Positions 1 through 64,000 of a stretch of DNA of 64,000 nt are shown one piece after another. The notes below the pieces were generated by a model. That model was not told the DNA's origin. It did not search any database and was given only the letters and a program-made list of their open reading frames with translations. Source of the stretch: Akkermansia muciniphila (GTDB lineage Bacteria; Verrucomicrobiota; Verrucomicrobiia; Limisphaerales; BJHT01); contig CAMAUZ010000003.1 of assembly GCA_945861535.1 (NCBI GenBank), positions 124,001-188,000 of the forward strand. Reading direction: 5' to 3'. Within the stretch, counting starts at the first letter, position 1. Every line of letters begins with the position of its first letter. The position numbers and the translations under genes are program-made.

Positions 1-35
1 CGCGGCGTTTACGCCGCAGGGGCGTGGTCGAAATG

Positions 36-111
36 GTAGCCGCCGAGGTGACGAGGCGGAGGACGGGACGCGCGATTGCGGGGCCGTCCGCCTCCTCACG
101 TCGGCGGCTAC
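36..111. repeat. Palindromic repeat, family D
   Basis: A 76-bp palindrome with arms GTAGCCGCCGAGGTGACGAG on the left and the complement of GTAGCCGCCGACGTGAGGAG on the right. Similar copies occur at 19478-19549, 25923-25990 and 54451-54525, and single arms at 24186-24210 and near 58766. It lies in the leader of dxr. Positions 1-17 also hold a separate GGCGTTTACGCC hairpin like family E at 32710. No coding function is seen. Confidence 0.75.
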
Positions 112-171
112 GTCGTGCGGGTGCGCTGGGTGCGGAGCAGTTTGTTTTTTGGCGGGCGATGAAAATTTGAC

Positions 172-1314
172 ATGAAGAACGTGGTTTTATTGGGCAGCAC
201 GGGGTCGATCGGCACGAGCACGATCAAGGTGGCGGAAGATTTGCCGGGGCACGTCCGGCTGGTCGGGCTGGCGGCGGGGAACAATGTGGACTTGCTGGTC
301 GAGCAGGCACGCGCGCATCGGCCGCTGGCGGTGTCGATCAGTGATCCGGCGAAGGCGGCGGTGGTGGCGGAGCGGCTGGGCGGCGCGGCGCGGGTGTTGT
401 CGGGGAGCGCGGGGTTGCTCGAACTGGCGACGTTGCCGGAGGCGGACATTGTGTTGATCGCGATTGTCGGGACGGCGGGGTTGCAGCCGGCGCTGGCGGC
501 GATTCGCGCGGGCAAGGACATCGCGGTGGCGTCGAAGGAAATTCTGGTGATGGCGGGCGAGACGGTGATGAGCGAGGCGCGCAAGCACGGCGTACGCGTG
601 CTCGCGGTGGACAGCGAGCATTCGGCGATTTTCCAGTGTCTCGATGGCAAGCCGACAGACTCGGTGCGGAGCCTGTGGCTGACGGCTTCGGGCGGGCCGT
701 TTCGCACGCTGCCGAAGTCGGAGTTCGCCGGGATCACGGTCGAGCGGGCGCTGAAGCATCCGTCGTGGGTGATGGGGCGGAAGATCACGATTGATTCGGC
801 GACGCTGTTCAACAAGGGGCTGGAGATGATCGAGGCGCGGTGGTTGTTCGACATCGAGATGGCGCGCGTGAGGGTGGTGGTGCATCCGCAAAGCGTGGTG
901 CATTCGATGGTGGAATTTGTGGACGGCTCGATGATCGCGCAGTTGTCCACGCCGGACATGTGCCTGCCGATCCAGTATGCGCTGACGTATCCCGAGCGCG
1001 TGGGCAGCGGGCGCGTGCAGACGAATCTGGCGAAGCTGGGGACGCTGACGTTCGAGGAGCCGGATGCGGAGCGGTTCCCGGCGCTGACGCTGGCGCGACG
1101 CGCGGGCGAGCGGGGCGGGACGTTGCCGGCGGTGCTGAACGCGGCGAACGAGGTGGCGGTGGAGGCGTTTTGCAATCGGAAGATCGGATTCGAGGACATC
1201 ACGGCGTTGGTGGCCCGGGTGATGGAGCGGCACGAGTGGAGGGCGAAGCCGAGCTTGGAGGAGATTTTGGCGGCGGATGGGTGGGCGCGTGAGGCGGCGG
1301 CGGGGCGGGGGTGA
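172..1314 (+). CDS. dxr: 1-deoxy-D-xylulose 5-phosphate reductoisomerase
   Basis: Second enzyme of the MEP isoprenoid pathway: NADPH-dependent rearrangement and reduction of DXP to 2-C-methyl-D-erythritol 4-phosphate in the cytosol. The 380-residue product has the usual family length. It opens with the nucleotide-binding motif GSTGSIGTSTIKV, carries the metal/substrate segment DSEHSAIFQCL near residue 145, and the NKGLEMIEARWLF segment near residue 205. The ATG at 172 sits directly before the glycine-rich strand, so the start is secure. The next gene on this strand is rseP, followed by ispG, another MEP enzyme; the gap of about 480 bases holds repeat DNA, so a shared transcript is possible but not shown. 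Confidence 0.96.
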   Translation: MKNVVLLGSTGSIGTSTIKVAEDLPGHVRLVGLAAGNNVDLLVEQARAHRPLAVSISDPAKAAVVAERLGGAARVLSGSAGLLELATLPEADIVLIAIVGTAGLQPALAAIRAGKDIAVASKEILVMAGETVMSEARKHGVRVLAVDSEHSAIFQCLDGKPTDSVRSLWLTASGGPFRTLPKSEFAGITVERALKHPSWVMGRKITIDSATLFNKGLEMIEARWLFDIEMARVRVVVHPQSVVHSMVEFVDGSMIAQLSTPDMCLPIQYALTYPERVGSGRVQTNLAKLGTLTFEEPDAERFPALTLARRAGERGGTLPAVLNAANEVAVEAFCNRKIGFEDITALVARVMERHEWRAKPSLEEILAADGWAREAAAGRG

Positions 1315-1430
1315 ATAGCCGCAAAGAACGCAAAGAGACGCAAAGCAGGAAGGGAAGGAAGGGCGCGGCAGAAAGGCCCAACGACCTGCGGCCGGCGCAT
1401 GCGCTCGGGGGAGCGGAGGGATACAGGTGA

Positions 1431-1545
1431 TTGGGTTGGGGGCGCGGGATGGAGCCGTTCGTGAGGACAGCCGAATTGGGCAGGGGAATTTGGGGCAGGG
1501 GAATGGGAGGGGACGAATTGGCGGCGGGCCGGGCGGGCTGTCTGT
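1431..1545. repeat. Dispersed repeat, family H (half copy)
   Basis: The gap 1315-1797 has no convincing gene. It holds GGCAGGGGAATTTGGGGCAG and GGAATGGGAGGGGACGAATT, a block that recurs at 14750-14850 and, as its complement, at 14925-15000. Related text is at 37075-37180. The rest of the gap is high-GC sequence in which I see only short, unconvincing open frames. Confidence 0.6.
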
Positions 1546-1797
1546 GGCACGTAGGATCATCGAGCCTTGCGAAGATTTTTCCTGGAGCGCGACGGTGCGC
1601 GCGGAGCACCAGCCGCCGCAGGTTGGCGATCTGGGATGCCGCTAATGCGAACGGGTGCCTGCGACATTTCGCGGCCGCTGCGGCTGGTCCTCGGCGGACA
1701 CAGCCGCGCTCCCGGGCGGTGTTATCGTACGTTGCCAGAGCGGAGGGCGGTCTTTAGGTTCCCGCGGTCGCTGGCGTTTCTGGCGGCAGTTTGATTC

Positions 1798-3282
1798 ATG
1801 CAAATCCTCAATTTTCTCTACGTGGTGGCGGGTGTGGTGCTGTTGTTCGGCGCCGCGATTTTTGTCCATGAGTTCGGCCACTACTGGGTGGCGCGGCGGC
1901 GGGGGCTGAAGGTGGAGGCGTTCGCGATCGGGTTTGGGCCGAAGATTTTTGGATGGACCAAGGATGGCATCGAGTACTCGTGGCGGTGGATTCCGGCGGG
2001 TGGCTACGTGAAGCTGCCGCAGATGGTGACTTCGGAGGCGCTCGAGGGGACGGCCGAGGGCGCGGAGAAAATCCCGCCGGCCGAGCCGTTCTCGAAGATT
2101 CTCGTGGCCTTGGCGGGACCGGTGATGAACGTGGTGCTGGCGTTTGCGATCGCGGGGTTTCTCTACGTCGTGGGCGTGCCGGTGAAGGTGAATCCGTCGG
2201 TGGTCGGGTTTGTGGAGCCGGGTTCGGAGGAGGCGAAGCTGGGCATCCTGGCGGGCGACCGGATCGTGTCGGTGAACGGCAAGAAGGTGAAGTCGTGGGA
2301 GGACGTGCATACGATCACATTCCTCGCGCCGGCCAGCGTGCTGCCGGTGGTGCTCGAGCGCGACGGGCAGCGCAAGGAGTACCAACTCGCCGCGAAGATC
2401 AACAATCAGATCGGCCTGAAAATGCTCGGGCTGGAGCCGCGCGATCATCCGATCCTCAAGCGCATTCTCGAGGGCGGTCCGGGCGAGGCGGCGGGGATGA
2501 AGGCGGAGGACGAGGTGATTTCGTTCGGGGGCGTGGCGATTCACGGGCGCGAGCAGTTCATCAATCTCATCAAGCAGCGCGGCGGGCAGAAAACGGTGAT
2601 GATCGTGAAGCGCGCGGGCGAAAAGGTGGAACTCACGGTGACGCCGCTGCTGGATCCGGTGGCGAAAATCGGGCGCATCTCGGTGGAGGTCGGCAGCAAT
2701 GCGAAGGACATGTATGAGATTCAACATCCGCTGCCGTGGGTAATGGTCGCCGACGTGTGGGATCAGATGGTCGGCACGCTGGGAGCGCTGATCAACTCGA
2801 AGCAGACGGGCGTGGGCGCGAAGGATTTGAGCGGACCGGTGGGGATTCTCGCGGTGCTGGGCGCGCAGGTGAACACGGACTACCGGCTGGCGCTGAAATT
2901 TCTCGTGCTGCTCAACATCAATCTCGCCGTGCTGAACATGCTGCCGATTCCCGTGCTGGACGGTGGGCACATCGTGATGGCGATTTTGGAGAAAATCCGG
3001 CGGCGGCCGTTGAGCATGCGGTTGCAGGAGTACATGACCACGGCGTTCGCGCTGATGCTGATTTCCTTCATGCTCTACGTGACCTTCTTCGACATCAAAC
3101 GGATGCCGCTGTTCTGGCACATGTTTAAGCAGGAGAAATCCATCGAACAGCAGCAGCCGTCGCCCGCACCGGAAGCACCGGCGAATGCGCCAGCACCGGC
3201 GACCTCGTCGGCTCCGGCAACCACTCCCGCTCCTGCAACCACGCCGGTCCCCGCTCCCGCGCCAGCGCCCGTCAAACCATGA
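1798..3282 (+). CDS. rseP: RIP metalloprotease RseP (site-2 protease family)
   Basis: Membrane-embedded zinc protease of peptidase family M50, which cleaves anti-sigma factors or signal-peptide remnants within the membrane. The zinc motif HEFGH is at residues 24-28 in the first membrane segment. Two PDZ-like regions follow (about residues 130-290), then the second catalytic motif NMLPIPVLDGGH near residue 380 and further membrane segments. The 494-residue length exceeds the usual ~450 because of a C-terminal tail rich in Pro, Ala and Thr repeats (about residues 455-494), probably disordered. The stop codon overlaps the ispG start in an ATGA, so the two genes are very likely translationally coupled. 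The substrate is unknown here. Confidence 0.95.
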   Translation: MQILNFLYVVAGVVLLFGAAIFVHEFGHYWVARRRGLKVEAFAIGFGPKIFGWTKDGIEYSWRWIPAGGYVKLPQMVTSEALEGTAEGAEKIPPAEPFSKILVALAGPVMNVVLAFAIAGFLYVVGVPVKVNPSVVGFVEPGSEEAKLGILAGDRIVSVNGKKVKSWEDVHTITFLAPASVLPVVLERDGQRKEYQLAAKINNQIGLKMLGLEPRDHPILKRILEGGPGEAAGMKAEDEVISFGGVAIHGREQFINLIKQRGGQKTVMIVKRAGEKVELTVTPLLDPVAKIGRISVEVGSNAKDMYEIQHPLPWVMVADVWDQMVGTLGALINSKQTGVGAKDLSGPVGILAVLGAQVNTDYRLALKFLVLLNINLAVLNMLPIPVLDGGHIVMAILEKIRRRPLSMRLQEYMTTAFALMLISFMLYVTFFDIKRMPLFWHMFKQEKSIEQQQPSPAPEAPANAPAPATSSAPATTPAPATTPVPAPAPAPVKP

Positions 3283-5132
3283 GATACTGCGAGAATCCGT
3301 TTCTGTTCCAACGTCGGCTCACCCGCGAAGTGGTGGTGGGCGAACCCGGTCGCGGCGGCGTCATCATCGGCGGCAAGCATCCCGTGGTGAAGCAGTCGAT
3401 GCTCACCTGCGACACGATGGACACGGCCGAGTGCGTGAAGCAGACGCTCGAGTTGGTCGAGGTGGGCTGCGAGATCGTGCGCATCACCGCGCCGACGGTG
3501 AAGGACGCGGCGAACCTCGAGCACATCGTGCGCGAGCTGCACGCGCGCGGGTGCCGGGTGCCGATTGTGGCGGACATTCACTTCAAGCCCGAGGCGGCGC
3601 TGGAGGCGGCGAAGTGGGTCGAGAAGGTGCGCATCAATCCTGGCAATTACGCGGACTCGAAGAAGTTCGCGGTGAAGGAATACACGGACGACGCGTATGC
3701 GGACGAGCTGCGGCGGATCAAGGAAAAGTTCGCACCGCTGGTGCGGGTTTGTAAGGAGCTGGGGCGCGCGATGCGCATCGGGACGAACCACGGATCGCTC
3801 TCGGACCGCATCATGAACCGCTACGGCGACTCGCCGCTCGGGATGGTGGAGAGCGCACTGGAGTTCGCACGGATCGCGCGCGGGATGGATTATCACAACT
3901 TCGTGTTCTCGATGAAGTCATCGAATCCGAAGGTGATGATCGAGTGCTACCGGCTGCTGGTGGCGCGGCTCGAACAGGAGGGGCCGGACTGGAATTATCC
4001 GATCCACCTCGGTGTCACGGAGGCGGGCGAGGGCGAGGATGGACGCATCAAATCGGCCATCGGCATCGGGTCGCTGTTGTGCGACGGGCTGGGGGACACG
4101 ATCCGGGTTTCGCTCACGGAGGACAGCCCGCGCGAGATCGCGGTGTGCGAGGATTTGCTGGCACAGGTGCCGGTGCTGGCGAATCAGGTAGGGCGCGGTG
4201 TCCTCACCGCGCCGGACGCTGTGGATGGGACGCGGCGCGCTGAGGACAGCGCGCCCTACCCTGCCCTGCCGCTTTCGTACGACCCGTTCGAGTTCGAGCG
4301 GCGCGAAACGCCGGAGACCGACCTCAGCGAGACGGTGCGTTGCGGCGGGGAGCAGACGGTGCGGGTGGTGGTGACGCGCGCGACCTTCGACAAGGTGGCG
4401 CCGAAGATTTTGCCGAAAGCGGATGTGAAGCCGGAGGCGGTGTACGAGGACTTGAACGTGCTCGAACTCGACCCGACGCGGGACCTTCGCATTGAGCAGA
4501 TCAACTGCGATTCGCAGTTGGTGACGGTGCAAGATGGCGTGGCGCTGCCGCCGATCACGGCGTTCCGGCTGCTCGCGGCGCGGCTGAAACGACTGGGCCG
4601 GCGCAATCCGATTTTGCTCAAGGATTGCCTGAACTTCGGGCCGGTGCCGTTGACGCCCGAGGTGGCGTTGCTGCGCGCGGCGGTGAATCTCGGCGCGCTG
4701 CTGGCGGACGGCATTGGCGACGCGATCCTGGTGCGCGGCGAGAGCGGCGCGGGGCTGTCGCTGCGGCTGGCGTTCAATGTTTTGCAGGCGGCGGGGTGCC
4801 GCAGCTTCAAGACGGATTACGTGGCGTGTCCGAGCTGCGGGCGCACGCTGTTCAATCTCCAGACGGTGACGGCGCGCATCAAGGCGCGCACGGTGCATCT
4901 CAAGGGCGTGAAGATCGCGATCATGGGCTGCATTGTGAACGGGCCGGGCGAAATGGCGGACGCGGATTTCGGCTACGTGGGCGGTGCGCCGAACAAGATC
5001 AACCTCTACGTGGGCAAGAAGCCGGTGAAGTTCAACATCCCCGAGAGCGAGGCGGTGGACCGGCTGGTGGACCTGATCAAGGAGCACGGGAAATGGGTGG
5101 AGCCGGTGAGCGAGGAAGCGGTGGCGGTGTGA
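3279..5132 (+). CDS. ispG: 4-hydroxy-3-methylbut-2-enyl diphosphate synthase, long form with an in-frame palindrome
   Basis: Iron-sulfur enzyme (GcpE) that converts MEcPP to HMBPP late in the MEP pathway. The N-terminal TIM barrel opens RRLTREVVVGEPG. The C-terminal [4Fe-4S] domain shows CPSCGRT, then IMGCIVNGPGEMADADFG, giving the three cysteines and the following glutamate. At 617 residues it is the long, three-domain type known from chlamydiae, Bacteroidetes and plants rather than the ~370-residue E. coli type. The start overlaps the rseP stop by four bases. Residues 304-327 are encoded by a 72-bp palindromic repeat (4188-4259) identical in plan to intergenic repeats at 10736 and 42035; the frame stays open through it. 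The insert lies between recognisable domains, so function is probably kept. Confidence 0.95.
   Translation: MRYCENPFLFQRRLTREVVVGEPGRGGVIIGGKHPVVKQSMLTCDTMDTAECVKQTLELVEVGCEIVRITAPTVKDAANLEHIVRELHARGCRVPIVADIHFKPEAALEAAKWVEKVRINPGNYADSKKFAVKEYTDDAYADELRRIKEKFAPLVRVCKELGRAMRIGTNHGSLSDRIMNRYGDSPLGMVESALEFARIARGMDYHNFVFSMKSSNPKVMIECYRLLVARLEQEGPDWNYPIHLGVTEAGEGEDGRIKSAIGIGSLLCDGLGDTIRVSLTEDSPREIAVCEDLLAQVPVLANQVGRGVLTAPDAVDGTRRAEDSAPYPALPLSYDPFEFERRETPETDLSETVRCGGEQTVRVVVTRATFDKVAPKILPKADVKPEAVYEDLNVLELDPTRDLRIEQINCDSQLVTVQDGVALPPITAFRLLAARLKRLGRRNPILLKDCLNFGPVPLTPEVALLRAAVNLGALLADGIGDAILVRGESGAGLSLRLAFNVLQAAGCRSFKTDYVACPSCGRTLFNLQTVTARIKARTVHLKGVKIAIMGCIVNGPGEMADADFGYVGGAPNKINLYVGKKPVKFNIPESEAVDRLVDLIKEHGKWVEPVSEEAVAV
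4188..4259. repeat. Family A tandem-hairpin repeat inside ispG
   Basis: A 72-bp palindrome with 27-bp arms starting GTAGGGCGCG. Each arm is itself a hairpin: the left folds as GGCGCGGTG-TCCT-CACCGCGCC and the right as GGCGCGCTG-AGGA-CAGCGCGCC. The only two differences between the arms fall on the two sides of one base pair, so pairing within each arm is preserved. Length is 24 codons and the reading frame of ispG is kept. Two more copies are at 10736-10812 and 42035-42110, both outside genes. Confidence 0.9.
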
Positions 5133-5319
5133 GGGGCGGCCTGGCGCGGGTGCGAACGCAGCCGCGCGCGGCGAGGGGCGGAGCCGCAGCTCAACAAGCG
5201 AACAGCATCCCCCCGTCGCCAAGGAATCTCGTGGTCCTTGGAACTTGGCGCCTTGCCACTTCCCTTGATCTTTGAGCTTTGTCCTTGGTGCTTCTTCCCA
5301 CTCCTGCGCCCCGCCTCCC

Positions 5320-6222
<903 letters not shown>

Positions 6223-6375
6223 TGCCGGCGTCACGCTAGCAGAGCGCGGCGCGGGAGGAAGCGGGGAACGCGGGGAAAGTCGGAGATGTGCAGCGGGGCA
6301 GCATCCGGAGCGTCGCGAAATGGCGCGTGAAATAATCCGCTGGAAATTGCGGAGAGGGGGCAATTCGCCGCCAAA

Positions 6376-6418
6376 GCAAAAAGCGCCAGCGGACTGGCGC
6401 AGTCCAAGACGCTGGCGC
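6376..6418 (-). terminator. Rho-independent terminator after the DUF1501 array
   Basis: Read on the minus strand: stem GCGCCAGCG ... CGCTGGCGC (6383-6418) followed by TTTTTGCTTT. It stands between the end of the DUF1501 gene at 6539 and the psd start at 6222, in the right orientation to stop transcripts from the DUF1501 genes. The remainder of the 316-base gap shows nothing recognisable. Confidence 0.75.
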
Positions 6419-6538
6419 GCAAACGGGTCGCCTGGGTTTTTCGCGAGCCGCGAGAAATGGGCGCGCGGCTTCGGTCGAGGCGACGAAAGGAAAAACCCAA
6501 GCCCGAGCCGGACGCGGCATTTCTCGAGCACCGCCCGC

Positions 6539-7873
6539 TCAGATCACTTCCTTCAGCGGCTCCCAGCCATCGACCAGATACTGCGGGCGGCCGGAGAGGT
6601 CGGGGAGCGTCACCTGATTGGCGTCGAGGCCGACGTTGTGATAGAGGGTCGCGAACACTTCGCCGAAATGCACGGGCCGGTCTGCCGCCTCACCGCCGAG
6701 GCGATCGGTCGAGCCGATGACCTGGCCGGTTTTCATCCCGCCACCAGCCAGCACCGCACAGGCGACGCGCGGCCAGTGGTCGCGCCCGGCGCTCTTGTTG
6801 ATGATCGGCGTGCGGCCAAACTCGCCCCACAGCACGACGGACACATCTTTGTCCAAGCCGCGTTCGTGCAAATCCTGAATCAGCGCGCTGAAGCCCTGAT
6901 CGAGCATCGGCATGTCCTGCCGCAGCGCGTCGAAGATGCGGCCGTGGTGATCCCACCGGCTGAACGCCAGCGTCACGCACCGCGCGCCCGCTTCTACAAG
7001 CCGCCGAGCGACGAGCATGTGCTCCATCAATTTCGGCCCGCCATCGTCGCGGTTTTTTGGATCGCCCTGGCCGTAGCGCGCGCGGATTTTCGGGTCTTCC
7101 TTTTCGATGTCGAGGGCGTCCAGCACCTTGCTCGACGTCAGCATGTCGATCGCCTGCTGGTTGAACGCGTCCACGCCCTCCATCAAACCGCTGTTGTCCA
7201 CCGCGTGCCGGAACTTGTCGAAATTATCGCGCAGCGCCCGGCGATCGCTCAGGCGGTCCATCGTGATGCCGTTGAGCACCATGTCGTCCATGCCCGCGCC
7301 ATCGGGCTTGAAGGGCGCGTAGGGAATCCCAAGGAACCCCGGCTTGCCCGCGTCCGCCCAGCGCATCTCGCCCATCTTCGGGGCCATGCCGACAAACGGC
7401 GGCACCGCGCGGTTCACCGGCCCCTGCAATTTCGCCAGCACCGACCCGAGCGAGGGCCAGCCGCCCGGCGGCTGATTGCGCGCAAGACGGCCCGTCTGGC
7501 ACTGGAAGGCGTTGTGGTCATCCACCGCGCCGACCAGCGAGCGGATCAGCACCAACTTGTCCATCAGGCGCGCCGTGCGAGGGAGCAGTTCGGAAATTTG
7601 AATCCCGGGCACGTTCGTCGCGATCGGCTCCATCACGCCGCGGATTTCGCGCGGAGCGTCGAGCTTCAGATCGAACATGTCCTGATGCGGTGGGCCGCCC
7701 GGCAGGAAGATGTTGATGACCGCCTTGTGCGACTTGCGGATGCCCGCCTGCGCCTCCGCCTGGAGCAACTGGCCCAAGCCCGCGCCGCCGAGGCCGAGCG
7801 CACCGATGCGTAAAAAATTGCGACGGGAAACCCCGTCGCAAAACCGTGTGGCCGCTCCCGGAATGGTCAGCAT
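6539..7873 (-). CDS. DUF1501 family Tat-exported protein, copy 1
   Basis: DUF1501 proteins share the alkaline-phosphatase/sulfatase-like fold and are abundant in Planctomycetes and Verrucomicrobia; their biochemical role is unsettled. The 444-residue product from the ATG at 7873 begins MLTIPG and has a twin-arginine signal, [19 protein letters not shown]. Characteristic segments are [15 protein letters not shown] near residue 60, WDHHGRIFD, and [20 protein letters not shown] in the C-terminal half. It is the last of three tandem paralogues on the minus strand (with 7905 and 9282), separated by 31-75 bases, probably one transcript ending at the hairpin near 6383. A DUF1549/DUF1553 partner, often adjacent to such genes, is absent here. 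Confidence 0.9.
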
Positions 7874-7904
7874 GGTGCCGTGATGGAAAACAATCGGAGA
7901 TCGC

Positions 7905-9206
7905 TCAGCCGACCAGTTCGCGAATCGGCGAATGCCTGGGATCAACCAGATACTGCGGCCGCCCAGCCAGGTCGTTGAGCGTGACCGTGTGGGTGTCGAT
8001 GCCGAGATTCTTGTAGAGCGTCGAGAAGACCTCGCCGATGTGGACCGGGCGTTCGAGCGCTTCGCCGCCCGTCCGATCGGTCGCGCCGATGACCTGCCCC
8101 ATTTTCATCCCGCCGCCGGCCAGCAACGCACTCATCACGCGTGACCAGTGATCGCGCCCCGCAGTCATGTTGACGCGCGGCGTGCGGCCGAACTCGCCCC
8201 ACACCACCAGCGACACATCCTTGTCCATTCCGCGGTCGTGCAAATCCTGCATCAGCGCCGTGACGCCGACGTCCAGTTGCGGGAGCTGCTTTTTCAGCGT
8301 GGTGAAGTTTCCGCTGTGTGTGTCCCAGCCGCCAAAATTCAGCGTCACGCAGCGCACGCCGGCTTCGACCAGCCGCCGCGCCATCAGGAATTCCCGCATC
8401 GTTCCGCCATCGCGACCGGAGACTTTGTAACGTTCCGCATACTGCGCCGGCTCCTGTTTCACATCCAACGCCTTGACCAAACGGCTCGACGTCATCACCT
8501 CGAACGCCTGCCGGTTGAACGCATCCAAACCTTCCATCAACCCGCTGCCGTCCGCGTCGCGGCGGAACTTGTCGAACTCCGCGAGCAGACCCTTGCGGTC
8601 GTCCAGCCGGTCCGTGGTCACGCCGTTCAAGACCATGTCCGAAGTCCCCGGCCCGCTCGGGATGAACGGCCCGTGCGCCGCGCCGAGGAAGCCCGGCATC
8701 GCCTCCTTGCCCGAGACACCTACCAGCGGCGGCACGCCGAGCTGCGCGGAGCCTTGCAGCTTCGAGACCACCGCACCGAGCGACGGCCAACCGCCCGGCG
8801 GCTGCTGCCCGGAGCGGCTCCGGCCCGTCATGCAATGATACGAACTGTGGTCATCGACCTGGCCGACGAGCGAACGGATGACCGCGAACTTGTCCATCAT
8901 CGCCGCCAGCCGCGGCATGTGTTCGCAAATCTGGATGCCCGGCACCTTCGTCTTGATCGGCACGAACGAGCCGCGGATTTCCGACGGGGCGTCCATCTTC
9001 AAGTCATACATGTCCTGGTGCGACGGCCCACCGGGCAGATAGACCATGATGATGGACTTCTGCGACTTGCCGAGGTGCGCCTGTGCTTCGGCGCGCAGCA
9101 ATTCGGGCAACGCCATGCCGCCCATGCCGAGCGCGCCAATCTTGAGGAAGTTGCGGCGGGACACCCCGTCGCAGAACTGCTGAGCTTTTCCAGTGATGGT
9201 TAACAT
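7905..9206 (-). CDS. DUF1501 family Tat-exported protein, copy 2
   Basis: Middle gene of the three-paralogue array, 433 residues from the ATG at 9206 (preceded by an AGAGAG purine stretch). The Tat signal is [19 protein letters not shown]. It keeps the family landmarks [24 protein letters not shown] and [19 protein letters not shown], and ends GRPQYLVD plus a short tail. Compared with its neighbours it lacks the PKM-containing segment after GVPPLVGV, making it slightly shorter. The open frame continues upstream to 9269 without homology to the paralogues, so the internal start, shared as MLTI in all three copies, is chosen. Likely exported to the periplasm; substrate unknown. Confidence 0.9.
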
Positions 9207-9281
9207 AATGACTCTCTGCTTTTCTCGTTGCTGCTGCCCGGCCGGCACCGCCCGTGCGGCACTGGCCAAAAATCATGCCAC

Positions 9282-10616
9282 TTACACCAATTCCTTCATC
9301 GGCTGAAACCCGTCCACAATCGCGTGCGGACGTCCGCTCAGGTCCGGCACCCGCGCCGAGTTCACATCAATCCCCAGCGTGTGATAGAGCGTGGCGAACA
9401 CCTCACCAAACTGCACCGGTCGTTCCGCCGCCTCCGCCGCGTTCCGGTCCGTCGCGCCGATCACCTGGCCCACTTTCATCCCGCCGCCAAAAAGCAACGC
9501 GCACGACACATTCGGCCAGTGATCCCGCCCGCCGTCTTTGTTGATCTTCGGGGTGCGGCCGAACTCGCCCCACACCACCACCGACACGTCGCGCTCCAGT
9601 CCCCGCGCATACAAATCCTGCACCAACGCCGAAACGCCCTGATCAAACAGCGGCAAATCCTGGCGCAGCGCGTCGAAGTTTTTCCCATGATGATCCCACC
9701 GGCTGAACGCCAGCGTCACGCAGCGCACGCCGGCTTCCACGAGCCGCCGCGCCATCAAGAATTGCTCCATCAACTTCGGACCGCCGTCGTCACGATTGTT
9801 CGGATCACCCTTCCCGTAGGTCGCGCGCACGCTCTTGTCCTCGCGCTCGATGTCCAGCGCCTCGACCAGCTTGCTCGACGTGAGCATCCCGAACGCCTGC
9901 TGGTTGAACGTGTCCAAGCCCTCCATCAATCCGCTGCCATCCACATCGCGCCGAAACCGGTCAAACTCCGTCAACAACGCCTTCCGCTCACCGAGCCGGT
10001 CCAGCGTGATGCCGCTCAACACCATGTCCTCTTTGCCCGCGCCATTCGGCTTGAACGGCGCGTGCGAAATCCCGAGAAACCCCGGCGTTCCCGCATCCGA
10101 CCACGGCGCGTGGCCCATCTTCGGCGACAGCCCCACAAACGGCGGCACCGCGCGATTCACCGAGCCTTCCAGCTTCGACAACACCGACCCCATCGACGGC
10201 CAGCCGCCCGTCGGCATCCCGCGATTCGACCGCCCCGTCAGGCACTGCACCGCGTCGTGGCCACCCGTCGCGCCGACGATCGAACGGATGAGCGCCATCT
10301 TGTCCATCAGCTTCGCCAGCTTCGGCAAATGCTCGCAAATCTGGATGCCCGGCACGTTCGTGGAAATCGGTTTGAACTCCCCGCGAATCTCCGCCGGTGC
10401 CTCGGGCTTCAGGTCAAACATGTCCTGATGCGGCGGCCCGCCCGGCAGGAAAATCATGATCACCGACTTGTGTCCCATCCGCTTCCCCGACTGCTGCTGC
10501 GCCTGCAGAAGCTGCGGCAGGCTCAATCCACCCAGTCCGAGCGCGCCGATGCGCAGGAAATTGCGGCGCGAAACGCCGTCGCAAAAACGGGAACTTTGGC
10601 CAGGAATGGTGAGCAT
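9282..10616 (-). CDS. DUF1501 family Tat-exported protein, copy 3
   Basis: First gene of the minus-strand DUF1501 array by transcription order, 444 residues from the ATG at 10616, opening [14 protein letters not shown] followed by the Tat motif [15 protein letters not shown]. It carries [30 protein letters not shown] and [19 protein letters not shown]. It resembles copy 1 more than copy 2 along its length, which suggests successive duplications. The predicted mature protein would be periplasmic. No enzyme activity can be assigned from sequence. Upstream lies a family A palindrome and then plsY on the opposite strand. Confidence 0.9.
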
Positions 10617-10735
10617 AAAATCAGCGCGGTAAAATGGCTCCGTGTGCGACCCTGCGAACATTCCACTCATTCAGGAATTTTTCGCCACGTCCCGGATCGC
10701 AAACCATCTCCCCCGTCGAAGTGCAACCGCCGCTG

Positions 10736-10812
10736 GTAGGGCGCGTCTGTCCTCAGCGCGCCGCGAACGTGTGGGACATCCCACCGGCGCGCTGGGGACA
10801 GACGCGCCCTAC
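10736..10812. repeat. Family A tandem-hairpin repeat
   Basis: A 77-bp palindrome: left arm GTAGGGCGCGTCTGTCCTCA followed by GCGCGCCG; right arm complementary with one mismatch. Each arm can fold alone as GGCGCG-(T bulge)-CTG-TCCT-CAG-CGCGCC. It sits between the divergent DUF1501 array and plsY. Same family as the copy inside ispG (4188-4259) and the copy at 42035-42110. Confidence 0.9.
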
Positions 10813-10896
10813 CACCAGCGGCACTCTCCACTCCCCAAACCCGAAAACTCCAAATCCCCCTTGCTGCCCCAAACCATCGCCCCCCTAAATAGCGCC

Positions 10897-11553
10897 GTGG
10901 ATTTTGCGGCTTACGCCCCGTGCGTTATCGGCGGCTACTTTCTGGGATCGATTCCCACCGGCTATCTCGTGGCGCGCTTTCGCGGCGTGGACATCCGCAC
11001 CGTCGGCAGCGGGAACATCGGCGCGACCAACGTCTTTCGCATCCTCGGCAAAGGCCCCGGCACCTTCGTTCTCCTGACCGACGCCCTCAAAGGCTTCCTC
11101 GCCTGCTGGCTGCTCGCCCGGCTCGGCGCACAACTCGCCGACGCCACCACGCCTCCCTCCCCCGCCCGTCTCGAAACCCTCCAACTCACCGCCGGCATCG
11201 CCGCCATCCTCGGCCACAACTACACCTGCTGGCTCAACTTCAAAGGCGGCAAAGGCATCGCCACCACCGCCGGCGTGCTCCTCGCGCTGGTCCCGCTGGC
11301 GCTCGCGATTCTCCTGTCGCTCTGGGGCATCGTGCTGGCCCTCACCCGCTACGTCTCGCTCGCCTCGATCATCGCCGCCGCCGCGCTGCCCGTCGTCGTC
11401 TGGATCACCGGCGGCAGCCTGACCCTGATCGTCATCACCGGCGCCATCGGCGCGCTGGCCATCTACAAACACAAAGCCAATTTCCAACGTCTCCTCGCCG
11501 GCACGGAAAACCGCATCGGCACCCGCAAACCATCTACTCCCGCCGCCCCATGA
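10897..11553 (+). CDS. plsY: Glycerol-3-phosphate acyltransferase PlsY
   Basis: Integral membrane enzyme that moves the acyl group of acyl-phosphate to the sn-1 position of glycerol 3-phosphate, the first step of phospholipid synthesis. Motifs GSIPTGYLVAR, VGSGNIGATNVFR and NFKGGKGIATT are the three conserved PlsY signatures; about five membrane segments are evident. The proposed start is the GTG at 10897 (218 residues, family-typical); a TTG at 10861 in the same frame is an alternative, and there is no clear ribosome binding site for either. The stop overlaps the gpsA start in an ATGA, so the enzyme making glycerol 3-phosphate is coupled to the one consuming it. Confidence 0.93.
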   Translation: MDFAAYAPCVIGGYFLGSIPTGYLVARFRGVDIRTVGSGNIGATNVFRILGKGPGTFVLLTDALKGFLACWLLARLGAQLADATTPPSPARLETLQLTAGIAAILGHNYTCWLNFKGGKGIATTAGVLLALVPLALAILLSLWGIVLALTRYVSLASIIAAAALPVVVWITGGSLTLIVITGAIGALAIYKHKANFQRLLAGTENRIGTRKPSTPAAP

Positions 11554-12530
11554 AAATCACCGTCCTCGGAGCCGGCGCCTGGGGCACCGCCCTCGCCCGC
11601 CTCCTCCAACAAAACCAGCACGACGTCACCCTTTGGGGCCACCACGCCGGGCACCTCACGGAAATCCAGCGCGCGGCCCGCAACGAACGCTACCTCCCCG
11701 GCATCGACCTCCCCCGCGGTCTCAAGTTCGACCCCGACCTCGAACACGCCGCCGCCGGTCGCGAACTCCTCGTCGCCGCCGTTCCCTCCAAAGCCTTCCG
11801 CACCGTCACCCGCCATCTCGGCAAATACCGCGGCGCGATTGTCAGCGTCACCAAGGGCATCGAATTCGACACCGGCCTCACCATGTGCGGCGTCCTCCGC
11901 CAGACCATGCCCGACGCCCGCCATGCCGCCCTCTCCGGCCCCAGCCTCGCCCCCGAAGTCGCCCGCGACATCCCCACCGCCGTCGTCGCCGCCTCCGCCG
12001 ACCCCGCCCTCGCCACGCGGCTGCAGCAACTCTTTCACCGACCCACCTTCCGCGTGTACACGAGCGCCGACCTGCTCGGCGTGGAAATCGGCGGTGCCCT
12101 GAAAAATGTCATTGCCATCGCCGCGGGCGTCGGTGACGGCATGAAATTCGGCGACAACTCAAAGGCCGCCCTCCTCACCCGCGCCATCGTGGAAATCCGC
12201 CGCCTCGGCATCGCGTGCGGCGCGCAGCCGGAAACCTTCGCCGGCCTCAGCGGCCTCGGCGACCTCACCGTCACCTGTTTCTCCCCGCTCAGCCGCAACC
12301 GCACCTTCGGCCAGCGCCTCGGACGCGGCGAAAAAATCGGTGACATCCTCTTCAGCCTCACCGCCGTCGCCGAGGGCTACCACACCGCCTGCTCCGCCCA
12401 TCAGCTCGCCCAGAAACTCGGCATCACCGCCCCGATCATCAGCGAAGTCTATGCGATGCTCTACGACGGCAAAGACGCCGGCCAGGCCCTCCGCGACCTT
12501 CTCAACCGCGACGTGAAGGCCGAGGACTGA
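11550..12530 (+). CDS. gpsA: Glycerol-3-phosphate dehydrogenase [NAD(P)+]
   Basis: Cytosolic enzyme reducing dihydroxyacetone phosphate to sn-glycerol 3-phosphate for phospholipid synthesis. The 326-residue product opens with the Rossmann motif VLGAGAWGTALA and shows KNVIAIAAGVGDGM near residue 190, containing the catalytic lysine region, and GLSGLGDLTVTC near residue 235. The length is normal. Its ATG overlaps the plsY stop by four bases, evidence of translational coupling. Downstream there is no clear terminator, only the family M repeat. Confidence 0.96.
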   Translation: MKITVLGAGAWGTALARLLQQNQHDVTLWGHHAGHLTEIQRAARNERYLPGIDLPRGLKFDPDLEHAAAGRELLVAAVPSKAFRTVTRHLGKYRGAIVSVTKGIEFDTGLTMCGVLRQTMPDARHAALSGPSLAPEVARDIPTAVVAASADPALATRLQQLFHRPTFRVYTSADLLGVEIGGALKNVIAIAAGVGDGMKFGDNSKAALLTRAIVEIRRLGIACGAQPETFAGLSGLGDLTVTCFSPLSRNRTFGQRLGRGEKIGDILFSLTAVAEGYHTACSAHQLAQKLGITAPIISEVYAMLYDGKDAGQALRDLLNRDVKAED

Positions 12531-12587
12531 GCTTGACGGCACCCTGAGATCCTAAATCCGGAGACGGCTGAAACACGAACTCCGCGG

Positions 12588-12693
12588 CACCACTAACCGG
12601 CACTAACCGGCACTAATAAAACACAGCCCGACATCACTCCCCGCGTGCAGCCAGGTTTGATTCTTATTAGTGCCGGCTAGTGCCGGTTAGTGG
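12588..12693. repeat. Palindromic repeat, family M
   Basis: Left arm ACCACTAACCGGCACTAACC continues GGCACTAATAA; the right arm is its near-exact complement, ending CGGTTAGTGGT, with about 45 bases between. The arms themselves contain two or three tandem CGGCACTAA units. Located between gpsA and the convergent SRPBCC gene. Only one copy in this window. Confidence 0.75.
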
Positions 12694-12742
12694 TTTCCTC
12701 CCTCCCCCTCCGTGTCCCTCCGCGGTTAAAAAATCCCCCGTC

Positions 12743-13222
12743 TCAAATCTCCGGCAACCGCTTCGGCATCGTCAGCGCACCGCCGAAATGCTCCCGCAGC
12801 CCGGCCTCCCGAAACGCAAAAATCTTTTTCAAATTCTGCCGCACAAAAAACCGGTCCGTCAGCCGTCCGCCCCACACCGAGTAAATCACCACATCCTTCA
12901 CCAGCGTCCCGCCATCCCAGCCCTCGAACCGATGCTCATGCGACCACATCCGGTACGGCCCGCGCCGCTGCTTGTCCACGAACCGATGCGGCGGGTCCCA
13001 TTCCGTGATCTCTGCCCGCCACCGAAACGGAACGCAGCCCAATCGCAGCCGGTAATCAATCACCGCCCCCACCCGCATCACCACCGGCGACGGCGTGAGC
13101 ATCTTCAGATGCAGCCACTCCGGCGTGAGCACCGCGAGATTCTGCGGCTCGGCAAAAAACGGAAAAACTTCTTCCGGCTTTTGGCGCAGCCAGACCTGCG
13201 ACTTGAACTTCAGGCAATTCAT
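12743..13222 (-). CDS. SRPBCC (START-like) ligand-binding family protein
   Basis: A 159-residue protein from the ATG at 13222 (MNCLKFKSQVWL). It shows the pattern of the SRPBCC/polyketide-cyclase-like fold: an opening strand and helix (QKPEEVFPFFAEPQNLAVLTP), strands VIDYRLRLGCVPFRWRAEI, and the subfamily signature GPYRMWSHEHRFE, ending with a long helix. Members bind hydrophobic ligands; the ligand here is unknown. The open frame reaches up to 13396 but that part is arginine/glycine-rich and unlike the family. It converges on gpsA across a repeat and is transcribed away from corA. Confidence 0.85.
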   Translation of the reverse strand: MNCLKFKSQVWLRQKPEEVFPFFAEPQNLAVLTPEWLHLKMLTPSPVVMRVGAVIDYRLRLGCVPFRWRAEITEWDPPHRFVDKQRRGPYRMWSHEHRFEGWDGGTLVKDVVIYSVWGGRLTDRFFVRQNLKKIFAFREAGLREHFGGALTMPKRLPEI

Positions 13223-13573
13223 CCCCGTGGAAACTGCCGAACCCCCGCGCCTTGTCGAGCGCCCTTCCGGCCCGCCACGAAATCGCCATCCGGCCGCGCC
13301 AATCGAGAATCCCCGAGCCCACGACCGCCCGGTTCCGAAATCTGAACCGCTGCGTTCCCCTTTGAATTGCGCACCCGCCCGCCCGCCCCCGTGCAACCGG
13401 CGGGCACCGGCAATCCCCCTTGGTCCTTCCCTTAAGCTTTGAGCTTTATGCTTTGAGCTTTGCCCCCGCCTCCGCGCTTGCCACCCCTTCGGCGCGCTTC
13501 CTATGATGCGCGGCGTGCAGATTCACCGGCCCACCACCCACACCGGACCACCCGACACCATCCGGCACGGCGC
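13223..13573. other. Intergenic region between SRPBCC gene and corA
   Basis: No gene is seen. Positions about 13421-13464 contain a half copy of the family G repeat (CTTAAGCTTTGAGCTTTATG and CTTTGAGCTT), better developed at 29792, 31413 and 60569. The two flanking genes are divergent, so both promoters should lie here, but I cannot identify a convincing -10/-35 pair. Confidence 0.5.
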
Positions 13574-14572
13574 ATGATTCGTTCCTTTGCATTCACCACC
13601 CAGGGACGCCTGCACACGCGGGACATCGAGCCATTCCTGATGCCCACGCTCCTGGCGGACACGAACCTGTTTCTCTGGGTTGATCTGGAAAATCCCACGC
13701 CGGACGAGACCAAGTTTTTCCTCGAGGACCTGTTTCATTTTCATCCGCTGTCGATCGAGGACTGCGTCGCGGTCAGCCCGTCGCCCAAGGTCGAGGAGTA
13801 TTCGCCGAAGGAAGAGGACAAGTTTGCGCCCTACCTGTTCATGGTCATCCACGCGGTGGACTACAGCCGGCGAGACGGCGTGTTCGCGACCAGCGAGCTG
13901 AATTTTTTCCTCGGCAAACATTTTCTCGTCACCTTCCACGACGTGCATCTCAAGAGCGTGGCGCAGATCGAGGAGCGTTGCATCAAGGGCACCGGCCTGG
14001 TCGCGCGCGCGCCGGACCGTGTGGCGCACTCGATCCTCGCGGCGCTGGTCGAGAACTACAAACCGGCGCTCGAGGAACTCTCGCTGGAGATCGCCGAACT
14101 CGAGACCCAGGTGCTCCAGAAGCCCACCCGCGACACGCTCAACAAGATCATGCAGGTCAAGCGCGAGGTGCTCCATCTGCGCAAGATCATCGGGCCGCAA
14201 CGCGAGGTCCTCGGGCATTTTGCGCGCGGCGAATTCAAGCTGATCCGCGCGCATCTCGTGCCCTATTTCCGGGATGTCTATGACGGTCTCAACCACATCG
14301 CCCAGCTCGCGCAGGGCTACATGGACACCCTCACAGGCATCCTCCAAATCTATCTGAACGTCTCCTCCAACCAGACCGGCGAGGTCGTGAAATTCCTCAC
14401 CATGATCACGCTGGTCACCACGCCGATGATGATGATCGGGACGTGGTACGGGATGAATTTCAAAGACATGCCCGAGCTGAAATGGGAGCACGGCTACTGG
14501 GTGGCCGCGGTCCTGACGGTCGTCTCCACGATGGCCACCGTCTGGTATTTCAAGAAACGGAAATGGTTGTGA
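13574..14572 (+). CDS. corA: CorA family magnesium/divalent cation channel
   Basis: Pentameric membrane channel for Mg2+ (also Co2+/Ni2+ in some members). The 332-residue product has a large cytosolic domain with long helices (about residues 150-260) and two C-terminal membrane segments (about 270-290 and 305-325). The selectivity motif GMN is at residues 293-295 in the segment TWYGMNF, and the protein ends in the basic tail KKRKWL, both standard. The ATG at 13574 gives the normal length; the in-frame extension to 13460 has no family features. Confidence 0.95.
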   Translation: MIRSFAFTTQGRLHTRDIEPFLMPTLLADTNLFLWVDLENPTPDETKFFLEDLFHFHPLSIEDCVAVSPSPKVEEYSPKEEDKFAPYLFMVIHAVDYSRRDGVFATSELNFFLGKHFLVTFHDVHLKSVAQIEERCIKGTGLVARAPDRVAHSILAALVENYKPALEELSLEIAELETQVLQKPTRDTLNKIMQVKREVLHLRKIIGPQREVLGHFARGEFKLIRAHLVPYFRDVYDGLNHIAQLAQGYMDTLTGILQIYLNVSSNQTGEVVKFLTMITLVTTPMMMIGTWYGMNFKDMPELKWEHGYWVAAVLTVVSTMATVWYFKKRKWL

Positions 14573-14629
14573 GGCCACCGTACGCACGCCAGCCGGGCGG
14601 TGGGGTTGGAAGACGAAAGCGGAACGGAG

Positions 14630-15172
14630 AAACCACGGATGGACACGGATTAACACGGATGAAAACCGAGCATTGCCGTCGCACTCATCAGGTGAACGCC
14701 CGGCTTGCGGAAGCGGCTTTCGCTCAGGGGGCGCAACCGGGCGCGGATGATCTGGCTGACGGCGCGGAACGGAGCCGACGGTGGGGACAACCGAGTCTGG
14801 CAGGGGAATTTGGGGCCAGGGAATGGGAAGGTGACGAAGTGGGGGCGGGGCGGACAGGCAATGTAAAATCCACCCGCCGCGAAGATATTCCCGTGCCACG
14901 GACGACCAGCGCGGCCCGCTTCCAATTCGTCCCTTTCCATTCCCTTGCCCCAAATTCCCCTGCCCAACTCGGCCATGCTCCCGAGCGGCTCCGTCCCGCG
15001 CCGCCAGCCAAATCCTGTGCGTCCGCCCGCGCCCGCAACGCGTACTCCGGGCGCAGGCCGATGGAATGCTCCGCCACCCCATGCCTCCTGCACACGCTGC
15101 GACCGGGGACCGGTCGCGCGCCGTTTTGGTTGCACCGTTCCCATCCTTGTCCATCCACGTTCATCCGTGTTT
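14630..15172. repeat. Large nested palindrome (families H and I)
   Basis: This gap between corA and the kinase is built as a large imperfect palindrome. Outer arms: ACCACGGATGGACACGGATT near 14631 and CCATCCACGTTCATCCGTGT near 15153. Inner arms: GGCAGGGGAATTTGGGGCCA near 14802 and CCCCAAATTCCCCTGCCCAA near 14949, with GGGAATGGGAAGGTGACGAA mirrored by CGTCCCTTTCCATTCCCTTG. No gene is seen inside. Confidence 0.7.
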
Positions 15173-15215
15173 GAAACGCCCTTCATAGCTTGATCCGCGC
15201 TTGCGCCGCCCCGCC

Positions 15216-16529
15216 ATGGCCTCCTCCAAATCCAGTTTCCTCGACAAGATTCTCGGGCGCATCCACCGCCTTGATGCCGAGGGCATGCAGACCGTCGTGC
15301 AGCGGCTGGCGCGCGAACGGACGTTTCTCGAGACACTGTTCAACGCCATCGAGGACGGCGTGCTGGTCGTAGAGGCGGAGGGGCGGATTCTCTATTGCAA
15401 CCAGTCGGCCAGCCAGTTGCTCGGCCTGCCCGCCGGCAATCCCGAGGGGCAGAACATTCAGAAATATCTCAACCAGCTCGACTGGTCGAAGCTCGCCGCG
15501 TGGGATGCCGCCGACGGCCAGCAGGTGCTCCGCCACGAGTTCGAGATCGAGTATCCGCGCCCCCGTTTCCTGCGGCTCTACGCCACGCCGCTTGACCGCG
15601 AGGCCAGCGGCGGTTCCGGCCTGGCGCTGATTCTCCACGACGCCACCGAGGCGCGGCAGAAAAGCCTCGAGGCCATCGAGACCGAACGCATCCAGGCGCT
15701 CACGTTGCTGGCGGCCAGCGTCGCCCACGAGATCGGGAATCCCCTCAACGCCCTGCACATTCATCTCCAGCTCATGGAGCGCGAACTGCGCAAACTGCGG
15801 CAGAAAATCTCCGACGCCCCGACCGCGCGCCCCGCCGGCCTGCGGGCGCGGCGCGCCGATGCCGACGCGCGCGTTTGGGAAAAAGAAGCGCACGACATCA
15901 GTGGAAAAATCGAGGGCTACCTCGGCGTGGCCAAGGGCGAGATCACGCGGCTGGACTACATCGTCACGCAGTTCCTCCACGCGATCCGGCCGTCCCAGCC
16001 GCAGCTTCGTCCGGCATCACTCAATGACGTTGTGCGCGAGACTCTCGAGCTGCTGCGACCCGAGCTGGAAAATCGCGCGCTCGAAATCCGCGTCCAACTG
16101 CGGCCCAAGCTGCCGACCAGCCCCATCGATCCCGCGCAGGTCAAACAGCTCCTGCTCAACCTCCTCAAGAACGCCATGCACGCCATGACCAAGGGTGGCG
16201 TGCTAACCCTCCAGACCGGTGAGGAAAACGGCGGCGTCTGGGTGAGCGTGGGCGACACCGGCGCGGGCATCGCACCCGACCAGATCAACCGCATCTTCGA
16301 GCCGTTTTTCACCACCAAGAAAAAAGGCAGCGGCCTCGGCCTGATGATCGTCCAGCGCATCGCCCGCGAACACGGCGGACGCATCAACGTGGACAGCAAG
16401 CTCGGCCAGGGCACCGTTTTCCGCGTCTGGTTCCCGCGTCACGAACGCAAGCCGCTGCTGCTCGGGGATTCCTCCGCGCCGCCCGGCACGCCGGAAACGC
16501 CGGTAGTGGAAAGCCCGCCGCCGATGTGA
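15216..16529 (+). CDS. Cytosolic PAS-containing sensor histidine kinase
   Basis: A 437-residue two-component sensor with no membrane segment. Order: helical N-terminus, PAS domain (about residues 35-145, with FNAIEDGVLVVEAEG), HisKA dimerisation/phosphoacceptor helix with His171 in SVAHEIGNPLNAL, and an HATPase_c domain with the N box NLLKNAMHAM, G1 box DTGAGIAP and G2 box GSGLGLMIV. The HEIGNPL type is related to NtrB/AtoS-like kinases. An in-frame TTG at 15201 is an alternative start. A short region between the phosphoacceptor helix and the ATPase domain (about residues 205-240) is inserted. No response regulator is adjacent; the receiver at 19560 is 3 kb away on the other strand. Signal unknown. 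Confidence 0.9.
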   Translation: MASSKSSFLDKILGRIHRLDAEGMQTVVQRLARERTFLETLFNAIEDGVLVVEAEGRILYCNQSASQLLGLPAGNPEGQNIQKYLNQLDWSKLAAWDAADGQQVLRHEFEIEYPRPRFLRLYATPLDREASGGSGLALILHDATEARQKSLEAIETERIQALTLLAASVAHEIGNPLNALHIHLQLMERELRKLRQKISDAPTARPAGLRARRADADARVWEKEAHDISGKIEGYLGVAKGEITRLDYIVTQFLHAIRPSQPQLRPASLNDVVRETLELLRPELENRALEIRVQLRPKLPTSPIDPAQVKQLLLNLLKNAMHAMTKGGVLTLQTGEENGGVWVSVGDTGAGIAPDQINRIFEPFFTTKKKGSGLGLMIVQRIAREHGGRINVDSKLGQGTVFRVWFPRHERKPLLLGDSSAPPGTPETPVVESPPPM

Positions 16530-16683
16530 GGCGGCAGGCGGGCGGGAAGGGTGAACGCGGCTTGGAGGGGCAGAGGATTCAGATCGGGAATTTGAAATCT
16601 GAGATTTGAGATTTCAAATTGCCGAGCGCCGCGGCCCGGGGGGACGGTAGCGCGCCGAGGAGTCGAACCGGGCGTAGGTGTTT

Positions 16684-16877
16684 AGCCGTATCTATACAGT
16701 GAAAACCGATGTGAGAACCACAGAGACACGATGAACACAGAGAAAAAAGGGGGCGGCGTCAGCACCGGGGAGTCACCCTTTAGTGAATCAATGTTGGTCA
16801 GAGAATTCTATGTCTTCTCTGTGTTCATCGCGTCTCTGTGGTCAAAAAATTCGGTTCGACTGAATGGTTACGGTTTA
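16684..16877. repeat. MITE-like repeat, family K, copy 1
   Basis: A ~194-bp element with inverted AACCACAGAGACACGATGAA arms (16716-16843 core) and outer ends TTTAGCCGT and ACGGTTTA. The copy at 49664-49857 matches it along its full length in the opposite orientation, including the interior around AGTCACC and GAATTC. It ends on the same TTTA where family L copy 1 begins. No transposase is present. Confidence 0.75.
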
Positions 16878-17085
16878 GCGCCGAAGGCGCGGCTCATACC
16901 AGCCTGGGGCAACGCCCTAGGTCAGATGCCAGCCAATGAATTCAGGGCTGAAAGCCCGTTCCATCTTCCTGCTGAAGGATGATCCCTCCCCGCGATGGAC
17001 TGCGCTTTCAGCGCTCACATGATAAATGGCTCGTTTCCTGGGGCGTTGCCCCAGGCTGATATAAGTCCGCGCCTTTGGCGCTAAA
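16873..17085. repeat. Palindromic repeat, family L, copy 1
   Basis: Ends TTTAGCGCCGAAGGCGCGG and its mirrored CGCGCCTTTGGCGCTAAA. Internal stems include CAGCCTGGGGCAACGCC with GGCGTTGCCCCAGGCTG, and GGGCTGAAAGCCC. A divergent copy lies at 55256-55465. The whole gap 16530-17245 is repeats plus the pseudopilin terminator; no gene is seen. Confidence 0.75.
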
Positions 17086-17185
17086 CAGATACGCCCCGGG
17101 CACGGATTCACGGGGGGCCTAACACTTGGCTCCCACTCCTTTGCGAAACAAGAATTGAGGAATCGGCCCTCCCGCGGTCAGACCA

Positions 17186-17218
17186 GAAAAAGAAAACGAG
17201 CGGGAGATTCCCGCTCGT
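17186..17218 (-). terminator. Rho-independent terminator of the pseudopilin gene
   Basis: On the minus strand: perfect 10-bp stem ACGAGCGGGA/TCCCGCTCGT with a 3-base loop (17196-17218), followed by TTTTCTTTTTC. It lies 28 bases past the stop of the pseudopilin gene at 17246. Confidence 0.88.
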
Positions 17219-17245
17219 GAGATCCGCGCCGCCGAAGTCCTGCCG

Positions 17246-18022
<777 letters not shown>

Positions 18023-18116
18023 AATCGGAAAAAGGCTCAATTGCCGACGCGGCGGTGCGGCGCTTCATTCGCGCGCAGATCGGGCAAGGGCGGCGGCGCA
18101 TCCGCGCCCGGTCCGC

Positions 18117-18270
18117 GTAGCGCAGATTTCCAAGTCCGGAGTATCGCTGATTTCCAAATCGGCGGGGGGCCGCAGAGTTTCGGACGCGTGCGGCGAGGCG
18201 AGGCATTGCGGGGGCCGGACCGCTCGCGGGTTCGGAAACCCGCGATCCAGCAGACTGGGAAGCCTTCGTC
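18117..18270. repeat. Family C hairpin repeat, degenerate copy
   Basis: Starts GTAGCGCAGATTTCCAAGTC, contains the hairpin GATTTCCAAATC, and has on the right CGCGGGTTCGGAAACCCGCG then CAGCAGACTGGGAAGCC. A better copy is at 40966-41121. It occupies the gap between the divergent pseudopilin and pyrF genes. Confidence 0.65.
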
Positions 18271-18358
18271 ACGGCGGGGCAGAGTGCGGATGCCCCGGGT
18301 CTCCGCTGGCCCTGACTTTCGGCTGGCGGCCAACGACGGGGCTGTTTGAATCGCCGCG

Positions 18359-19063
18359 ATGCACAACCCGATCATTGTCGCCTTGGATGTCCCCCACCCC
18401 GAACAAGCCCTTGCGCTCGCGGCACAGGTCGCCCCGGCGGTCGGCGCGTTCAAGATCGGCAAGGAATTGTTCGTGGGCGCGGGGCCGGACATCGTGCGCC
18501 GGATTCGCGGGACGGGCGCGGCGGTGTTTCTCGATCTCAAGTTTCACGACATTCCCAACACGGTCGCCAAGGCCGTGACGGCGGCGGTGCAGCTCGACGT
18601 GCAGATGCTCACGATCCACGCCAGCGGCGGGACGGCGATGATGCAGGCGGCGGAAACGGCCGCCCAGGAAGCAGCGCACGCGGCCGGCCGACCGGCGCCG
18701 CTGGTGCTCGGCGTCACGGTGCTCACGAGCCTGGACGCCGCTGATCTGGCGGCGGTGGGAATCGCGGGCGGCGTGGGCGCGCAGGTCGAGCGACTGGCGG
18801 CGCTGGCGGCCGCGGCGGGGTTGCGTGGGCTGGTGTGTTCGCCACTGGAAATCGTCGCACTGCGGAAACTGTTGCCGAAGGCGATGCAATTGGTGACGCC
18901 AGGCATCCGTCCCGCCGAAGGCGGAAAACCCGACGATCAGAAGCGGACGATGACGCCGCGCGACGCACTGGCGGCGGGAGCGAACTGGCTGGTGATCGGC
19001 CGGCCGATCTACGCGGCGGCCAATCCCCGCGCGGCGGCGGAGGCGATTTTGGCGACCTTGTAG
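18359..19063 (+). CDS. pyrF: Orotidine 5'-phosphate decarboxylase
   Basis: Final step of de novo UMP synthesis, a cytosolic TIM-barrel enzyme. The 234-residue product opens PIIVALDVP, has the catalytic lysine at residue 61 in FLDLKFHDIPNTV (with Asp on both sides), and the phosphate-binding GIRPAEGG and VIGRPIY segments. Length and order match the group I bacterial family. The stop codon TAG (19061-19063) is part of GTAGCCGCCG, the first bases of a family D/O repeat, so the repeat edge defines the C-terminus. No other pyrimidine gene is nearby. Confidence 0.95.
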   Translation: MHNPIIVALDVPHPEQALALAAQVAPAVGAFKIGKELFVGAGPDIVRRIRGTGAAVFLDLKFHDIPNTVAKAVTAAVQLDVQMLTIHASGGTAMMQAAETAAQEAAHAAGRPAPLVLGVTVLTSLDAADLAAVGIAGGVGAQVERLAALAAAAGLRGLVCSPLEIVALRKLLPKAMQLVTPGIRPAEGGKPDDQKRTMTPRDALAAGANWLVIGRPIYAAANPRAAAEAILATL

Positions 19064-19400
19064 CCGCCGCCGTGAGGAGAACCCGCGCGGCGAAATGGTC
19101 CAGCATGGGGCCACCGCACCCGAAAACGGAGGGGGGTGTTGGCTGGTGCCGCCCGCGCTGCCCCGGCGGATTCCTCCCGCAGATTCAGGGAGGCCAACAG
19201 ATGGGGGACTTTAATCTGTGGGCCTTCCTGAATCTGCGGGAAGACTTTTGAACAGGGAGGGAAACGTATCACCGACTGTTCCTGTAGCCCCGCGTTGAGG
19301 GGAACCCGAGCGCCCAGACGGTGCAGCATGGGGCCATCGTACCCGAAAATGGAGGGGGGGGGAAGTTGGCAGGCGGATCGGGCGCACGACTGGCGCGTGG
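19060..19400. repeat. Long composite repeat, family O, copy 1
   Basis: A ~340-bp block that recurs at 51422-51770 in the same orientation. Shared landmarks in order: GAGGAGAACCCG, CAGCATGGGGCCA, CGGATTCCTCCCGCAGATTC, the inverted CTGAATCTGCGGGAAG, GGAACCCGAGCGCCCAGA-like text, a second CAGCATGGGGCCATCG, and TTGGCAGGCGGATCG. A palindromic pair around AGATTCAGGGAGGCC forms its centre. Family D ends are incorporated. Confidence 0.7.
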
Positions 19401-19477
19401 GCGGCCCACCCGCGAGTCCCCGAAATGTGGTTATCCCGTGTCGTCGGGGCGGCGAGGCCGCCTGCGGTACCGGCCCC

Positions 19478-19549
19478 GTAGCCGCCGACGTGAGGCGGCG
19501 AACGTCCCCCGCCTGGCAGCCCGATCCGCCTTCCTACGTCGGCGGCCAC
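19478..19549. repeat. Palindromic repeat, family D
   Basis: GTAGCCGCCGACGTGAGGCG on the left, CGCCTTCCTACGTCGGCGG on the right, in the gap just past the response-regulator stop at 19560. With copy O1 it fills 19064-19559, where I see no gene. Confidence 0.7.
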
Positions 19550-19559
19550 CCGGCGCACT

Positions 19560-19970
19560 TCATCGCCCCGGCCCGCCGAGGAGCAGGCGGGCCTCCTCCA
19601 CGAATTTGCTCGGGAGGAAAGGTTTGTTGATGAACTTGTCGGGCCGCACTTTTTCGAAGGTCAGCATCTCGAGGGTGAGATTGCCGCTGAACAGGATGGT
19701 GCGCAGCGCGGGCGAGTTGGCCCGGCATTGGCGGATCAGCTCGAGGCCATCCATCCCCGGCATCGCAAAGTCCGTGGCGAGCAGGTCCGGCTTGGTGATG
19801 GCGTCCTCGAACGCCTCCGCGGCGGCCTCGGGTTTGGTGAAAATCTGCACCCGGAAGCCGCCCTGGGTCAGGGCAATGTGGAGCACCTCGCAGATCAGCG
19901 GCTCGTCATCGACGACGAAAATCAGCGGAGACTGCGCGGTCGCACCGGCGGTAATGGGAGCGTTGCTCAT
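19560..19970 (-). CDS. Single-domain response regulator (CheY-like)
   Basis: A stand-alone receiver domain of 136 residues from the ATG at 19970. The acidic pocket is VVDDEP (about residues 19-24), the phosphoacceptor is Asp67 in ATDFAMPGMDG, the conserved Ser is in TILFSGN and the Lys in FINKPF. No output domain follows, so it probably acts by protein contact or in a phosphorelay. No kinase gene is adjacent; the cytosolic kinase at 15216 is the nearest candidate partner, which is inference only. Confidence 0.92.
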   Translation of the reverse strand: MSNAPITAGATAQSPLIFVVDDEPLICEVLHIALTQGGFRVQIFTKPEAAAEAFEDAITKPDLLATDFAMPGMDGLELIRQCRANSPALRTILFSGNLTLEMLTFEKVRPDKFINKPFLPSKFVEEARLLLGGPGR

Positions 19971-20098
19971 GAGTGCCAGAACTACTGGCCGCGGAGTGGA
20001 AACCAATTCGCCCCTGGGAGGCAAGCCGCATATTCAAATTTTGTCGCGACCGGGCGCAGCTCAGTTTCTTGCACGCGGTCTGGTGCCCACGCCGCGGG

Positions 20099-20237
20099 TG
20101 TGGGGCAGGCATCCTTGCCTGCCAGTTGGCGGGGCATCCCTGCCCCGTGTTCCGCCGTGGGGACCATCCCGCCGCCAACCGATGGGAACGCGCGGCAGGA
20201 TGCCGCCCAAACTGGCAGGCTGGAAGCCTGCCCCACA
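20099..20237. repeat. Family B hairpin-array repeat, copy 1
   Basis: Begins TGTGGGGCAGGCATCCTTGC and ends with the mirrored CTGGAAGCCTGCCCCACA. It is a row of hairpins: GGCAGGCA-TCCT-TGCCTGCC, CGGGGCATCCCTGCCCCG, GCGGCAGGATGCCGC and GCAGGCTGGAAGCCTGC. It is inverted relative to the copies at 41166 and 41828. It fills most of the gap 19971-20313; no gene is seen there. Confidence 0.85.
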
Positions 20238-20313
20238 GTCCCGGCGCAGCCGCGAGGGCTTCGGAATCGGTCCGCGTTTCACCGCTGAACACCAACCCTC
20301 CCACCGCCGCACT

Positions 20314-22803
20314 TCAATCCAGATAAAGAAACTCATTCGCCCCGAGCAGCGCGCGACCGAGGCTGGCCCATGCGGCGGCGGGGATTTGCGCGGCGGGCGT
20401 TTTCCGGGCCGTGAGTTTTTCGCTGAACTGCCGCAGATAATCCTTCGCGGCCTGCGTTTCCTCCGGCAGCGACGGACGCGCGTAGGCGGTCACAAACGCG
20501 CGCTCAATGCGGCGGGTCTCGTCGGGTTCCGCCGCCACGAGGCGGGTGGAAAACAGCGCGGCCTGTTCGTGCGCGAACTTGTCATTCATCACGAACAGCG
20601 ATTGCAACGGCGTCGTGCTCGGCTCGCGGACGGCGGTGCTCGAGTTGGGGTCCGCGCCGTCGAACAGCGCCAGGAACGGATGTTTCCGCAGCCGCTGCTG
20701 CATCTGGTACACGGTGCGCAGTTTGTTGTCGTACACCGCGAAAAACTGGTTGTGCTGGGTGAAGCTCCAGGTGTTCACCGCCGGGAATGGATGGGCGCCG
20801 CCCGTGCTCGCATCGAGGTCGCCCGCGACAAACAGCAGCGCGTCGCGAATGGATTCCGCGTCGAGGCGGCGGCGATCCGCGCGCCACCACAGGAGATTGT
20901 GCGGGTCGGCGGCGGTGTTGCGCGCCACCGAACCGGCGGCGGCGACCGCGGCGTCTGCCGCCGGGTCGCCGTCGCCGCTGGCCAGTTGCCAGGTGTGCGA
21001 GAGCAGCAGCAGGCGGTGCATCGCCTTCACTGACCAGCCGCTCTGCACAAAACGCGAGGCCAGGAAATCGAGCAGTTCCGGGTGTGTCGGCCGCGTGCCG
21101 CGCGCGCCGAAATCGTTCGGCGTCGTCACCAGCCCGCGCCCGAAATGATGCTGCCACAGCCGATTGACCATCACGCGCGCCGTGAGCGGATTCGCCGGAT
21201 CGGCGATCCAGCCGGCCAGCTCGAGGCGGCCGCTGGTGGCGCAATTTTTCGGCAGCGCCTGGCCGCCGAGAATCTGTGGAAAGCGGCGTGCGACCTCTTC
21301 GCCCGTCCGCTTCGGATCGCCACGGACATGCAAGTGGGCGTTGGTTGCAGTGCCGTCCACCACGGCGTACGCCTGCTCGAAAACCGGCGTGTCGCCAAGC
21401 TGCTTCAGGCGCGCCTTGGCTTCGGTGATGGCTTTGGTGGCCTTGTCAACGCGCCCTTTTTTCTCCGGCCCCGCCGGCTCCTTGTCGATCGCCGCCTTGT
21501 CCTGTTCGAGCTTCTTGATTTCCGCCTCGACCACGGCGGCTTTTTCCTTCTGCGCTTTTTGCAGCGTCTCGAGTTCCGCCTTGGTGATGAGCGGCACGAG
21601 GTCCTTCGGCCGGTTCATGCCCTCGCTGCCGGGATGCGGATAGCGGCTGCTGTCGAAGATGCCGTAGAGCGCGTAGTAATCCTGCGTCGGGATCGGATCG
21701 AACTTGTGGTCGTGACAGCGCGCGCAGTTGAGCGACAGGCCGAGAAACGTACGGCCCAGATTGTCGATGCTGTCCTCGATGGTCAGATGCCGCTCGCCGC
21801 CGCCACCGCCAAAATGCCGCGAGGTCGCAAGATAACCCGTGGCAATGGTGCGCTCGAGTTTCTCGGTCTCGGACTTCGCCGGCAGCAAATCGCCCGCGAT
21901 CTGTTCGCGGATGAACTGGTCGTAGGGCACGTCGCGATTGAACGCCTGCAACACGTAGTTCCGGTATTTGTACGCCTGCGGCACGGGATAATCCGAGGCG
22001 TTCCCGCAGGTGTCCGCATACCGCACGAGATCGAGCCAGTGCCGGCCCCAGCGCTCGCCATACGCGGACGACGAGAGCAACCGATCCACGACGCGCGCGA
22101 ACGCTTCCGACGAACGATCCGCCACAAACGCCGCGACCGCTTCCGGCGTGGGCGGCAGCCCGGTGAGATCAAACGTCACCCGCCGCAGCAACGCGCGTCG
22201 TCCCGCATCCGGCCCCGGCACCACGCCCGCCTGCTCCATCCGCGCGAGCGTGAAAAAATCCACGTCGTTGCGCGGCCACGCATGATCTTTCACCGACGGC
22301 GGTGCAACAGCCTTGACCGGCTGGAAGGCCCAATGTTTGCGGCCTTCCGCGAGGCTCACGCCGTACGCCGGTTTCACCGCTGCGCCGCCCGCCGCGACCG
22401 CCGGAGCCGCGTTCGTGCGCGGGTCGGGCGCGCCGAGTTTCACCCACTCGATGAGGTCGTTGATCTGCGCCTGCGCGAGCCGTTTCTCCGGCGGCATTTT
22501 GAAATCCTTGTCCCAATGCCGGATGCCCTTGATGAGCAGGCTGTCCTCGGGTTTGCCCACGACCAGCGCCGGTCCCGAATCGCCGCCTTTGGCCCAGCCG
22601 TCGCCCGTGTCGAGGCGCAGGCCGCCCTTGAGTTTCTTGGCGCCCGTGCTGTGGCATTCGTAGCAATGCTCGGCCAGCAGCGGCCGGATGCGGCTCTCGA
22701 AAAACGCCATGCCATCCGGGGCCGCCGCCACGGCCGCGGACATCGGAACCAGCCAACCGACCACCAACGCGCGCCGGAGCCACTGTGCAATTTGGAATTT
22801 CAC
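20314..22803 (-). CDS. PSCyt1-DUF1549-DUF1553 domain protein (cytochrome c-like, exported)
   Basis: A large exported protein of the Planctomycetes/Verrucomicrobia-specific class, 829 residues from a GTG at 22803 (the frame runs upstream to 22890). A hydrophobic signal RRALVVGWLVPMSAAVAAA is followed by a PSCyt1 haem-binding motif CYECH, then DUF1549 (with RRVTFDLTGLPPTPE and the CARCHDHKFDPI motif, a second CxxCH), a charged coiled-coil insert (about residues 440-500), and C-terminal DUF1553 (ANPLTARVMVNRLWQHHFG, RRLDAESIRDALL). Such proteins are usually beside a DUF1501 gene; here none is adjacent, the nearest being 10 kb away. Function is unknown. Confidence 0.9.
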   Translation of the reverse strand: MKFQIAQWLRRALVVGWLVPMSAAVAAAPDGMAFFESRIRPLLAEHCYECHSTGAKKLKGGLRLDTGDGWAKGGDSGPALVVGKPEDSLLIKGIRHWDKDFKMPPEKRLAQAQINDLIEWVKLGAPDPRTNAAPAVAAGGAAVKPAYGVSLAEGRKHWAFQPVKAVAPPSVKDHAWPRNDVDFFTLARMEQAGVVPGPDAGRRALLRRVTFDLTGLPPTPEAVAAFVADRSSEAFARVVDRLLSSSAYGERWGRHWLDLVRYADTCGNASDYPVPQAYKYRNYVLQAFNRDVPYDQFIREQIAGDLLPAKSETEKLERTIATGYLATSRHFGGGGGERHLTIEDSIDNLGRTFLGLSLNCARCHDHKFDPIPTQDYYALYGIFDSSRYPHPGSEGMNRPKDLVPLITKAELETLQKAQKEKAAVVEAEIKKLEQDKAAIDKEPAGPEKKGRVDKATKAITEAKARLKQLGDTPVFEQAYAVVDGTATNAHLHVRGDPKRTGEEVARRFPQILGGQALPKNCATSGRLELAGWIADPANPLTARVMVNRLWQHHFGRGLVTTPNDFGARGTRPTHPELLDFLASRFVQSGWSVKAMHRLLLLSHTWQLASGDGDPAADAAVAAAGSVARNTAADPHNLLWWRADRRRLDAESIRDALLFVAGDLDASTGGAHPFPAVNTWSFTQHNQFFAVYDNKLRTVYQMQQRLRKHPFLALFDGADPNSSTAVREPSTTPLQSLFVMNDKFAHEQAALFSTRLVAAEPDETRRIERAFVTAYARPSLPEETQAAKDYLRQFSEKLTARKTPAAQIPAAAWASLGRALLGANEFLYLD

Positions 22804-22906
22804 GGCGCTTCCGACGCGCGCCTGGCGGGGCGTAGTCAGAAGAAGGACCGCGGGTGACGGCGTGACGGCGCGGCGCGCGCCGCGGGTCACCGGCCGCAGG
22901 CGAAAC

Positions 22907-23398
22907 TCAGGTTTTCGTTTCCGCCGCTTTCACCCCTTTCTTGAACGTAGAATAGACGAAAACGGGGATGGAGAGCGCGCCGAGATGGGTGTGGATGAGC
23001 GGGCGGACATCTTCCCACTGGAGGTGGCCGATGCCGGTGGCCAGGCGGGGCAGAGCGACGCTGGTGAGGTGTTCGGTCTCGATGAGCTTGTGCAGTTCGC
23101 GGAGGCAGTGGTTCACATTGCCGAGGCTGGCGTGGCCCGGGTGGGAATGCTCGCTGGCCGCGGGTTCCTGGGTGAAGAGGTTGATGATCCGCCGGCCGCC
23201 GACACCAGTCCACACCCACAAGGTTCCGGGCTTGGGGTGGGTGGTGTGGGAGAAGTGGCGGAAATCTTTGTACATCGCGGGCCAGTCTTGCCGCAGGCTC
23301 AAGGCCAGGCCGGAGTCGAAGTGGTCGTTGGGTGCGACGCCATGAGCGATCGCTTGGGCTTCAGAGAGGAGGAGGTCACCGGTAAGTTCGTATATCAC
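22907..23398 (-). CDS. Macro domain protein (ADP-ribose binding/hydrolase type)
   Basis: A 164-residue single macro domain. Proposed start is the GTG at 23398 (VIYELTGDLLLSEAQAIAHG), where homologous proteins normally begin; an ATG at 23461 in frame is possible. Landmarks: NDHFDSGLALSLRQDWP near residue 25, the glycine-rich GVGGRRIINLFTQ and ALPRLATGIGHLQW, which forms the phosphate loop. The subfamily removes ADP-ribose or Appr-1''-p; which substrate applies is not decided by the sequence. No ADP-ribosyltransferase toxin is seen nearby. It is transcribed away from the YlbF-like gene at 23676. Confidence 0.85.
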   Translation of the reverse strand: MIYELTGDLLLSEAQAIAHGVAPNDHFDSGLALSLRQDWPAMYKDFRHFSHTTHPKPGTLWVWTGVGGRRIINLFTQEPAASEHSHPGHASLGNVNHCLRELHKLIETEHLTSVALPRLATGIGHLQWEDVRPLIHTHLGALSIPVFVYSTFKKGVKAAETKT

Positions 23399-23675
23399 GG
23401 GGCAAAACCTGCCGGTTGATGACACCGGTCGCTCAACTTTTTTTGGCGGGAGTGCGTCCAAAATTGTGGTGCGTGCATGGCGTGCGAAAACCGAAACCGG
23501 GCGGCGGAAGCCGCGTTACCATCCGGTCACGGCAGTTGGTCTGGGTGGATGGCCCGGCGGCTAACCATGCGGTGCCCGCCGCAATGCTTGCGCGAAGCCC
23601 GCCCGGTGCTACCGTCTGCCAGCGTCGAAACCTAAACTGTCGGATAAAACATTCCGCAATAACCACCGAACTAAA

Positions 23676-24080
23676 ATGAACGTCCTCGCCGAACCCGTTG
23701 GTGTGATCCAGAAAACTCAGGACCTCTGCCAGAGCCTCCTCGAGCTGCCCAATTTCAACGAACTCCGCACCAAGGTGGATGCCTTCATGGCCGATGAAAT
23801 GGCCAAGTACAGCTACCAGATGCTCACCGAACGCAGCCAGATGTTGCAGGAAAAGCAGTCCGCCGGCGCGCCGATCACCGACGAGGAAATCGCGCAATAC
23901 GAAGCGCTGCGCGACACCTTCATGAAGAACACGGTGGCGACCTCGTTCATCGAGGCGCAGAAGGAAATCCAAGCGCTGCAAGAGACGGTGAACCAGTATT
24001 TTTCCAAAACCTTCGAGATCGGCCGCGTGCCGCAGGCCGCGGACTTTGAGAGCTGCGGCTCCGGCTGCGGCTGCCACTAA
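23676..24080 (+). CDS. YlbF/YmcA family protein with Cys-rich C-terminus
   Basis: A 134-residue, all-helical cytosolic protein of the YlbF/YmcA (DUF964) family, which in Bacillus forms a complex with YaaT that influences RNase Y and carries Fe-S clusters. Helical segments include FNELRTKVDAFMADE and the coiled-coil-like EAQKEIQALQETVNQYFSK. The last ten residues are SCGSGCGCH, a small cysteine/histidine cluster that could bind metal; this is inference. It stands alone and is followed by a strong terminator. No yaaT-like gene is in the window. Confidence 0.8.
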   Translation: MNVLAEPVGVIQKTQDLCQSLLELPNFNELRTKVDAFMADEMAKYSYQMLTERSQMLQEKQSAGAPITDEEIAQYEALRDTFMKNTVATSFIEAQKEIQALQETVNQYFSKTFEIGRVPQAADFESCGSGCGCH

Positions 24081-24138
24081 CCGGCGGCTCCGCGCCGGCC
24101 GGGCAACTGGCGGCGACCAAACATTTCCAACCTCAGCG

Positions 24139-24169
24139 GCGGCGCAGTCTATGCGCCGCTGCTTTTTTT
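24139..24169 (+). terminator. Rho-independent terminator of the YlbF-like gene
   Basis: Stem GCGGCGCA/TGCGCCGC with a 5-base loop, then TGC and seven T residues. It begins 58 bases past the stop at 24080. Confidence 0.85.
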
Positions 24170-24185
24170 GTAGCCGCAGACCTGT

Positions 24186-24412
24186 GTAGCCGCCGACGTG
24201 AGGAGGCGGAAGCCCGGGTCGCGCTCCCGCCGTTGTAGGAGTCGAGGTAACGCGACTCTAACCTGCTTCACCAAACGGCCAGCCCAACCGCCGCACGACG
24301 CGTCGCGAAACCACGTTTCGCTTCCCTGCGCCGTGAGCCAGTCAACGCCGCGAGACCCCGGCCGCGTTTCGCGTGGAAAAAGTTAGAGTCTCGTTACCTC
24401 GGCTCCTACAAC
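24186..24412. repeat. Family D arm and palindromic repeat, family P
   Basis: A single family D arm (24186-24210) precedes a palindrome at 24232-24412 with arms GTTGTAGGAGTCGAGGTAAC and GTTACCTCGGCTCCTACAAC; inner parts GCGACTCTAAC and GTTAGAGTCTCG also pair. Text like this arm recurs near 35688. No gene is seen between 24081 and 24470. Confidence 0.7.
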
Positions 24413-24470
24413 GACGGAGCCGCTCGTCTGCCAACAAATCCCCCTCCGTTTCTCGGGCACCCGCCATTTT

Positions 24471-25883
24471 TTACCGCCGGAAAATCTCCTCCAGCACCCG
24501 CCCTTCCACGCCGGGCATCGTGACGCCGAGGGCGCGGGCGACGGTCGGAGCGACATCCAAGTTGGCGATGCGCGCGAGTTTCGTGCCGGGCTGGATGCCG
24601 TGGCCCCAGGCGAAGAAGACGCCGTCCATTTCGGGGTCGCTGTTCGGATAGCCGTGATGGCCGGCGTAGGTGTCGGCGGTGACGTCGGTCACGGGTTCGC
24701 TGTCCTGCGGCGCGGCGTGGAAGGCGTAGCCGGGCTTGGACAGCAGGATGAAGTCGGGCATCTGCGAATTCTCCTTCACCGACGGCAGCTTAAATTCCGC
24801 GAACTGCTCCGGGTCCACGCGGCGCGCGATGCCTTCGACGCCGTCGAAGGCGGCTTTTGCCTTCGCGAGCCATTCATCGCGCCGCTCGGGGTTCGTCACG
24901 TAAATGCTGGCCGAGCCGCCAATGGTCATCGCGTGCGCATCACAGACAATCTTCACCGGACCGGCGGTGTTCAGCAGTCCGGCGCGGCGCAGGATGGCGT
25001 TGGGACGAATCAAGCGGCGCGCGGTCTTGAAGCCGTGATCGGTGGTGACGAAGAAGGTCCCGCGCTCGCGGAACCCGGCGGCGACGACGGACTCCACAAG
25101 ATCGCGCACGCACGTGTCCGCATAGGCGAACGCCGCGTGGCTGGCCCACGAGCCGGGGCCGAACTTGTGGTTCAGCGCGTCGGTGTTCAGCAGGTGGACG
25201 AGCAGCAGATTCGGCCGGTGCTGCGCGATGATGTGCATCGCGGCGCGGTTCCAATACACGTCGCGCCACGCCGGATTGCGTTTGTTGAACTCGGCGAGTT
25301 CGGTGGCGGTGATCGAACCGGCGGCCAGCATTTCCCGCTCGATCTTGCCGTGCGGGCCGGGGCGCTCGGGGAATTCCCAGTGAAAGGTTCCGGCGTTGGT
25401 GGTGGGAATCCAATCGACGTGCGCGGTGGTGAGGCCGGCCTTGAAGACCGCGTCGTAAAGCGTCGGGACGCGCACGAGCACGGCTTTGTCCGCCCACGGC
25501 TCCAGCCGCCACGGCTCGCGCGGTCCCTGCGGCAGGACCAGTCCGTTGTAGAGCACGCCGTGGCGCGCAGGCGAAACGCCGGTGACCAGCGTCGTGTGGT
25601 TCGGCCAGGTGAGCGTGGGATTCGAGACGGTCATGCGTGCGGCGGTCGCGCCGGCGGCGGCGAGTTTGCGCAACGTGGGCATCGGCAGCGACGGGTCTTC
25701 CCAGAGCCACGCGGGAAAGCCGTCGATGCTGATCACCACGACCATGCGGTCCTTGGTGGGGATGGGGGCGGCGGACGGCGCGAGGGATTGGGCGCGAGCG
25801 AGAAGCGGGAAAAGTAAAAGGACCGTGGCAAGGAGTGGAGCGCAGTGGCGTAGAGCTGTGCGAGAGAGACCGGAAAAATTCAT
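24471..25883 (-). CDS. Exported ectonucleotide pyrophosphatase/phosphodiesterase family protein
   Basis: A 470-residue protein of the alkaline phosphatase superfamily, NPP type, cleaving phosphodiester or pyrophosphate bonds outside the cytoplasm. The N-terminus is a signal peptide (hydrophobic TVLLLFPLLARAQS). The first metal-binding Asp is in VVISIDGF near residue 54, the nucleophile Thr is in NPTLTWPNHTTLVTG near residue 92, and the following Asn is in LYNGL near residue 113. Later metal ligands are in LLNTDALNHKFG and TTDHGFK, and GHHGYP near residue 410. All expected catalytic residues seem present. The natural substrate is not clear. It stands alone. Confidence 0.9.
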   Translation of the reverse strand: MNFSGLSRTALRHCAPLLATVLLLFPLLARAQSLAPSAAPIPTKDRMVVVISIDGFPAWLWEDPSLPMPTLRKLAAAGATAARMTVSNPTLTWPNHTTLVTGVSPARHGVLYNGLVLPQGPREPWRLEPWADKAVLVRVPTLYDAVFKAGLTTAHVDWIPTTNAGTFHWEFPERPGPHGKIEREMLAAGSITATELAEFNKRNPAWRDVYWNRAAMHIIAQHRPNLLLVHLLNTDALNHKFGPGSWASHAAFAYADTCVRDLVESVVAAGFRERGTFFVTTDHGFKTARRLIRPNAILRRAGLLNTAGPVKIVCDAHAMTIGGSASIYVTNPERRDEWLAKAKAAFDGVEGIARRVDPEQFAEFKLPSVKENSQMPDFILLSKPGYAFHAAPQDSEPVTDVTADTYAGHHGYPNSDPEMDGVFFAWGHGIQPGTKLARIANLDVAPTVARALGVTMPGVEGRVLEEIFRR

Positions 25884-25922
25884 CGGCGCATTGCGCCTGA
25901 ATTGCGGCGGTGGTGCAACTGC

Positions 25923-25990
25923 GTAGCCGCCGACGTGCGAAGGCGGCTCGGGCGCGGGGCGGGCCTCCGCCTCCTCACGTCGGCGGCTAC
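25923..25990. repeat. Palindromic repeat, family D
   Basis: Arms GTAGCCGCCGACGTGCGAAG and the complement of GTAGCCGCCGACGTGAGGAG over 68 bp. Immediately after (25994-26030) is half of a family Q unit, GGTACCGCAGACGTCC. It lies between the divergent phosphodiesterase start and the end of the PgsA-like gene. Confidence 0.75.
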
Positions 25991-26090
25991 GGGCGCTGGT
26001 ACCGCAGACGTCCGCGCCGGCGAGTTCGCGGTTTTCGGTTCACCGAATTCCCCGCCCCATTTTTCCGCCGGCCACCGGCTGTTACTGCGA

Positions 26091-26660
26091 TCACCGCGGC
26101 CGCCCCGCCCAGTGTTTCATCCCGTACCGCAAATACTGCGCCGTCGCCACCGCCGTGAACACCGCGGTCCCCGCCACCCACCACGGCACCGCCGCCGCCG
26201 GCCAGCGCAGGAGCACCCACGACACCAGCCCCATCTGCAACACCGTCGCCACTTTGCCCGACCACTCCGGCTTCACCGGCGGGCGATTTTTCACCGCGTG
26301 CAAGATCCCATAGCCCGTCAGCACCAGCACATCGCCCAACAAAATCAGCCCCGTCAGCCACCCCGCAATCGGCGCAAACTGCGGCGCGCCCCAGAACGTC
26401 AGCACCACCAGCGCCGAGCGCATCAGCAACTTGTCCGCCAACGGATCCAGCATCGCGCCCAGCTCCGACCGCTGATTGAACCGCCGTGCCACATACCCAT
26501 CGATCCCGTCACTCACCACCGCCACCGCATACGCCCCGAGCGCGATCCAATAATGCGCCGCCACACCGGTCTTCAGATAGGCGAGCAATTCGCCCAGAAA
26601 AACCGGCACCAGAAACAACCGGACCAACGTGATTTTTGTGGCTGTGGTAATCAATCCCAC
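26091..26660 (-). CDS. pgsA: CDP-diacylglycerol-glycerol-3-phosphate 3-phosphatidyltransferase (PgsA-like)
   Basis: Integral membrane CDP-alcohol phosphatidyltransferase; PgsA makes phosphatidylglycerol phosphate. The full motif D-G-x2-A-R-x8-G-x3-D-x3-D is present as DGIDGYVARR followed by GAMLDPLADK. The N-terminus TKITLVRLFLVPVFL matches PgsA, and six membrane segments are evident. The start is set at the GTG at 26660 (189 residues, usual length) because sequence further upstream to 26774 is unlike the family. Another alcohol acceptor (for example serine or inositol) cannot be fully excluded, but the N-terminal match favours PgsA. Confidence 0.85.
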   Translation of the reverse strand: MGLITTATKITLVRLFLVPVFLGELLAYLKTGVAAHYWIALGAYAVAVVSDGIDGYVARRFNQRSELGAMLDPLADKLLMRSALVVLTFWGAPQFAPIAGWLTGLILLGDVLVLTGYGILHAVKNRPPVKPEWSGKVATVLQMGLVSWVLLRWPAAAVPWWVAGTAVFTAVATAQYLRYGMKHWAGRPR

Positions 26661-26868
26661 GGCGACTCTGAAGCCCCCACCTCCCACCGTCAACTCACCC
26701 CCCGCCCGGAGCGCCCCACGCGGAAGCGGCAAAATGCCGCGCCCCTCGCGCCGACGCACGCGCCCGTTAATCAAACCCCATGCCCGCCTTGGCTCCTCCT
26801 ACGCTCCGGGCGACCGGGCTTCGGCAGCGGTGGACGACGCTGAACCAGTCCCTCCTCGCATATAGATT

Positions 26869-27243
26869 TTAGGGCTATCCCTGAACTCAACCGCCAGCTA
26901 CGCATCGCCGTTTTGACAGCCAATCATGCTATCTGTGGTGGCAAGTCCACCGTGAGTTGAGTCAGGCGGATGGCCCTCATTTCCTTATCTTTTACCCCCC
27001 CATCTTTTACCAAAAACTTCCCCGGCGGCGCCGGCACAAAAGCCGATCCAGCGCACGACGCTGAGGAGATGGTAAAAGATGCGGGGTAAAAGATTGGGAA
27101 AATTCCGATTTTTTCCAGAGCTATGCCCGGCCCTAAACGACCGCGACACATCGCCATTTTTACAGCGATTGGTGTTATTTGTGGTGGCCAGTTCAACGTG
27201 AGTTGCGTCAAGGGGATAGCCCTAATCACCAATTACTTGTCCC
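26869..27243. repeat. AT-richer direct repeat region, family N
   Basis: Two imperfect direct copies, 26875-26990 and 27120-27243, share CATCGCCGTTTTGACAGC versus CATCGCCATTTTTACAGC, TATCTGTGGTGGC versus TATTTGTGGTGGC, and CGTGAGTTGAGTCA versus CGTGAGTTGCGTCA. Between them ATCTTTTACC and GGTAAAAGAT form an inverted pair. The base composition is clearly lower in GC than the flanks. A minus-strand open frame covers both copies but only mirrors the repeat; no gene is called in 26661-27321. Confidence 0.65.
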
Positions 27244-27321
27244 CCGCCCGGCCCCGCGCCCGTTTTTGTTTTGCCCTGCCCCGTGCCTTCTGTTTCATTC
27301 GCCCGTAACCGCACGCGCATC

Positions 27322-29373
27322 ATGTACTTCGGCACTGATTACTACCCAGAACACTGGATTTATCCCTACGACGGGTTCGAGGAAGCGCCGGAGGCCCGCT
27401 GGGAGGAGGATGCGCGCCTCATGGCCGCGGCGGGGATGAATGTCGTGCGGATCGGGGAATTTTCCTGGGGCCTGTGCGAATCGGAGGAGGGCAAGTTCGA
27501 TTTCGGCTGGCTGCGGCGGGCGATGGATGTGCTCGGTCGCAACGGGGTCAAGATCGTCCTCGGCACGCCCACGGCCGCGCCGCCCATCTGGCTGGCGCAG
27601 AAACATCCGGACATCCTGCCGCTCGACGAGCACGGGCAGCGGCGGCGCGAGGGGACGCGCCGGGCGTATTGCATGAACAGCAATGTCTATTGGGACTATT
27701 GCCGGAAGATCATCACGGCCATGGCGGATGCGCTGGGCGATCATCCCGACCTCATTGCGTGGCAGATCGACAACGGACTCGGCCGACATCACACCGAGTA
27801 TGCCTTCAACCCCGAGACGCGGCGCGACTGGCACGCATGGCTGGCGGCCAAATACCAGAGCATCGAGCGCTTGAACGAGGCGATGGGCACCGCGTTCTGG
27901 GGGCAAAAGGTGACGGAATGGAACCAGGTGCCGATGCCGATGAGCGCGCCGTCGGTGCATAATCCCGCGCTGCTGCTGGACTGGCGGCGCTTCTCCAGCG
28001 ACACCTGCGTGGCCTTTGCGCGGATGCAGGTGGAACTGCTGCATCAGCTTTGTCCGAAGGCGCCGACCACGACCAACCTGCGCGCGTTTGCCACGCAGCT
28101 TGATTATTTCGACATGGCCGAGGGCCTCGATTTCGTGTCGCTGGACAGCGATGCCACGGCCAAGTCGCGGCCGTCGGAGATTGCCTCAAGCATTGATTTC
28201 ATCCGCTCCCTCAAGAAGCGGGACAGCCGCACGCCCGACGGCGACGAGGGCTTCTGGGTCATCGAGCAGAAGGCGGGCAATGTCAGTTGGAGCGATGTGA
28301 ACGCGCTGGTCCGTCCGGGCGTGGTGCGACTCTTCTCGTATCAACTGATCTCCCGCGGCGCGGGCGGCGTGCTCTATTTCTACTGGCGGCCGCCACGCAT
28401 CGGTCCGGAGAAATTTTACGGCGGCGTCCTGCCCCACAGCGGCAAGGCCAATCACCGGATGTACAAGGAAATCCGCCAGATCGGGAACGAACTGAAGGAA
28501 ATCGGTCCGCTCATCGCCGGCAGCAAGGTCGTGGCCGACGCCTGCATCCTCCACAGCCAGCCCAGCGAATGGGCCACCGACCAGACGCTGCGGCCGAACA
28601 AGCATTACCACCAGCGGGACGTGATGCACTTCTTCCACAACGCGCTGCACGGCCGCAACATCATGGTCGATTTCGCGCGCCCCTCCGACGATCTCTCCGC
28701 CTACAAGCTGGTCATCATTCCCGGCCTCCAGTTGCTCTCGGGCGCGGAGGTCGATGCCCTCAAGCTCTACGTGTACAACGGCGGCACGCTCATCGCCACC
28801 TGCCACACCGGCCTGGTCGATGAACATCACATCGTCCCCAACACCGGCCTGCCCTACGACATGACCGACCTCTTCGGCATGGAGGTCACCGAGTGGGATG
28901 TGCTGCCGCCGTCCGACGACAACAACCTCTCCGTGCGTTCGGTCATTCCCACGACCGCGAGCCATCCGGCGCGCCTCTGGTGCGACCTCATCGACGTGCG
29001 CGAAGCCCAGGTGCTGGCAACCTACGGCCGCGATTTTTACGCGGGCATGCCGGCCGTGACGATGAACGAATTCGGCGCGGGCCGGGCGATCTACGTTGGC
29101 ACCGTCAGCCACCAGTTTTTCTACAACGACCTCATTGCCTGGGCGCGCACGCTCTGCGAGATCGCCCCGTATTTCCGCGTGCCGGACACCATCGAGCTGT
29201 CCATCCGGCAAAAGGACGGCAAGCGGTTCCTCTTCCTGCTCAACCACCAGGCCATGTCCGTGCGGCTCCAGTTCTTCAAGACGGTCCACGACCATCTCAC
29301 GGCCACCGATCTCAACGGCCCCTACGACCTCCCGGCCCACGGCGTTCTGGTGTTGACCGAACAGGATGTCTGA
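27322..29373 (+). CDS. GH42-like beta-galactosidase family protein lacking the acid/base glutamate
   Basis: A 683-residue protein with full glycoside hydrolase family 42 architecture: N-terminal TIM barrel opening MYFGTDYYPEHW, a trimerisation/glutamine-amidotransferase-like middle domain (about residues 395-610) and a small beta domain. The nucleophile motif is intact (Glu315 in FWVIEQKAGNVSW). The acid/base position is not: the family motif W-Q-x-D-N-E is here WQIDNGLGRHH, with Gly152 encoded by GGA at 27775-27777. Loss of that Glu should cripple normal retaining hydrolysis, so this may be an altered enzyme. No signal peptide. The last eight bases overlap the next gene. Confidence 0.85.
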   Translation: MYFGTDYYPEHWIYPYDGFEEAPEARWEEDARLMAAAGMNVVRIGEFSWGLCESEEGKFDFGWLRRAMDVLGRNGVKIVLGTPTAAPPIWLAQKHPDILPLDEHGQRRREGTRRAYCMNSNVYWDYCRKIITAMADALGDHPDLIAWQIDNGLGRHHTEYAFNPETRRDWHAWLAAKYQSIERLNEAMGTAFWGQKVTEWNQVPMPMSAPSVHNPALLLDWRRFSSDTCVAFARMQVELLHQLCPKAPTTTNLRAFATQLDYFDMAEGLDFVSLDSDATAKSRPSEIASSIDFIRSLKKRDSRTPDGDEGFWVIEQKAGNVSWSDVNALVRPGVVRLFSYQLISRGAGGVLYFYWRPPRIGPEKFYGGVLPHSGKANHRMYKEIRQIGNELKEIGPLIAGSKVVADACILHSQPSEWATDQTLRPNKHYHQRDVMHFFHNALHGRNIMVDFARPSDDLSAYKLVIIPGLQLLSGAEVDALKLYVYNGGTLIATCHTGLVDEHHIVPNTGLPYDMTDLFGMEVTEWDVLPPSDDNNLSVRSVIPTTASHPARLWCDLIDVREAQVLATYGRDFYAGMPAVTMNEFGAGRAIYVGTVSHQFFYNDLIAWARTLCEIAPYFRVPDTIELSIRQKDGKRFLFLLNHQAMSVRLQFFKTVHDHLTATDLNGPYDLPAHGVLVLTEQDV

Positions 29374-29752
29374 GACCGACAAAGTCTGGTACGCCTCGCG
29401 CCGCCGCGTGCTCGCCGACTGGCGGCACATCGACCTGGTGCCGCTGGAGAAAGCGCGCGCAGACACGGCCAAGCCCGCGTCCGCCGTGGTAGCCAAAGTC
29501 CTCACCGGCCTGCGCATCGAGAAACGCCAGGCCGAGGCCGAGATCATCCGCGTCTGGAACAACCTCCTCGATCCCAACGTCACCGCGCACGCCCAACCCA
29601 CCGGCCTGCGCGACGGCACGCTCTTCGTCACCGTCGATCACAGCGTGTGGCTCGACGAACTCGTCCGCTACCGCTACCGCCCGATCCTCACCCAACTCCA
29701 GACCGCGTTTGGCAAAACGACGATCGCCAAAATTTCGTGGCGTGTCGGGTAA
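29366..29752 (+). CDS. DciA/DUF721 family protein
   Basis: A 128-residue cytosolic protein with the DUF721 fold (about residues 45-125): IRVWNNLLDPNVTAHAQPTGLRDGTLFVTVD in pieces, then SVWLDELVRYRYRPILTQL, the helix and strand set typical of DciA, which helps load the replicative helicase. Many DUF721 members are known only by sequence, so the replication role is from family knowledge. The start ATG lies inside the GH42-like gene (8-base overlap), implying translational coupling with an apparently unrelated gene. An N-terminal extension of about 40 residues is lineage-specific. Confidence 0.8.
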   Translation: MSETDKVWYASRRRVLADWRHIDLVPLEKARADTAKPASAVVAKVLTGLRIEKRQAEAEIIRVWNNLLDPNVTAHAQPTGLRDGTLFVTVDHSVWLDELVRYRYRPILTQLQTAFGKTTIAKISWRVG

Positions 29753-29791
29753 AGGCGGTCCCGGGGCTGTGGGTGTAGGAAGATCGGGAGG

Positions 29792-29998
29792 GGAAAAAGC
29801 TCAAAGCCTAACGCTCAAAGCTCAAGGGAAGTTCAAAATCCCAAGCTTCACTGCTACTGACTACGGGATCGGATCCCGGTGGACAGACAAGGAACCTCGG
29901 AGCCGGACGCGCATTGAAACTCGCCACCTGGGCCTGGCTTGAAGCTTGCGCCTTGGAACTTCCCTTGAGCTTTGAACTTTAGCCTTGGAGCTTTTCCC
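29792..29998. repeat. Palindromic repeat, family G
   Basis: Arms AAGCTCAAAGCCTAACGCTC / AAAGCTCAAGGGAAGTTC on the left and GGAACTTCCCTTGAGCTTTG on the right, about 200 bp overall. More copies: 31413-31640 and 60569-60758; half copies near 5255, 13421, 40017 and 45101. It ends at the lysA stop. Confidence 0.75.
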
Positions 29999-30002
29999 GA
30001 CC

Positions 30003-31310
30003 TCACGCCGTCTTCGTCAGCCACGCCGGAATACCCTCCGCTTCCCAGATGATCTCCAGCGGTTGCCGCTCGCGCACCGCCGCCGCCTGCCGTCCATGTA
30101 CGAGCACCTCGGTCGTCAGCGCGCGGCTGTTGTAATTCGATCCCATCACCGAGCCGTATGCGCCCGCGCTCATCAGCGCGAGATAGTCGCCCTCGTCCAC
30201 CCGCGGCAGCGGGCGGTCCTTTGCAAAAGTATCCCCCGACTCGCAAATCGGCCCGACCACGTCCGACGAGATCAGCGGACCGGAGGTCTGCGCCACCGGC
30301 ACGATCTGGTGATACGAATCGTAAAACGCCGGGCGGATCAGGTCGTTCATCGCCGCGTCCACGATCACGAAATTTTTCTTGCCCGTGCGTTTCACATACT
30401 CGACGCGCGTCACGAGAATGCCCGCGTTGCCCACGATGTACCGGCCCGGCTCGACGAGGATGCGCAGGCCCAGCGGCTTGAGCAGCGGCACCAGCGCCGC
30501 CGCGTAACTCGCCGGCGTGATGATGTCCTTCGCCGCCGCGGTCTGCCACCACGCCGCCGCGCCGCTTTCGAGCGCATGATCGTAAACGATTCCGATGCCG
30601 CCCCCGATGCTGAAAAACTCGAAGGCATGTTTCTTCGCCAGCTTCTTCACCAGCGGCAGCATTTTCTCGACCGCCAGCCGGAACGGCTCGACCTGCGTGA
30701 GCTGCGAGCCGATGTGCATTTGAATGCCGCGCAGTCGCAGATTCTTGAGCTTGCTCGCGCGCGCATACACCGCGGCGACCTCCTCGAAGGCGATGCCGAA
30801 CTTATTTTCGTAAGTGCCCGTCGTGATCTTCGCGTGCGTGTGCGCGTCGATGTTCGGGTTCACCCGCACCGCGATGGACGCGACCAGGTCGTGCTTGGCG
30901 GCGAGGCGGTTGATGCGCTGCAACTCCGGCTCGCTCTCGACATTGAACGCGTAAATCCCCTGCTTGAGCGCGTGCTCGATCTCGCGCTCGGTCTTGCCCA
31001 CGCCGGCGAACACGCACTTCTTGGGATCCCCGCCGGCCGCCATCACGCGGCGCAGTTCGCCCTCGCTCACCACGTCGAAACCCGCGCCGCAATTGGCCAG
31101 CGTGCGCATCACGGCCAGATTCGAGTTCGCCTTCATCGCGAAACAAATCTGGTGATCGAGCGGCGCCAGCGCCTGGTCGAGCTTCTGATAATGATCCTCC
31201 AGCGTGTGCTGGGAGTAGATATACAGCGGCGTGCCGTGCTTCTTCACCAGGGTGTCCACCGCGAGCTGATCGCAGGTCAGCTTCCCATCGACATATTTGA
31301 AATCGTGCAT
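30003..31310 (-). CDS. lysA: Diaminopimelate decarboxylase
   Basis: PLP-dependent cytosolic enzyme making L-lysine from meso-diaminopimelate. The 435-residue product has the PLP lysine at residue 60 in CFAMKANSN, the glycine-rich FFSIGGGIGI (about residue 235), VEPGRYIVGNAG near residue 295, and the C-terminal beta barrel with CESGDTFAKDRPLP carrying the catalytic Cys-Glu of the neighbouring subunit. The IGGGIGI variant replaces the more usual GGGLGI. Length is normal and the start is the only ATG before FKYVDG. It is alone between two family G repeats; no lysine riboswitch is apparent upstream. Confidence 0.95.
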   Translation of the reverse strand: MHDFKYVDGKLTCDQLAVDTLVKKHGTPLYIYSQHTLEDHYQKLDQALAPLDHQICFAMKANSNLAVMRTLANCGAGFDVVSEGELRRVMAAGGDPKKCVFAGVGKTEREIEHALKQGIYAFNVESEPELQRINRLAAKHDLVASIAVRVNPNIDAHTHAKITTGTYENKFGIAFEEVAAVYARASKLKNLRLRGIQMHIGSQLTQVEPFRLAVEKMLPLVKKLAKKHAFEFFSIGGGIGIVYDHALESGAAAWWQTAAAKDIITPASYAAALVPLLKPLGLRILVEPGRYIVGNAGILVTRVEYVKRTGKKNFVIVDAAMNDLIRPAFYDSYHQIVPVAQTSGPLISSDVVGPICESGDTFAKDRPLPRVDEGDYLALMSAGAYGSVMGSNYNSRALTTEVLVHGRQAAAVRERQPLEIIWEAEGIPAWLTKTA

Positions 31311-31412
31311 CGCACCGAGTTATGCCCGTCAGCGTCGGGGAAATAAAGGCTAAGTTCACGCCGACGGTTTTTCGCGAAGCCTCCCGCGGTGGGTGGAGAC
31401 GGCAGGGGTGGC

Positions 31413-31640
31413 GGAAGCTCAAAGTTCAAAGCTCAAAGCTCAAGGGAAACTCCAAGATTCCAACCTCCAGACGTAACGCCGGGCATAGCGGGAAAAACCA
31501 ACCGCCGGTCTCCGCGCCGGCCTCGGCTCTGGCCTCGGCTCCGCTCCCTGCGCGCGGCGTCCCTGCGCCTTGTTGGCCTTGGTTCTTGAACCCGGTTCGG
31601 TGCTTCCCTTGAGCTTTGAGCTTTAAACTTGGAACTTCCC
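31413..31640. repeat. Palindromic repeat, family G
   Basis: Left arm GGAAGCTCAAAGTTCAAAGC then TCAAAGCTCAAGGGAAAC; right arm CTTCCCTTGAGCTTTGAGCT then TTAAACTTGGAACTTCCC. It occupies the gap 31311-31786 between lysA and the DUF1080 gene; the rest of the gap shows no gene. Confidence 0.75.
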
Positions 31641-31786
31641 ACCTCGTTCGCAGCCCCCGCTTGCCACCGTGGCGACGCGATGTTACCCACACCGGCAAGC
31701 ATCGCGGTTGTGCCCCGTTCATTTGCCGGTGTTTCGGCAGCGGGGCCTGGCGCACGATGCGATCAACTCGAACCCAGCAAAATTGC

Positions 31787-32605
31787 ATGAAGACTCAAAC
31801 CTTGCTCTTGGCGCTTGTCGTGGCCGGCACCGCCCTCGATTCCCACGCCGCTGATGGCGACAAAAAACCCCTCGGCTACCAGGACTCGCCAATTATTCCC
31901 GGCACCAAATGGCACGTTCATGACGGCGAGCGTCCCGCGCCGCGCGTCGTCACCACGGCCGAGACCTTCAGCCACCTCGCCAAACCGCCTTCGGACGCGA
32001 TCGTCCTGTTCGACGGCACCGACTTGGCGAACTGGGAGGGCGGCAAGACCGGCAAGCCCGGCTGGAAAGTCGAGAACGGGTACATGGAAGTCGCCGGCGG
32101 CACCGGCAGCATCCAGACCAAGGGGAAGTTCGCTGACTTCCAGCTTCATCTCGAATTCGCCACACCCGCCGAAGTGAAGGGCAACAGCCAGGGCCGCGGC
32201 AACAGCGGCGTCCTCTTCAACGGCATCTACGAAGTCCAGGTGCTCGACTCCTACGAAAACCCGACCTACCCGGACGGCCAGTGCGCCGCGATCTACGGCC
32301 AGTCGCCGCCGCTCGTGAACGCCAGCAAAAAGCCCGGCGAATGGCAGAGCTACGACATCATCTGGGAATCGCCCCGCTGGGACGCCGAGGGCAAGATCGC
32401 CAAGAAGGCTGCCGTCACCGTGATCCACAACGGCGTGGTTGTTCACCATCGCAAGGAATACCAGGGCAACACGCCCCACCGGAACAACGGCAACTACAAC
32501 AAGCCGCATCCGCCGGAAATGTTCATCCAGCTCCAGGACCACGGAAACCCGATGCGCTTCCGCAACATCTGGCTGCGCAAGCTCGGGGAGTACGATCAGC
32601 CGTAA
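31787..32605 (+). CDS. Exported DUF1080 (3-keto-disaccharide hydrolase-like) protein
   Basis: A 272-residue protein with a signal peptide (TLLLALVVAGTALDSHA) and one DUF1080 domain of concanavalin-like beta-sandwich fold (about residues 65-265). Landmarks: IVLFDGTDLANWEGG, WKVENGYMEVAGGTGSIQT, NSGVLFNGIYEVQVLDSY, and the closing FIQLQDHGNPMRFRNIWLR. Some DUF1080 proteins hydrolyse 3-keto-glycosides; that activity is from family knowledge. It is followed by a strong terminator, then an isomerase-like gene and a Gfo/Idh dehydrogenase, a grouping consistent with oxidised-sugar use. The ATG at 31787 precedes the signal peptide directly. Confidence 0.9.
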   Translation: MKTQTLLLALVVAGTALDSHAADGDKKPLGYQDSPIIPGTKWHVHDGERPAPRVVTTAETFSHLAKPPSDAIVLFDGTDLANWEGGKTGKPGWKVENGYMEVAGGTGSIQTKGKFADFQLHLEFATPAEVKGNSQGRGNSGVLFNGIYEVQVLDSYENPTYPDGQCAAIYGQSPPLVNASKKPGEWQSYDIIWESPRWDAEGKIAKKAAVTVIHNGVVVHHRKEYQGNTPHRNNGNYNKPHPPEMFIQLQDHGNPMRFRNIWLRKLGEYDQP

Positions 32606-32629
32606 TTTTCACGGTTGTTTTCTTCCTCG

Positions 32630-32665
32630 GGGCCGGGCGGCGACGCCCGGCCCTTTTTGTTTTTT
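32630..32665 (+). terminator. Rho-independent terminator of the DUF1080 gene
   Basis: Perfect 10-bp stem GGGCCGGGCG/CGCCCGGCCC with a 4-base loop (32630-32653), then TTTTTGTTTTTTT. It lies 25 bases past the stop, so the genes downstream need their own promoter. Confidence 0.92.
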
Positions 32666-32709
32666 TGCGCGGCACCGGAACCATGCGCCGGCGCGGGGAT
32701 CGAACGCGC

Positions 32710-32796
32710 ACGGCGTTTACGCCGCTTCAGCGTCGAGCGTTGGCGCGGGTGCGAACGGCGTGCCACATCCGGACGCTGAAGCGGCGTGAACGCCGC
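32710..32796. repeat. Palindromic repeat, family E
   Basis: Arms ACGGCGTTTACGCCGCTTCA and its mirror TGAAGCGGCGTGAACGCCG, with inner GCGTC/GACGC. The apex hairpin GGCGTTTACGCC is also seen at positions 4-15 of the window. It lies in the gap 32606-32929 after the terminator. Confidence 0.7.
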
Positions 32797-32929
32797 GCGC
32801 CAGCCACCCCAAAAATCGCAAAAGAGCTTGCCCTCCCAAATCCTTTTCGGCACACAAGGCGCACCATTTACCGCCACTTGCGCTAATAAAATCAGCCCTT
32901 TGATCCAACCTCCGAAGCCTCCCAAAACC

Positions 32930-33970
<1,041 letters not shown>

Positions 33971-34091
33971 GCGCCGGGAAAAAACTTGGCGCGTCCTCCG
34001 AGGTGTGACTATTAATGGTCATCGTGCTCCTGGCAGTAACTTGTCCCTGACTCTCATCGCGGGATAGGCAAGCCCAGGAGCTTTTTCATTT

Positions 34092-34290
34092 ATGCCCACC
34101 GCCGTGTTGGTTGATGGCGCCTTCTTTCTCCACCGCTACGCGTCGGTTCACGCCGATGGCGCGACCCAATCACCTCAGCAGGTCGGAAGGCGTGAACTTC
34201 ATTCTGGACCCGATGTGGAATCACATCGCACCCTCGCTGCTGGAACACATCGACGGTCTGAAATCTCAGTGTCCCCGACCCGGTTCAAAA
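34092..34290 (+). pseudogene. Remnant of a NYN-domain (DUF88/LabA-like) nuclease gene
   Basis: The frame opening at 34092 reads MPTAVLVDGAFFLHRYASVH, the start expected of NYN/DUF88 proteins including the first catalytic Asp. After about 20 residues it loses similarity, and a second frame downstream (about 34180-34290) reads EGVNFILDPMWNHIAPSLL then EHIDGLKSQ, which looks like the end of such a protein. The middle, with the remaining catalytic residues, is missing. I read this as a gene with an internal deletion and frame change. The assignment rests on motif memory. The rest of the gap 33971-34340 shows nothing else. Confidence 0.5.
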
Positions 34291-34340
34291 TCACAGTCCT
34301 CCACCACTAACAACCAAACCAATCCAACCTCTCCATAAAC

Positions 34341-35483
34341 ATGAAACAACTCCGCATCGGTCTCATCGGCTACAGCTTCATGGGCCGCGCCCATAGCAAC
34401 GCCTTCCACCAGGTCAACCACTTCTTCCCCTCCAGCTACGAGGTCGTCCCGCAGGCCGTGTGCGGACGCGACGAGGCCAAGGTCAAGGAATTCGCCGCCA
34501 AATGGGGCTACAAATCCATCGAGACCGACTGGCGCAAACTCATCGAGCGCGACGACATCGATGTCATCGACATCGCCACGCCGAACAACATGCACGCCGA
34601 GCAGGCCATCGCCGCCGCCAAGGCCGGCAAAATGATCCTCTGCGAAAAACCGCTCGGCCTGAACGCCAAGGAAGCGGAAAAGATGCTCAAGGCCATCGAG
34701 AAGGCCGGCGTGCCAAACATGGTCTGGTATAACTACCGCCGCTGCCCCGCGGTCACGCTCGCGAAGCAGCTCATCGACGCCGGCAAACTCGGCCGCGTCT
34801 TCCACTACCGCGCCAATTTCCTCCAGGACTGGACCATCAACCCCGAGCTGCCGCAGGGCGGCACCGGCCTCTGGCGTCTCGACGTGAAGGTCGCCGGCTC
34901 CGGCGTCACGGGCGACCTCCTCGCGCACTGCATCGACACCGCACTGTGGCTCAACGGCGGCATCAAGGACGTGACCGCAATGACCGAGACCTTCGTGAAG
35001 GAGCGCAAACACAACGTCTCCGGCAAGGTCGAGAAGGTGGGCATCGACGACGCCTGCTCGTTCATGTGCCACTTCAACAACGGCTCCCTCGGTCTCTTCG
35101 AATCCACCCGCTACGCCCGCGGCCACAAGGCGCTCTACACCTTCGAGATCAACGGCGAGAACATGTCGCTCAAATGGGACCTCCACGACCTGCACCGCCT
35201 GCAGATTTTTGACTACGCCGACGAAAGCAAGGAGCGCGGCTGGAAGAGTGTCCATGTCTCCGACGGCGACCATCCCTACTGCGGCAAGTGGTGGGTGCCC
35301 GGCCTCCAGCTCGGCTACGAGCACAGCTTCGTCCACGCGATGGTCGAGTTCGTGCAAGGCCTCGAGAGCGGCAAAGGCTGCAAGCCCGACTTCAAGGACG
35401 GCCTCGCCACCGATTACGTCGTGGACGCCGTACTGGCCTCCGGCAAGTCGAAGAAGTGGCAGAACGTCAAGCAGACCAAGTAA
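34341..35483 (+). CDS. Gfo/Idh/MocA family NAD(P)-dependent oxidoreductase
   Basis: A 380-residue cytosolic dehydrogenase of the glucose-fructose oxidoreductase/inositol dehydrogenase family. The N-terminal Rossmann domain opens [18 protein letters not shown], the conserved EKP motif appears as LCEKPLGLN near residue 100, and the catalytic region [15 protein letters not shown] near residue 195 contains the Asp/His pair. The C-terminal beta sheet is complete. With the upstream isomerase-like gene and DUF1080 gene it suggests oxidation or isomerisation of a carbohydrate. The NYN remnant separates it from the isomerase gene. A strong terminator follows. Confidence 0.92.
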
Positions 35484-35517
35484 AACCACGACCGCGATAA
35501 CTCAGCCTCTCAACCAA

Positions 35518-35548
35518 AGCGCCCGCGCCAAACGCGGGCGCTTTTTTT
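35518..35548 (+). terminator. Rho-independent terminator of the Gfo/Idh gene
   Basis: Perfect 10-bp stem AGCGCCCGCG/CGCGGGCGCT with loop CCAAA, followed by a run of T. It begins 35 bases past the stop. Confidence 0.92.
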
Positions 35549-35784
35549 CATTCCTCCGGTAGGGACGCGTTGCGCGCGTCCGTAACCTTTCCCCCACTGA
35601 CGCCCTCGCCTGTAACCCACGTCTCGCAATCCCGCCGCGCCCCGCCGGGAAAAAGTCCGAGCCGAGCAGCCGCTCGGCCGCCTCCCTTGTAGGAGACGAC
35701 GTGAGGAGACTCTCACTTCCTTTTGCCCAATCCCGCCGCTCCCGAAGAAAAGGGCAGAGACTGCCAACGTACGCTTCCGCACAG

Positions 35785-35887
35785 GTACCGCAGGCGTCCC
35801 GCCTGCGAGTTCGCGGGGCGTCTCGCCCCGAGTCGGTACGGGCGGAGAGACGCCGCCCGAACTCGCCGGCGAGGACGCCTGCGCTAC
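35785..35887. repeat. Family Q hairpin-array repeat
   Basis: A 103-bp palindrome made of four hairpins: CGCAGGCG-TCC-CGCCTGCG, CGGGGCG-TCT-CGCCCCG, GGGCGGAGAGACGCCGCCC and CGCCGGCGAGGACGCCTGCG. On the minus strand it begins GTAGCGCAGG, and that TAG is the stop codon of thpR. A half unit is at 25994. The gap 35549-35784 shows no gene. Confidence 0.8.
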
Positions 35888-36522
35888 CCCGCCGCCCCAA
35901 GCGGCACGCGCGCCAGCGTGGTGTAAACCGAGCCGCCCGGCCGGAGCACACTCTCCTGCAATTCCACCGCCTCCGCCCGCCAGTCACCGACCTGCGAAAA
36001 CGCCACGCCCGCCAGCGCTTCGCCAACTTCCCGCACCTCGCGCGGACGACGCGACAGCACCCGCCCCATCGTCAGGTGCGCCGTGAAATCCTCGCGCTTC
36101 TCGTGCTCGCCCAGCGCTTCAGTCACAGCCGCCACCCGCTCCTGTAAACGCGCCAGCGCCGCGATCTCCCCCGTCACCCCAACCCACAGCACGCGCGGCC
36201 GGACCGCGTTGGGAAAACATCCAAACCCTTCGGCCTTCAGTCGCAGTGCCAGCGCGTCCGCACACACACTCCGCAACGCCGCCGTCACTTCTGGAATCGC
36301 CGCCGCCCGCACCTTGCCGAGGAATTTCAACGTGAGATGAATCTGCTCCGGTCGCGTCCAGCGCACGCTCTTGGCCGGCACCCTCGCGGCCAGGCTCGCC
36401 TGCAGCCGCTCCAATTGCGCGCTCAGCGAGTCGTCAACGGGGATCGCGATAAAGACCCGGACAAAGGCCGGGAGGACTGGCGGCGACAACTCGTTTGGGA
36501 GGGAGCTTGGGGAAGGGGGCAT
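35884..36522 (-). CDS. thpR: RNA 2',3'-cyclic phosphodiesterase (2H family)
   Basis: A 212-residue cytosolic enzyme opening 2',3'-cyclic phosphates of RNA; formerly called 2'-5' RNA ligase. The two catalytic H-x-T motifs are present: HLTLKFLG near residue 63 and HLTMGR near residue 150. The N-terminal strand is VRVFIAIPVDD. The ATG at 36522 leaves a 20-residue non-conserved leader; no GTG or ATG lies closer to the conserved part. The stop codon TAG coincides with the terminal GTAG of the family Q repeat. The FtsB-like gene ends 5 bases upstream of the start, so the two are probably co-transcribed. Confidence 0.9.
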   Translation of the reverse strand: MPPSPSSLPNELSPPVLPAFVRVFIAIPVDDSLSAQLERLQASLAARVPAKSVRWTRPEQIHLTLKFLGKVRAAAIPEVTAALRSVCADALALRLKAEGFGCFPNAVRPRVLWVGVTGEIAALARLQERVAAVTEALGEHEKREDFTAHLTMGRVLSRRPREVREVGEALAGVAFSQVGDWRAEAVELQESVLRPGGSVYTTLARVPLGAAG

Positions 36523-36527
36523 CGCGC

Positions 36528-36869
36528 CTACCGCCCCGCCGCCGGCGCGCGGGGTGCCGGCACCGGCGCGGCCGGCTCGACGAAGCGAAACACCATTTCA
36601 TCCGACTTCGCGTAGCCGAGATATTCGCGAATCAGACGCTCCTGGGATTTCCGGTCGGTCCGCAGCAGCGAGATGGTCGAGTCGAGTTGCCGCTTCCGCT
36701 CCTCTTCCTGCGCGCCCGCGCGTTTCAACCGCTGGATTTCCGCGCGCATCGTCTGGTTCTGCTTGATGAGCGGCGAATACCAGACCGCCACCGCGACCAG
36801 CACGGCGACGAACAGCAGGACGAGAATCGCATTCGTCAGCACATCCCAAATTCCAGTCGCAGATTTCAT
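36528..36869 (-). CDS. FtsB/DivIC-like septum formation initiator family protein
   Basis: A 113-residue bitopic membrane protein from the ATG at 36869. A short cytosolic start is followed by one membrane helix (AILVLLFVAVLVAVAVWY, about residues 13-30), then a coiled coil (QTMRAEIQRLKRAGAQEEER, about 38-75) and the segment LIREYLGYAKSDEMVFRFVE, which fits the YxxxxE-type end of FtsB/DivIC proteins (RxxLGYxxxxE). It ends in a Pro/Ala tail. Such proteins help build the divisome. It lies just ahead of thpR. The family call is by layout and motif only. Confidence 0.75.
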   Translation of the reverse strand: MKSATGIWDVLTNAILVLLFVAVLVAVAVWYSPLIKQNQTMRAEIQRLKRAGAQEEERKRQLDSTISLLRTDRKSQERLIREYLGYAKSDEMVFRFVEPAAPVPAPRAPAAGR

Positions 36870-37453
36870 TGAGCGGGAGTGATACACGCTCACTGGAGAA
36901 ATGGAAGCTCACACCAACGGCGTGGAAATCCTCCTCCCAGCCTGCCCCCTTCCGCCGGCCGAGTACAGCGGCCCCATGCTCCGTCGTCTCGGCCCTCGGT
37001 CTCTCCGCACGCCGGTGCCCGCAGCGGTCCGTCAAACACACCGTAGGCAACCTGAATCTGCCCCCGTTCCCAAAACCGAATTGGCAAAGGAATGGAGGCA
37101 AAGGAATGAGAACCAAAAGTCTCCCTTCCCCATTCCTTTGCCTCCATTCCCTTGCCCCAAATTCCCCTGCCCTGCTCCCACACGCCTGTCGGTGGTGTTC
37201 ATACCGGCCCTGAGATTCGCCTTCCGGCCAGCACCACAAGCCTGCGAAACCCCGTCGCCACCGGCGTTCGCTGAACAATGCGGGTGGGTCCGCGTCTGAG
37301 GCTGGCGACAAAAACCCGGCCGAAATTTTGAACTCATCTCCTGCATTCCCGCCCGCGCCCGAAGCACCCCCGCCCCGGCCCGCGCACGAATATTTTGGCC
37401 GCGGATAACCACCCGCTTCCCGTCCCCCAACGCCCGTCAATCAAGCTCTCCCC
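36870..37453. other. Intergenic repeats between the FtsB-like gene and the PPC protein
   Basis: No gene is seen. Around 37075-37180 a family J palindrome has GGCAAAGGAATGGAGGCAAA facing CATTCCTTTGCCTCCATTCC, followed by CCTTGCCCCAAATTCCCCTG. A second family J copy is at 58968-59068. Near 36970 there is a fragment like family O (GGCCCCATGCTCCG). The flanking genes are divergent, so promoters should lie here but none is evident. Confidence 0.55.
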
Positions 37454-39859
37454 GTGCCTTTTTCCCTCACACTCCGCCCCCGATTTCTCGTCCCCGTCCT
37501 CCTCTCCGTCTTCATCGCCACCGGCTCATCCGCCGCGCGCGCGCAGTCGCCGGAACTGACGGGTGCCACGCCGCTCGCCGTGCGGCCGGGCGCGACGACC
37601 ACCGTCACCTGGCTGGGGAGCAACCTGCAAAATCCGCTCGCGCTCTGGACCTCGTTTGGCGCGACGAATGAGTGGACGCCGCCAGCCACCGGCAAGGACG
37701 GCAAGCCGTTGCCCGCCGACAACAAGAAGCTCGTCAGCCAGCTCGCCGTGCCCGCCGCCGCGCCGCTGGGCGTGGGCCTGGTGCGGGTCGCGACGGCCAG
37801 CGGCCTCTCCAGTCCGTTCTTTTTTCTAGTCGATGACCTGCCCGTGATTGAACGCGTGCGCGGCAACGATTCGCCCGCCAAAGCGCAGGCGCTCAAGCCG
37901 CCCGTCGCTGTCGAAGGCAACACCGAGGCGGGCCGCGCGGATTATTTTCAGTTCGACCTCGCAGCCGGCGAAAGCATTTCCATCGAGGTCTTCGCCGCGC
38001 GGCTCCTTACCAAGTGCGACCCGACGCTGCGCCTGCTCGACGCGCGCGGAGCCGAACTGGCCTTCGCCGATGACACGCCGGGCCTCGGCGGCGACTGCTG
38101 GCTGCGGCATCGCGCGACGGCCGCGGGGCCGGTGATTCTGGAAATTCGCGACGCCGCGTGGCTCGGCGGCGCCGACCGGCGCTATCACCTTCGCATCGGC
38201 GATTTCCCGCTCGTGGCCACGGCGTTCCCGCCCGCGGGCGCACCCGGCGCAACGGTCGAGGGCGCGACGTTCGGCGGCAGCGGCAACTCCAGCGCGCCAA
38301 ACTTCAAGACCACCACCTCAAAAATCCCCTGCGAAACCGTGTTCGCCCCCGTGCGTTTCGCGGCCAACAAGCCTGCCGCGTTCGTGCCCGTGCGCTCCGA
38401 AACGCTCCCGATTCATCTGGAAAAAGAGCCGAACGACACGCCCGCCCAAGCCGCCCTCGTGCGGACGCCCGTGGCGATTTACGGCCGGCTCGACCGCCCC
38501 GGCGACCGCGACATTTTCCGGCTCGCGGTGAAAAAGGGCGAACGCTTCACCCTCACGCCCGTCACGCGCAGCCTCGGTTCGCCCGCGATGCTCTACCTCG
38601 CGGTCGAGGATGAAAAAGGCGCGCTGCTCGCCGCCAACGACACCGCGAGCACGCAGCCGCTCACGGAGATTCCCGTCACCTTCCGCGCGGCGGCGGATGG
38701 CGAATGCCGCATCATCATTGGCGAACTCGCGCATCGCGGCGGGCCGGGATTCACCTACGGCCTGCGCGTCGAGTCGGGCGACGCGGGCTTCGATCTCACC
38801 GTCACGGGCGACCGCTTCGTCGTGGCGCTCGGCGGTTCCTTCACCGCCAAGATCGCCGCGCAACGCCGCAGCGTGACCGGCCCGATCACCCTCGCGCTCG
38901 AGAGCGGGGACGGCACGCCGTTGCCCGCCGGGTTCACGCTCGAAGCGCACGTCATCGACAAGGGCAAAAACGACACGCAGCTCAAAGTCACCGTGCCCGA
39001 CAACCTGCCGCTCGGCTCCATTTTCAACATCGCCATCGTCGGCCGCGGCCGCGACGGCACCAACGAATTCTCCGCCCTCGCGCGCCAGCCCGCGCCGAAT
39101 CCCGCCAACGCCAAGGACCCGTCGCTGCCGCTGCTCGCGTTGCCGAGCATCCCGCGCCTGCTCCGCGAGGCTGTCGCCCTCTGCGTCGGGGCGAAGGCAC
39201 CCGATTTCTTCGCGATCAGCGTCCCCGCCGGGCCGGTGGGTTTGGCGAAGCTCGTGAACCGAGGCGCGTTCGTCGTCAGCCAGAAACCGCTCGCGAAAGA
39301 GTTCGTTTCGCTCGTGAAGCTCACCTTCGAGGGCCTCCCGAAAGACATCACCATCGCCGCGCAAACCCCCAAGCCGACCAAGACCGGCGTGGCCAGTTTT
39401 CAATGTGACATCACCGGCCCCGCCGAATCGCTCACCGGTGACAAGACCTTCACCATCGTCGCGACCGCCGAGCACAAGGGCGCCACGCAGGAAATGCGGC
39501 TGACCAATGTCGTGCTGCGCGCCGTCGAGCCGCTCGGCCTCGAAGCCAAGCCCGCCGGACCGCTCCCGCGCGGCGGCAAACAAAAACTGAACCTCACGAT
39601 CACGCGCTACGGCAAAGCTGCCGACGCGCTGCCGGTGATTGTCCGTTTGCCGAAGCTCCCCACGGGCGTAACCGGCCCCGAGTCGCTCACCATCGCCGCC
39701 AATCAAACCAGCGCGGAACTCGAACTCACCGCCGCCGCCACCGTCGCACCCGGCAAGCTCGCCGGACTCATCCTCACCGCCACGACCCAGGTGAAAAGCC
39801 GCGACGTGAAAGTGGAAAGCGCGCCCGTCGTGCTCGAAGTGGTGGACGCGAAGAAGTGA
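37454..39859 (+). CDS. Exported protein with PPC-type beta domains
   Basis: An 801-residue exported protein starting at the GTG at 37454, with a signal peptide (FLVPVLLSVFIATGSSAARAQS). An Ig-like strand set follows (residues about 35-120, SPELTGATPLAVRPGATTTV). Two regions resemble bacterial pre-peptidase C-terminal (PPC) domains: EAGRADYFQFDLAAGESISIE near residue 155 in pieces, and RLDRPGDRDIFRLAVKKGE near residue 350. The C-terminal third is further beta-rich sequence without a recognised catalytic motif. Proteins of this type are common beside DUF1501 and DUF1549 genes in this bacterial group. No function is assigned. Confidence 0.8.
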   Translation: MPFSLTLRPRFLVPVLLSVFIATGSSAARAQSPELTGATPLAVRPGATTTVTWLGSNLQNPLALWTSFGATNEWTPPATGKDGKPLPADNKKLVSQLAVPAAAPLGVGLVRVATASGLSSPFFFLVDDLPVIERVRGNDSPAKAQALKPPVAVEGNTEAGRADYFQFDLAAGESISIEVFAARLLTKCDPTLRLLDARGAELAFADDTPGLGGDCWLRHRATAAGPVILEIRDAAWLGGADRRYHLRIGDFPLVATAFPPAGAPGATVEGATFGGSGNSSAPNFKTTTSKIPCETVFAPVRFAANKPAAFVPVRSETLPIHLEKEPNDTPAQAALVRTPVAIYGRLDRPGDRDIFRLAVKKGERFTLTPVTRSLGSPAMLYLAVEDEKGALLAANDTASTQPLTEIPVTFRAAADGECRIIIGELAHRGGPGFTYGLRVESGDAGFDLTVTGDRFVVALGGSFTAKIAAQRRSVTGPITLALESGDGTPLPAGFTLEAHVIDKGKNDTQLKVTVPDNLPLGSIFNIAIVGRGRDGTNEFSALARQPAPNPANAKDPSLPLLALPSIPRLLREAVALCVGAKAPDFFAISVPAGPVGLAKLVNRGAFVVSQKPLAKEFVSLVKLTFEGLPKDITIAAQTPKPTKTGVASFQCDITGPAESLTGDKTFTIVATAEHKGATQEMRLTNVVLRAVEPLGLEAKPAGPLPRGGKQKLNLTITRYGKAADALPVIVRLPKLPTGVTGPESLTIAANQTSAELELTAAATVAPGKLAGLILTATTQVKSRDVKVESAPVVLEVVDAKK

Positions 39860-40089
39860 GCGACGGAAGGCGCGCGTCCGCTCCCCGGTTGCAGCCAGTC
39901 CAAACGCGTCCTGTCCTCCCGCACCCCAGCGCCCGCCCTGGAGCGCCGAACTCCAGTTCGGCGCGGCGAAATCCCGCCAGGGTTCGCCACCAACTCCTCA
40001 GCTTCAAGTTCGCTCCCTGAGCTCGGAACTTTGAGCTTGGAACTTTGAGCTTTGAGCTTCCCCCACTCCCTCCCCTACCCTGCGCGCGC

Positions 40090-40938
40090 ATGAAACATTT
40101 CGCCACTCTCACAGTCATCGGCCGGGACAAGACCGGCGTCATCGCGCGGGTCACCAGCTTTCTCTTCGAGCAGAAGGCGAACATTGAGGGCCTCGAGGAA
40201 CAGGTCACCCGCGGGCAGTTCAGCATGACGCTGCAGGCCTCGTGGCGCGGCCGCGACCTCCAGCGCGAGGCCGTCGTGGCGGGGCTCGCCGCGCTCGCCA
40301 CCGCGCTGGCGATGGAAATCAAAATCCGTTTCACCGAACCGCACCGCCGCCAGCGCATGGCCATCTTCGTCACGCGCGAAACCCATTGCCTCGAAGCCAT
40401 TCTCGCCGCCAGCAAAGCCCGCCAACTCGCCCGCGCCGAACCCGTCCTCATCCTCTCCAACCACACCGATCTCGAAGCCATCGCCCGCCGCCACCGCATT
40501 CCCTTCGCGCACGTCCCGTGGGTCGAACGCGTCTCCGCCGAGACGCAGGCGCTCCGGCTGCTCGAGGAACACGAGGTCGATTTCGTCGTCCTCGCGCGCT
40601 TCATGAAGATCCTCTCGCCCAACTTCGTGTGGCGCTACAAGAACAAGATCATCAACATCCACCCCTCGCTCCTGCCCAGCTTCCCCGGCGCGCAGGCCTA
40701 TCGTCAGGCCTATGAACACGGGGTGAAAATCGCCGGCGTCACCGCCCACTTCGTCAGCATGCACCTGGACGAAGGTCCCATCATCGCGCAGGGCAGCTTC
40801 AATATTCTCCCCGGCGCGAGCCTCCCGGAAATCACCGCTGCCGGGCAGCGCCTCGAGGCCCGCGTGCTCCTCCGCGCCATCAAACTTTTCCTCGCCAAAC
40901 GCCTCGATGTTTACTGGGGCACCGTGAAACAGGTGTGA
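40090..40938 (+). CDS. purU: Formyltetrahydrofolate deformylase
   Basis: Hydrolyses 10-formyl-THF to formate and THF, balancing one-carbon pools. The 282-residue product has an N-terminal ACT regulatory domain (ATLTVIGRDKTGVIARVTSF) and a C-terminal formyltransferase-type catalytic domain with VVLARFMKILS, the Asn-His motif NIHPSLLPSFPG and HFVSMHLDEGPIIAQG, which contains the catalytic Asp. Layout and length match PurU rather than PurN, which lacks the ACT domain. The ATG at 40090 starts the ACT domain directly. Upstream (39860-40089) is a half copy of family G; downstream are repeat families C and B. Confidence 0.94.
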   Translation: MKHFATLTVIGRDKTGVIARVTSFLFEQKANIEGLEEQVTRGQFSMTLQASWRGRDLQREAVVAGLAALATALAMEIKIRFTEPHRRQRMAIFVTRETHCLEAILAASKARQLARAEPVLILSNHTDLEAIARRHRIPFAHVPWVERVSAETQALRLLEEHEVDFVVLARFMKILSPNFVWRYKNKIINIHPSLLPSFPGAQAYRQAYEHGVKIAGVTAHFVSMHLDEGPIIAQGSFNILPGASLPEITAAGQRLEARVLLRAIKLFLAKRLDVYWGTVKQV

Positions 40939-40965
40939 GTGGGCGTCGCCGCGCGCGGCTTCCGC

Positions 40966-41121
40966 GTAGCGCAGACTTCCAAGTCTGCTGTGTCGCGGGT
41001 TTCCAAACCCGCGGGCCGTCCGGCTTCCCGCGACGCCTTGTCTCGACTTACGCGCTCGAAACGCCGCGGCCCCTGCCGATTTGGAAATCGGCGATACAGC
41101 AGGTTTGGAAACCTGCGCTAC
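40966..41121. repeat. Family C hairpin-array repeat
   Basis: Starts GTAGCGCAGACTTCCAAGTC and ends with the mirror TTTGGAAACCTGCGCTAC. Hairpins: GCAGACTT-CC-AAGTCTGC, GCGGGTTT-CC-AAACCCGC, CCGATTTGGAAATCGG and GCAGGTTTGGAAACCTGC. The two outer hairpins differ in two stem positions and both sides differ together, so pairing is preserved. A degenerate copy is at 18117-18270. Confidence 0.85.
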
Positions 41122-41165
41122 GGGGCAGTGCGCGGCGGTGCGGAGGCGTGCGGAGGCTCCGGTGC

Positions 41166-41305
41166 TGTGGGGCAGGCTTCCAGCCTGCCAGTTCGGGCGG
41201 CATCCTGCCGCCCGTTCCCGACGGCCGACGGCAGGGCCGGTCACCGGGTGGCAACACGGGACAGGGATTCCCCGTGAACTGGCAGGCAAGGATGCCTGCC
41301 CCACA
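41166..41305. repeat. Family B hairpin-array repeat, copy 2
   Basis: Starts TGTGGGGCAGGCTTCCAGCC and ends AAGGATGCCTGCCCCACA. Hairpins: GGCAGGCT-TCC-AGCCTGCC, CGGGCGGCATCCTGCCGCCCG, ACGGGACAGGGATTCCCCGT (imperfect) and GGCAGGCAAGGATGCCTGCC. It directly precedes the S4 gene, which has copy 3 in the same orientation on its other side. Confidence 0.88.
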
Positions 41306-41418
41306 CGCGCGGTGCGGGAGCCAGACCGTCCGCCAGAAACTGAGATGCGCCCGATCGGTGCTCCGCCGTGCGCGCGGCGTTGTGACCAACGCCGCGAGGC
41401 AATAGTGTGCGCGGCGAA

Positions 41419-41796
41419 ATGAGTGCTCCAGAAACAGTGCGGATCGACAAATGGTTGTGGGCGGTGCGGCTCTACAAGACCCGCTCGCTGGCAACCGAGG
41501 CGTGCAAGGCGGGCCACGTCACCATCGACGGTCACCCGGTGAAACCCGCGCGCGACGTGCGGATCGGCGAGACGATCACGGCACTCGCGGGCGAAGTACG
41601 GCGCACGCTGCGCGTGCTGGCGTTGCTCGAACAACGCGTCGGTGCGCCGCTGGTGAAACAGTTCGCGGAGGACCTCACCCCGGCCGCCGAGTTGGAGAAA
41701 CAGCGCGATCCGGGCGCACGTCCGCTGTTCCTCCGCCCCAAAGGCGCAGGCCGTCCGACGAAGAAGGAACGGCGCGAGTTGGAGGAGTTCTTGTAA
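41419..41796 (+). CDS. S4-domain RNA-binding protein (Hsp15/HslR-like)
   Basis: A 125-residue protein with an N-terminal S4 RNA-binding domain (VRIDKWLWAVRLYKTRSLAT and HVTIDGHPVKPARDVRIG, about residues 7-65) and a basic, charged C-terminal tail (KGAGRPTKKERRELEEFL). This is the layout of Hsp15, which rescues stalled 50S subunits carrying peptidyl-tRNA; that role is from the family. The ATG at 41419 is preferred; an in-frame GTG at 41407 adds four residues. The gene is bracketed by two directly oriented family B repeats (41166-41305 and 41828-41968), an arrangement that could permit deletion by recombination. Confidence 0.9.
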   Translation: MSAPETVRIDKWLWAVRLYKTRSLATEACKAGHVTIDGHPVKPARDVRIGETITALAGEVRRTLRVLALLEQRVGAPLVKQFAEDLTPAAELEKQRDPGARPLFLRPKGAGRPTKKERRELEEFL

Positions 41797-41827
41797 GGCG
41801 CGTCGATTTTGGAAAGCGCACCGGTGG

Positions 41828-41968
41828 TGTGGGTCAGGCTTCCAGCCTGACAGTTCGGGCGGCATCCCTGCCGCCCGTTCCATCGGTGGGCATGGCGCGG
41901 CGTGGCGGCACCAAGAACACGGGGCAGGGATGCCCCGTGAACCGGCAGGCAAGGATGCCTGCCCCACA
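41828..41968. repeat. Family B hairpin-array repeat, copy 3
   Basis: Same plan as copy 2, but the first stem is GTCAGGCT-TCC-AGCCTGAC where copy 2 has GGCAGGCT-TCC-AGCCTGCC: a paired change on both sides of the stem. Further hairpins are CGGGCGGCATCCCTGCCGCCCG, ACGGGGCAGGGATGCCCCGT and GGCAGGCAAGGATGCCTGCC. Confidence 0.88.
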
Positions 41969-42034
41969 CGCGGGGTGTGATTAAAAGTGGGTGAACTGGT
42001 TCTCGGCCAGGTTCAGTGGCGGGCCCGCCGCCGG

Positions 42035-42110
42035 TAGGGCGCGTCTGTCCGCAGCGCGCCGCGGCCCCGTGCGTACCCGCAACGGCGCGCTGCGGACAGA
42101 CGCGCCCTAC
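42035..42110. repeat. Family A tandem-hairpin repeat
   Basis: A 76-bp palindrome, left arm GTAGGGCGCGTCTGTCCGCA then GCGCGCCG, right arm its complement. Each arm folds with loop TCCG. It lies between a family B repeat and the E2 gene; the gap 41797-42309 contains no gene. Confidence 0.9.
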
Positions 42111-42309
42111 CCACGTGCTTGCCTCACCCGCCTTTAATCACACCCCCACACGCGCCTCGCGGGAAAATGCCGTTGCAAATTCGGCGGACGGCCCGGATGG
42201 TCCGCGCGGTTTGCGGGCGGACGCGCGCTGAACCCACCGGTCTGGGTGGCAATTGGCGCGCGTTTTTCATGCCCGTTTCCCGGTTCGTCAGACCGGGGCG
42301 ATTGCGCGT

Positions 42310-43617
42310 ATGGACGTTAAATTACCGAGATTAGGCGAAGGTTCCGAGTCGGGTGTCGTGGTCGGCATCCTGGTCAAAGAGGGCCAGGTGGTGACCAAGG
42401 GCCAGACGATTCTGGAACTGGAAAATGAAAAGGCCGTGGCACCCATCCCGGCCCCGGCCGCCGGGACCGTCGCGAAGATTCGCGTGAAGGAAGGCGACCG
42501 CGTCGCCGTGGGCCAGGTGGTGTTGTCCCTCGTCGTCGTCGGCGAAACGGCCGCCCCGTCCGCGCCTCCGCCCGCGCCCGCGCCCGTCTCCACGCCGGTC
42601 GCAAACACTGCGGCACCCGAGACGCCCGCGAGCGATTCCGCCGCGTCGGCCGACGATTCCGCCGAGCCTGCCAAGTCGATCCACCCGCCCGCCGCCGCGC
42701 CGTCGATCCGGCTGCTGGCGCGACAACTGGGCATTGACCTCACGAAAGTGCGCGGCAGCGAAAACGGCGGGCGCATCGTGCTGGCGGACCTGCGGGCATA
42801 CATCCAACGCTTGGAAAAACTCGCGACCGCGAGCAAGAGCGCCAAGCCGGCCGCGCCACCCGCCGCCGCCGCCACGCCCGCGCCGGTGGTCGAGTCGATT
42901 GATTTCTCCAAGTGGGGTCCCGTGACCAAGAAGCCGCTGTCCGTGCTGCGCAAAGTGATCAGCCACCGGATGACGGAGAACTGGAACACGATCCCGCACG
43001 TCACGCAGTTCGACAACGCGGACATCACGGCGCTGCTCGAGTTGCGCAAGCAGCACGCCGCCGCCTACGCGGCGAAGGGCGCGCATCTCACGCTGACGGG
43101 CTTCGCGATCAAGGCCGTCGTCGCGGCGTTGAAGCTGCATCCGACCTTCAACGCCAGCATCGACGCGGCGACGGGCGAAGTGGTGCTCAAGAATTATTTT
43201 CACATCGGCATCGCGGTCGATACCGACGGCGGACTGCTCGTGCCGGTCATTCGCGACGCGGACAAGAAGAGCCTTTTCGAGTTGTCGAAGGAGTTGCAGG
43301 ACCTCGCCACGCGGGCACGCGACCGCAAGGTGGCGCTCGAGGAAATGAAGGGCGGCACCTTCACCATCTCCAACCAGGGCGGCATCGGCGGGGCGCACTT
43401 CACGCCCATCGTGAACAAGCCCGAAGTGGCCATCCTCGGCCTCGGCCGCGGCGCATGGCAGGCCGTCGTGCGCGAGAAAAAAATCGAGCCGCGGATGCTC
43501 CTCCCCATCGGGCTTTCCTACGATCACCGGCTCATCGACGGCGGCACGGCGGCGCGGTTCACGGTCGATCTGGTGCGGGCCTTCGAGACTTTCACGGAAG
43601 CGGACGTGCGCCTGTAA
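42310..43617 (+). CDS. Dihydrolipoamide acyltransferase, E2 of a 2-oxoacid dehydrogenase complex
   Basis: Core subunit of a pyruvate- or related 2-oxoacid dehydrogenase complex, passing acyl groups from lipoyl arms to CoA. The 435-residue protein has one N-terminal lipoyl domain with the lipoylated Lys in ELENEKAVAP (about residue 42), an Ala/Pro hinge, a peripheral subunit-binding domain (PSIRLLARQLGIDLTKVRG, about 135-170), a second hinge, and the catalytic domain ending SYDHRLIDGGTAARF with the active His. The ATG at 42310 starts the lipoyl domain. The lpd gene follows after 46 bases; no E1 gene is in the window, so the exact substrate (pyruvate, 2-oxoglutarate or branched acids) stays open. 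Confidence 0.93.
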   Translation: MDVKLPRLGEGSESGVVVGILVKEGQVVTKGQTILELENEKAVAPIPAPAAGTVAKIRVKEGDRVAVGQVVLSLVVVGETAAPSAPPPAPAPVSTPVANTAAPETPASDSAASADDSAEPAKSIHPPAAAPSIRLLARQLGIDLTKVRGSENGGRIVLADLRAYIQRLEKLATASKSAKPAAPPAAAATPAPVVESIDFSKWGPVTKKPLSVLRKVISHRMTENWNTIPHVTQFDNADITALLELRKQHAAAYAAKGAHLTLTGFAIKAVVAALKLHPTFNASIDAATGEVVLKNYFHIGIAVDTDGGLLVPVIRDADKKSLFELSKELQDLATRARDRKVALEEMKGGTFTISNQGGIGGAHFTPIVNKPEVAILGLGRGAWQAVVREKKIEPRMLLPIGLSYDHRLIDGGTAARFTVDLVRAFETFTEADVRL

Positions 43618-43663
43618 GCGCGCCGCGAGCGGACCAATTCAACCAACTTTTTCACACAGCGTC

Positions 43664-45088
43664 ATGGAGCCGATCAAAACTGACATCGTAGTCTTGGGTG
43701 CGGGACCGGGCGGATACGCCGCCGCGTTTTACGCCGCCGACATGGGCAAAAAAGTCATCCTCGTCGAGCAGGACAAACGCCTCGGCGGCGTGTGCCTGAA
43801 CCGCGGCTGCATCCCGTCGAAAGCGCTCTTGCAGGCGACGAAGCTGATCACCGAGGCGCGCGAGTCGGCGCATCGCGGCATCACCTTCGCGTCGCCGCAG
43901 GTGGACCTCGCGAAGCTGCGCGCGTGGAAGGAATCCGTGCTCGAGAAGCTCGGCGGCGGCATCAAGGCGCTGGCGCAGAAGCGCGGCGTGCAGGTGATCC
44001 AGGGGCGCGGACATTTCGAAGGTTCGCAATCGCTACGCGTGGAAAATGAGCAGGGCCAGCAGTTCATCAGCTACGACAAGGCGATCATCGCCGTCGGTTC
44101 ACGCTCGGCGCTGCCCAAGGCTTTCGACCTCGGCAACCCGCGCATCATGACCTCGCGCGGCGCGCTCGAACTCGAGGAGATTCCGCAGGATTTGCTCATC
44201 GTCGGCGGCGGCTACATCGGCATGGAACTGGGCACGGTCTATGCCGGGCTGGGCACCAACGTCGTCGTCATCGAGGCGCTCGACACGATCCTCGCCGGCG
44301 CGGACGCAGACCTCGTTCGACCGGTGGCGGCGCGCGCGAAAAAGATGTTCAAGGAAATCCGCGTCAAGGCTCGCGTGCTCAAAATGTCCACCGTCGGCAA
44401 GCAGATCAAAGTCGAGACCGAGCTGGACGGCCAACGCCGCGAAGAGCTGTACGACCGCGTGCTCGTCGCCGTCGGGCGCTCGCCGAATTCCGGCGATCTC
44501 GGCTTGGAACAAACGAAAGTCGAGAAGGACGAGAAGGGTTTCATCCAGGTCAACGCCCGGCAGGAAACCGCCGACCCGGCGATCTACGCCATCGGCGACA
44601 TCACGGGCGGTCTGATGCTCGCGCACAAGGCGGCCAAGGAAGCGCGCATCGCCGTCGAGTGCATTCTGGGCGAAGACAGCCGCTTCGAGCACGTCGTGCC
44701 CGCCGTGGTTTTCACCGATCCCGAGGTGGCCTGGTGCGGCCTCACCGAGAACGAAGCCAAGGTCAAAGACATTCCGATCACCGTCGCGAAATTCCCCTGG
44801 GGCGCCTCCGGTCGCGCGCTCACGTATGACCGCACGGACGGCCTGACCAAGCTTATCCTCGAACCCGAAACCGAGCGCGTCCTCGGCGTCGGCATCGTCG
44901 GCCACGGCGCGGGCGAACTCATCGCCGAGGGCGTGCTCGCCGTCGAGATGGGCGCCACCGCGCGCGACCTCGCCGAGTGCATCCATCCGCACCCGACCCT
45001 CTCGGAAACCGTGATGGAAGCCGCCGAAACCTTCTTCGGCCACGCGACGCACACGCACGTGCGCAAGAGCACGGCGGCGCAGAGCTGA
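43664..45088 (+). CDS. lpdA: Dihydrolipoyl dehydrogenase (E3)
   Basis: FAD flavoprotein that reoxidises dihydrolipoamide with NAD+ in 2-oxoacid dehydrogenase complexes. The 474-residue product shows the FAD motif VVLGAGPGGYAAAF, the redox disulfide GGVCLNRGCIPSK near residue 45, the NAD-binding LIVGGGYIGMELG near residue 185, the second FAD contact IYAIGDITGG near residue 305, and the C-terminal catalytic HPHPTLSE. All key residues are present and length is normal. Close spacing after the E2 gene suggests one transcript. Confidence 0.96.
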   Translation: MEPIKTDIVVLGAGPGGYAAAFYAADMGKKVILVEQDKRLGGVCLNRGCIPSKALLQATKLITEARESAHRGITFASPQVDLAKLRAWKESVLEKLGGGIKALAQKRGVQVIQGRGHFEGSQSLRVENEQGQQFISYDKAIIAVGSRSALPKAFDLGNPRIMTSRGALELEEIPQDLLIVGGGYIGMELGTVYAGLGTNVVVIEALDTILAGADADLVRPVAARAKKMFKEIRVKARVLKMSTVGKQIKVETELDGQRREELYDRVLVAVGRSPNSGDLGLEQTKVEKDEKGFIQVNARQETADPAIYAIGDITGGLMLAHKAAKEARIAVECILGEDSRFEHVVPAVVFTDPEVAWCGLTENEAKVKDIPITVAKFPWGASGRALTYDRTDGLTKLILEPETERVLGVGIVGHGAGELIAEGVLAVEMGATARDLAECIHPHPTLSETVMEAAETFFGHATHTHVRKSTAAQS

Positions 45089-45158
45089 CGGGGATAAAGC
45101 CCCAAGGTTAAAGCTCAAAGCTCAAGGGAAGCACCAGAGCGTGGAGAAGCTCCAAGGC

Positions 45159-45377
45159 TAAGCCGTGACTATGGAGTGAGGGCGACAGGAGCGCGGCCTT
45201 CAGGCCGCAGAAGCGTGGATACTGTATGGGGCGAGCGAATTTCCAGACTCCTTTTCTGACTCACTATCGGGTGAGTGGAGGTCCGCGTTCGGGTGGTTTG
45301 GAACGTTCGCTGCGGATGAACGTTTCTGCGGCCTGAAGGCCGCGCTCCTGTCGCCCTCACTGCATAGTCACGGCTTA
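45159..45377. mobile_element. MITE-like element, family F, inserted in a family G repeat
   Basis: A 219-bp segment including a TA at each end. Terminal inverted repeats of about 57 bp: AGCCGTGACTATGGAGTGAG on the left, mirrored by CTCACTGCATAGTCACGGCT on the right, both continuing through GGCGACAGGAGCGCGGCCTT. The flanks GAAGCTCCAAGGC and GGTTCAAAGCTCAAGGGA join across a single TA into a normal family G arm (compare 60571-60603). No open frame encodes a transposase, so it would have to be moved in trans. A decayed copy is at 59203-59369 and an end fragment at 52881-52918. Confidence 0.85.
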
Positions 45378-45397
45378 GGTTCAAAGCTCAAGGGAGG

Positions 45398-45969
45398 GGC
45401 CAATACAGGCGGAACGGCGGACCTTTGACGGCGGGAGAATAACTGGCGCGTGCGCGCTGCTGGTTCAGGTTCCGTGGGTGCTAATGAGAGGGGAGGAGAT
45501 TCGATCCCGGAGCCCCCGCGGTTGTCGAATTGTCGCCCGCTTTTCCCAAGGTAGCTCGTTCCTCACACCTCGGGCTGGAGGTCGGAATCCCGTTGGGATT
45601 CTGCGTTGGAATTACCGAAAGGCATCAGCCCCAGTGTAGGGCGTCGTTTATCCCACGGCCTTGGCTGTGCCGACAAACTCAGCGCTACGCTCGCCGCAAA
45701 CGCGCCGCAAATCCCGAGACAGCGCAGCGGCGTCATCTGCGCCTCAACGAAAACCATCGCAACCAGATACGCTCCCCGTGCCCGCCAGCACCACCCAGAA
45801 GCGCGGGCGCCCCGCCGCCGTGGCGAAGCCGATCCCGACTCCCGTAATGCCGCCGTCCGCGTGGGTGACGCTCATTTTTCGATCGGTTCGTTCCCGCGCT
45901 GCTTTGGGTTTGCAGTTTGCCGGACAAGAGACGCCAGCCAAGGCAAGCCTGCTGAGTCATTGGTTCCCG
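45398..45969. other. Intergenic region without a convincing gene
   Basis: Open frames on both strands here are short and disagree with each other. Two minus-strand pieces (45744-45941 and 45563-45757) look vaguely like hydrophobic protein fragments in different frames and could be one decayed gene, but I recognise no family. Around 45585 there is a small hairpin GAATCCCGTTGGGATTC. Confidence 0.4.
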
Positions 45970-46839
45970 TCAGAATTTGGCAAAGCCGAATTCACCCTCG
46001 TAGCCGGGGAGCGGATGCCGGCCGGCCGCGACGAGTTCGAGCTGACCGGCGAGCTGGCTGGCGGCGGCTTCGCTCAACAGCCGCGGCTCGCGCAACTGGT
46101 CGGCGAGTTTTTCCATGTGAAAAACAAAGTTCACCTCGCGCCCCGAGAGCTTGCCCTCACCCGGTGCCGCGCCCACACCACCGCGATAAACAGCGCCGTA
46201 ATGCAGCACGATGCGGAACGGCAGTTCGGACGCGCCCTGCCAGCCCTTGAGCGCCGCGACCGCCCACGCCACCTGCTGTTCCGAATCGGCCGGCGCGGGC
46301 CAGCAAGCCAGGAAGCCGTCCTCGAGCACCTGGGTGATCTGGCCGCCGGATTCCTCGATGACCTGCTGACAGCCCGCCAGCCAGTCGCCGGTGACGGCGG
46401 GGACATCCTCGGCCGGAAACGTGGCGAGCACCCGCGTGGCGTCTTCGATGTCGGCCAGCAGCAGCCAGCAGGGGGCCAAACCGAGGTCGGTGCCCGCCGT
46501 GTCCAGTCCGGGGTCCGCCACGGTTTGCGGGCTGACCAGAATCGGGTGGCGGAAGGTGAACGTGCCCGAGCCGATGCCGATGCTGTCGCCATCGAGAATC
46601 AGCGTGGGCTGGGTGATCCGGCGGCCATTCAAGACCGTGCCGTGCCGGCTGCCGAGATCGACCAGCCAATACTGGTCCGAACTCCCCGGGCGGATGACGG
46701 CGTGCTGCCGCGACGCGCGCTGGTCGGCGAGCACGACTTGGTTGGTGGGCGCACGGCCGAGGGAACAGGCACCGGCGATGGCAAAGCATTCCCCGGCGGA
46801 GTTCTCGAGCCAGGCATTCGATTGGGAGGCGTTGCTCAT
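45970..46839 (-). CDS. FHA domain fused to a class III nucleotide cyclase-like domain
   Basis: A 289-residue cytosolic protein from the ATG at 46839. Residues about 10-95 form a forkhead-associated domain that reads phosphothreonine: CSLGRAP, RASRQHAVIR and GSRHGTVLNGRRI supply the conserved Gly-Arg, Ser-x-x-His and Asn-Gly. Residues about 125-275 resemble class III adenylate/guanylate cyclases: LLADIEDATRV has the first metal Asp region and ITQVLEDGFLACW the second Asp. The usual Gly of GDG is replaced by Glu, and other catalytic residues cannot be confirmed by eye, so activity is uncertain. It is divergent from the DUF1549/DUF1553 gene at 47056. The frame extends upstream to 47079 without homology. 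Confidence 0.75.
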   Translation of the reverse strand: MSNASQSNAWLENSAGECFAIAGACSLGRAPTNQVVLADQRASRQHAVIRPGSSDQYWLVDLGSRHGTVLNGRRITQPTLILDGDSIGIGSGTFTFRHPILVSPQTVADPGLDTAGTDLGLAPCWLLLADIEDATRVLATFPAEDVPAVTGDWLAGCQQVIEESGGQITQVLEDGFLACWPAPADSEQQVAWAVAALKGWQGASELPFRIVLHYGAVYRGGVGAAPGEGKLSGREVNFVFHMEKLADQLREPRLLSEAAASQLAGQLELVAAGRHPLPGYEGEFGFAKF

Positions 46840-47055
46840 GGATGGGCGGGGAAAATAGACAAAAACGAACAAAAGGGAAGTGCGGAGCGAAAGCGAGCGG
46901 GGCGCCGCGCTTCCCGGCGCGCCTCGCCAACCCGCACCCCACCTGTCGATTCGGAAATCGGCGCTCCGCCCAACCCGCGCCACACACCGAAGATTGGTTG
47001 AAACCTCCGCGCCGCGGGAGGCGTCTGAGACGGCACTCGTTCCACGAACAGTTCC

Positions 47056-49665
47056 ATGAACACACCGATCATCCGCCATTTTCGCCCCCTGGCCGCCGCC
47101 TCCCTCGTCGCGCTGTCACTGATCGGCTCCCCGCTGCGTGCGGCCGACGCGTTGGCGGAAAAGCTCTCCCCCGACCAGCTCGCGTTCTTCGAGAAAAAGA
47201 TCCGCCCCGTGCTCGTGACGAAATGCTACCAGTGCCACTCCGCCGAGTCCGAGAAAGTCAAAGGCGGCCTGCTGCTCGACACCCGCGACGGCATCCGCAC
47301 GGGCGGCGCGACCGGGCACGGCATCACCCCGCGCGATCTCAAGGACAGCCTCGTCATCCGGGCCATCCGCGGTGACATCAAGGACGGCCTCATGCCGCCC
47401 AAGGAAAAGCTCCCCGCCGACGTGATCGCGGACTTCGAGAAATGGGTGCTCATGGGCGCGCCCGATCCGCGCGAGGGCCTCGCCAAGCTCGCCACGAAAA
47501 AGCCCGACCTCGCCGAGGCCAAAAAATTCTGGTCCTTCCAGCCTCCCGCCAATGCGCCCGTGCCCGCCGTCAAAAACGCCGCCTGGCCAAAGTCCGACCT
47601 CGATCGTTTCATCCTCGCCGCGCTCGAATCGAAAAACCTCCGCCCGGTGGCCGATGCCGACCGCGTCACCCTGCTGCGGCGCGTCACCTTCGATCTCGTC
47701 GGCCTGCCGCCCACGCCCGAGCAAGTCCGTGCGTTTTCCACGGCCGAATCGCCGCGCGCGTTGGAGAAAATCGTGGACGACCTCCTCGCGTCGCCGCAGT
47801 TCGGCGAACGCTGGGGCCGCCACTGGCTCGACATCGCGCGTTACGCCGAGTCCACCGGCAAGGAGCGCAACTACGCCTATCCCCAAGCCTGGCGTTATCG
47901 CGACTACGTCATCGCCGCGCTCAATGCCGACAAGCCCTACGACCAGTTCCTCCGCGAACAAATCGCCGGCGATCTTCTCCCCGCGAAAGACGCGGCCCAG
48001 CGCAACGAACTCCTCATCGCCACCGGCTTCCTCGCCCTCGGTCCGAAAGGCCTCAACGAACGCAACCGCGAGGCCTTCGTGATGGAGATGGTCGATGAAC
48101 AAATCGACGCCACCACCCGCGCCGCCATCGGCCTGACCGTGAGCTGCGCGCGCTGCCACGATCACAAGTTCGACCCCATCTCGACCCGTGATTACTACGC
48201 GCTGGCCGGCATCTTCAAGAGCAGCCACACCTACTACGGAACCGGCGGCGGCGACGCGAACAAGAACCGCCAGCCCTCGACCTTGATGCCGCTCGTCAAA
48301 AGCCTCACGCCCGCCGTCGCCCCCGCCATTCCCGCCGCCCCCGCCCCGGTCGCCGCCGCCGCCACCACCACCACCGACGCGGACCCGGAAGCCCTCCTCG
48401 CTCCGCGCGCCAAGACGCTCACGCCCGAGCTGACCGCACGCCTCAAGGAAATGGCGAAGAAGAATCCGAAGTTCGCCGCGCGCCTGAAGTCGATGACCGA
48501 GGAACAAAAACTCGCCGCCCTCCAACGTCAGGGCGAAAATCCGCAACCCGTCAAACCCGCCCAAGCCGCCAAGGCCGCCAAAGCCCAGAAGGCCGCGAAG
48601 AAAAAAGGCGACGGCGTCCAGTCCGAAGCCAAGGCCAGCACCGGCGGCGAACCCAGCGGCGAACTCGCCATGGGCGTGCTCGAAGGCCGCGCCGCCGACT
48701 GCCCCATCTACCTCCGCGGCGAACTCGAGGAAAAAGGCCCCGTCATTCCGCGCGGTTTCGTCAGCGTGCTCGCGACGGCCTCCACCCCCAAGATCAACCC
48801 CGCCCACAGCGGCCGCCTCGAACTCGCCCACTGGCTTACCAGCCGCGACAACCCGCTCACCGCCCGCGTCATGGCCAACCGCGTCTGGCAGCATCTCTTC
48901 GGCCAGGGCCTCGTCAGCACGCCCGACAACTTCGGCGCCACCGGCGAGCGGCCCACGCATCCCGAGCTGCTCGATTATCTCGCCCACCAAGTCATGGACC
49001 AGCAGTGGTCCCTCAAACGCCTCGTCCGCGCCATCGTCCTCAGCCGCACCTACCAGCTCAGCGCCAACAGCGACGCCACGAACTTCGCCGCCGATCCCGA
49101 CAATCATCTCCTCTGGCACGCCAACCAGCGCCGCCTCGACGCCGAGTCCATCCGCGACGCCGCCCTCGCCGTCAGCGGCCAGCTCGACCTCGCTCCGCCC
49201 CACGGCTCGCCCGTCGCCGTCCTGGGCGATGGCGACATCGGCCGCGGCAACGGGCGCGGCGGGCTCAAGGCCGAGAGCCGCAAACGCAGCGTCTATCTGC
49301 CCATCGTCCGCGACCTGCTGCCGGACATTCTCGACCTCTTCGACTTCGCCGAACCCAGCCTCGTCGTCGCCGAGCGCGACGTGACGAACGTCCCGTCCCA
49401 AGCCCTTTTCATGTTGAACAGCCCGTTCATCTACAACCAGTCCGCCGCGCTCGCGCAGTCGCTCGAGGCCGAGACCGACGCCTCGCGCCGCATCACCACC
49501 GCATACCTGCGCACGCTCGCGCGCCTGCCCACGCCCGCCGAGCAGCAGCGCGCCGAACAATTCATCGCCAAGCTCACCGGCACGCCCGGATCGAAAGCCG
49601 CCGCCGCCTGGGCCACCTTCACCCAGGCCCTGCTCGCCTCCGCCGAATTCCGTTTCCTCAATTAA
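47056..49665 (+). CDS. PSCyt1-DUF1549-DUF1553 domain protein (cytochrome c-like, exported)
   Basis: An 869-residue exported protein. Signal peptide (LAAASLVALSLIGSPLRAAD), PSCyt1 haem motif CYQCHSAESEKVKGGLLLDT near residue 56, DUF1549 (RRVTFDLVGLPPTPEQ, CARCHDHKFDPI), a long Ala/Lys/Pro-rich low-complexity insert (about residues 410-530), and DUF1553 (DNPLTARVMANRVWQHLFGQ, NQRRLDAESIRDAAL). It is paired with the DUF1501 gene at 49912, the usual arrangement in these phyla, although a family K repeat lies between. The stop codon TAA overlaps the repeat end TTAAACCGTGACC. It is a paralogue of the gene at 20314. Function unknown. Confidence 0.92.
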   Translation: MNTPIIRHFRPLAAASLVALSLIGSPLRAADALAEKLSPDQLAFFEKKIRPVLVTKCYQCHSAESEKVKGGLLLDTRDGIRTGGATGHGITPRDLKDSLVIRAIRGDIKDGLMPPKEKLPADVIADFEKWVLMGAPDPREGLAKLATKKPDLAEAKKFWSFQPPANAPVPAVKNAAWPKSDLDRFILAALESKNLRPVADADRVTLLRRVTFDLVGLPPTPEQVRAFSTAESPRALEKIVDDLLASPQFGERWGRHWLDIARYAESTGKERNYAYPQAWRYRDYVIAALNADKPYDQFLREQIAGDLLPAKDAAQRNELLIATGFLALGPKGLNERNREAFVMEMVDEQIDATTRAAIGLTVSCARCHDHKFDPISTRDYYALAGIFKSSHTYYGTGGGDANKNRQPSTLMPLVKSLTPAVAPAIPAAPAPVAAAATTTTDADPEALLAPRAKTLTPELTARLKEMAKKNPKFAARLKSMTEEQKLAALQRQGENPQPVKPAQAAKAAKAQKAAKKKGDGVQSEAKASTGGEPSGELAMGVLEGRAADCPIYLRGELEEKGPVIPRGFVSVLATASTPKINPAHSGRLELAHWLTSRDNPLTARVMANRVWQHLFGQGLVSTPDNFGATGERPTHPELLDYLAHQVMDQQWSLKRLVRAIVLSRTYQLSANSDATNFAADPDNHLLWHANQRRLDAESIRDAALAVSGQLDLAPPHGSPVAVLGDGDIGRGNGRGGLKAESRKRSVYLPIVRDLLPDILDLFDFAEPSLVVAERDVTNVPSQALFMLNSPFIYNQSAALAQSLEAETDASRRITTAYLRTLARLPTPAEQQRAEQFIAKLTGTPGSKAAAAWATFTQALLASAEFRFLN

Positions 49666-49857
49666 ACCGTGACCACTCGTTCGAGCGAATTCAGGTAAAC
49701 CACAGAGACACGATGAACACAGAGAAGACAAAGAATTCTCCGGCCGACATTGAGGTGCTCAATGGTGACTTCCCGGTGCCGCCGCCGCCCCTTGTTTTTC
49801 TCTGTGCTCATCGTGTCTCTGTGGTTTACCGATCGGTTTCCCCTGCATGTACACGGC
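49664..49857. repeat. MITE-like repeat, family K, copy 2
   Basis: The same element as 16684-16877 in opposite orientation: ends TTAAACCGTGACC and CACGGCTAA, inner arms AAACCACAGAGACACGATGA and CATCGTGTCTCTGTGGTTT. It begins on the stop codon of the upstream gene. Confidence 0.75.
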
Positions 49858-49911
49858 TAAGCAAACTGACCGCGCGACTCTCGCACTGATTTTTCAGCCC
49901 ATCCAATCACC

Positions 49912-51348
49912 ATGAACACACCGAATCGCCCCTTCGATTGCACCCACCTCCAGCCCTTCGCCCTGACGCGCCGCGACATGCTCAAGAGCGTCTCCGCCGG
50001 CTTCGGCTACCTCGCCTTCGCCGGCCTGAGCGCCAGCGCCGCCGCGCCGTACCAAAGCCCGCTCCAGCCCAAGGCCCCGCACTTCGCCGCCCGCGCCAAA
50101 CGCGTCATCTTCCTCTCCATGCAGGGCGGCCCGTCCCACCTCGACACCTTTGATTACAAGCCCAAGCTCATCGCCGACGCCGGCCAGGCGGGGCCGGGCA
50201 AAGGCAAGCTGGTCGCGCCCGCCGCCGAGTTCAAACAACGCGGCCAGAGCGGCCTGTGGATTTCCGAAGCCTTCACCAAAGTCGCCAAACATGCCGACGA
50301 CCTGTGCCTCCTGCGCGGCATGCACACCGACATCCCGAACCACCCGCAAGCCTTCGTCCAGATGCACACCGGCAGCGCGCGCTTCGTGCGCCCCTCGCTC
50401 GGCGCCTGGACGCTCTACGGACTCGGCACCGAAAACCAGAATCTCCCCGGCTTCATCACCATCGCCGCGCCGGTCGCGCTCGGTGGCGCGCAGAACTTCG
50501 GCAGCGCCTTCCTGCCCGCCTCGTATCAAGGCACCCGCCTCGACATGCCCGGCGACGCCGAGGCCAAGGGCAACCGAAAGAACACCGCCGAACCCGGCAA
50601 TACCGAAGGCATCGGGAACCTCCGCAACGCCCACCTTTCCCCCGCCGCCCAGCGCGAACAACTCGACCTCGTGCAATCCATGAACCGCGATCTCCTCGCC
50701 GCGCGCGGCGGCAATCCCGAGGTCGAGGGCGTCATCCAGTCCTACGAACTCGCCTTCCGCATGCAGACCGAGATTCCGAAGGTCATGGACATGAGCAAGG
50801 AATCCGCCGCCACTCTGCAGGCGTATGGCATCGGCCAGGGACCGACCAACAACTTCGGCAAGCAATGCCTCATGGCGCGGCGTTTTGCCGAAGCGGGCGT
50901 GCGTTTCATCGAGGTCTGCCACCAGGGCTGGGACCACCACAGCGGCCTCAAAGGCCGGATCGCCTCCAACTGCAACGCCGTCGATCAGCCGATCGCCGCG
51001 CTGCTCACCGACCTCAAGCAACGCGACCTGCTCAAAGACACCCTCGTCATCTGGGGCGGTGAATTCGGCCGCACCCCCGACAACGGCTCCGCCGACGGCC
51101 GCGGTCACAATTCCAAGGGCTACTCGATGTGGCTTGCCGGCGGCGGCATCAAACCCGGCCTCTCCTACGGCGCGACCGACGACTACGGCGCCAAGGCCGT
51201 CGAGAACAAGTTCCACGTCCACGACCTCCACGCGACGATCCTCCACCAGCTCGGCCTCGACCACGAAAAGCTCACCTACCGCTACGCCGGCCGCGACTTC
51301 CGCCTCACCGATGTCTTCGGCCAGGTGCCGAAGGAGATATTGGCGTAA
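49912..51348 (+). CDS. DUF1501 family protein (sulfatase-like fold), partner of the DUF1549/DUF1553 gene
   Basis: A 478-residue DUF1501 protein of a different subgroup from the tandem array at 6.5-10.6 kb. A twin-arginine-like export signal is present as LTRRDMLKSVSAGFGYLAFAG. Landmarks: IFLSMQGGPSHLDTFDYKPK near residue 65, VCHQGWDHHSGLKGR near residue 340, and LVIWGGEFGRTPDNG near residue 380, then GRGHNSKGYSMWLAGGGI. Gene order with the upstream DUF1549/DUF1553 protein is typical for this phylum group and suggests a joint extracytoplasmic role, but no reaction is established. Confidence 0.92.
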   Translation: MNTPNRPFDCTHLQPFALTRRDMLKSVSAGFGYLAFAGLSASAAAPYQSPLQPKAPHFAARAKRVIFLSMQGGPSHLDTFDYKPKLIADAGQAGPGKGKLVAPAAEFKQRGQSGLWISEAFTKVAKHADDLCLLRGMHTDIPNHPQAFVQMHTGSARFVRPSLGAWTLYGLGTENQNLPGFITIAAPVALGGAQNFGSAFLPASYQGTRLDMPGDAEAKGNRKNTAEPGNTEGIGNLRNAHLSPAAQREQLDLVQSMNRDLLAARGGNPEVEGVIQSYELAFRMQTEIPKVMDMSKESAATLQAYGIGQGPTNNFGKQCLMARRFAEAGVRFIEVCHQGWDHHSGLKGRIASNCNAVDQPIAALLTDLKQRDLLKDTLVIWGGEFGRTPDNGSADGRGHNSKGYSMWLAGGGIKPGLSYGATDDYGAKAVENKFHVHDLHATILHQLGLDHEKLTYRYAGRDFRLTDVFGQVPKEILA

Positions 51349-51421
51349 ACGCGAAACTCCGCGGCGGATTTCGCACCGCGGCCAGGAGCGCGGCCTTCCG
51401 ACCCCAGGGTGAAAAACGTCG

Positions 51422-51770
51422 CCGCCAACGTGAGGAGAACCCGAGCACCGAAACGGCGCAGCATGGGGCCATCACACCCGAAAAATGGAGGGGGGAACGT
51501 TGGCAGGCGTCGCCCGTCACTGATCCTGCGGATTCCTCCCGCAGATTCAGGGAGGCCCGCAGATTGGGGACTTTCATCTGTTGGCCTCCCTGAATCTGCT
51601 GGAGGCCTTGCAAACCTGGTTGGAAACGCGTCCCCAGCGGTCCCTGCAGGAGACGGTCTGGGAAGAACCCGAGCGCCAGAAAAAAGCGCAGCATGGAGCC
51701 ATCGTAACCGAAAATGGAGGGGGTACGTTGGCAGGCGGATCGCCCGTCAACCCTGCTGCCAATCGAAACG
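51422..51770. repeat. Long composite repeat, family O, copy 2
   Basis: Matches 19060-19400 in the same order and orientation: GTGAGGAGAACCCGAGC, CAGCATGGGGCCATCACACC, CGGATTCCTCCCGCAGATTC, the mirrored TCCCTGAATCTGCTGGAG, then CAGCATGGAGCCATCGTAAC and TTGGCAGGCGGATCG. It fills the gap between the DUF1501 gene and the accessory region. Confidence 0.7.
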
Positions 51771-51813
51771 AAAGCCCTTTGCGGGCAGTACGACGGATTG
51801 TTAAACTGCCGCC

Positions 51814-52206
51814 ATGAGCAACCAAGATTTCGCCATTCAGGTGATCCGCAAGTTGCCCGGGGAAGCCAGCGTGATGAACATGGCTCAGGAACTCGAACTG
51901 AGCGCCGGCATCGTCCCCAAACCACGCGTCGTCACCGGCGGGTCCTTGCCCGACGAAGCCGGTCCGACCGTTGCGGAACGCAACGGCGGTGTACCGAGTG
52001 CCCACCGCTTCGTCCCTGCCGGAGCCGTTTACCACCTCGAGGCCGGCTCAGCCGGTGAAGCCCGTAAGCTCGCCACGGCCCTCCATCGGCAAGGCGACCC
52101 CAAAGCGGCGGACTTCGCCCGAACCATCAAAAACCGCCGCCGCACCCGCCGGGGCGAACCAGGCTTCGGCCCCGGCGTCTGCGGCACCCGGATCCTTTTT
52201 TGCTAA
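51814..52206 (+). CDS. Hypothetical protein upstream of a nucleotidyltransferase
   Basis: A 130-residue open frame ending 5 bases before the nucleotidyltransferase start, so probably co-transcribed. The first 33 residues (AIQVIRKLPGEASVMNMAQE then LELSAGI) look like the short N-terminal helix pair of small antitoxin-like proteins; the remainder is Arg/Gly/Pro-rich and may be read out of the original frame. I cannot name a family. It could be a degraded antitoxin partner. Treat as uncertain. Confidence 0.45.
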   Translation: MSNQDFAIQVIRKLPGEASVMNMAQELELSAGIVPKPRVVTGGSLPDEAGPTVAERNGGVPSAHRFVPAGAVYHLEAGSAGEARKLATALHRQGDPKAADFARTIKNRRRTRRGEPGFGPGVCGTRILFC

Positions 52207-52211
52207 ACCTC

Positions 52212-52679
52212 ATGGACCTTTTTCAAGAGTTACAAAGCCTCCTCGCCACGCTGCGCCGTGACGCCGTGCCCCACGCCCTGTGTGGCGGTCTGGCGCTCGC
52301 GGTTCATGGCCTCGTTCGCGCCACGGAGGATATTGACCTGCTCGTCGAAGCGTCCGCCCTGCCGCGCCTCCGCGCCGCCGTCGAACCGCTGGGCTTTCGT
52401 TTCGATCCGTGCGCCATGAGCTTCCAGAATGGCGGCGTGACCATTTATCGCCTGCTCAAGACCGCCGGTGAAGATTTCGTGCTGCTGGACCTCTTGCTCG
52501 TCACGCCGCTGACCCAGCCCGCTTGGGACACCCGGTGCGTGGCCGAGACGGACTTCGGCCCCGTGAACGTGGTTTCCCCCGCCGGCCTGATCCACCTGAA
52601 AAACCTGCGCCACAGCGGCCAGGACCAGGACGACATCCGCCAACTCCAGTCATTGACCGATGAAACCCCAGACACCTGA
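52212..52679 (+). CDS. Nucleotidyltransferase-fold protein (AbiEii/MNT-like)
   Basis: A 155-residue protein with the minimal nucleotidyltransferase core: ALCGGLALAVHGLVRATEDIDLLVE near residue 20, split as the Gly-rich GGLALAVHG and the metal pair in TEDIDLLV. The region after it (FGPVNVVSPAGLIHLKNLRH, DQDDIRQLQ) matches proteins annotated as AbiEii-like or DUF6036 nucleotidyltransferases, often toxin components. Short genes on both sides (51814 and 52681) are packed tightly against it, consistent with a toxin-antitoxin or defence module; that role is inference. The ATG at 52212 is preferred over a TTG at 52200. Confidence 0.8.
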   Translation: MDLFQELQSLLATLRRDAVPHALCGGLALAVHGLVRATEDIDLLVEASALPRLRAAVEPLGFRFDPCAMSFQNGGVTIYRLLKTAGEDFVLLDLLLVTPLTQPAWDTRCVAETDFGPVNVVSPAGLIHLKNLRHSGQDQDDIRQLQSLTDETPDT

Positions 52680-52680
52680 C

Positions 52681-52833
52681 ATGTCCCCCAGCGCCGTGAC
52701 CCACCGTCTGCGCCGCGTTGCCGAACTGGTGCGCGTCTGTCGCGCCCTGGCTGGCTCCCGTCGCCCTGGCAAACGTCCCCGGAGGTCCGTGAACGAGCCT
52801 TCCCAACCGGCACCCCTCATAACCCGACCATGA
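52681..52833 (+). CDS. Small helical protein following the nucleotidyltransferase
   Basis: A 50-residue open frame whose ATG is one base past the nucleotidyltransferase stop. It begins MSPSAVTHRLRRVAELVRVC, a helix-turn-helix-like or short amphipathic helical sequence, then becomes Arg/Pro-rich. The tight spacing argues that it is a real gene and a likely partner of the nucleotidyltransferase. No family can be named with confidence. Confidence 0.5.
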   Translation: MSPSAVTHRLRRVAELVRVCRALAGSRRPGKRPRRSVNEPSQPAPLITRP

Positions 52834-52880
52834 AATCAAAAATCCCCTGCCGCTTCACCCGCAATCCGCACCCCGCTCCA

Positions 52881-53050
52881 CCGCGCTCCTGTCGCCTTGA
52901 CTGCATAGTCACACCTTAGTTTTTTGCGGCTGTCCGAGCTGGTGAAGTCCTGGAGAGACGGACGAAAATAGCCCGGCACTTGAGTGCGGGGCAGGTGGCC
53001 GGGAAAACGGAAAGTGCCGGCAGGGACGGTCTGGTTGGTGGCGTATCCAG
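52881..53050. repeat. Fragments of families F and R
   Basis: 52881-52918 is the end of a family F element (GCGCTCCTGTCGCCTTGACT, CATAGTCACACCTTA). It is followed by a family R unit (AGACGGACGAAAATAGCCCG, GGGCAGGTGGCCGGGAAAAC), of which further copies lie at 55078-55250 and, inverted, 57905-58003. Confidence 0.6.
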
Positions 53051-53071
53051 AATGTGGTGTGCAATACCGCG

Positions 53072-53473
53072 TCACTTCAGCAGGGCGGTAAAGCCCGCCT
53101 GCTCGAAATGCTGGTCACCGGTGAGCGCTTGCTGGACGCCGGCGTCTTCCATCACCACGAAAGAGATGCAATCCGTCAGCGACCATTCCTTGTCGGGACG
53201 ATCGCCATAGAGACGCAATCCCCGCTGCACCCACTCCGGGTTGGCACGGATGATCTTCACCTTGGGATCCTGCTCCAAGCTGCGAATGAACGGCAGCACC
53301 AATCTCCGGCTGGTGGACTCCGCCAGGGCATCCGCAAACTCCGTCAGCACCCATTAGGTGGTGAGAAGCTGCTCCCGTAGCTGGCGCGCCGCGGCGACCA
53401 CGCGCGCGTGGTGCTGGTCGGCACGGTTGAGCAGGGCGACGAAATAGAAGGTGTCCCCGAACACCGCCTTCAT
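53072..53473 (-). pseudogene. PIN-domain toxin gene interrupted by a nonsense codon
   Basis: From the ATG at 53473 the frame reads MKAVFGDTFYFVALLNRADQ, a typical PIN ribonuclease start with its first catalytic Asp. Codon 40 is TAA (53354-53356), inside the sequence LLTT-stop-WVLTEFADAL. Beyond it the same frame continues to the natural end with TDCISFVVMEDAGVQQAL and the remaining acidic residues, 133 codons in all, so a single substitution is the simplest explanation. The start overlaps the antitoxin stop in an ATGA. A frameshift is not needed. The product should be non-toxic unless readthrough or re-initiation (GTG at 53350) occurs. Confidence 0.85.
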
Positions 53474-53685
53474 AATTTGCGATGCCCGTGGAGATAATGG
53501 TCGAGATTGGCCGCCAGGTCGGCGGGCAGGTCTTCCGCCGCGCCGATGTAGGCGGCATAACGCTCCGCAAAGGAGGGCGGAGCCAGCGAGTCAGGAATGG
53601 TCAACTGCACTTCCGTGCCGTCGGGTAACTCCAGACCGGCCGGCAGGGTGAGCTTTCCCCCGGCTGATTTAACGGTGCAAGTCAT
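53470..53685 (-). CDS. Antitoxin of the PIN toxin module
   Basis: A 71-residue protein upstream of, and overlapping by four bases, the PIN-domain gene. The N-terminal half is a beta-rich segment (TVKSAGGKLTLPAGLELPDG then TEVQLTIPD) like small AbrB/DUF104-type antitoxins, the C-terminal half (FAERYAAYIGAAEDLPADLA) a helix that would contact the toxin. Exact family is uncertain. It remains intact although its toxin gene carries a stop codon. Confidence 0.75.
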   Translation of the reverse strand: MTCTVKSAGGKLTLPAGLELPDGTEVQLTIPDSLAPPSFAERYAAYIGAAEDLPADLAANLDHYLHGHRKL

Positions 53686-53930
53686 GGCCTGTTGTTAGCA
53701 CCGGCCAGACCCGGAAGCAAGCCTGCCCATGCGGCGAAGGAACCCGGAGTGCCGGGCGGCGTCAACGGCACTGGCGGGGGCGGACGCGGTGGAGGCATAG
53801 CCGCACTCCCGGACACGCATCTCCGCCACTACCGGACAGGTGGTGTGTCAACTTCCGAATGGCAAAAATGGGACTGACCCTTTTCAGCCTGACGCGAGAG
53901 GAGATACCAGCCCTGTTTGAGCGAACTGAG

Positions 53931-54146
53931 TCAGAGATTCTCCAACAGTTCTTCCAATGTGATGTCCGCCTGTTTGAGGATGGATTGCAACGTCTTCGGG
54001 CGAATCTACCGGTGCATCGGTACGCAGGGATGCAACCCGCCCTTGGCATAGTGACAGTGGGAACCCGTCTGCCGTTGAAACACAAAGCCGAGCCGCTTCA
54101 AAGCTCGGCAGACTTCATCGCCGGAGAGGTCCCGCGGCAATTTCAT
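53931..54146 (-). pseudogene. hicA: HicA toxin gene interrupted by a nonsense codon
   Basis: From the ATG at 54146 the frame reads MKLPRDLSGDEVCRALKRLG, then FQRQTGSHCHYAKGG with the catalytic His of HicA mRNA interferases, CVPMHR, and at codon 47 a TAG (54006-54008). The frame then continues IRPKTLQSILKQADITLEEL to a normal end, 71 coding codons in all. A GAG-to-TAG change would explain it. The ATG overlaps the hicB stop (ATGA). The shortened 46-residue product would lack the C-terminal helix and is probably inactive. Confidence 0.85.
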
Positions 54147-54355
54147 GCGGCGGCCAGCAGGGGGTCTTGGGCAAAGTGCATGCGAATGGACCAGCGTAGT
54201 TCTGGCGCGCCCTCCTCGAACCGGCAGCGCACCAAGTCACGAATCATGGCCGGCAGCGTATCGAGTGACTCCGCCTGCGTGGCCATCTCCGGCTCATGGC
54301 AGGTGGCCACGAACCATTCGCCGTCCTGCTCTACGTGAAATTGGAGTTCTTTCAT
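54143..54355 (-). CDS. hicB: HicB-like antitoxin (partner of the broken HicA)
   Basis: A 70-residue partial-RNase-H-like HicB domain: FHVEQDGEWFVATCHEPEMA, then TLPAMIRDLVRCRFEEG. It is encoded directly upstream of the HicA remnant with a four-base overlap. There is no DNA-binding domain, as in short HicB proteins. It could still neutralise related HicA toxins such as that at 54528, which is speculation. Confidence 0.8.
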   Translation of the reverse strand: MKELQFHVEQDGEWFVATCHEPEMATQAESLDTLPAMIRDLVRCRFEEGAPELRWSIRMHFAQDPLLAAA

Positions 54356-54450
54356 GGCGGCAGGCTAGGCGGGCCGCGGAATCGCGTCAACGGCTCGGAC
54401 ACGCGAGGGAAACCAAGGCTTGTTTGCGGCAGCGGAAAGAGTAGCGCTGG

Positions 54451-54525
54451 GTAGCCGCCGAGGTCAGGACGCGGACCGGACGCCGCGATGACCGAGGGAA
54501 TCAGCCTATTGACCTCGGCGGGTAC
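54451..54525. repeat. Palindromic repeat, family D (variant)
   Basis: Arms GTAGCCGCCGAGGTCA and its mirror TGACCTCGGCGGGTAC. It separates the two HicAB modules and ends 3 bases before the stop of the downstream hicA. Confidence 0.6.
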
Positions 54526-54527
54526 GA

Positions 54528-54746
54528 CTAACGAAACTCGTCCACGTCCAAGCCACTGCCTTCGATGATGCTTTTGAGCGTGCCAAGCGGGATGGGTTTG
54601 CTCCCGTGCATGGCCACGATGACCTGTCGCCCATTGGTGTGCCGCCACTTCTGATGACTGCCGGATTGCCCCGCCAGCACAAAGCCATGCCGCCGCAGAA
54701 CCTTGACGATCTCCTTCGCGTTACAGACTGGAAACCGCTGGCTCAC
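54528..54746 (-). CDS. hicA: HicA family mRNA interferase toxin, intact
   Basis: A 72-residue double-stranded-RNA-binding-fold ribonuclease: NAKEIVKVLRRHGFVLAGQS, GSHQKWRH with the catalytic His, VIVAMHGSKPIPLGTLKSII. The start is the GTG at 54746, which overlaps the hicB stop in GTGA; the longer frame to 54809 runs into hicB. Complete, unlike the HicA 400 bases downstream. HicA cleaves mRNA when free of HicB. Confidence 0.88.
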   Translation of the reverse strand: MSQRFPVCNAKEIVKVLRRHGFVLAGQSGSHQKWRHTNGRQVIVAMHGSKPIPLGTLKSIIEGSGLDVDEFR

Positions 54747-54946
54747 GGCACGGCGAGTTCGAGCATTTTTGCGCCCTTGGCCAGCTTCATCGGGGCTGGC
54801 TCGAACCACAGCGCCAGGGCTTCTTTGGCATTCGCCACCGCCTCCGCTTCCGTGTCACCGGCGGTGGCGCAGCCGGGCAACTCGGGGAATACGGCGGACC
54901 AACGGTTCGTTTCCGCATCCAGTTCAACCAACAGGCGCAATTTCAT
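54743..54946 (-). CDS. hicB: HicB family antitoxin
   Basis: A 67-residue HicB domain: LLVELDAETNRWSAVFPELP, GCATAGDTEAEAVANAKEAL. It lacks a C-terminal DNA-binding domain. It lies upstream of hicA with a four-base overlap, the antitoxin-first order also seen in the neighbouring broken module. Confidence 0.88.
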   Translation of the reverse strand: MKLRLLVELDAETNRWSAVFPELPGCATAGDTEAEAVANAKEALALWFEPAPMKLAKGAKMLELAVP

Positions 54947-55077
54947 GCCCCGAGACTAGCTTTGGCGCGTGATGCAAGCAAGCGTGCCCATGCGGCGAAG
55001 GAACCCGGAGCGCGGGTGGTGGCGGCGGCGCGGGCAGGCGCGGACACAGAACAAGGGCGACTGATTTTCCAGCCTCT

Positions 55078-55250
55078 GTCCGAGCAGTCGTGGTCCCGCA
55101 GGGACGGACGAAAATGGCCCGGCACTTGAGTGCTGGGCAGGTGGCCGGGAAAACGGAAAGTCTCGGCAGGGACGGCAGAGGGGTAGCATGGAGGTGCTGT
55201 CGTCCCTGACGGGACTTGCTTGGCCACCGCCGCTGACCCAGCACTGAGTA
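55078..55250. repeat. Dispersed repeat, family R
   Basis: Contains GGGACGGACGAAAATGGCCC, GGCACTTGAGTGCTGGGCAG and GGTGGCCGGGAAAACGGAAA, matching 52944-53030 and, inverted, 57905-58003. The hairpin GCACTTGAGTGC is conserved. Together with the next repeat it fills the gap 54947-55621, where I see no gene. Confidence 0.65.
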
Positions 55251-55255
55251 TATGT

Positions 55256-55465
55256 TTAGGCCCAACGGGGCGGTGACATACCAGCCCAGGGCAAAGCGCA
55301 GCGCCGCCCTGGGTTGCATCGCCAAATGGAAGTTAGCCCTGAAGGGGCGCGCTATGGCGGCGCGGCGCGGGCAGATGGGTCGCCCCTTCAGGGCTTGGGT
55401 GCTTTGCCTACGCCAACCCAGGGCGATGCCCTGGGCTGGTATAGGGCCGCCCCGTTGGGGCTAAA
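55256..55465. repeat. Palindromic repeat, family L, copy 2
   Basis: Ends TTTAGGCCCAACGGGGCGG and the mirror CCGCCCCGTTGGGGCTAAA; inner stems CATACCAGCCCAGGGCAAAG and GATGCCCTGGGCTGGTAT, and CCTGAAGGGGCG with CGCCCCTTCAGG. Divergent relative of 16873-17085. Confidence 0.75.
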
Positions 55466-55621
55466 CACATTCATCACTCAAGTGCTGGGCTATTGTCTTC
55501 CACCCTCTGGGCTGGGGATGGGGAGCGATGACTTGGGAGATACTGTCGTGCGTCGGGATGCGGACTTTACAATTGAATGTCAAAAGTTAGGACTGACCAC
55601 TCATTGACCCAAAAGACCCGC

Positions 55622-56350
55622 CTACTGCATCACCCCGAAATCAACTTCAAACTTCTGATCTGCGCTTATCGAGAGGTTCCATGTCTTTGGATTAAAGGAG
55701 TCTTTGCTAACTTCAAATACCGACGCCGACGACACCGTAATTCCTGGATTGAGGTCACTCACAACTTTCTCAGTTAACTTCAATTCACTTGCAAAGCTCC
55801 CACTTGCACTGACGTCGTGGGAAAATTTGTTTTTTTTCGGATCGAACAGATACAATTTAGGGAAGCTAAAAAAACTAACCGGTTGTTCCGAAATATTTTT
55901 ATATCGCCATTGAACCGCGACGTAGATGCCCCCTTCAGCAGGCTTTGATTCGAGAAATCCTTCGCCCACAGTTTTTTTGATCTCCGCTTTTGTAACAGTA
56001 ATTTCAAATTTCTTTGTTTGAATCAGGTCACCGATCAAAGAATGGGATTGGGCTGATGAAGTTGGAGCAGCTCCGGAATTAACCCCTTTAACTGACACAT
56101 CAGAGGTGCCTCCTCCCGCAGAAGATTGTTCAATGTTTCTTTCCGGCAAACTGCCTCCAGCATCTCTCGACTTGGAAAAAAGAGTCAAGACCCTACCGAG
56201 AATGATAAGACCTAGAAACCCGACAGCGACCCCTTTTAGCAACCGCTTTATTAAGCCTTCTGGCTTTTTGATGACGAAACCGCATTGGGGACAAGTCGCT
56301 ACAGTGTCACTGACTGCAGCACTGCATTCCTTGCATTTGATTAATGCCAT
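55622..56350 (-). CDS. Zinc-ribbon membrane protein with a DUF4352-like exported domain
   Basis: A 242-residue protein. Residues 5-24 are a zinc ribbon with two CxxC pairs (CKECSAAV and CPQCG). One membrane helix follows (LKGVAVGFLGLIILGRVLTL, about 38-58), then a Ser/Gly-rich linker and a beta-rich domain (about 115-240) with FEITVTKAEIKKTVGEG and GGIYVAVQWRYKNISEQPVS, as in DUF4352/telokin-like domains. Base composition is distinctly lower in GC than the surrounding genes, which suggests recent transfer. Function unknown. Confidence 0.75.
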   Translation of the reverse strand: MALIKCKECSAAVSDTVATCPQCGFVIKKPEGLIKRLLKGVAVGFLGLIILGRVLTLFSKSRDAGGSLPERNIEQSSAGGGTSDVSVKGVNSGAAPTSSAQSHSLIGDLIQTKKFEITVTKAEIKKTVGEGFLESKPAEGGIYVAVQWRYKNISEQPVSFFSFPKLYLFDPKKNKFSHDVSASGSFASELKLTEKVVSDLNPGITVSSASVFEVSKDSFNPKTWNLSISADQKFEVDFGVMQ

Positions 56351-56393
56351 AAGCTATCCGGTTTCTGATTATTGCTATGTTATTTGGTTCTTT

Positions 56394-56750
56394 TTAATCG
56401 GGAGGAAGATTGAAATTGGCGGTAATTAAGCACTGATTGCCGGCAAGTTTCTGGTATTCCCGAATTGTCGCGGCAAGCCAAGGGCCACATGTTCTGTTTT
56501 TACAGTCTTGCCATTGCGGCGGACCATAATGGCCCGCCCTATTCTGTTCACCTGCATTCGCCGATTCAAATCTATCCCAGACGGACTCTGCGAATTTGTT
56601 GTTAGAGATGTGGCTCTTCTTTGTGCGTTCGGGTGTGATACAAATGCGTGAGTCTTTAACCTCAACTGTAAATCTACGTCTTCCGCCCAATGTGCTAAAC
56701 GGCCGTTGTTTTTGGGAAAGCCAATCCCAATAAGAATCGAATGCCTTCAT
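56394..56750 (-). CDS. Hypothetical protein
   Basis: A 118-residue open frame in the same AT-richer stretch as its neighbour at 55622. It begins MKAFDSYWDWLSQKQRPFST, contains beta-prone RRRFTVEVKDSRICITPERT and a C-terminal helix AATIREYQKLAGNQC. No family is recognised. Codon use fits a real gene imported together with the zinc-ribbon gene, but this is tentative. Confidence 0.5.
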   Translation of the reverse strand: MKAFDSYWDWLSQKQRPFSTLGGRRRFTVEVKDSRICITPERTKKSHISNNKFAESVWDRFESANAGEQNRAGHYGPPQWQDCKNRTCGPWLAATIREYQKLAGNQCLITANFNLPPD

Positions 56751-56786
56751 TTGATTTGCCTGTTTCTACTAAGATGAAATTCAGCG

Positions 56787-57401
56787 CTATCCACCAAACG
56801 TCACACTCACGATGTCACTCGGCTGGCCGATCTGCTGGTCGCTCAGGACGCCGTAGGCTTGGTATTCGCGGACCTCGGGGGTGCCGGGGACGGCCAGGGC
56901 GGTGTAGTCGTCGTAGGGGGAATTGGTGTCGCGGGAGACGAATTTCCACACGCTCTGGCCTTTGAGGCGGGAGTAGAGATTCACGCCGTCGGACTGGCCC
57001 TTCTTGAACTTGATTTGGACGTGGCCGGCGATGATTTCGACCTTGGTGATCTCGGCCTTGTAGGTGTTCGGGTCAAAGCCGCCGCCGGTGCCGGCAATCT
57101 TCAAGGCGGCCTCGATGGCGTTGGTACACGCCGGGTTGGCCTTCCATTGTTTGATCTCGCCGCGCAGGCCGCCGAGGGTGGTCGTCTCCTGCGCGGCCTT
57201 GGTCGCGGCGACGGCGAGCCACGCCTGCTTGGCGGTGTTGGTGGCGGTGATCTGGGCGATAAGGTCGTTGCATCAGGCCTTGATCTGCGTCACGCGCCCG
57301 GCGCTGAGGCCGAGGGTGGCGGAGTAGGTGTCAATGGTGTCGCGGAGGTTGGTGAGCCAGACGATTTTCGCGTCATCGGCGGGAGGGATGAAGTCAGCCA
57401 T
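56787..57401 (-). pseudogene. Hypothetical protein gene interrupted by TGA
   Basis: From the ATG at 57401 (MADFIPPADDAKIVWLTNLR; an ATG at 57446 is also in frame) the frame reaches QIKA and then TGA at 57273-57275, after which the same frame continues NDLIAQITATNTAKQAWLAV onward to a natural stop at 56787, about 204 codons in all. A TGG-to-TGA change would explain it. The N-terminal part is helical; the C-terminal part (VNLYSRLKGQSVWKFVSRDT, REYQAYGVLSDQQIGQPSDI) looks like a fibronectin/Ig-type beta domain. No function is recognised. Confidence 0.75.
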
Positions 57402-57446
57402 AAAGTTCCTGATGCTCTTTGTTTTGCTGTGAGGCGTTTCTGCCAT

Positions 57447-57904
57447 GTCACCACCCCCGGTGGCGAGGCAAATTTCCCTGGCGCGGTCTAAAAAGGGGCC
57501 GAATCGGCGCAAGTGGCTGATAATCAGGCAAAAATAGTTGCCCGGCTGCGTGGGCGGGGCTGGGAATTTCGCGAAATTCCCGGGATTCGTGGGACAATTC
57601 CGGGGATTTTCGGGACGATTCCGGGGAATCGCGGTGCGGCGGGCTGGATTTCCCCCTCGGTTCCCGTCCGGCGGCTGACGATTCCTCGTCGTCGTCAGAA
57701 AAATCCGCGGAAGGAAGTGACGGTGCCCCGGAATTATCCGGCGGCGGTCGGGAAGCGTGGGACAGTGGTGGGAGATTTTCTCGTGCGGCTTCGGAGTTTT
57801 CCGGTGCGGTGCCACTGGCGGCGGGCGGAACCCTTCGCCCCGGCCCTCTCCACTCATCCGATGAAGGGAGAGGGAGAAGAGACGAAAGAAACCGTGCGCC
57901 GTCC
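57447..57904. other. Intergenic stretch with short reiterated units
   Basis: No gene is called. Between about 57565 and 57640 the unit GGGAAT/CNNNCGGGGATT is repeated (TTCCCGGGATTCGTGGGACA, ATTCCGGGGATTTTCGGGAC, GATTCCGGGGAATCGCGG). A plus-strand open frame crosses it but its protein only mirrors the repeat. Confidence 0.5.
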
Positions 57905-58003
57905 GGCTGCTTTCGTCCCTGCCGGGACTCTCCGGTTCCCCGGCCACCAACCCAGCACTGAAGTGCCGGGCTATTTTCGGTCGTCCCTGCGGGGCTGCTC
58001 CCG
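57905..58003. repeat. Dispersed repeat, family R (inverted copy)
   Basis: TTCGTCCCTGCCGGGACTCT, CCCAGCACTGAAGTGCCGGG, CTATTTTCGGTCGTCCCTGC: the complement of the unit at 55078-55250 and 52944-53030. It lies about 100 bases upstream of the Spy-like gene. Confidence 0.65.
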
Positions 58004-58108
58004 CGCGCACTGATCGTGGCGAGAAACTCCGCTGCGCCCCGGCCACTTTCCCGCCGGCACTATTCGGCTGACACGGCCGGGCTGACTGCAATATTGCGGC
58101 CACATCTT

Positions 58109-58708
58109 ATGAAACTGAAAACCCTCCTCCTGTGCGGCCTGTCGCTGCTTTTCTGCCCGCCGCTGTTCGCGCAATCAGCCGCTCCCGACCCGGTCGCCGA
58201 GCAGCTTTTCACGCCTGAGTTTTTGAAGCAGCACCACGAGTCGGTGGGCCTCACGGAGGAGCAGAAGAGCTGGTTCAAAGAGACGTTCGAGAAGGTGATG
58301 GCGCGCATCGCGGAGCTGCAGCCGCAATTGCGCCAGGAGACCGAAGCCCTGGCCGCGCTGTTGAAAAAGGAGCGGCCCGACGAAGCCGCGGCGCTCGCGC
58401 AGGCGGACAAGGCGCTGAAGGTGGAGAACGAGATCAAGCGCGTGCAACTGGCCTTGCTGGTGCAGATCAAAGGCAAGCTCACGCCCGAGCAGCAGGCGAA
58501 GCTCCGCGAACTCAAAGGCCGCAGCGGTGCGATTCAGGAGAAGCTGCAGCGGGCACAGGCCATAGCAAAACAGTGGCAGGCGGACGGCAAGGACCTCACG
58601 GAAGTCGTGCAGTTAAAGGAGGAATTCGAGCGGTTGTCGCGCGAGGGGAAGGTCAAGGAAGTCGAGATGGTGCTGGACAAGGTGCTGAAAATTCTGGGCG
58701 CGAAATAG
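58109..58708 (+). CDS. Spy/CpxP-like periplasmic LTxxQ-type protein
   Basis: A 199-residue exported, all-helical protein. Signal peptide MKLKTLLLCGLSLLFCPPLF with cleavage near FAQS. The mature part has the Spy/CpxP-like layout: VGLTEEQKSWFKETFEKVMA, a long charged helix, and KLTPEQQAKLRELKGRSG, which is an LTxxQ-type motif. Family members act as periplasmic chaperones or metal-stress sensors; this one is assigned by pattern only. The ATG at 58109 directly begins the signal peptide. No sensor kinase is next to it. Confidence 0.75.
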   Translation: MKLKTLLLCGLSLLFCPPLFAQSAAPDPVAEQLFTPEFLKQHHESVGLTEEQKSWFKETFEKVMARIAELQPQLRQETEALAALLKKERPDEAAALAQADKALKVENEIKRVQLALLVQIKGKLTPEQQAKLRELKGRSGAIQEKLQRAQAIAKQWQADGKDLTEVVQLKEEFERLSREGKVKEVEMVLDKVLKILGAK

Positions 58709-58765
58709 CGGCGCGGGGCCGGGAATGCGGCCTTCAGAGCCGGTGGGAAAAGTCCACCGCAGGCC

Positions 58766-59068
58766 TGTAGCCGACGACGTGAGGAGGCGGATTCCCCCCG
58801 CGTTTCGCGTGGGTTCCATCCGCCTGCCAACGTCCGCTCCTCCATTTTTCTGGAGCCATGGACCCAGGCTGCGCTGTTTCGACGCTCGGGTTCCGCGCAA
58901 GTCGGCGGCGACAGCGGTCCGGCGAAAGCGCCGTGGCCAACCGGAATCTGAACCCCAATCCCCAAAACGGATTTGGCAAAGGAATGGAGGCAAAGGAATG
59001 AAGACAAAAAACTTCCCTGTCCCCATTCCTTTGCCTCAATTCCTTTGCCAAAAAACTCCGCTGCCCCA
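58766..59068. repeat. Repeat fragments: families D, O and J
   Basis: A family D arm (GTAGCCGACGACGTGAGGAG) at 58768, O-like text (CATCCGCCTGCCAACGTCCG) near 58819, and a family J palindrome at 58968-59068 (GGCAAAGGAATGGAGGCAAA facing CATTCCTTTGCCTCAATTCC). No gene is seen from 58709 to 59383. Confidence 0.55.
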
Positions 59069-59202
59069 CTCCCGTGCGCCCAGCGGCAACGCCCCGTTCG
59101 CCGCCAACGTCCTCCCCATCCGCCTGCCGGGTACGATGGCCCCATGCTGCACCGTTTCAGTGTTCGGGCTCTCCTCACGTCGTCGGCTATGTTTTACACG
59201 AG

Positions 59203-59369
59203 CACTTCAGGCCGCAGAACCGTAGGTCCGGCAAAGGGCGGGTGAATTTCCGGACGCTCCTTTGTTACTCACCGAAGGGAGGGCGGTGGCAGCCGTTCGG
59301 GTGGTTGGGAGCGGTCCCTGCGAGTGGACGTTTCTGCGGCCTGAAGGCCGCGCTCCGGTCGCATCCCTC
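59203..59369. mobile_element. Decayed MITE-like element, family F
   Basis: Shares with 45159-45377 the inner arm CTTCAGGCCGCAGAA, interior GTGAATTTCCGGACGCTCCT, GTTCGGGTGGTTGGGA, and the right arm TTTCTGCGGCCTGAAGGCCG CGCTCC. The outer inverted-repeat ends and flanking TA are no longer recognisable, so this is an old copy. Confidence 0.7.
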
Positions 59370-59383
59370 CCCATTGTTGCAGT

Positions 59384-60112
59384 TCAGAAACTGAACTGCG
59401 TCGGCCCGGTGACGAACTTGTTGGTGAGATTCAAGCCGTCGCGCCAATCGACGTGGCCGTCGGCGAACAGGAGGTTGGCCCCGGCCGGGACGCCGCTGCG
59501 GATGTGCGCCGGCTGCTCGGGACCGAAGCCGCCCACCGGGGTGAAGACGTAGATATTATACAGCGGCGCGCCCTGCGCGATCGTGCAATCGACGACCAGT
59601 TCGGAGTTGGCCGGGGCTTTCGTGGTGCCCAGCGTGTTGGTCACGATGAACGGAGCGAGCTGGACGTTGACGACCGCCCGCGGGACCAGCCACACGTAAC
59701 CGATGCAGCGGAAGGTGGGCAGGCCGTAGTTCCACCACAGGGAGATTTTTTCGCCCTTCACAAACGACGGGCAGTAATAGGTCTCGGTCGAGATCATCCC
59801 GTACTGCTCCATGGTGGTGGCCATCGGCACGGCGAGGTCCCACGCCCAGTTCCCCCCCGCACTGGGCCAGACCGGGAAGTTGTTGTTGAAGTCGTCCGCG
59901 TAGAGGAGGAGCGAGAGGCCGGTCTGGCGCTCGTTGTTTTTGCACTTGGCGCGGCTGGCCTGCTCCTTGGCCCGGCCCAGGGTCGGCAGCAACATGCCGG
60001 CGAGAATCCCAATGATCGCAATGACCACGAGCAGTTCGATGAGGGTGAAGGCGAGGACCGGGCGACGGCTTTGCGTGGCAGTCAGTGCCGGGGTGGGTGA
60101 GGAAGTGCTCAT
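59384..60112 (-). CDS. Type II secretion/type IV-like pseudopilin
   Basis: A 242-residue pseudopilin paralogous to that at 17246. A 20-residue leader ends PVLAF, then the signature [17 protein letters not shown] and [20 protein letters not shown]; cleavage is expected between Ala and Phe. The C-terminal region holds [16 protein letters not shown], the DGH motif of this orphan pseudopilin family. It is about 15 residues shorter than the other copy. No secretion machinery is adjacent, so it must use components encoded elsewhere. Confidence 0.9.
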
Positions 60113-60328
60113 AGGTTTCGCCAGTCGTGGGATTCGGTGTCGCGTTGTGGGTAAACCTGCGTCGTGGCTGGGTCAAGCGCGATCCCGGCGCTCGCGGCCC
60201 GCAAGGCGCAATCGGAGCTTCGCGGCGGCGAGCGGGCCAAAGTGAGCAGGGCAAAGCAGACTCAGCTCCGCAACCCCCCGCTGGCCTGCCCGCTTGCCAC
60301 GTCGGCCACCGGTGCTAGAAAAAACGGC

Positions 60329-60553
60329 ATGACCTCGAAGCCCAGTTTACGTTCCGCAACCCGACCACCAACGCCGGTGCCCACCGTTCCGCCCGCCGCC
60401 GCCGATCCCGCGCCAGTGCCGGATTCGGCCACGGACCCGGCCGGCGAATATTGGAAATGGTGCCCGCGCTGCGGCCACGAACTGCACAACGAAAAGTGCA
60501 AGCTCCGCTGCCCACGCTGCCATTACTTCATGAGCTGCTCCGACTTCGACTGA
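60329..60553 (+). CDS. Small zinc-ribbon protein
   Basis: A 74-residue protein. The first half is Pro/Ala/Thr-rich and probably disordered; the second half is a compact zinc ribbon with WCPRCGHELHNEKCKLRCPR and CHYFMSCSDFD, giving at least two CxxC pairs. Short proteins with this ending occur in Planctomycetes and Verrucomicrobia. It may bind nucleic acid or protein; no role is established. The ATG at 60329 is the last one before the conserved part. Confidence 0.75.
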   Translation: MTSKPSLRSATRPPTPVPTVPPAAADPAPVPDSATDPAGEYWKWCPRCGHELHNEKCKLRCPRCHYFMSCSDFD

Positions 60554-60568
60554 TGCGGGGCGACGGAA

Positions 60569-60758
60569 GAAAGCTCCAAGGCTAAAGCTCAAAGCTCAAG
60601 GGAAGCACGCAAACCGTCCCAAGAACCAAGACAGCCTCCGGCTCGAAGCCGCGCCCGACCGCGAGCCGAAGGGCGGCCGTCTGGTCCGCCCAGCCCGCCT
60701 GCCCCGGCGCGAGCACTGGTGCTTGGACATTCCCTTGAGCTTTGAACTTTGAGCTTCG
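60569..60758. repeat. Palindromic repeat, family G
   Basis: Left arm AAAGCTCCAAGGCTAAAGCT then CAAAGCTCAAGGGAAGCAC; right arm TTCCCTTGAGCTTTGAACTT then TGAGCTTC. This copy shows the uninterrupted sequence CCAAGGCTAAAGCTC that is split by the family F element at 45159. Confidence 0.75.
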
Positions 60759-60810
60759 TTCCAGCCGCTTACGTATTGCACCCCCGTCCCGCGCTCCCTA
60801 CCATCGCGGC

Positions 60811-61098
60811 ATGGCTAAAACCAAAAAAACACCGTCCGCCGCCCCGTCACTTGTCGTCGTTCCGCCGCCGCCCGCCCCGGCTCCGGAAAAAATCCGCGCC
60901 GCCGCCGGCAAAACGCTGGCCACCAAACGGCCGCTCGATCCCCGCGAAAACCCCGCCGCGCGCGACTCCCGCGGCACCGCGACCCGCACCGAGATCCGCC
61001 GCGAATCCCCGCAGGTTACCGCTCCTCGCGCCTCCGGTCGCCGCCCCGAACGCAGCAGCCAGCCGCGCTCCAAGATTTCCAAACCCAAGGCCGGTTAG
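60811..61098 (+). CDS. Small basic low-complexity protein
   Basis: A 95-residue protein rich in Pro, Ala, Arg, Ser and Lys (MAKTKKTPSAAPSLVVVPPP at the start, SSQPRSKISKPKAG at the end) with no folded domain apparent. Net charge is strongly positive, so nucleic acid binding is conceivable. It is 33 bases upstream of metF and in the same direction. It may be a real small gene or an open frame favoured by high GC; moderate doubt remains. Confidence 0.45.
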   Translation: MAKTKKTPSAAPSLVVVPPPPAPAPEKIRAAAGKTLATKRPLDPRENPAARDSRGTATRTEIRRESPQVTAPRASGRRPERSSQPRSKISKPKAG

Positions 61099-61131
61099 TC
61101 CTCCCACCCGCAGTTCCCTCGCCTTCCGCCG

Positions 61132-62025
61132 ATGCCCATTCAATTCATCCGCGACATCCACGCGGCCCGGCGTGCCGCGGGCCGGCCCGTCATTTCCTTC
61201 GAGTTCTTTCCGCCCAAGACCGACGAGGGCGAAAAGAACCTGCTCGAGAAAACCCTCCCGGCGCTCCTCGAAATCCAGCCCGACTTTTGCTCCGTCACCT
61301 ACGGCGCGGGCGGCGGCACGCGCGAGAAAACCCTCGGCATCGTTGATCGCATCCAGCGCGCGCACGGCCTCACCGCCATGTCGCATCTCACCTGCGTGAA
61401 TGCGACGCGCGAGGAAATCCACGGCGTCGTCGAGCAGGCCCGCGCGCTCGGCATCAAGAACCTCCTCGCCCTGCGCGGCGATCCGCCCGGCGGCACCGGC
61501 GAATGGCAGCAGACCGCGGGCGGCTTCGAGTACTCCCATCAACTCGTCAGCTACCTGCGCGAACTCGGCGGCTTCAGCGTCGGCACCGCCGGCTTTCCCG
61601 AGGGCCACATCGCCTGCACCGAGGGCCGCGAAGTGGACTGGCACCGCCTCAAGGCCAAAATCGACTGCGGCGCGGACTTCGTCGTCACGCAGCTCTTTTT
61701 CGACAACGACGATTATTTCCGCTTCCGCGATTTCCTCGCCAAGCTCGGCAATCAGGCGCCGATTTTCCCCGGCATCATTCCCATTCTCAGCGCCGGTCAG
61801 ATCAAAAAATTCACCGCCCTCTGCGGCGCGGCCATTCCCGCCAAACTGTCCGGCCGCCTCGAAGCCGTGGCCCACGACGACGCCGCCGCCGTCGAGTTCG
61901 GCATCGAGTACGCCACCGAACAATGCGCCGGCCTGCTCCGCGGCGGCGCTCCCGGGCTGCATTTGTACACGCTCAACAAGGCCCACTCGACCGTCCGGGT
62001 GGTGAAAAATCTGAACCTGCACTGA
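61132..62025 (+). CDS. metF: 5,10-methylenetetrahydrofolate reductase
   Basis: FAD-containing cytosolic enzyme reducing 5,10-methylene-THF to 5-methyl-THF for methionine synthesis. The 297-residue TIM barrel is of normal length. Motifs: ISFEFFPPKTDEGEKNL with the catalytic Glu near residue 23, FCSVTYGAGGGTREKTL, HLTCVNATREEI, NLLALRGDPP, FSVGTAGFPEGH and FVVTQLFFDNDDYFRF. All main FAD- and folate-contact segments are present. A J-domain protein gene follows after 42 bases. Confidence 0.96.
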   Translation: MPIQFIRDIHAARRAAGRPVISFEFFPPKTDEGEKNLLEKTLPALLEIQPDFCSVTYGAGGGTREKTLGIVDRIQRAHGLTAMSHLTCVNATREEIHGVVEQARALGIKNLLALRGDPPGGTGEWQQTAGGFEYSHQLVSYLRELGGFSVGTAGFPEGHIACTEGREVDWHRLKAKIDCGADFVVTQLFFDNDDYFRFRDFLAKLGNQAPIFPGIIPILSAGQIKKFTALCGAAIPAKLSGRLEAVAHDDAAAVEFGIEYATEQCAGLLRGGAPGLHLYTLNKAHSTVRVVKNLNLH

Positions 62026-62067
62026 CGCGCGCCGCGCCCCCGCAGGCAGCGCGTTGTTTCTTCTCCC

Positions 62068-63240
62068 ATGCCGAAACGGCCCGCACGACCGCGTCCCTTC
62101 TACCCGCGTCCGCCCACCCCGCCGCCCGCCTTCCGGCCCGCGCCCGCGTCCGCTCACGCGCCCCGTCCGACGCGCGCCCTGATCTGGATCGACGGCGACC
62201 CGATCCGCAGCAAGGCCCGCAAAGAATACGAAAAAGCCCGCCGCGACCTCGACAAGGCGCGCGTGCAGATCGAGAAATTTCAGTCGCAAGACCTGCCGGC
62301 GTTCGGCCGTTGGATGAGCGCGACGTTCGGCCAGCAACTGACCGAGACGCGCGAAATCAGCCGCCAACTCGCGGAGCAAGGCGCGCTGCTCGCGGAGATC
62401 GACGACTACATGTTTGTGTTCGGCGTCGGCCCCGGCGAAGCATACGCGGCCGTCATGCACCATCGCGCGCATCCCGAGGAAGCCCCGCCCCAACCGCCCC
62501 CGCGCAGCGGTCCCGGCGGCCCCCGCGACCCGGGCGGCCCCGGCAGTTTCATGGACGACGACGACGAGGATGAGTCCGAGGCCGATCCCGACTTCGATCC
62601 GCGGTCCGATGAAGCGATTTACGAGAAGTTCGCCAAAGCCTTTGAACAAGCCTTCGGCCAGGCGCCACCGCCCGAATTCCGCCCGCCCGGCCCACCCCCC
62701 AAGCGCACCAAAACCGCCAGCGTCAAAGACCTCTACCGCGCTCTCGTCCGCAAGCTGCACCCCGACACGCAGGCCACGATGACGCCGCAGAAACTCGAGT
62801 GGTGGCACGAGGTGCAGGAAGCCTACGCCGACAACGACGCCGAGCGCCTCGAGGTCATCCTCAACCTCATCGAAATGTCCGAGGGCGAACCCACCGCGCA
62901 GACCAGCGTCTCGCTGCTCCGGCGCATCATCGCCCGCCTCAAGGTCAGCCTGCGCGAAATCAAACGTGAAGTCACCGCGCGCAAGCACGACCCCGCGTGG
63001 AATTTCACCACCCGCGGTGATCGCGACGTCCTGGCCGCCCGCGTCCAGCGCGAACTCGCCGTGCAGCTCGAACACCTGCACCGCGCCTACGCCGCCGACG
63101 AAACCATCCTCCGCCGCTTCGCCGCCGACGCCCGCCGCCACACCGAGCGACTCGAGGCCCGCGCCAAGAAACCCGCGCCCAAACGCCCGCCGCCCCCGGG
63201 ACCGAAGCGACCGCCCGGCCAGAACGAATTCTATTTCTAG
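62068..63240 (+). CDS. J-domain (DnaJ-like) protein
   Basis: A 390-residue protein with a Pro/Arg-rich start, a coiled-coil-like helical part (KARKEYEKARRDLDKARVQI, about residues 50-105), an acidic linker (DDDDEDESEADPDFD) and a J domain with VKDLYRALVRKLHPDTQ (HPD near residue 230), followed by WWHEVQEAYADNDAERLEVI, and a helical, basic C-terminus. J domains stimulate Hsp70 ATPase; there is no zinc-finger or Gly/Phe region as in full DnaJ, so it is a specialised co-chaperone. Partner unknown. Confidence 0.8.
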   Translation: MPKRPARPRPFYPRPPTPPPAFRPAPASAHAPRPTRALIWIDGDPIRSKARKEYEKARRDLDKARVQIEKFQSQDLPAFGRWMSATFGQQLTETREISRQLAEQGALLAEIDDYMFVFGVGPGEAYAAVMHHRAHPEEAPPQPPPRSGPGGPRDPGGPGSFMDDDDEDESEADPDFDPRSDEAIYEKFAKAFEQAFGQAPPPEFRPPGPPPKRTKTASVKDLYRALVRKLHPDTQATMTPQKLEWWHEVQEAYADNDAERLEVILNLIEMSEGEPTAQTSVSLLRRIIARLKVSLREIKREVTARKHDPAWNFTTRGDRDVLAARVQRELAVQLEHLHRAYAADETILRRFAADARRHTERLEARAKKPAPKRPPPPGPKRPPGQNEFYF

Positions 63241-63459
63241 CCCGCCTTTCCGCCGCGGGCGCGACCGGGCGAGCCAGCGGAGATTTCCCCCAAAACTCAC
63301 CACCGGGACTGGGGTTTCTGGACAGATAATGCTGCCCGCGCCCGCCGCCGCCATCGCAACTGGTCGGCGAGGTCACGGAGAAGTCGGAATCGTCGGAACG
63401 GTTGCCGCTGCTGCTCGACCCTGATCTTCCTGCGCGAGCGAATCTCCCCGCCGGCCTGC

Positions 63460-63819
63460 TCACCAGCGGTTCAGTAATTCCAGCCGGTCGAACATGATCG
63501 TGCTGTCGATGTCAGCCCGCAGACGCAGGATTCGTCGCAGCATCTCCCCGACCGGAAGCCGTTGCTGCTCCGCGATCACAATTCCCGAGTGGTGTCGGCC
63601 GGCCGCCAACCAGGTCGCGTACAGGCGGCAAAAGTCAGCGGCGTTGCAGGTGAGGAGCACTCGTCCTTTCCGGGCGGCCCATTGGAGCTGCGTTTCATCA
63701 TCCACGTCGATCAAACCAGCCTCGCTGCTGGTAGTGAGATCCACACCCCGATCGCGCAATGCCCGGATGAGCGCGTCGGCTTCGGCGTCCTCGTCGAGAT
63801 GGAACCGGAGCAGGCTCAC
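63460..63819 (-). CDS. DUF5615 PIN-like toxin family protein
   Basis: A 119-residue protein starting at the GTG at 63819 that overlaps the stop of the upstream DUF433 gene (GTGA). The N-terminal FHLDEDAEADALIRALRDRG and VDLTTSSEAGLIDVDDETQL supply the clustered acidic residues of the DUF5615 (Mut7-C/PIN-like) nuclease fold, followed by VLLTCNAADFCRL. DUF5615 and DUF433 are commonly paired as putative toxin and antitoxin. Confidence 0.85.
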   Translation of the reverse strand: MSLLRFHLDEDAEADALIRALRDRGVDLTTSSEAGLIDVDDETQLQWAARKGRVLLTCNAADFCRLYATWLAAGRHHSGIVIAEQQRLPVGEMLRRILRLRADIDSTIMFDRLELLNRW

Positions 63820-64000
63820 ACGACGGCGGGCAGCGAGGGTTCCGGGTAGGCGGCCAGGCGCTCGGCGACGAGATACCGGTCAATCTCCTCGCGATGGAGC
63901 TGAAAATAAGCGAGTGCCGCGTGAATTTCCGCCGGGCTGAGCGAAGGGTGCTGCTCGGCAATTTCTTCGTCTGTCAGCCCCAGTTGCCGCCAACCGGCAA
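63816..64000 (-). CDS. DUF433 antitoxin-like protein, cut by the window end
   Basis: The last 60 residues are visible: GLTDEEIAEQHPSLSPAEIH, AALAYFQLHREEIDRYLVAE, ending SLPAVV. This is the helix-turn-helix part of DUF433 proteins, which accompany DUF5615 toxins. The start lies beyond position 64000. The stop overlaps the toxin start by four bases. Confidence 0.85.
   Translation of the reverse strand, partial: AGWRQLGLTDEEIAEQHPSLSPAEIHAALAYFQLHREEIDRYLVAERLAAYPEPSLPAVV

Follow-up and report, generated by a model that had tools for sequence, protein, structure and literature searches.

The stretch of DNA analysed here, called the window throughout, is 64,000 nucleotides long and belongs to a Verrucomicrobiota contig (CAMAUZ010000003.1, positions 124,001 to 188,000). 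Its main element is a candidate REP dimer of family B, located at 41167-41304. In the plus half, the tag GTGG precedes an outer hairpin, GGCAGGCT-TCC-AGCCTGCC (41171-41189), the linker AGTT, and an inner hairpin, CGGGCGGCA-TCC-TGCCGCCCG, at 41194-41214. A spacer then leads to the mirror half, in which the inner hairpin ACACGGGACAGGGATTCCCCGTG is imperfect, while the outer hairpin, read on the minus strand, is GGCAGGCA-TCCT-TGCCTGCC (41281-41300) with its own tag at 41301-41304. The whole is a mirror-symmetric dimer made of two units in opposite orientation, and the outer and inner stems differ within each half. In families B, C, and Q the unit is a tandem pair of hairpins having different stems and the same apex. 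An unpaired tag stands 5′ of the outer stems: GTGG in B, GTAG in A and C, GTAC in Q, and GGAG in others. The initial annotation, which had presented these families as rows of short hairpins, quoted the B, C, and Q hairpins exactly, but it did not recognise that a tag is present, that a unit consists of two hairpins, or that the dimers are head-to-head. When the B sequence was sought in genome contigs, a single record was returned, from Verrucomicrobiota.

Three further dimers are close by. The family C dimer (40966-41121) begins 28 bp past the stop codon of a purU-like gene and is common to G001, a comparison genome from a sister species of the same genus. Its first half is made up of GTAGC, GCAGACTT-CC-AAGTCTGC, the linker TGTGTC (TGTRTC in the consensus), and GCGGGTTT-CC-AAACCCGC; the mirror half consists of GTAGC, GCAGGTTT-CC, and GCCGATTT-CC. 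In the G001 copy, one tag and three stem pairs are changed. A second family B dimer (41829-41967), also common to G001, begins 33 bp past the stop codon of an S4-domain gene, and its outer stem is GTCAGGCT/AGCCTGAC (41833-41851). The family A dimer at 42034-42109 carries GTAG and then a stem of GGCGCG, a bulged T, and CTG-TCCG-CAG; family A stems often have one such 1-nt bulge, as in E. coli-type REPs. This copy is part of a larger insertion, 41974-42151, whose inverted ends are 21 bp long (GGTGTGATTAAA...GGGTGA) and which has a direct repeat of 11 bp, CCCCACACGCG; the whole segment is absent from G001.

The remaining copies are dispersed. One family A dimer (4188-4259) is exactly 72 nt long, or 24 codons, and lies in frame in ispG (3279-5132). 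As the initial annotation had noticed, paired changes occur within this copy, GGCGCGGTG/CACCGCGCC facing GGCGCGCTG/CAGCGCGCC. The insert is absent from the ispG of G001 and from that of the other relatives whose frame aligned there. It sits in a linker, and the linker at this place in G001 differs and is apparently of simple-repeat origin. Simple-sequence repeats of AAAGCTCAAAGCTCAAGGGAAG type, to which the source of that G001 linker may have been similar, occur in several copies in the window (13422-13460, 29781-29831, 45103-45136, and others). Further dimers are found at 10736-10812 (family A), 20100-20236 (family B), and 18117-18272 (family C, degenerate, with matches of 54.6 and 40.1 bits). 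The family Q dimer (35785-35887) comprises 35785-35836 on the plus strand and 35835-35887 on the minus strand, and its unit starts with GTAC, CGCAGGCG-TCC-CGCCTGCG, and AGTT; covariance model R2, made from B halves, matches Q over its full length. A GGAGC-tagged REP pair (GCGGCCT-TC-AGGCCGC) at 45188-45348 represents a further family of the same superfamily.

Other repeats share the window. GTAGCCGCCGACGTGAGGAGGCGG is a GTAG-tagged palindrome with a 10-nt loop, present in six copies including 24185-24215. A two-copy repeat lies at 37061-37161 and 58953-59053, and its first copy folds as a long palindrome. Positions 6535-10589 hold three tandem diverged gene copies resembling DUF1501-type proteins.

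Hairpin excess and paired stem changes

Perfect hairpins, defined by arms of at least 8, are more abundant than in simulations. The window alone contains 32 (12-19 simulated), and 1.24 Mb of its own genome contains 505, compared with 276 in an order-2 Markov simulation. The excess is carried by four apices, namely CC (75, against 4 simulated), TCCT (48), TCC (33), and TCCC (32), the last three being outside the listed top 15 apices of the simulation. The grouping of the families into one superfamily with a common TCC or CC apex is upheld. Over the same 1.24 Mb, tagged hairpins number 363 vs. 94 simulated, and those tagged with GTAG 69 vs. 8. Their clusters are nearly all head-to-head: the orientations “><,” “>><<,” “>><,” and “><<” add up to 52, and “<>” was seen once. 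The models match 76 times for C and 85 times for B. Several elements are intergenic, and one lies in ispG.

The stems change on both sides together. Between 41171-41189 and 41833-41851, for example, the B stem goes from GGCAGGCT/AGCCTGCC to GTCAGGCT/AGCCTGAC, just as first reported. To look beyond single cases, copies of B and C were gathered with a pairing-blind nhmmer sequence profile. Two-sided changes then amounted to 98 for B (34.8 when shuffled) and 91 for C (34.3 when shuffled), although these cells are not independent events, because the copies are related and some of the variants were copied as subfamilies. Unpaired cells are rarer than in shuffles, and the apex cytosines are invariant (64/64 at two positions in B, 49/49 in C). 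Covariance models, whose construction and use on the genome and its relatives had been suggested at the outset, also gave covariation far above shuffles: the model-fitted B/Q alignment, which leans to its own structure, scores 0.366, whereas shuffling gives 0.115 and sliding the pairing no more than 0.076. On the tag strand, G.T outnumbers A.C (19 v 13 in B, 17 v 9 in C); this is the excess expected if that strand folds, but it is weak. The GTCAGGCT/AGCCTGAC variant is a copied subfamily: it is present at several loci, and at the 41829 locus it was already there before the sister species split.

RAYT genes and matched apices

What might read such units? IS200-type Y1 genes (PF01797) were considered as mobilisers of the hairpins and rejected, their flanks being without tagged hairpins; their loci (L070-L098) were reused as the control for the RAYT-flank tests. 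The search for a REP-associated (Y1/RAYT) transposase proposed in the initial annotation did succeed, since RAYT genes matching NF047646 are found on contigs C94, C34, C19, and C118. They show NHVH or NHYH motifs together with a tyrosine motif, YxxxNP. The flanks of two of these genes contain tagged hairpins of their own type in inverted copies. Around the C118 gene there are seven GTAG-CTCGACATT hairpins in both orientations, six of which are perfect with a CC apex and one of which has an imperfect tip, while the C94 gene is flanked by four GGAGC-GCCGAGC-ATT hairpins. The C94 gene itself (22636-23327; L099, L105, L107) appears to be frameshifted, its profile match being split over two overlapping stretches in different frames. 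The NHYH-type RAYT at C19:403-756 (L101) lies amid many copies of CCGCGTAAACGCGG within GGAACTCCGAACTC repeats, which are another type of repeat. Among the RAYTs found in this genome, none has A, B, C, or Q hairpins in its flanks, so their cognate RAYT is taken to be lost, unassembled, or acting in trans.

In relatives of the same order, the association extends to the two-hairpin families. Of 36 RAYT loci, 27 have at least two like-tagged hairpins; the corresponding counts are 3 of 29 for IS200-type loci and 54 of 300 for random own segments. Models R1-R3, built only from the B, C, and Q halves of this genome, match 12 RAYT loci of relatives over the full two-hairpin length, with E-values from 1e-5 to 1e-14. 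The best matches of the C model (about 1e-12 to 1e-14) are at L123, L126, L131, and L113, and those of the B model (2e-5 to 1e-11) at L117, L139, L130, L114, L129, L115, L137, and L124; Q does best at L130 and L115. The IS200-type control loci gave almost no R1-R3 matches (best E-value 0.0016, none below 0.001), which speaks against the elements being IS200/IS605 ends or derivatives, with the same hairpins at the ends of an IS200-type tnpA. The RAYT phylogeny sorts with REP type. The doublet-type label requires 2 changes on the tree, compared with 10.1 when shuffled, and eight doublet-flanked RAYTs form one clade with support of 99/98. Three RAYTs with C-like flanks group with the C118 RAYT of this genome, whose place is unsure because of its long branch, and those flanked by GGAG or GCT-loop hairpins are elsewhere in the tree; for each of these labels, 0 of 500 shuffles were as clustered. 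A rule linking guide tag to cleavage dinucleotide (GTGG with CC, GTAC with GT) was viewed by eye and dropped, as there were too few flanks.

The two hairpins of a unit have the same tip. Outer and inner apices are identical as TTTCCA at L114, L117, and L139, as GTCCC at L130 and L115, as TCTCTGA at L129, as TGGCA at L126, and as TTCCAA in family C. Between RAYT loci the apex thus changes together in both hairpins. Within loci, the longest apex string in common averages 4.96; permuting the loci gives a mean of 3.13, with none of 5000 permutations reaching the observed value, while the identity of outer and inner stems is only mildly raised (0.51 vs. 0.43). These matched apices fit one protein reading both hairpins by their tips, which would also account for the (T)CC tip common to all families here. 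A comparable pattern could also arise if one hairpin had been partially duplicated.

Presence and absence between sister species

The orthologous site in G001 lacks the family B element at 41167-41304 and the neighbouring A copy. Among the approximately 16 elements compared with G001, about 12 are not shared. Eight of the 12 breaks in collinearity hold tagged hairpins, as do 10.5% of random intervals, and one orthologous intergenic site contains a B dimer here and a GGAG-tagged dimer in G001. By this presence and absence the elements are mobile, as had been supposed; the pattern is compatible with gain or loss, and so are the empty sites, which bear no RAYT footprint. The four shared elements show about eight stem differences, all one-sided and none compensated. 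In this small sample, pairing therefore belongs mainly to the spreading copies, and no repair in place is visible.

It is with these shared copies that a role for the host must be weighed, in which the hairpins would be kept as RNA, as mRNA-stabilising or terminating 3′ ends whose stems are under selection at each site. The C and second B dimers do begin shortly past stop codons, and in shared copies the stems differ less than their spacers. A host function of this kind would however leave it hard to see why only four of about 16 elements persist in G001, why no stem difference among them is compensated, and why the units come as mirror pairs, one of them in frame in ispG. Rfam held no family match for the elements, and its only miRNA matches, all sub-threshold, are to the other palindrome, at 37081-37162. 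As the general explanation this is unlikely, although some copies could have acquired a host role.

The elements would alternatively be MITEs moved by a classical (DDE) transposase, with the hairpins as mere terminal inverted repeats. The insertion around the A copy at 42034 suggests this, since its 21-bp inverted ends and 11-bp direct repeat fit a plain REP move poorly. Those ends occur at one place only in 1.24 Mb, and they are therefore not part of family A; the tags, the apices, and the RAYT flanking also fit a DDE transposon poorly, which makes this origin highly improbable. Perfect palindromes are prone to correction by template switching, and the paired changes, which do occur as shared subfamilies, might be such a mutational by-product with neither selection nor mobility, but this is scarcely credible given that shared copies keep uncorrected one-sided changes and that the tag, the conserved apex, the dimers, the presence and absence, and the RAYT linkage would all be left unexplained.

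A probable two-hairpin variant of GTAG-tagged REPs

Families A, B, C, and Q are very probably REPs (short DNA repeats of palindromic form) of the GTAG superfamily, in which the mobile unit is a head-to-head dimer (REPIN or BIME) moved by a RAYT as single-stranded DNA. Each half has a guide tag of 4 nt, which in B, C, and Q is followed by hairpins in tandem, two per half. The hairpins would fold when the tag strand becomes single-stranded, for example as lagging-strand template. A RAYT (TnpA_REP, an HUH-Y1 nuclease) would then read tag and apex, needing an intact stem but little of its sequence, cut beside the hairpin, and move the dimer as single-stranded DNA. The inner hairpin is presumably also read by the RAYT, and we infer the cutting chemistry, the strand choice, and the donor enzyme for A, B, C, and Q from related systems. 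Published enzyme rules predict just such a fixed tag and apex with free but paired stems, hence the proposal of RAYT-mediated movement. Group-3 TnpA_REP requires GTAG in order to cleave, along with a particular base in the loop and a perfect stem, whose sequence matters only to a limited degree; in vitro, the Marinomonas enzyme cuts at a shifted position when the tag is GTGG or GTAC (PMC8266576).

The initial annotation was right about the superfamily, the paired changes, and the mobility, and its ideas of a RAYT and of structured single-stranded DNA as the probable acting form are supported; its statement that no named family fits is not. GTAG-tagged REPs and REPINs agree with the elements in their tag and inverted dimers, in the length of the stem and the shortness of the loop, and in copy number and association with RAYTs. 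The tag that defines the superfamily, GTAG or GTGG 0-2 nt 5′ of the hairpin, is present in A, B, and C, while Q (GTAC/GTGC) and the GGAG families belong less strictly. Apart from the frequent bulge in family A, stems and loops conform to the fully paired 7-20 bp and the 2-5 nt of the superfamily, copies are numerous, interspersed, and probably mostly extragenic, and inverted pairs are the repeated unit, as in REPINs and BIMEs. The REPtron arrangement, a RAYT flanked by its cognate REPs, exists here for two other REP families, and B/C/Q-like REPs flank RAYTs in relatives. The superfamily is already known, since GTAG-tagged REPs and REPINs have been reported, including in Verrucomicrobia (PMC3733652); what is new is that a unit consists of two tandem hairpins whose apices match. 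In the open-licence literature, no account was found of RAYT-linked REPs constructed in this way.

REP movement is poorly understood, and several REP families whose stems, apices, and tags vary alongside the flanking RAYTs amount to a natural experiment on enzyme recognition. Where two hairpins with different stems have one apex in common, loop recognition is separated from stem recognition, and a unit of two hairpins might serve as substrate for both halves of a RAYT dimer. We tentatively suggest, at somewhat less than even chances, that these REPs are a distinct Verrucomicrobiota class: a single RAYT lineage would recognise both tandem hairpins of each half by the apex code they have in common, and the apices would co-evolve with the enzyme while the stems drift freely.

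The closest known relatives are the GTAG-tagged REPs (Di Nocera et al., 2013; PMC3733652), exemplified by GTAG-20 of Opitutus terrae, which has GTGG. Like the families described here, they have an unpaired 5′ tag, stems of 6-13 bp, loops of 2-4 nt, complementary stem variants, head-to-head dimers, many copies (they are abundant in O. terrae), a Verrucomicrobia host, and an association with RAYTs. They differ in that B, C, and Q have a second hairpin with the same apex immediately behind the first and that Q has GTAC, the O. terrae families being compared by description and not by consensus. REPINs likewise consist of two inverted REPs as the mobile unit, with a RAYT proposed in trans and with compensatory changes (Bertels and Rainey, 2011; PMC3116915; formal REP definition in PMC6006769), but a REPIN half is a single REP, whereas here it is a tandem hairpin pair. 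The group-3 REPtrons of Stenotrophomonas and Marinomonas (Corneloup et al., 2021; PMC8266576) also have a perfect palindrome, a loop that is read, and a stem sequence of limited importance; contrary to the (T)CC apices found here, their loops are GCT and TTTA, and their hairpins are single. Finally, structured spacers or double palindromes accompany the REP units of CGTC-3 in A. tumefaciens and the 607 TIRs in P. putida (PMC3733652). The extra stem-loops there are described as spacer features or as unrelated, whereas in the elements described here the outer and inner apices match and change together.
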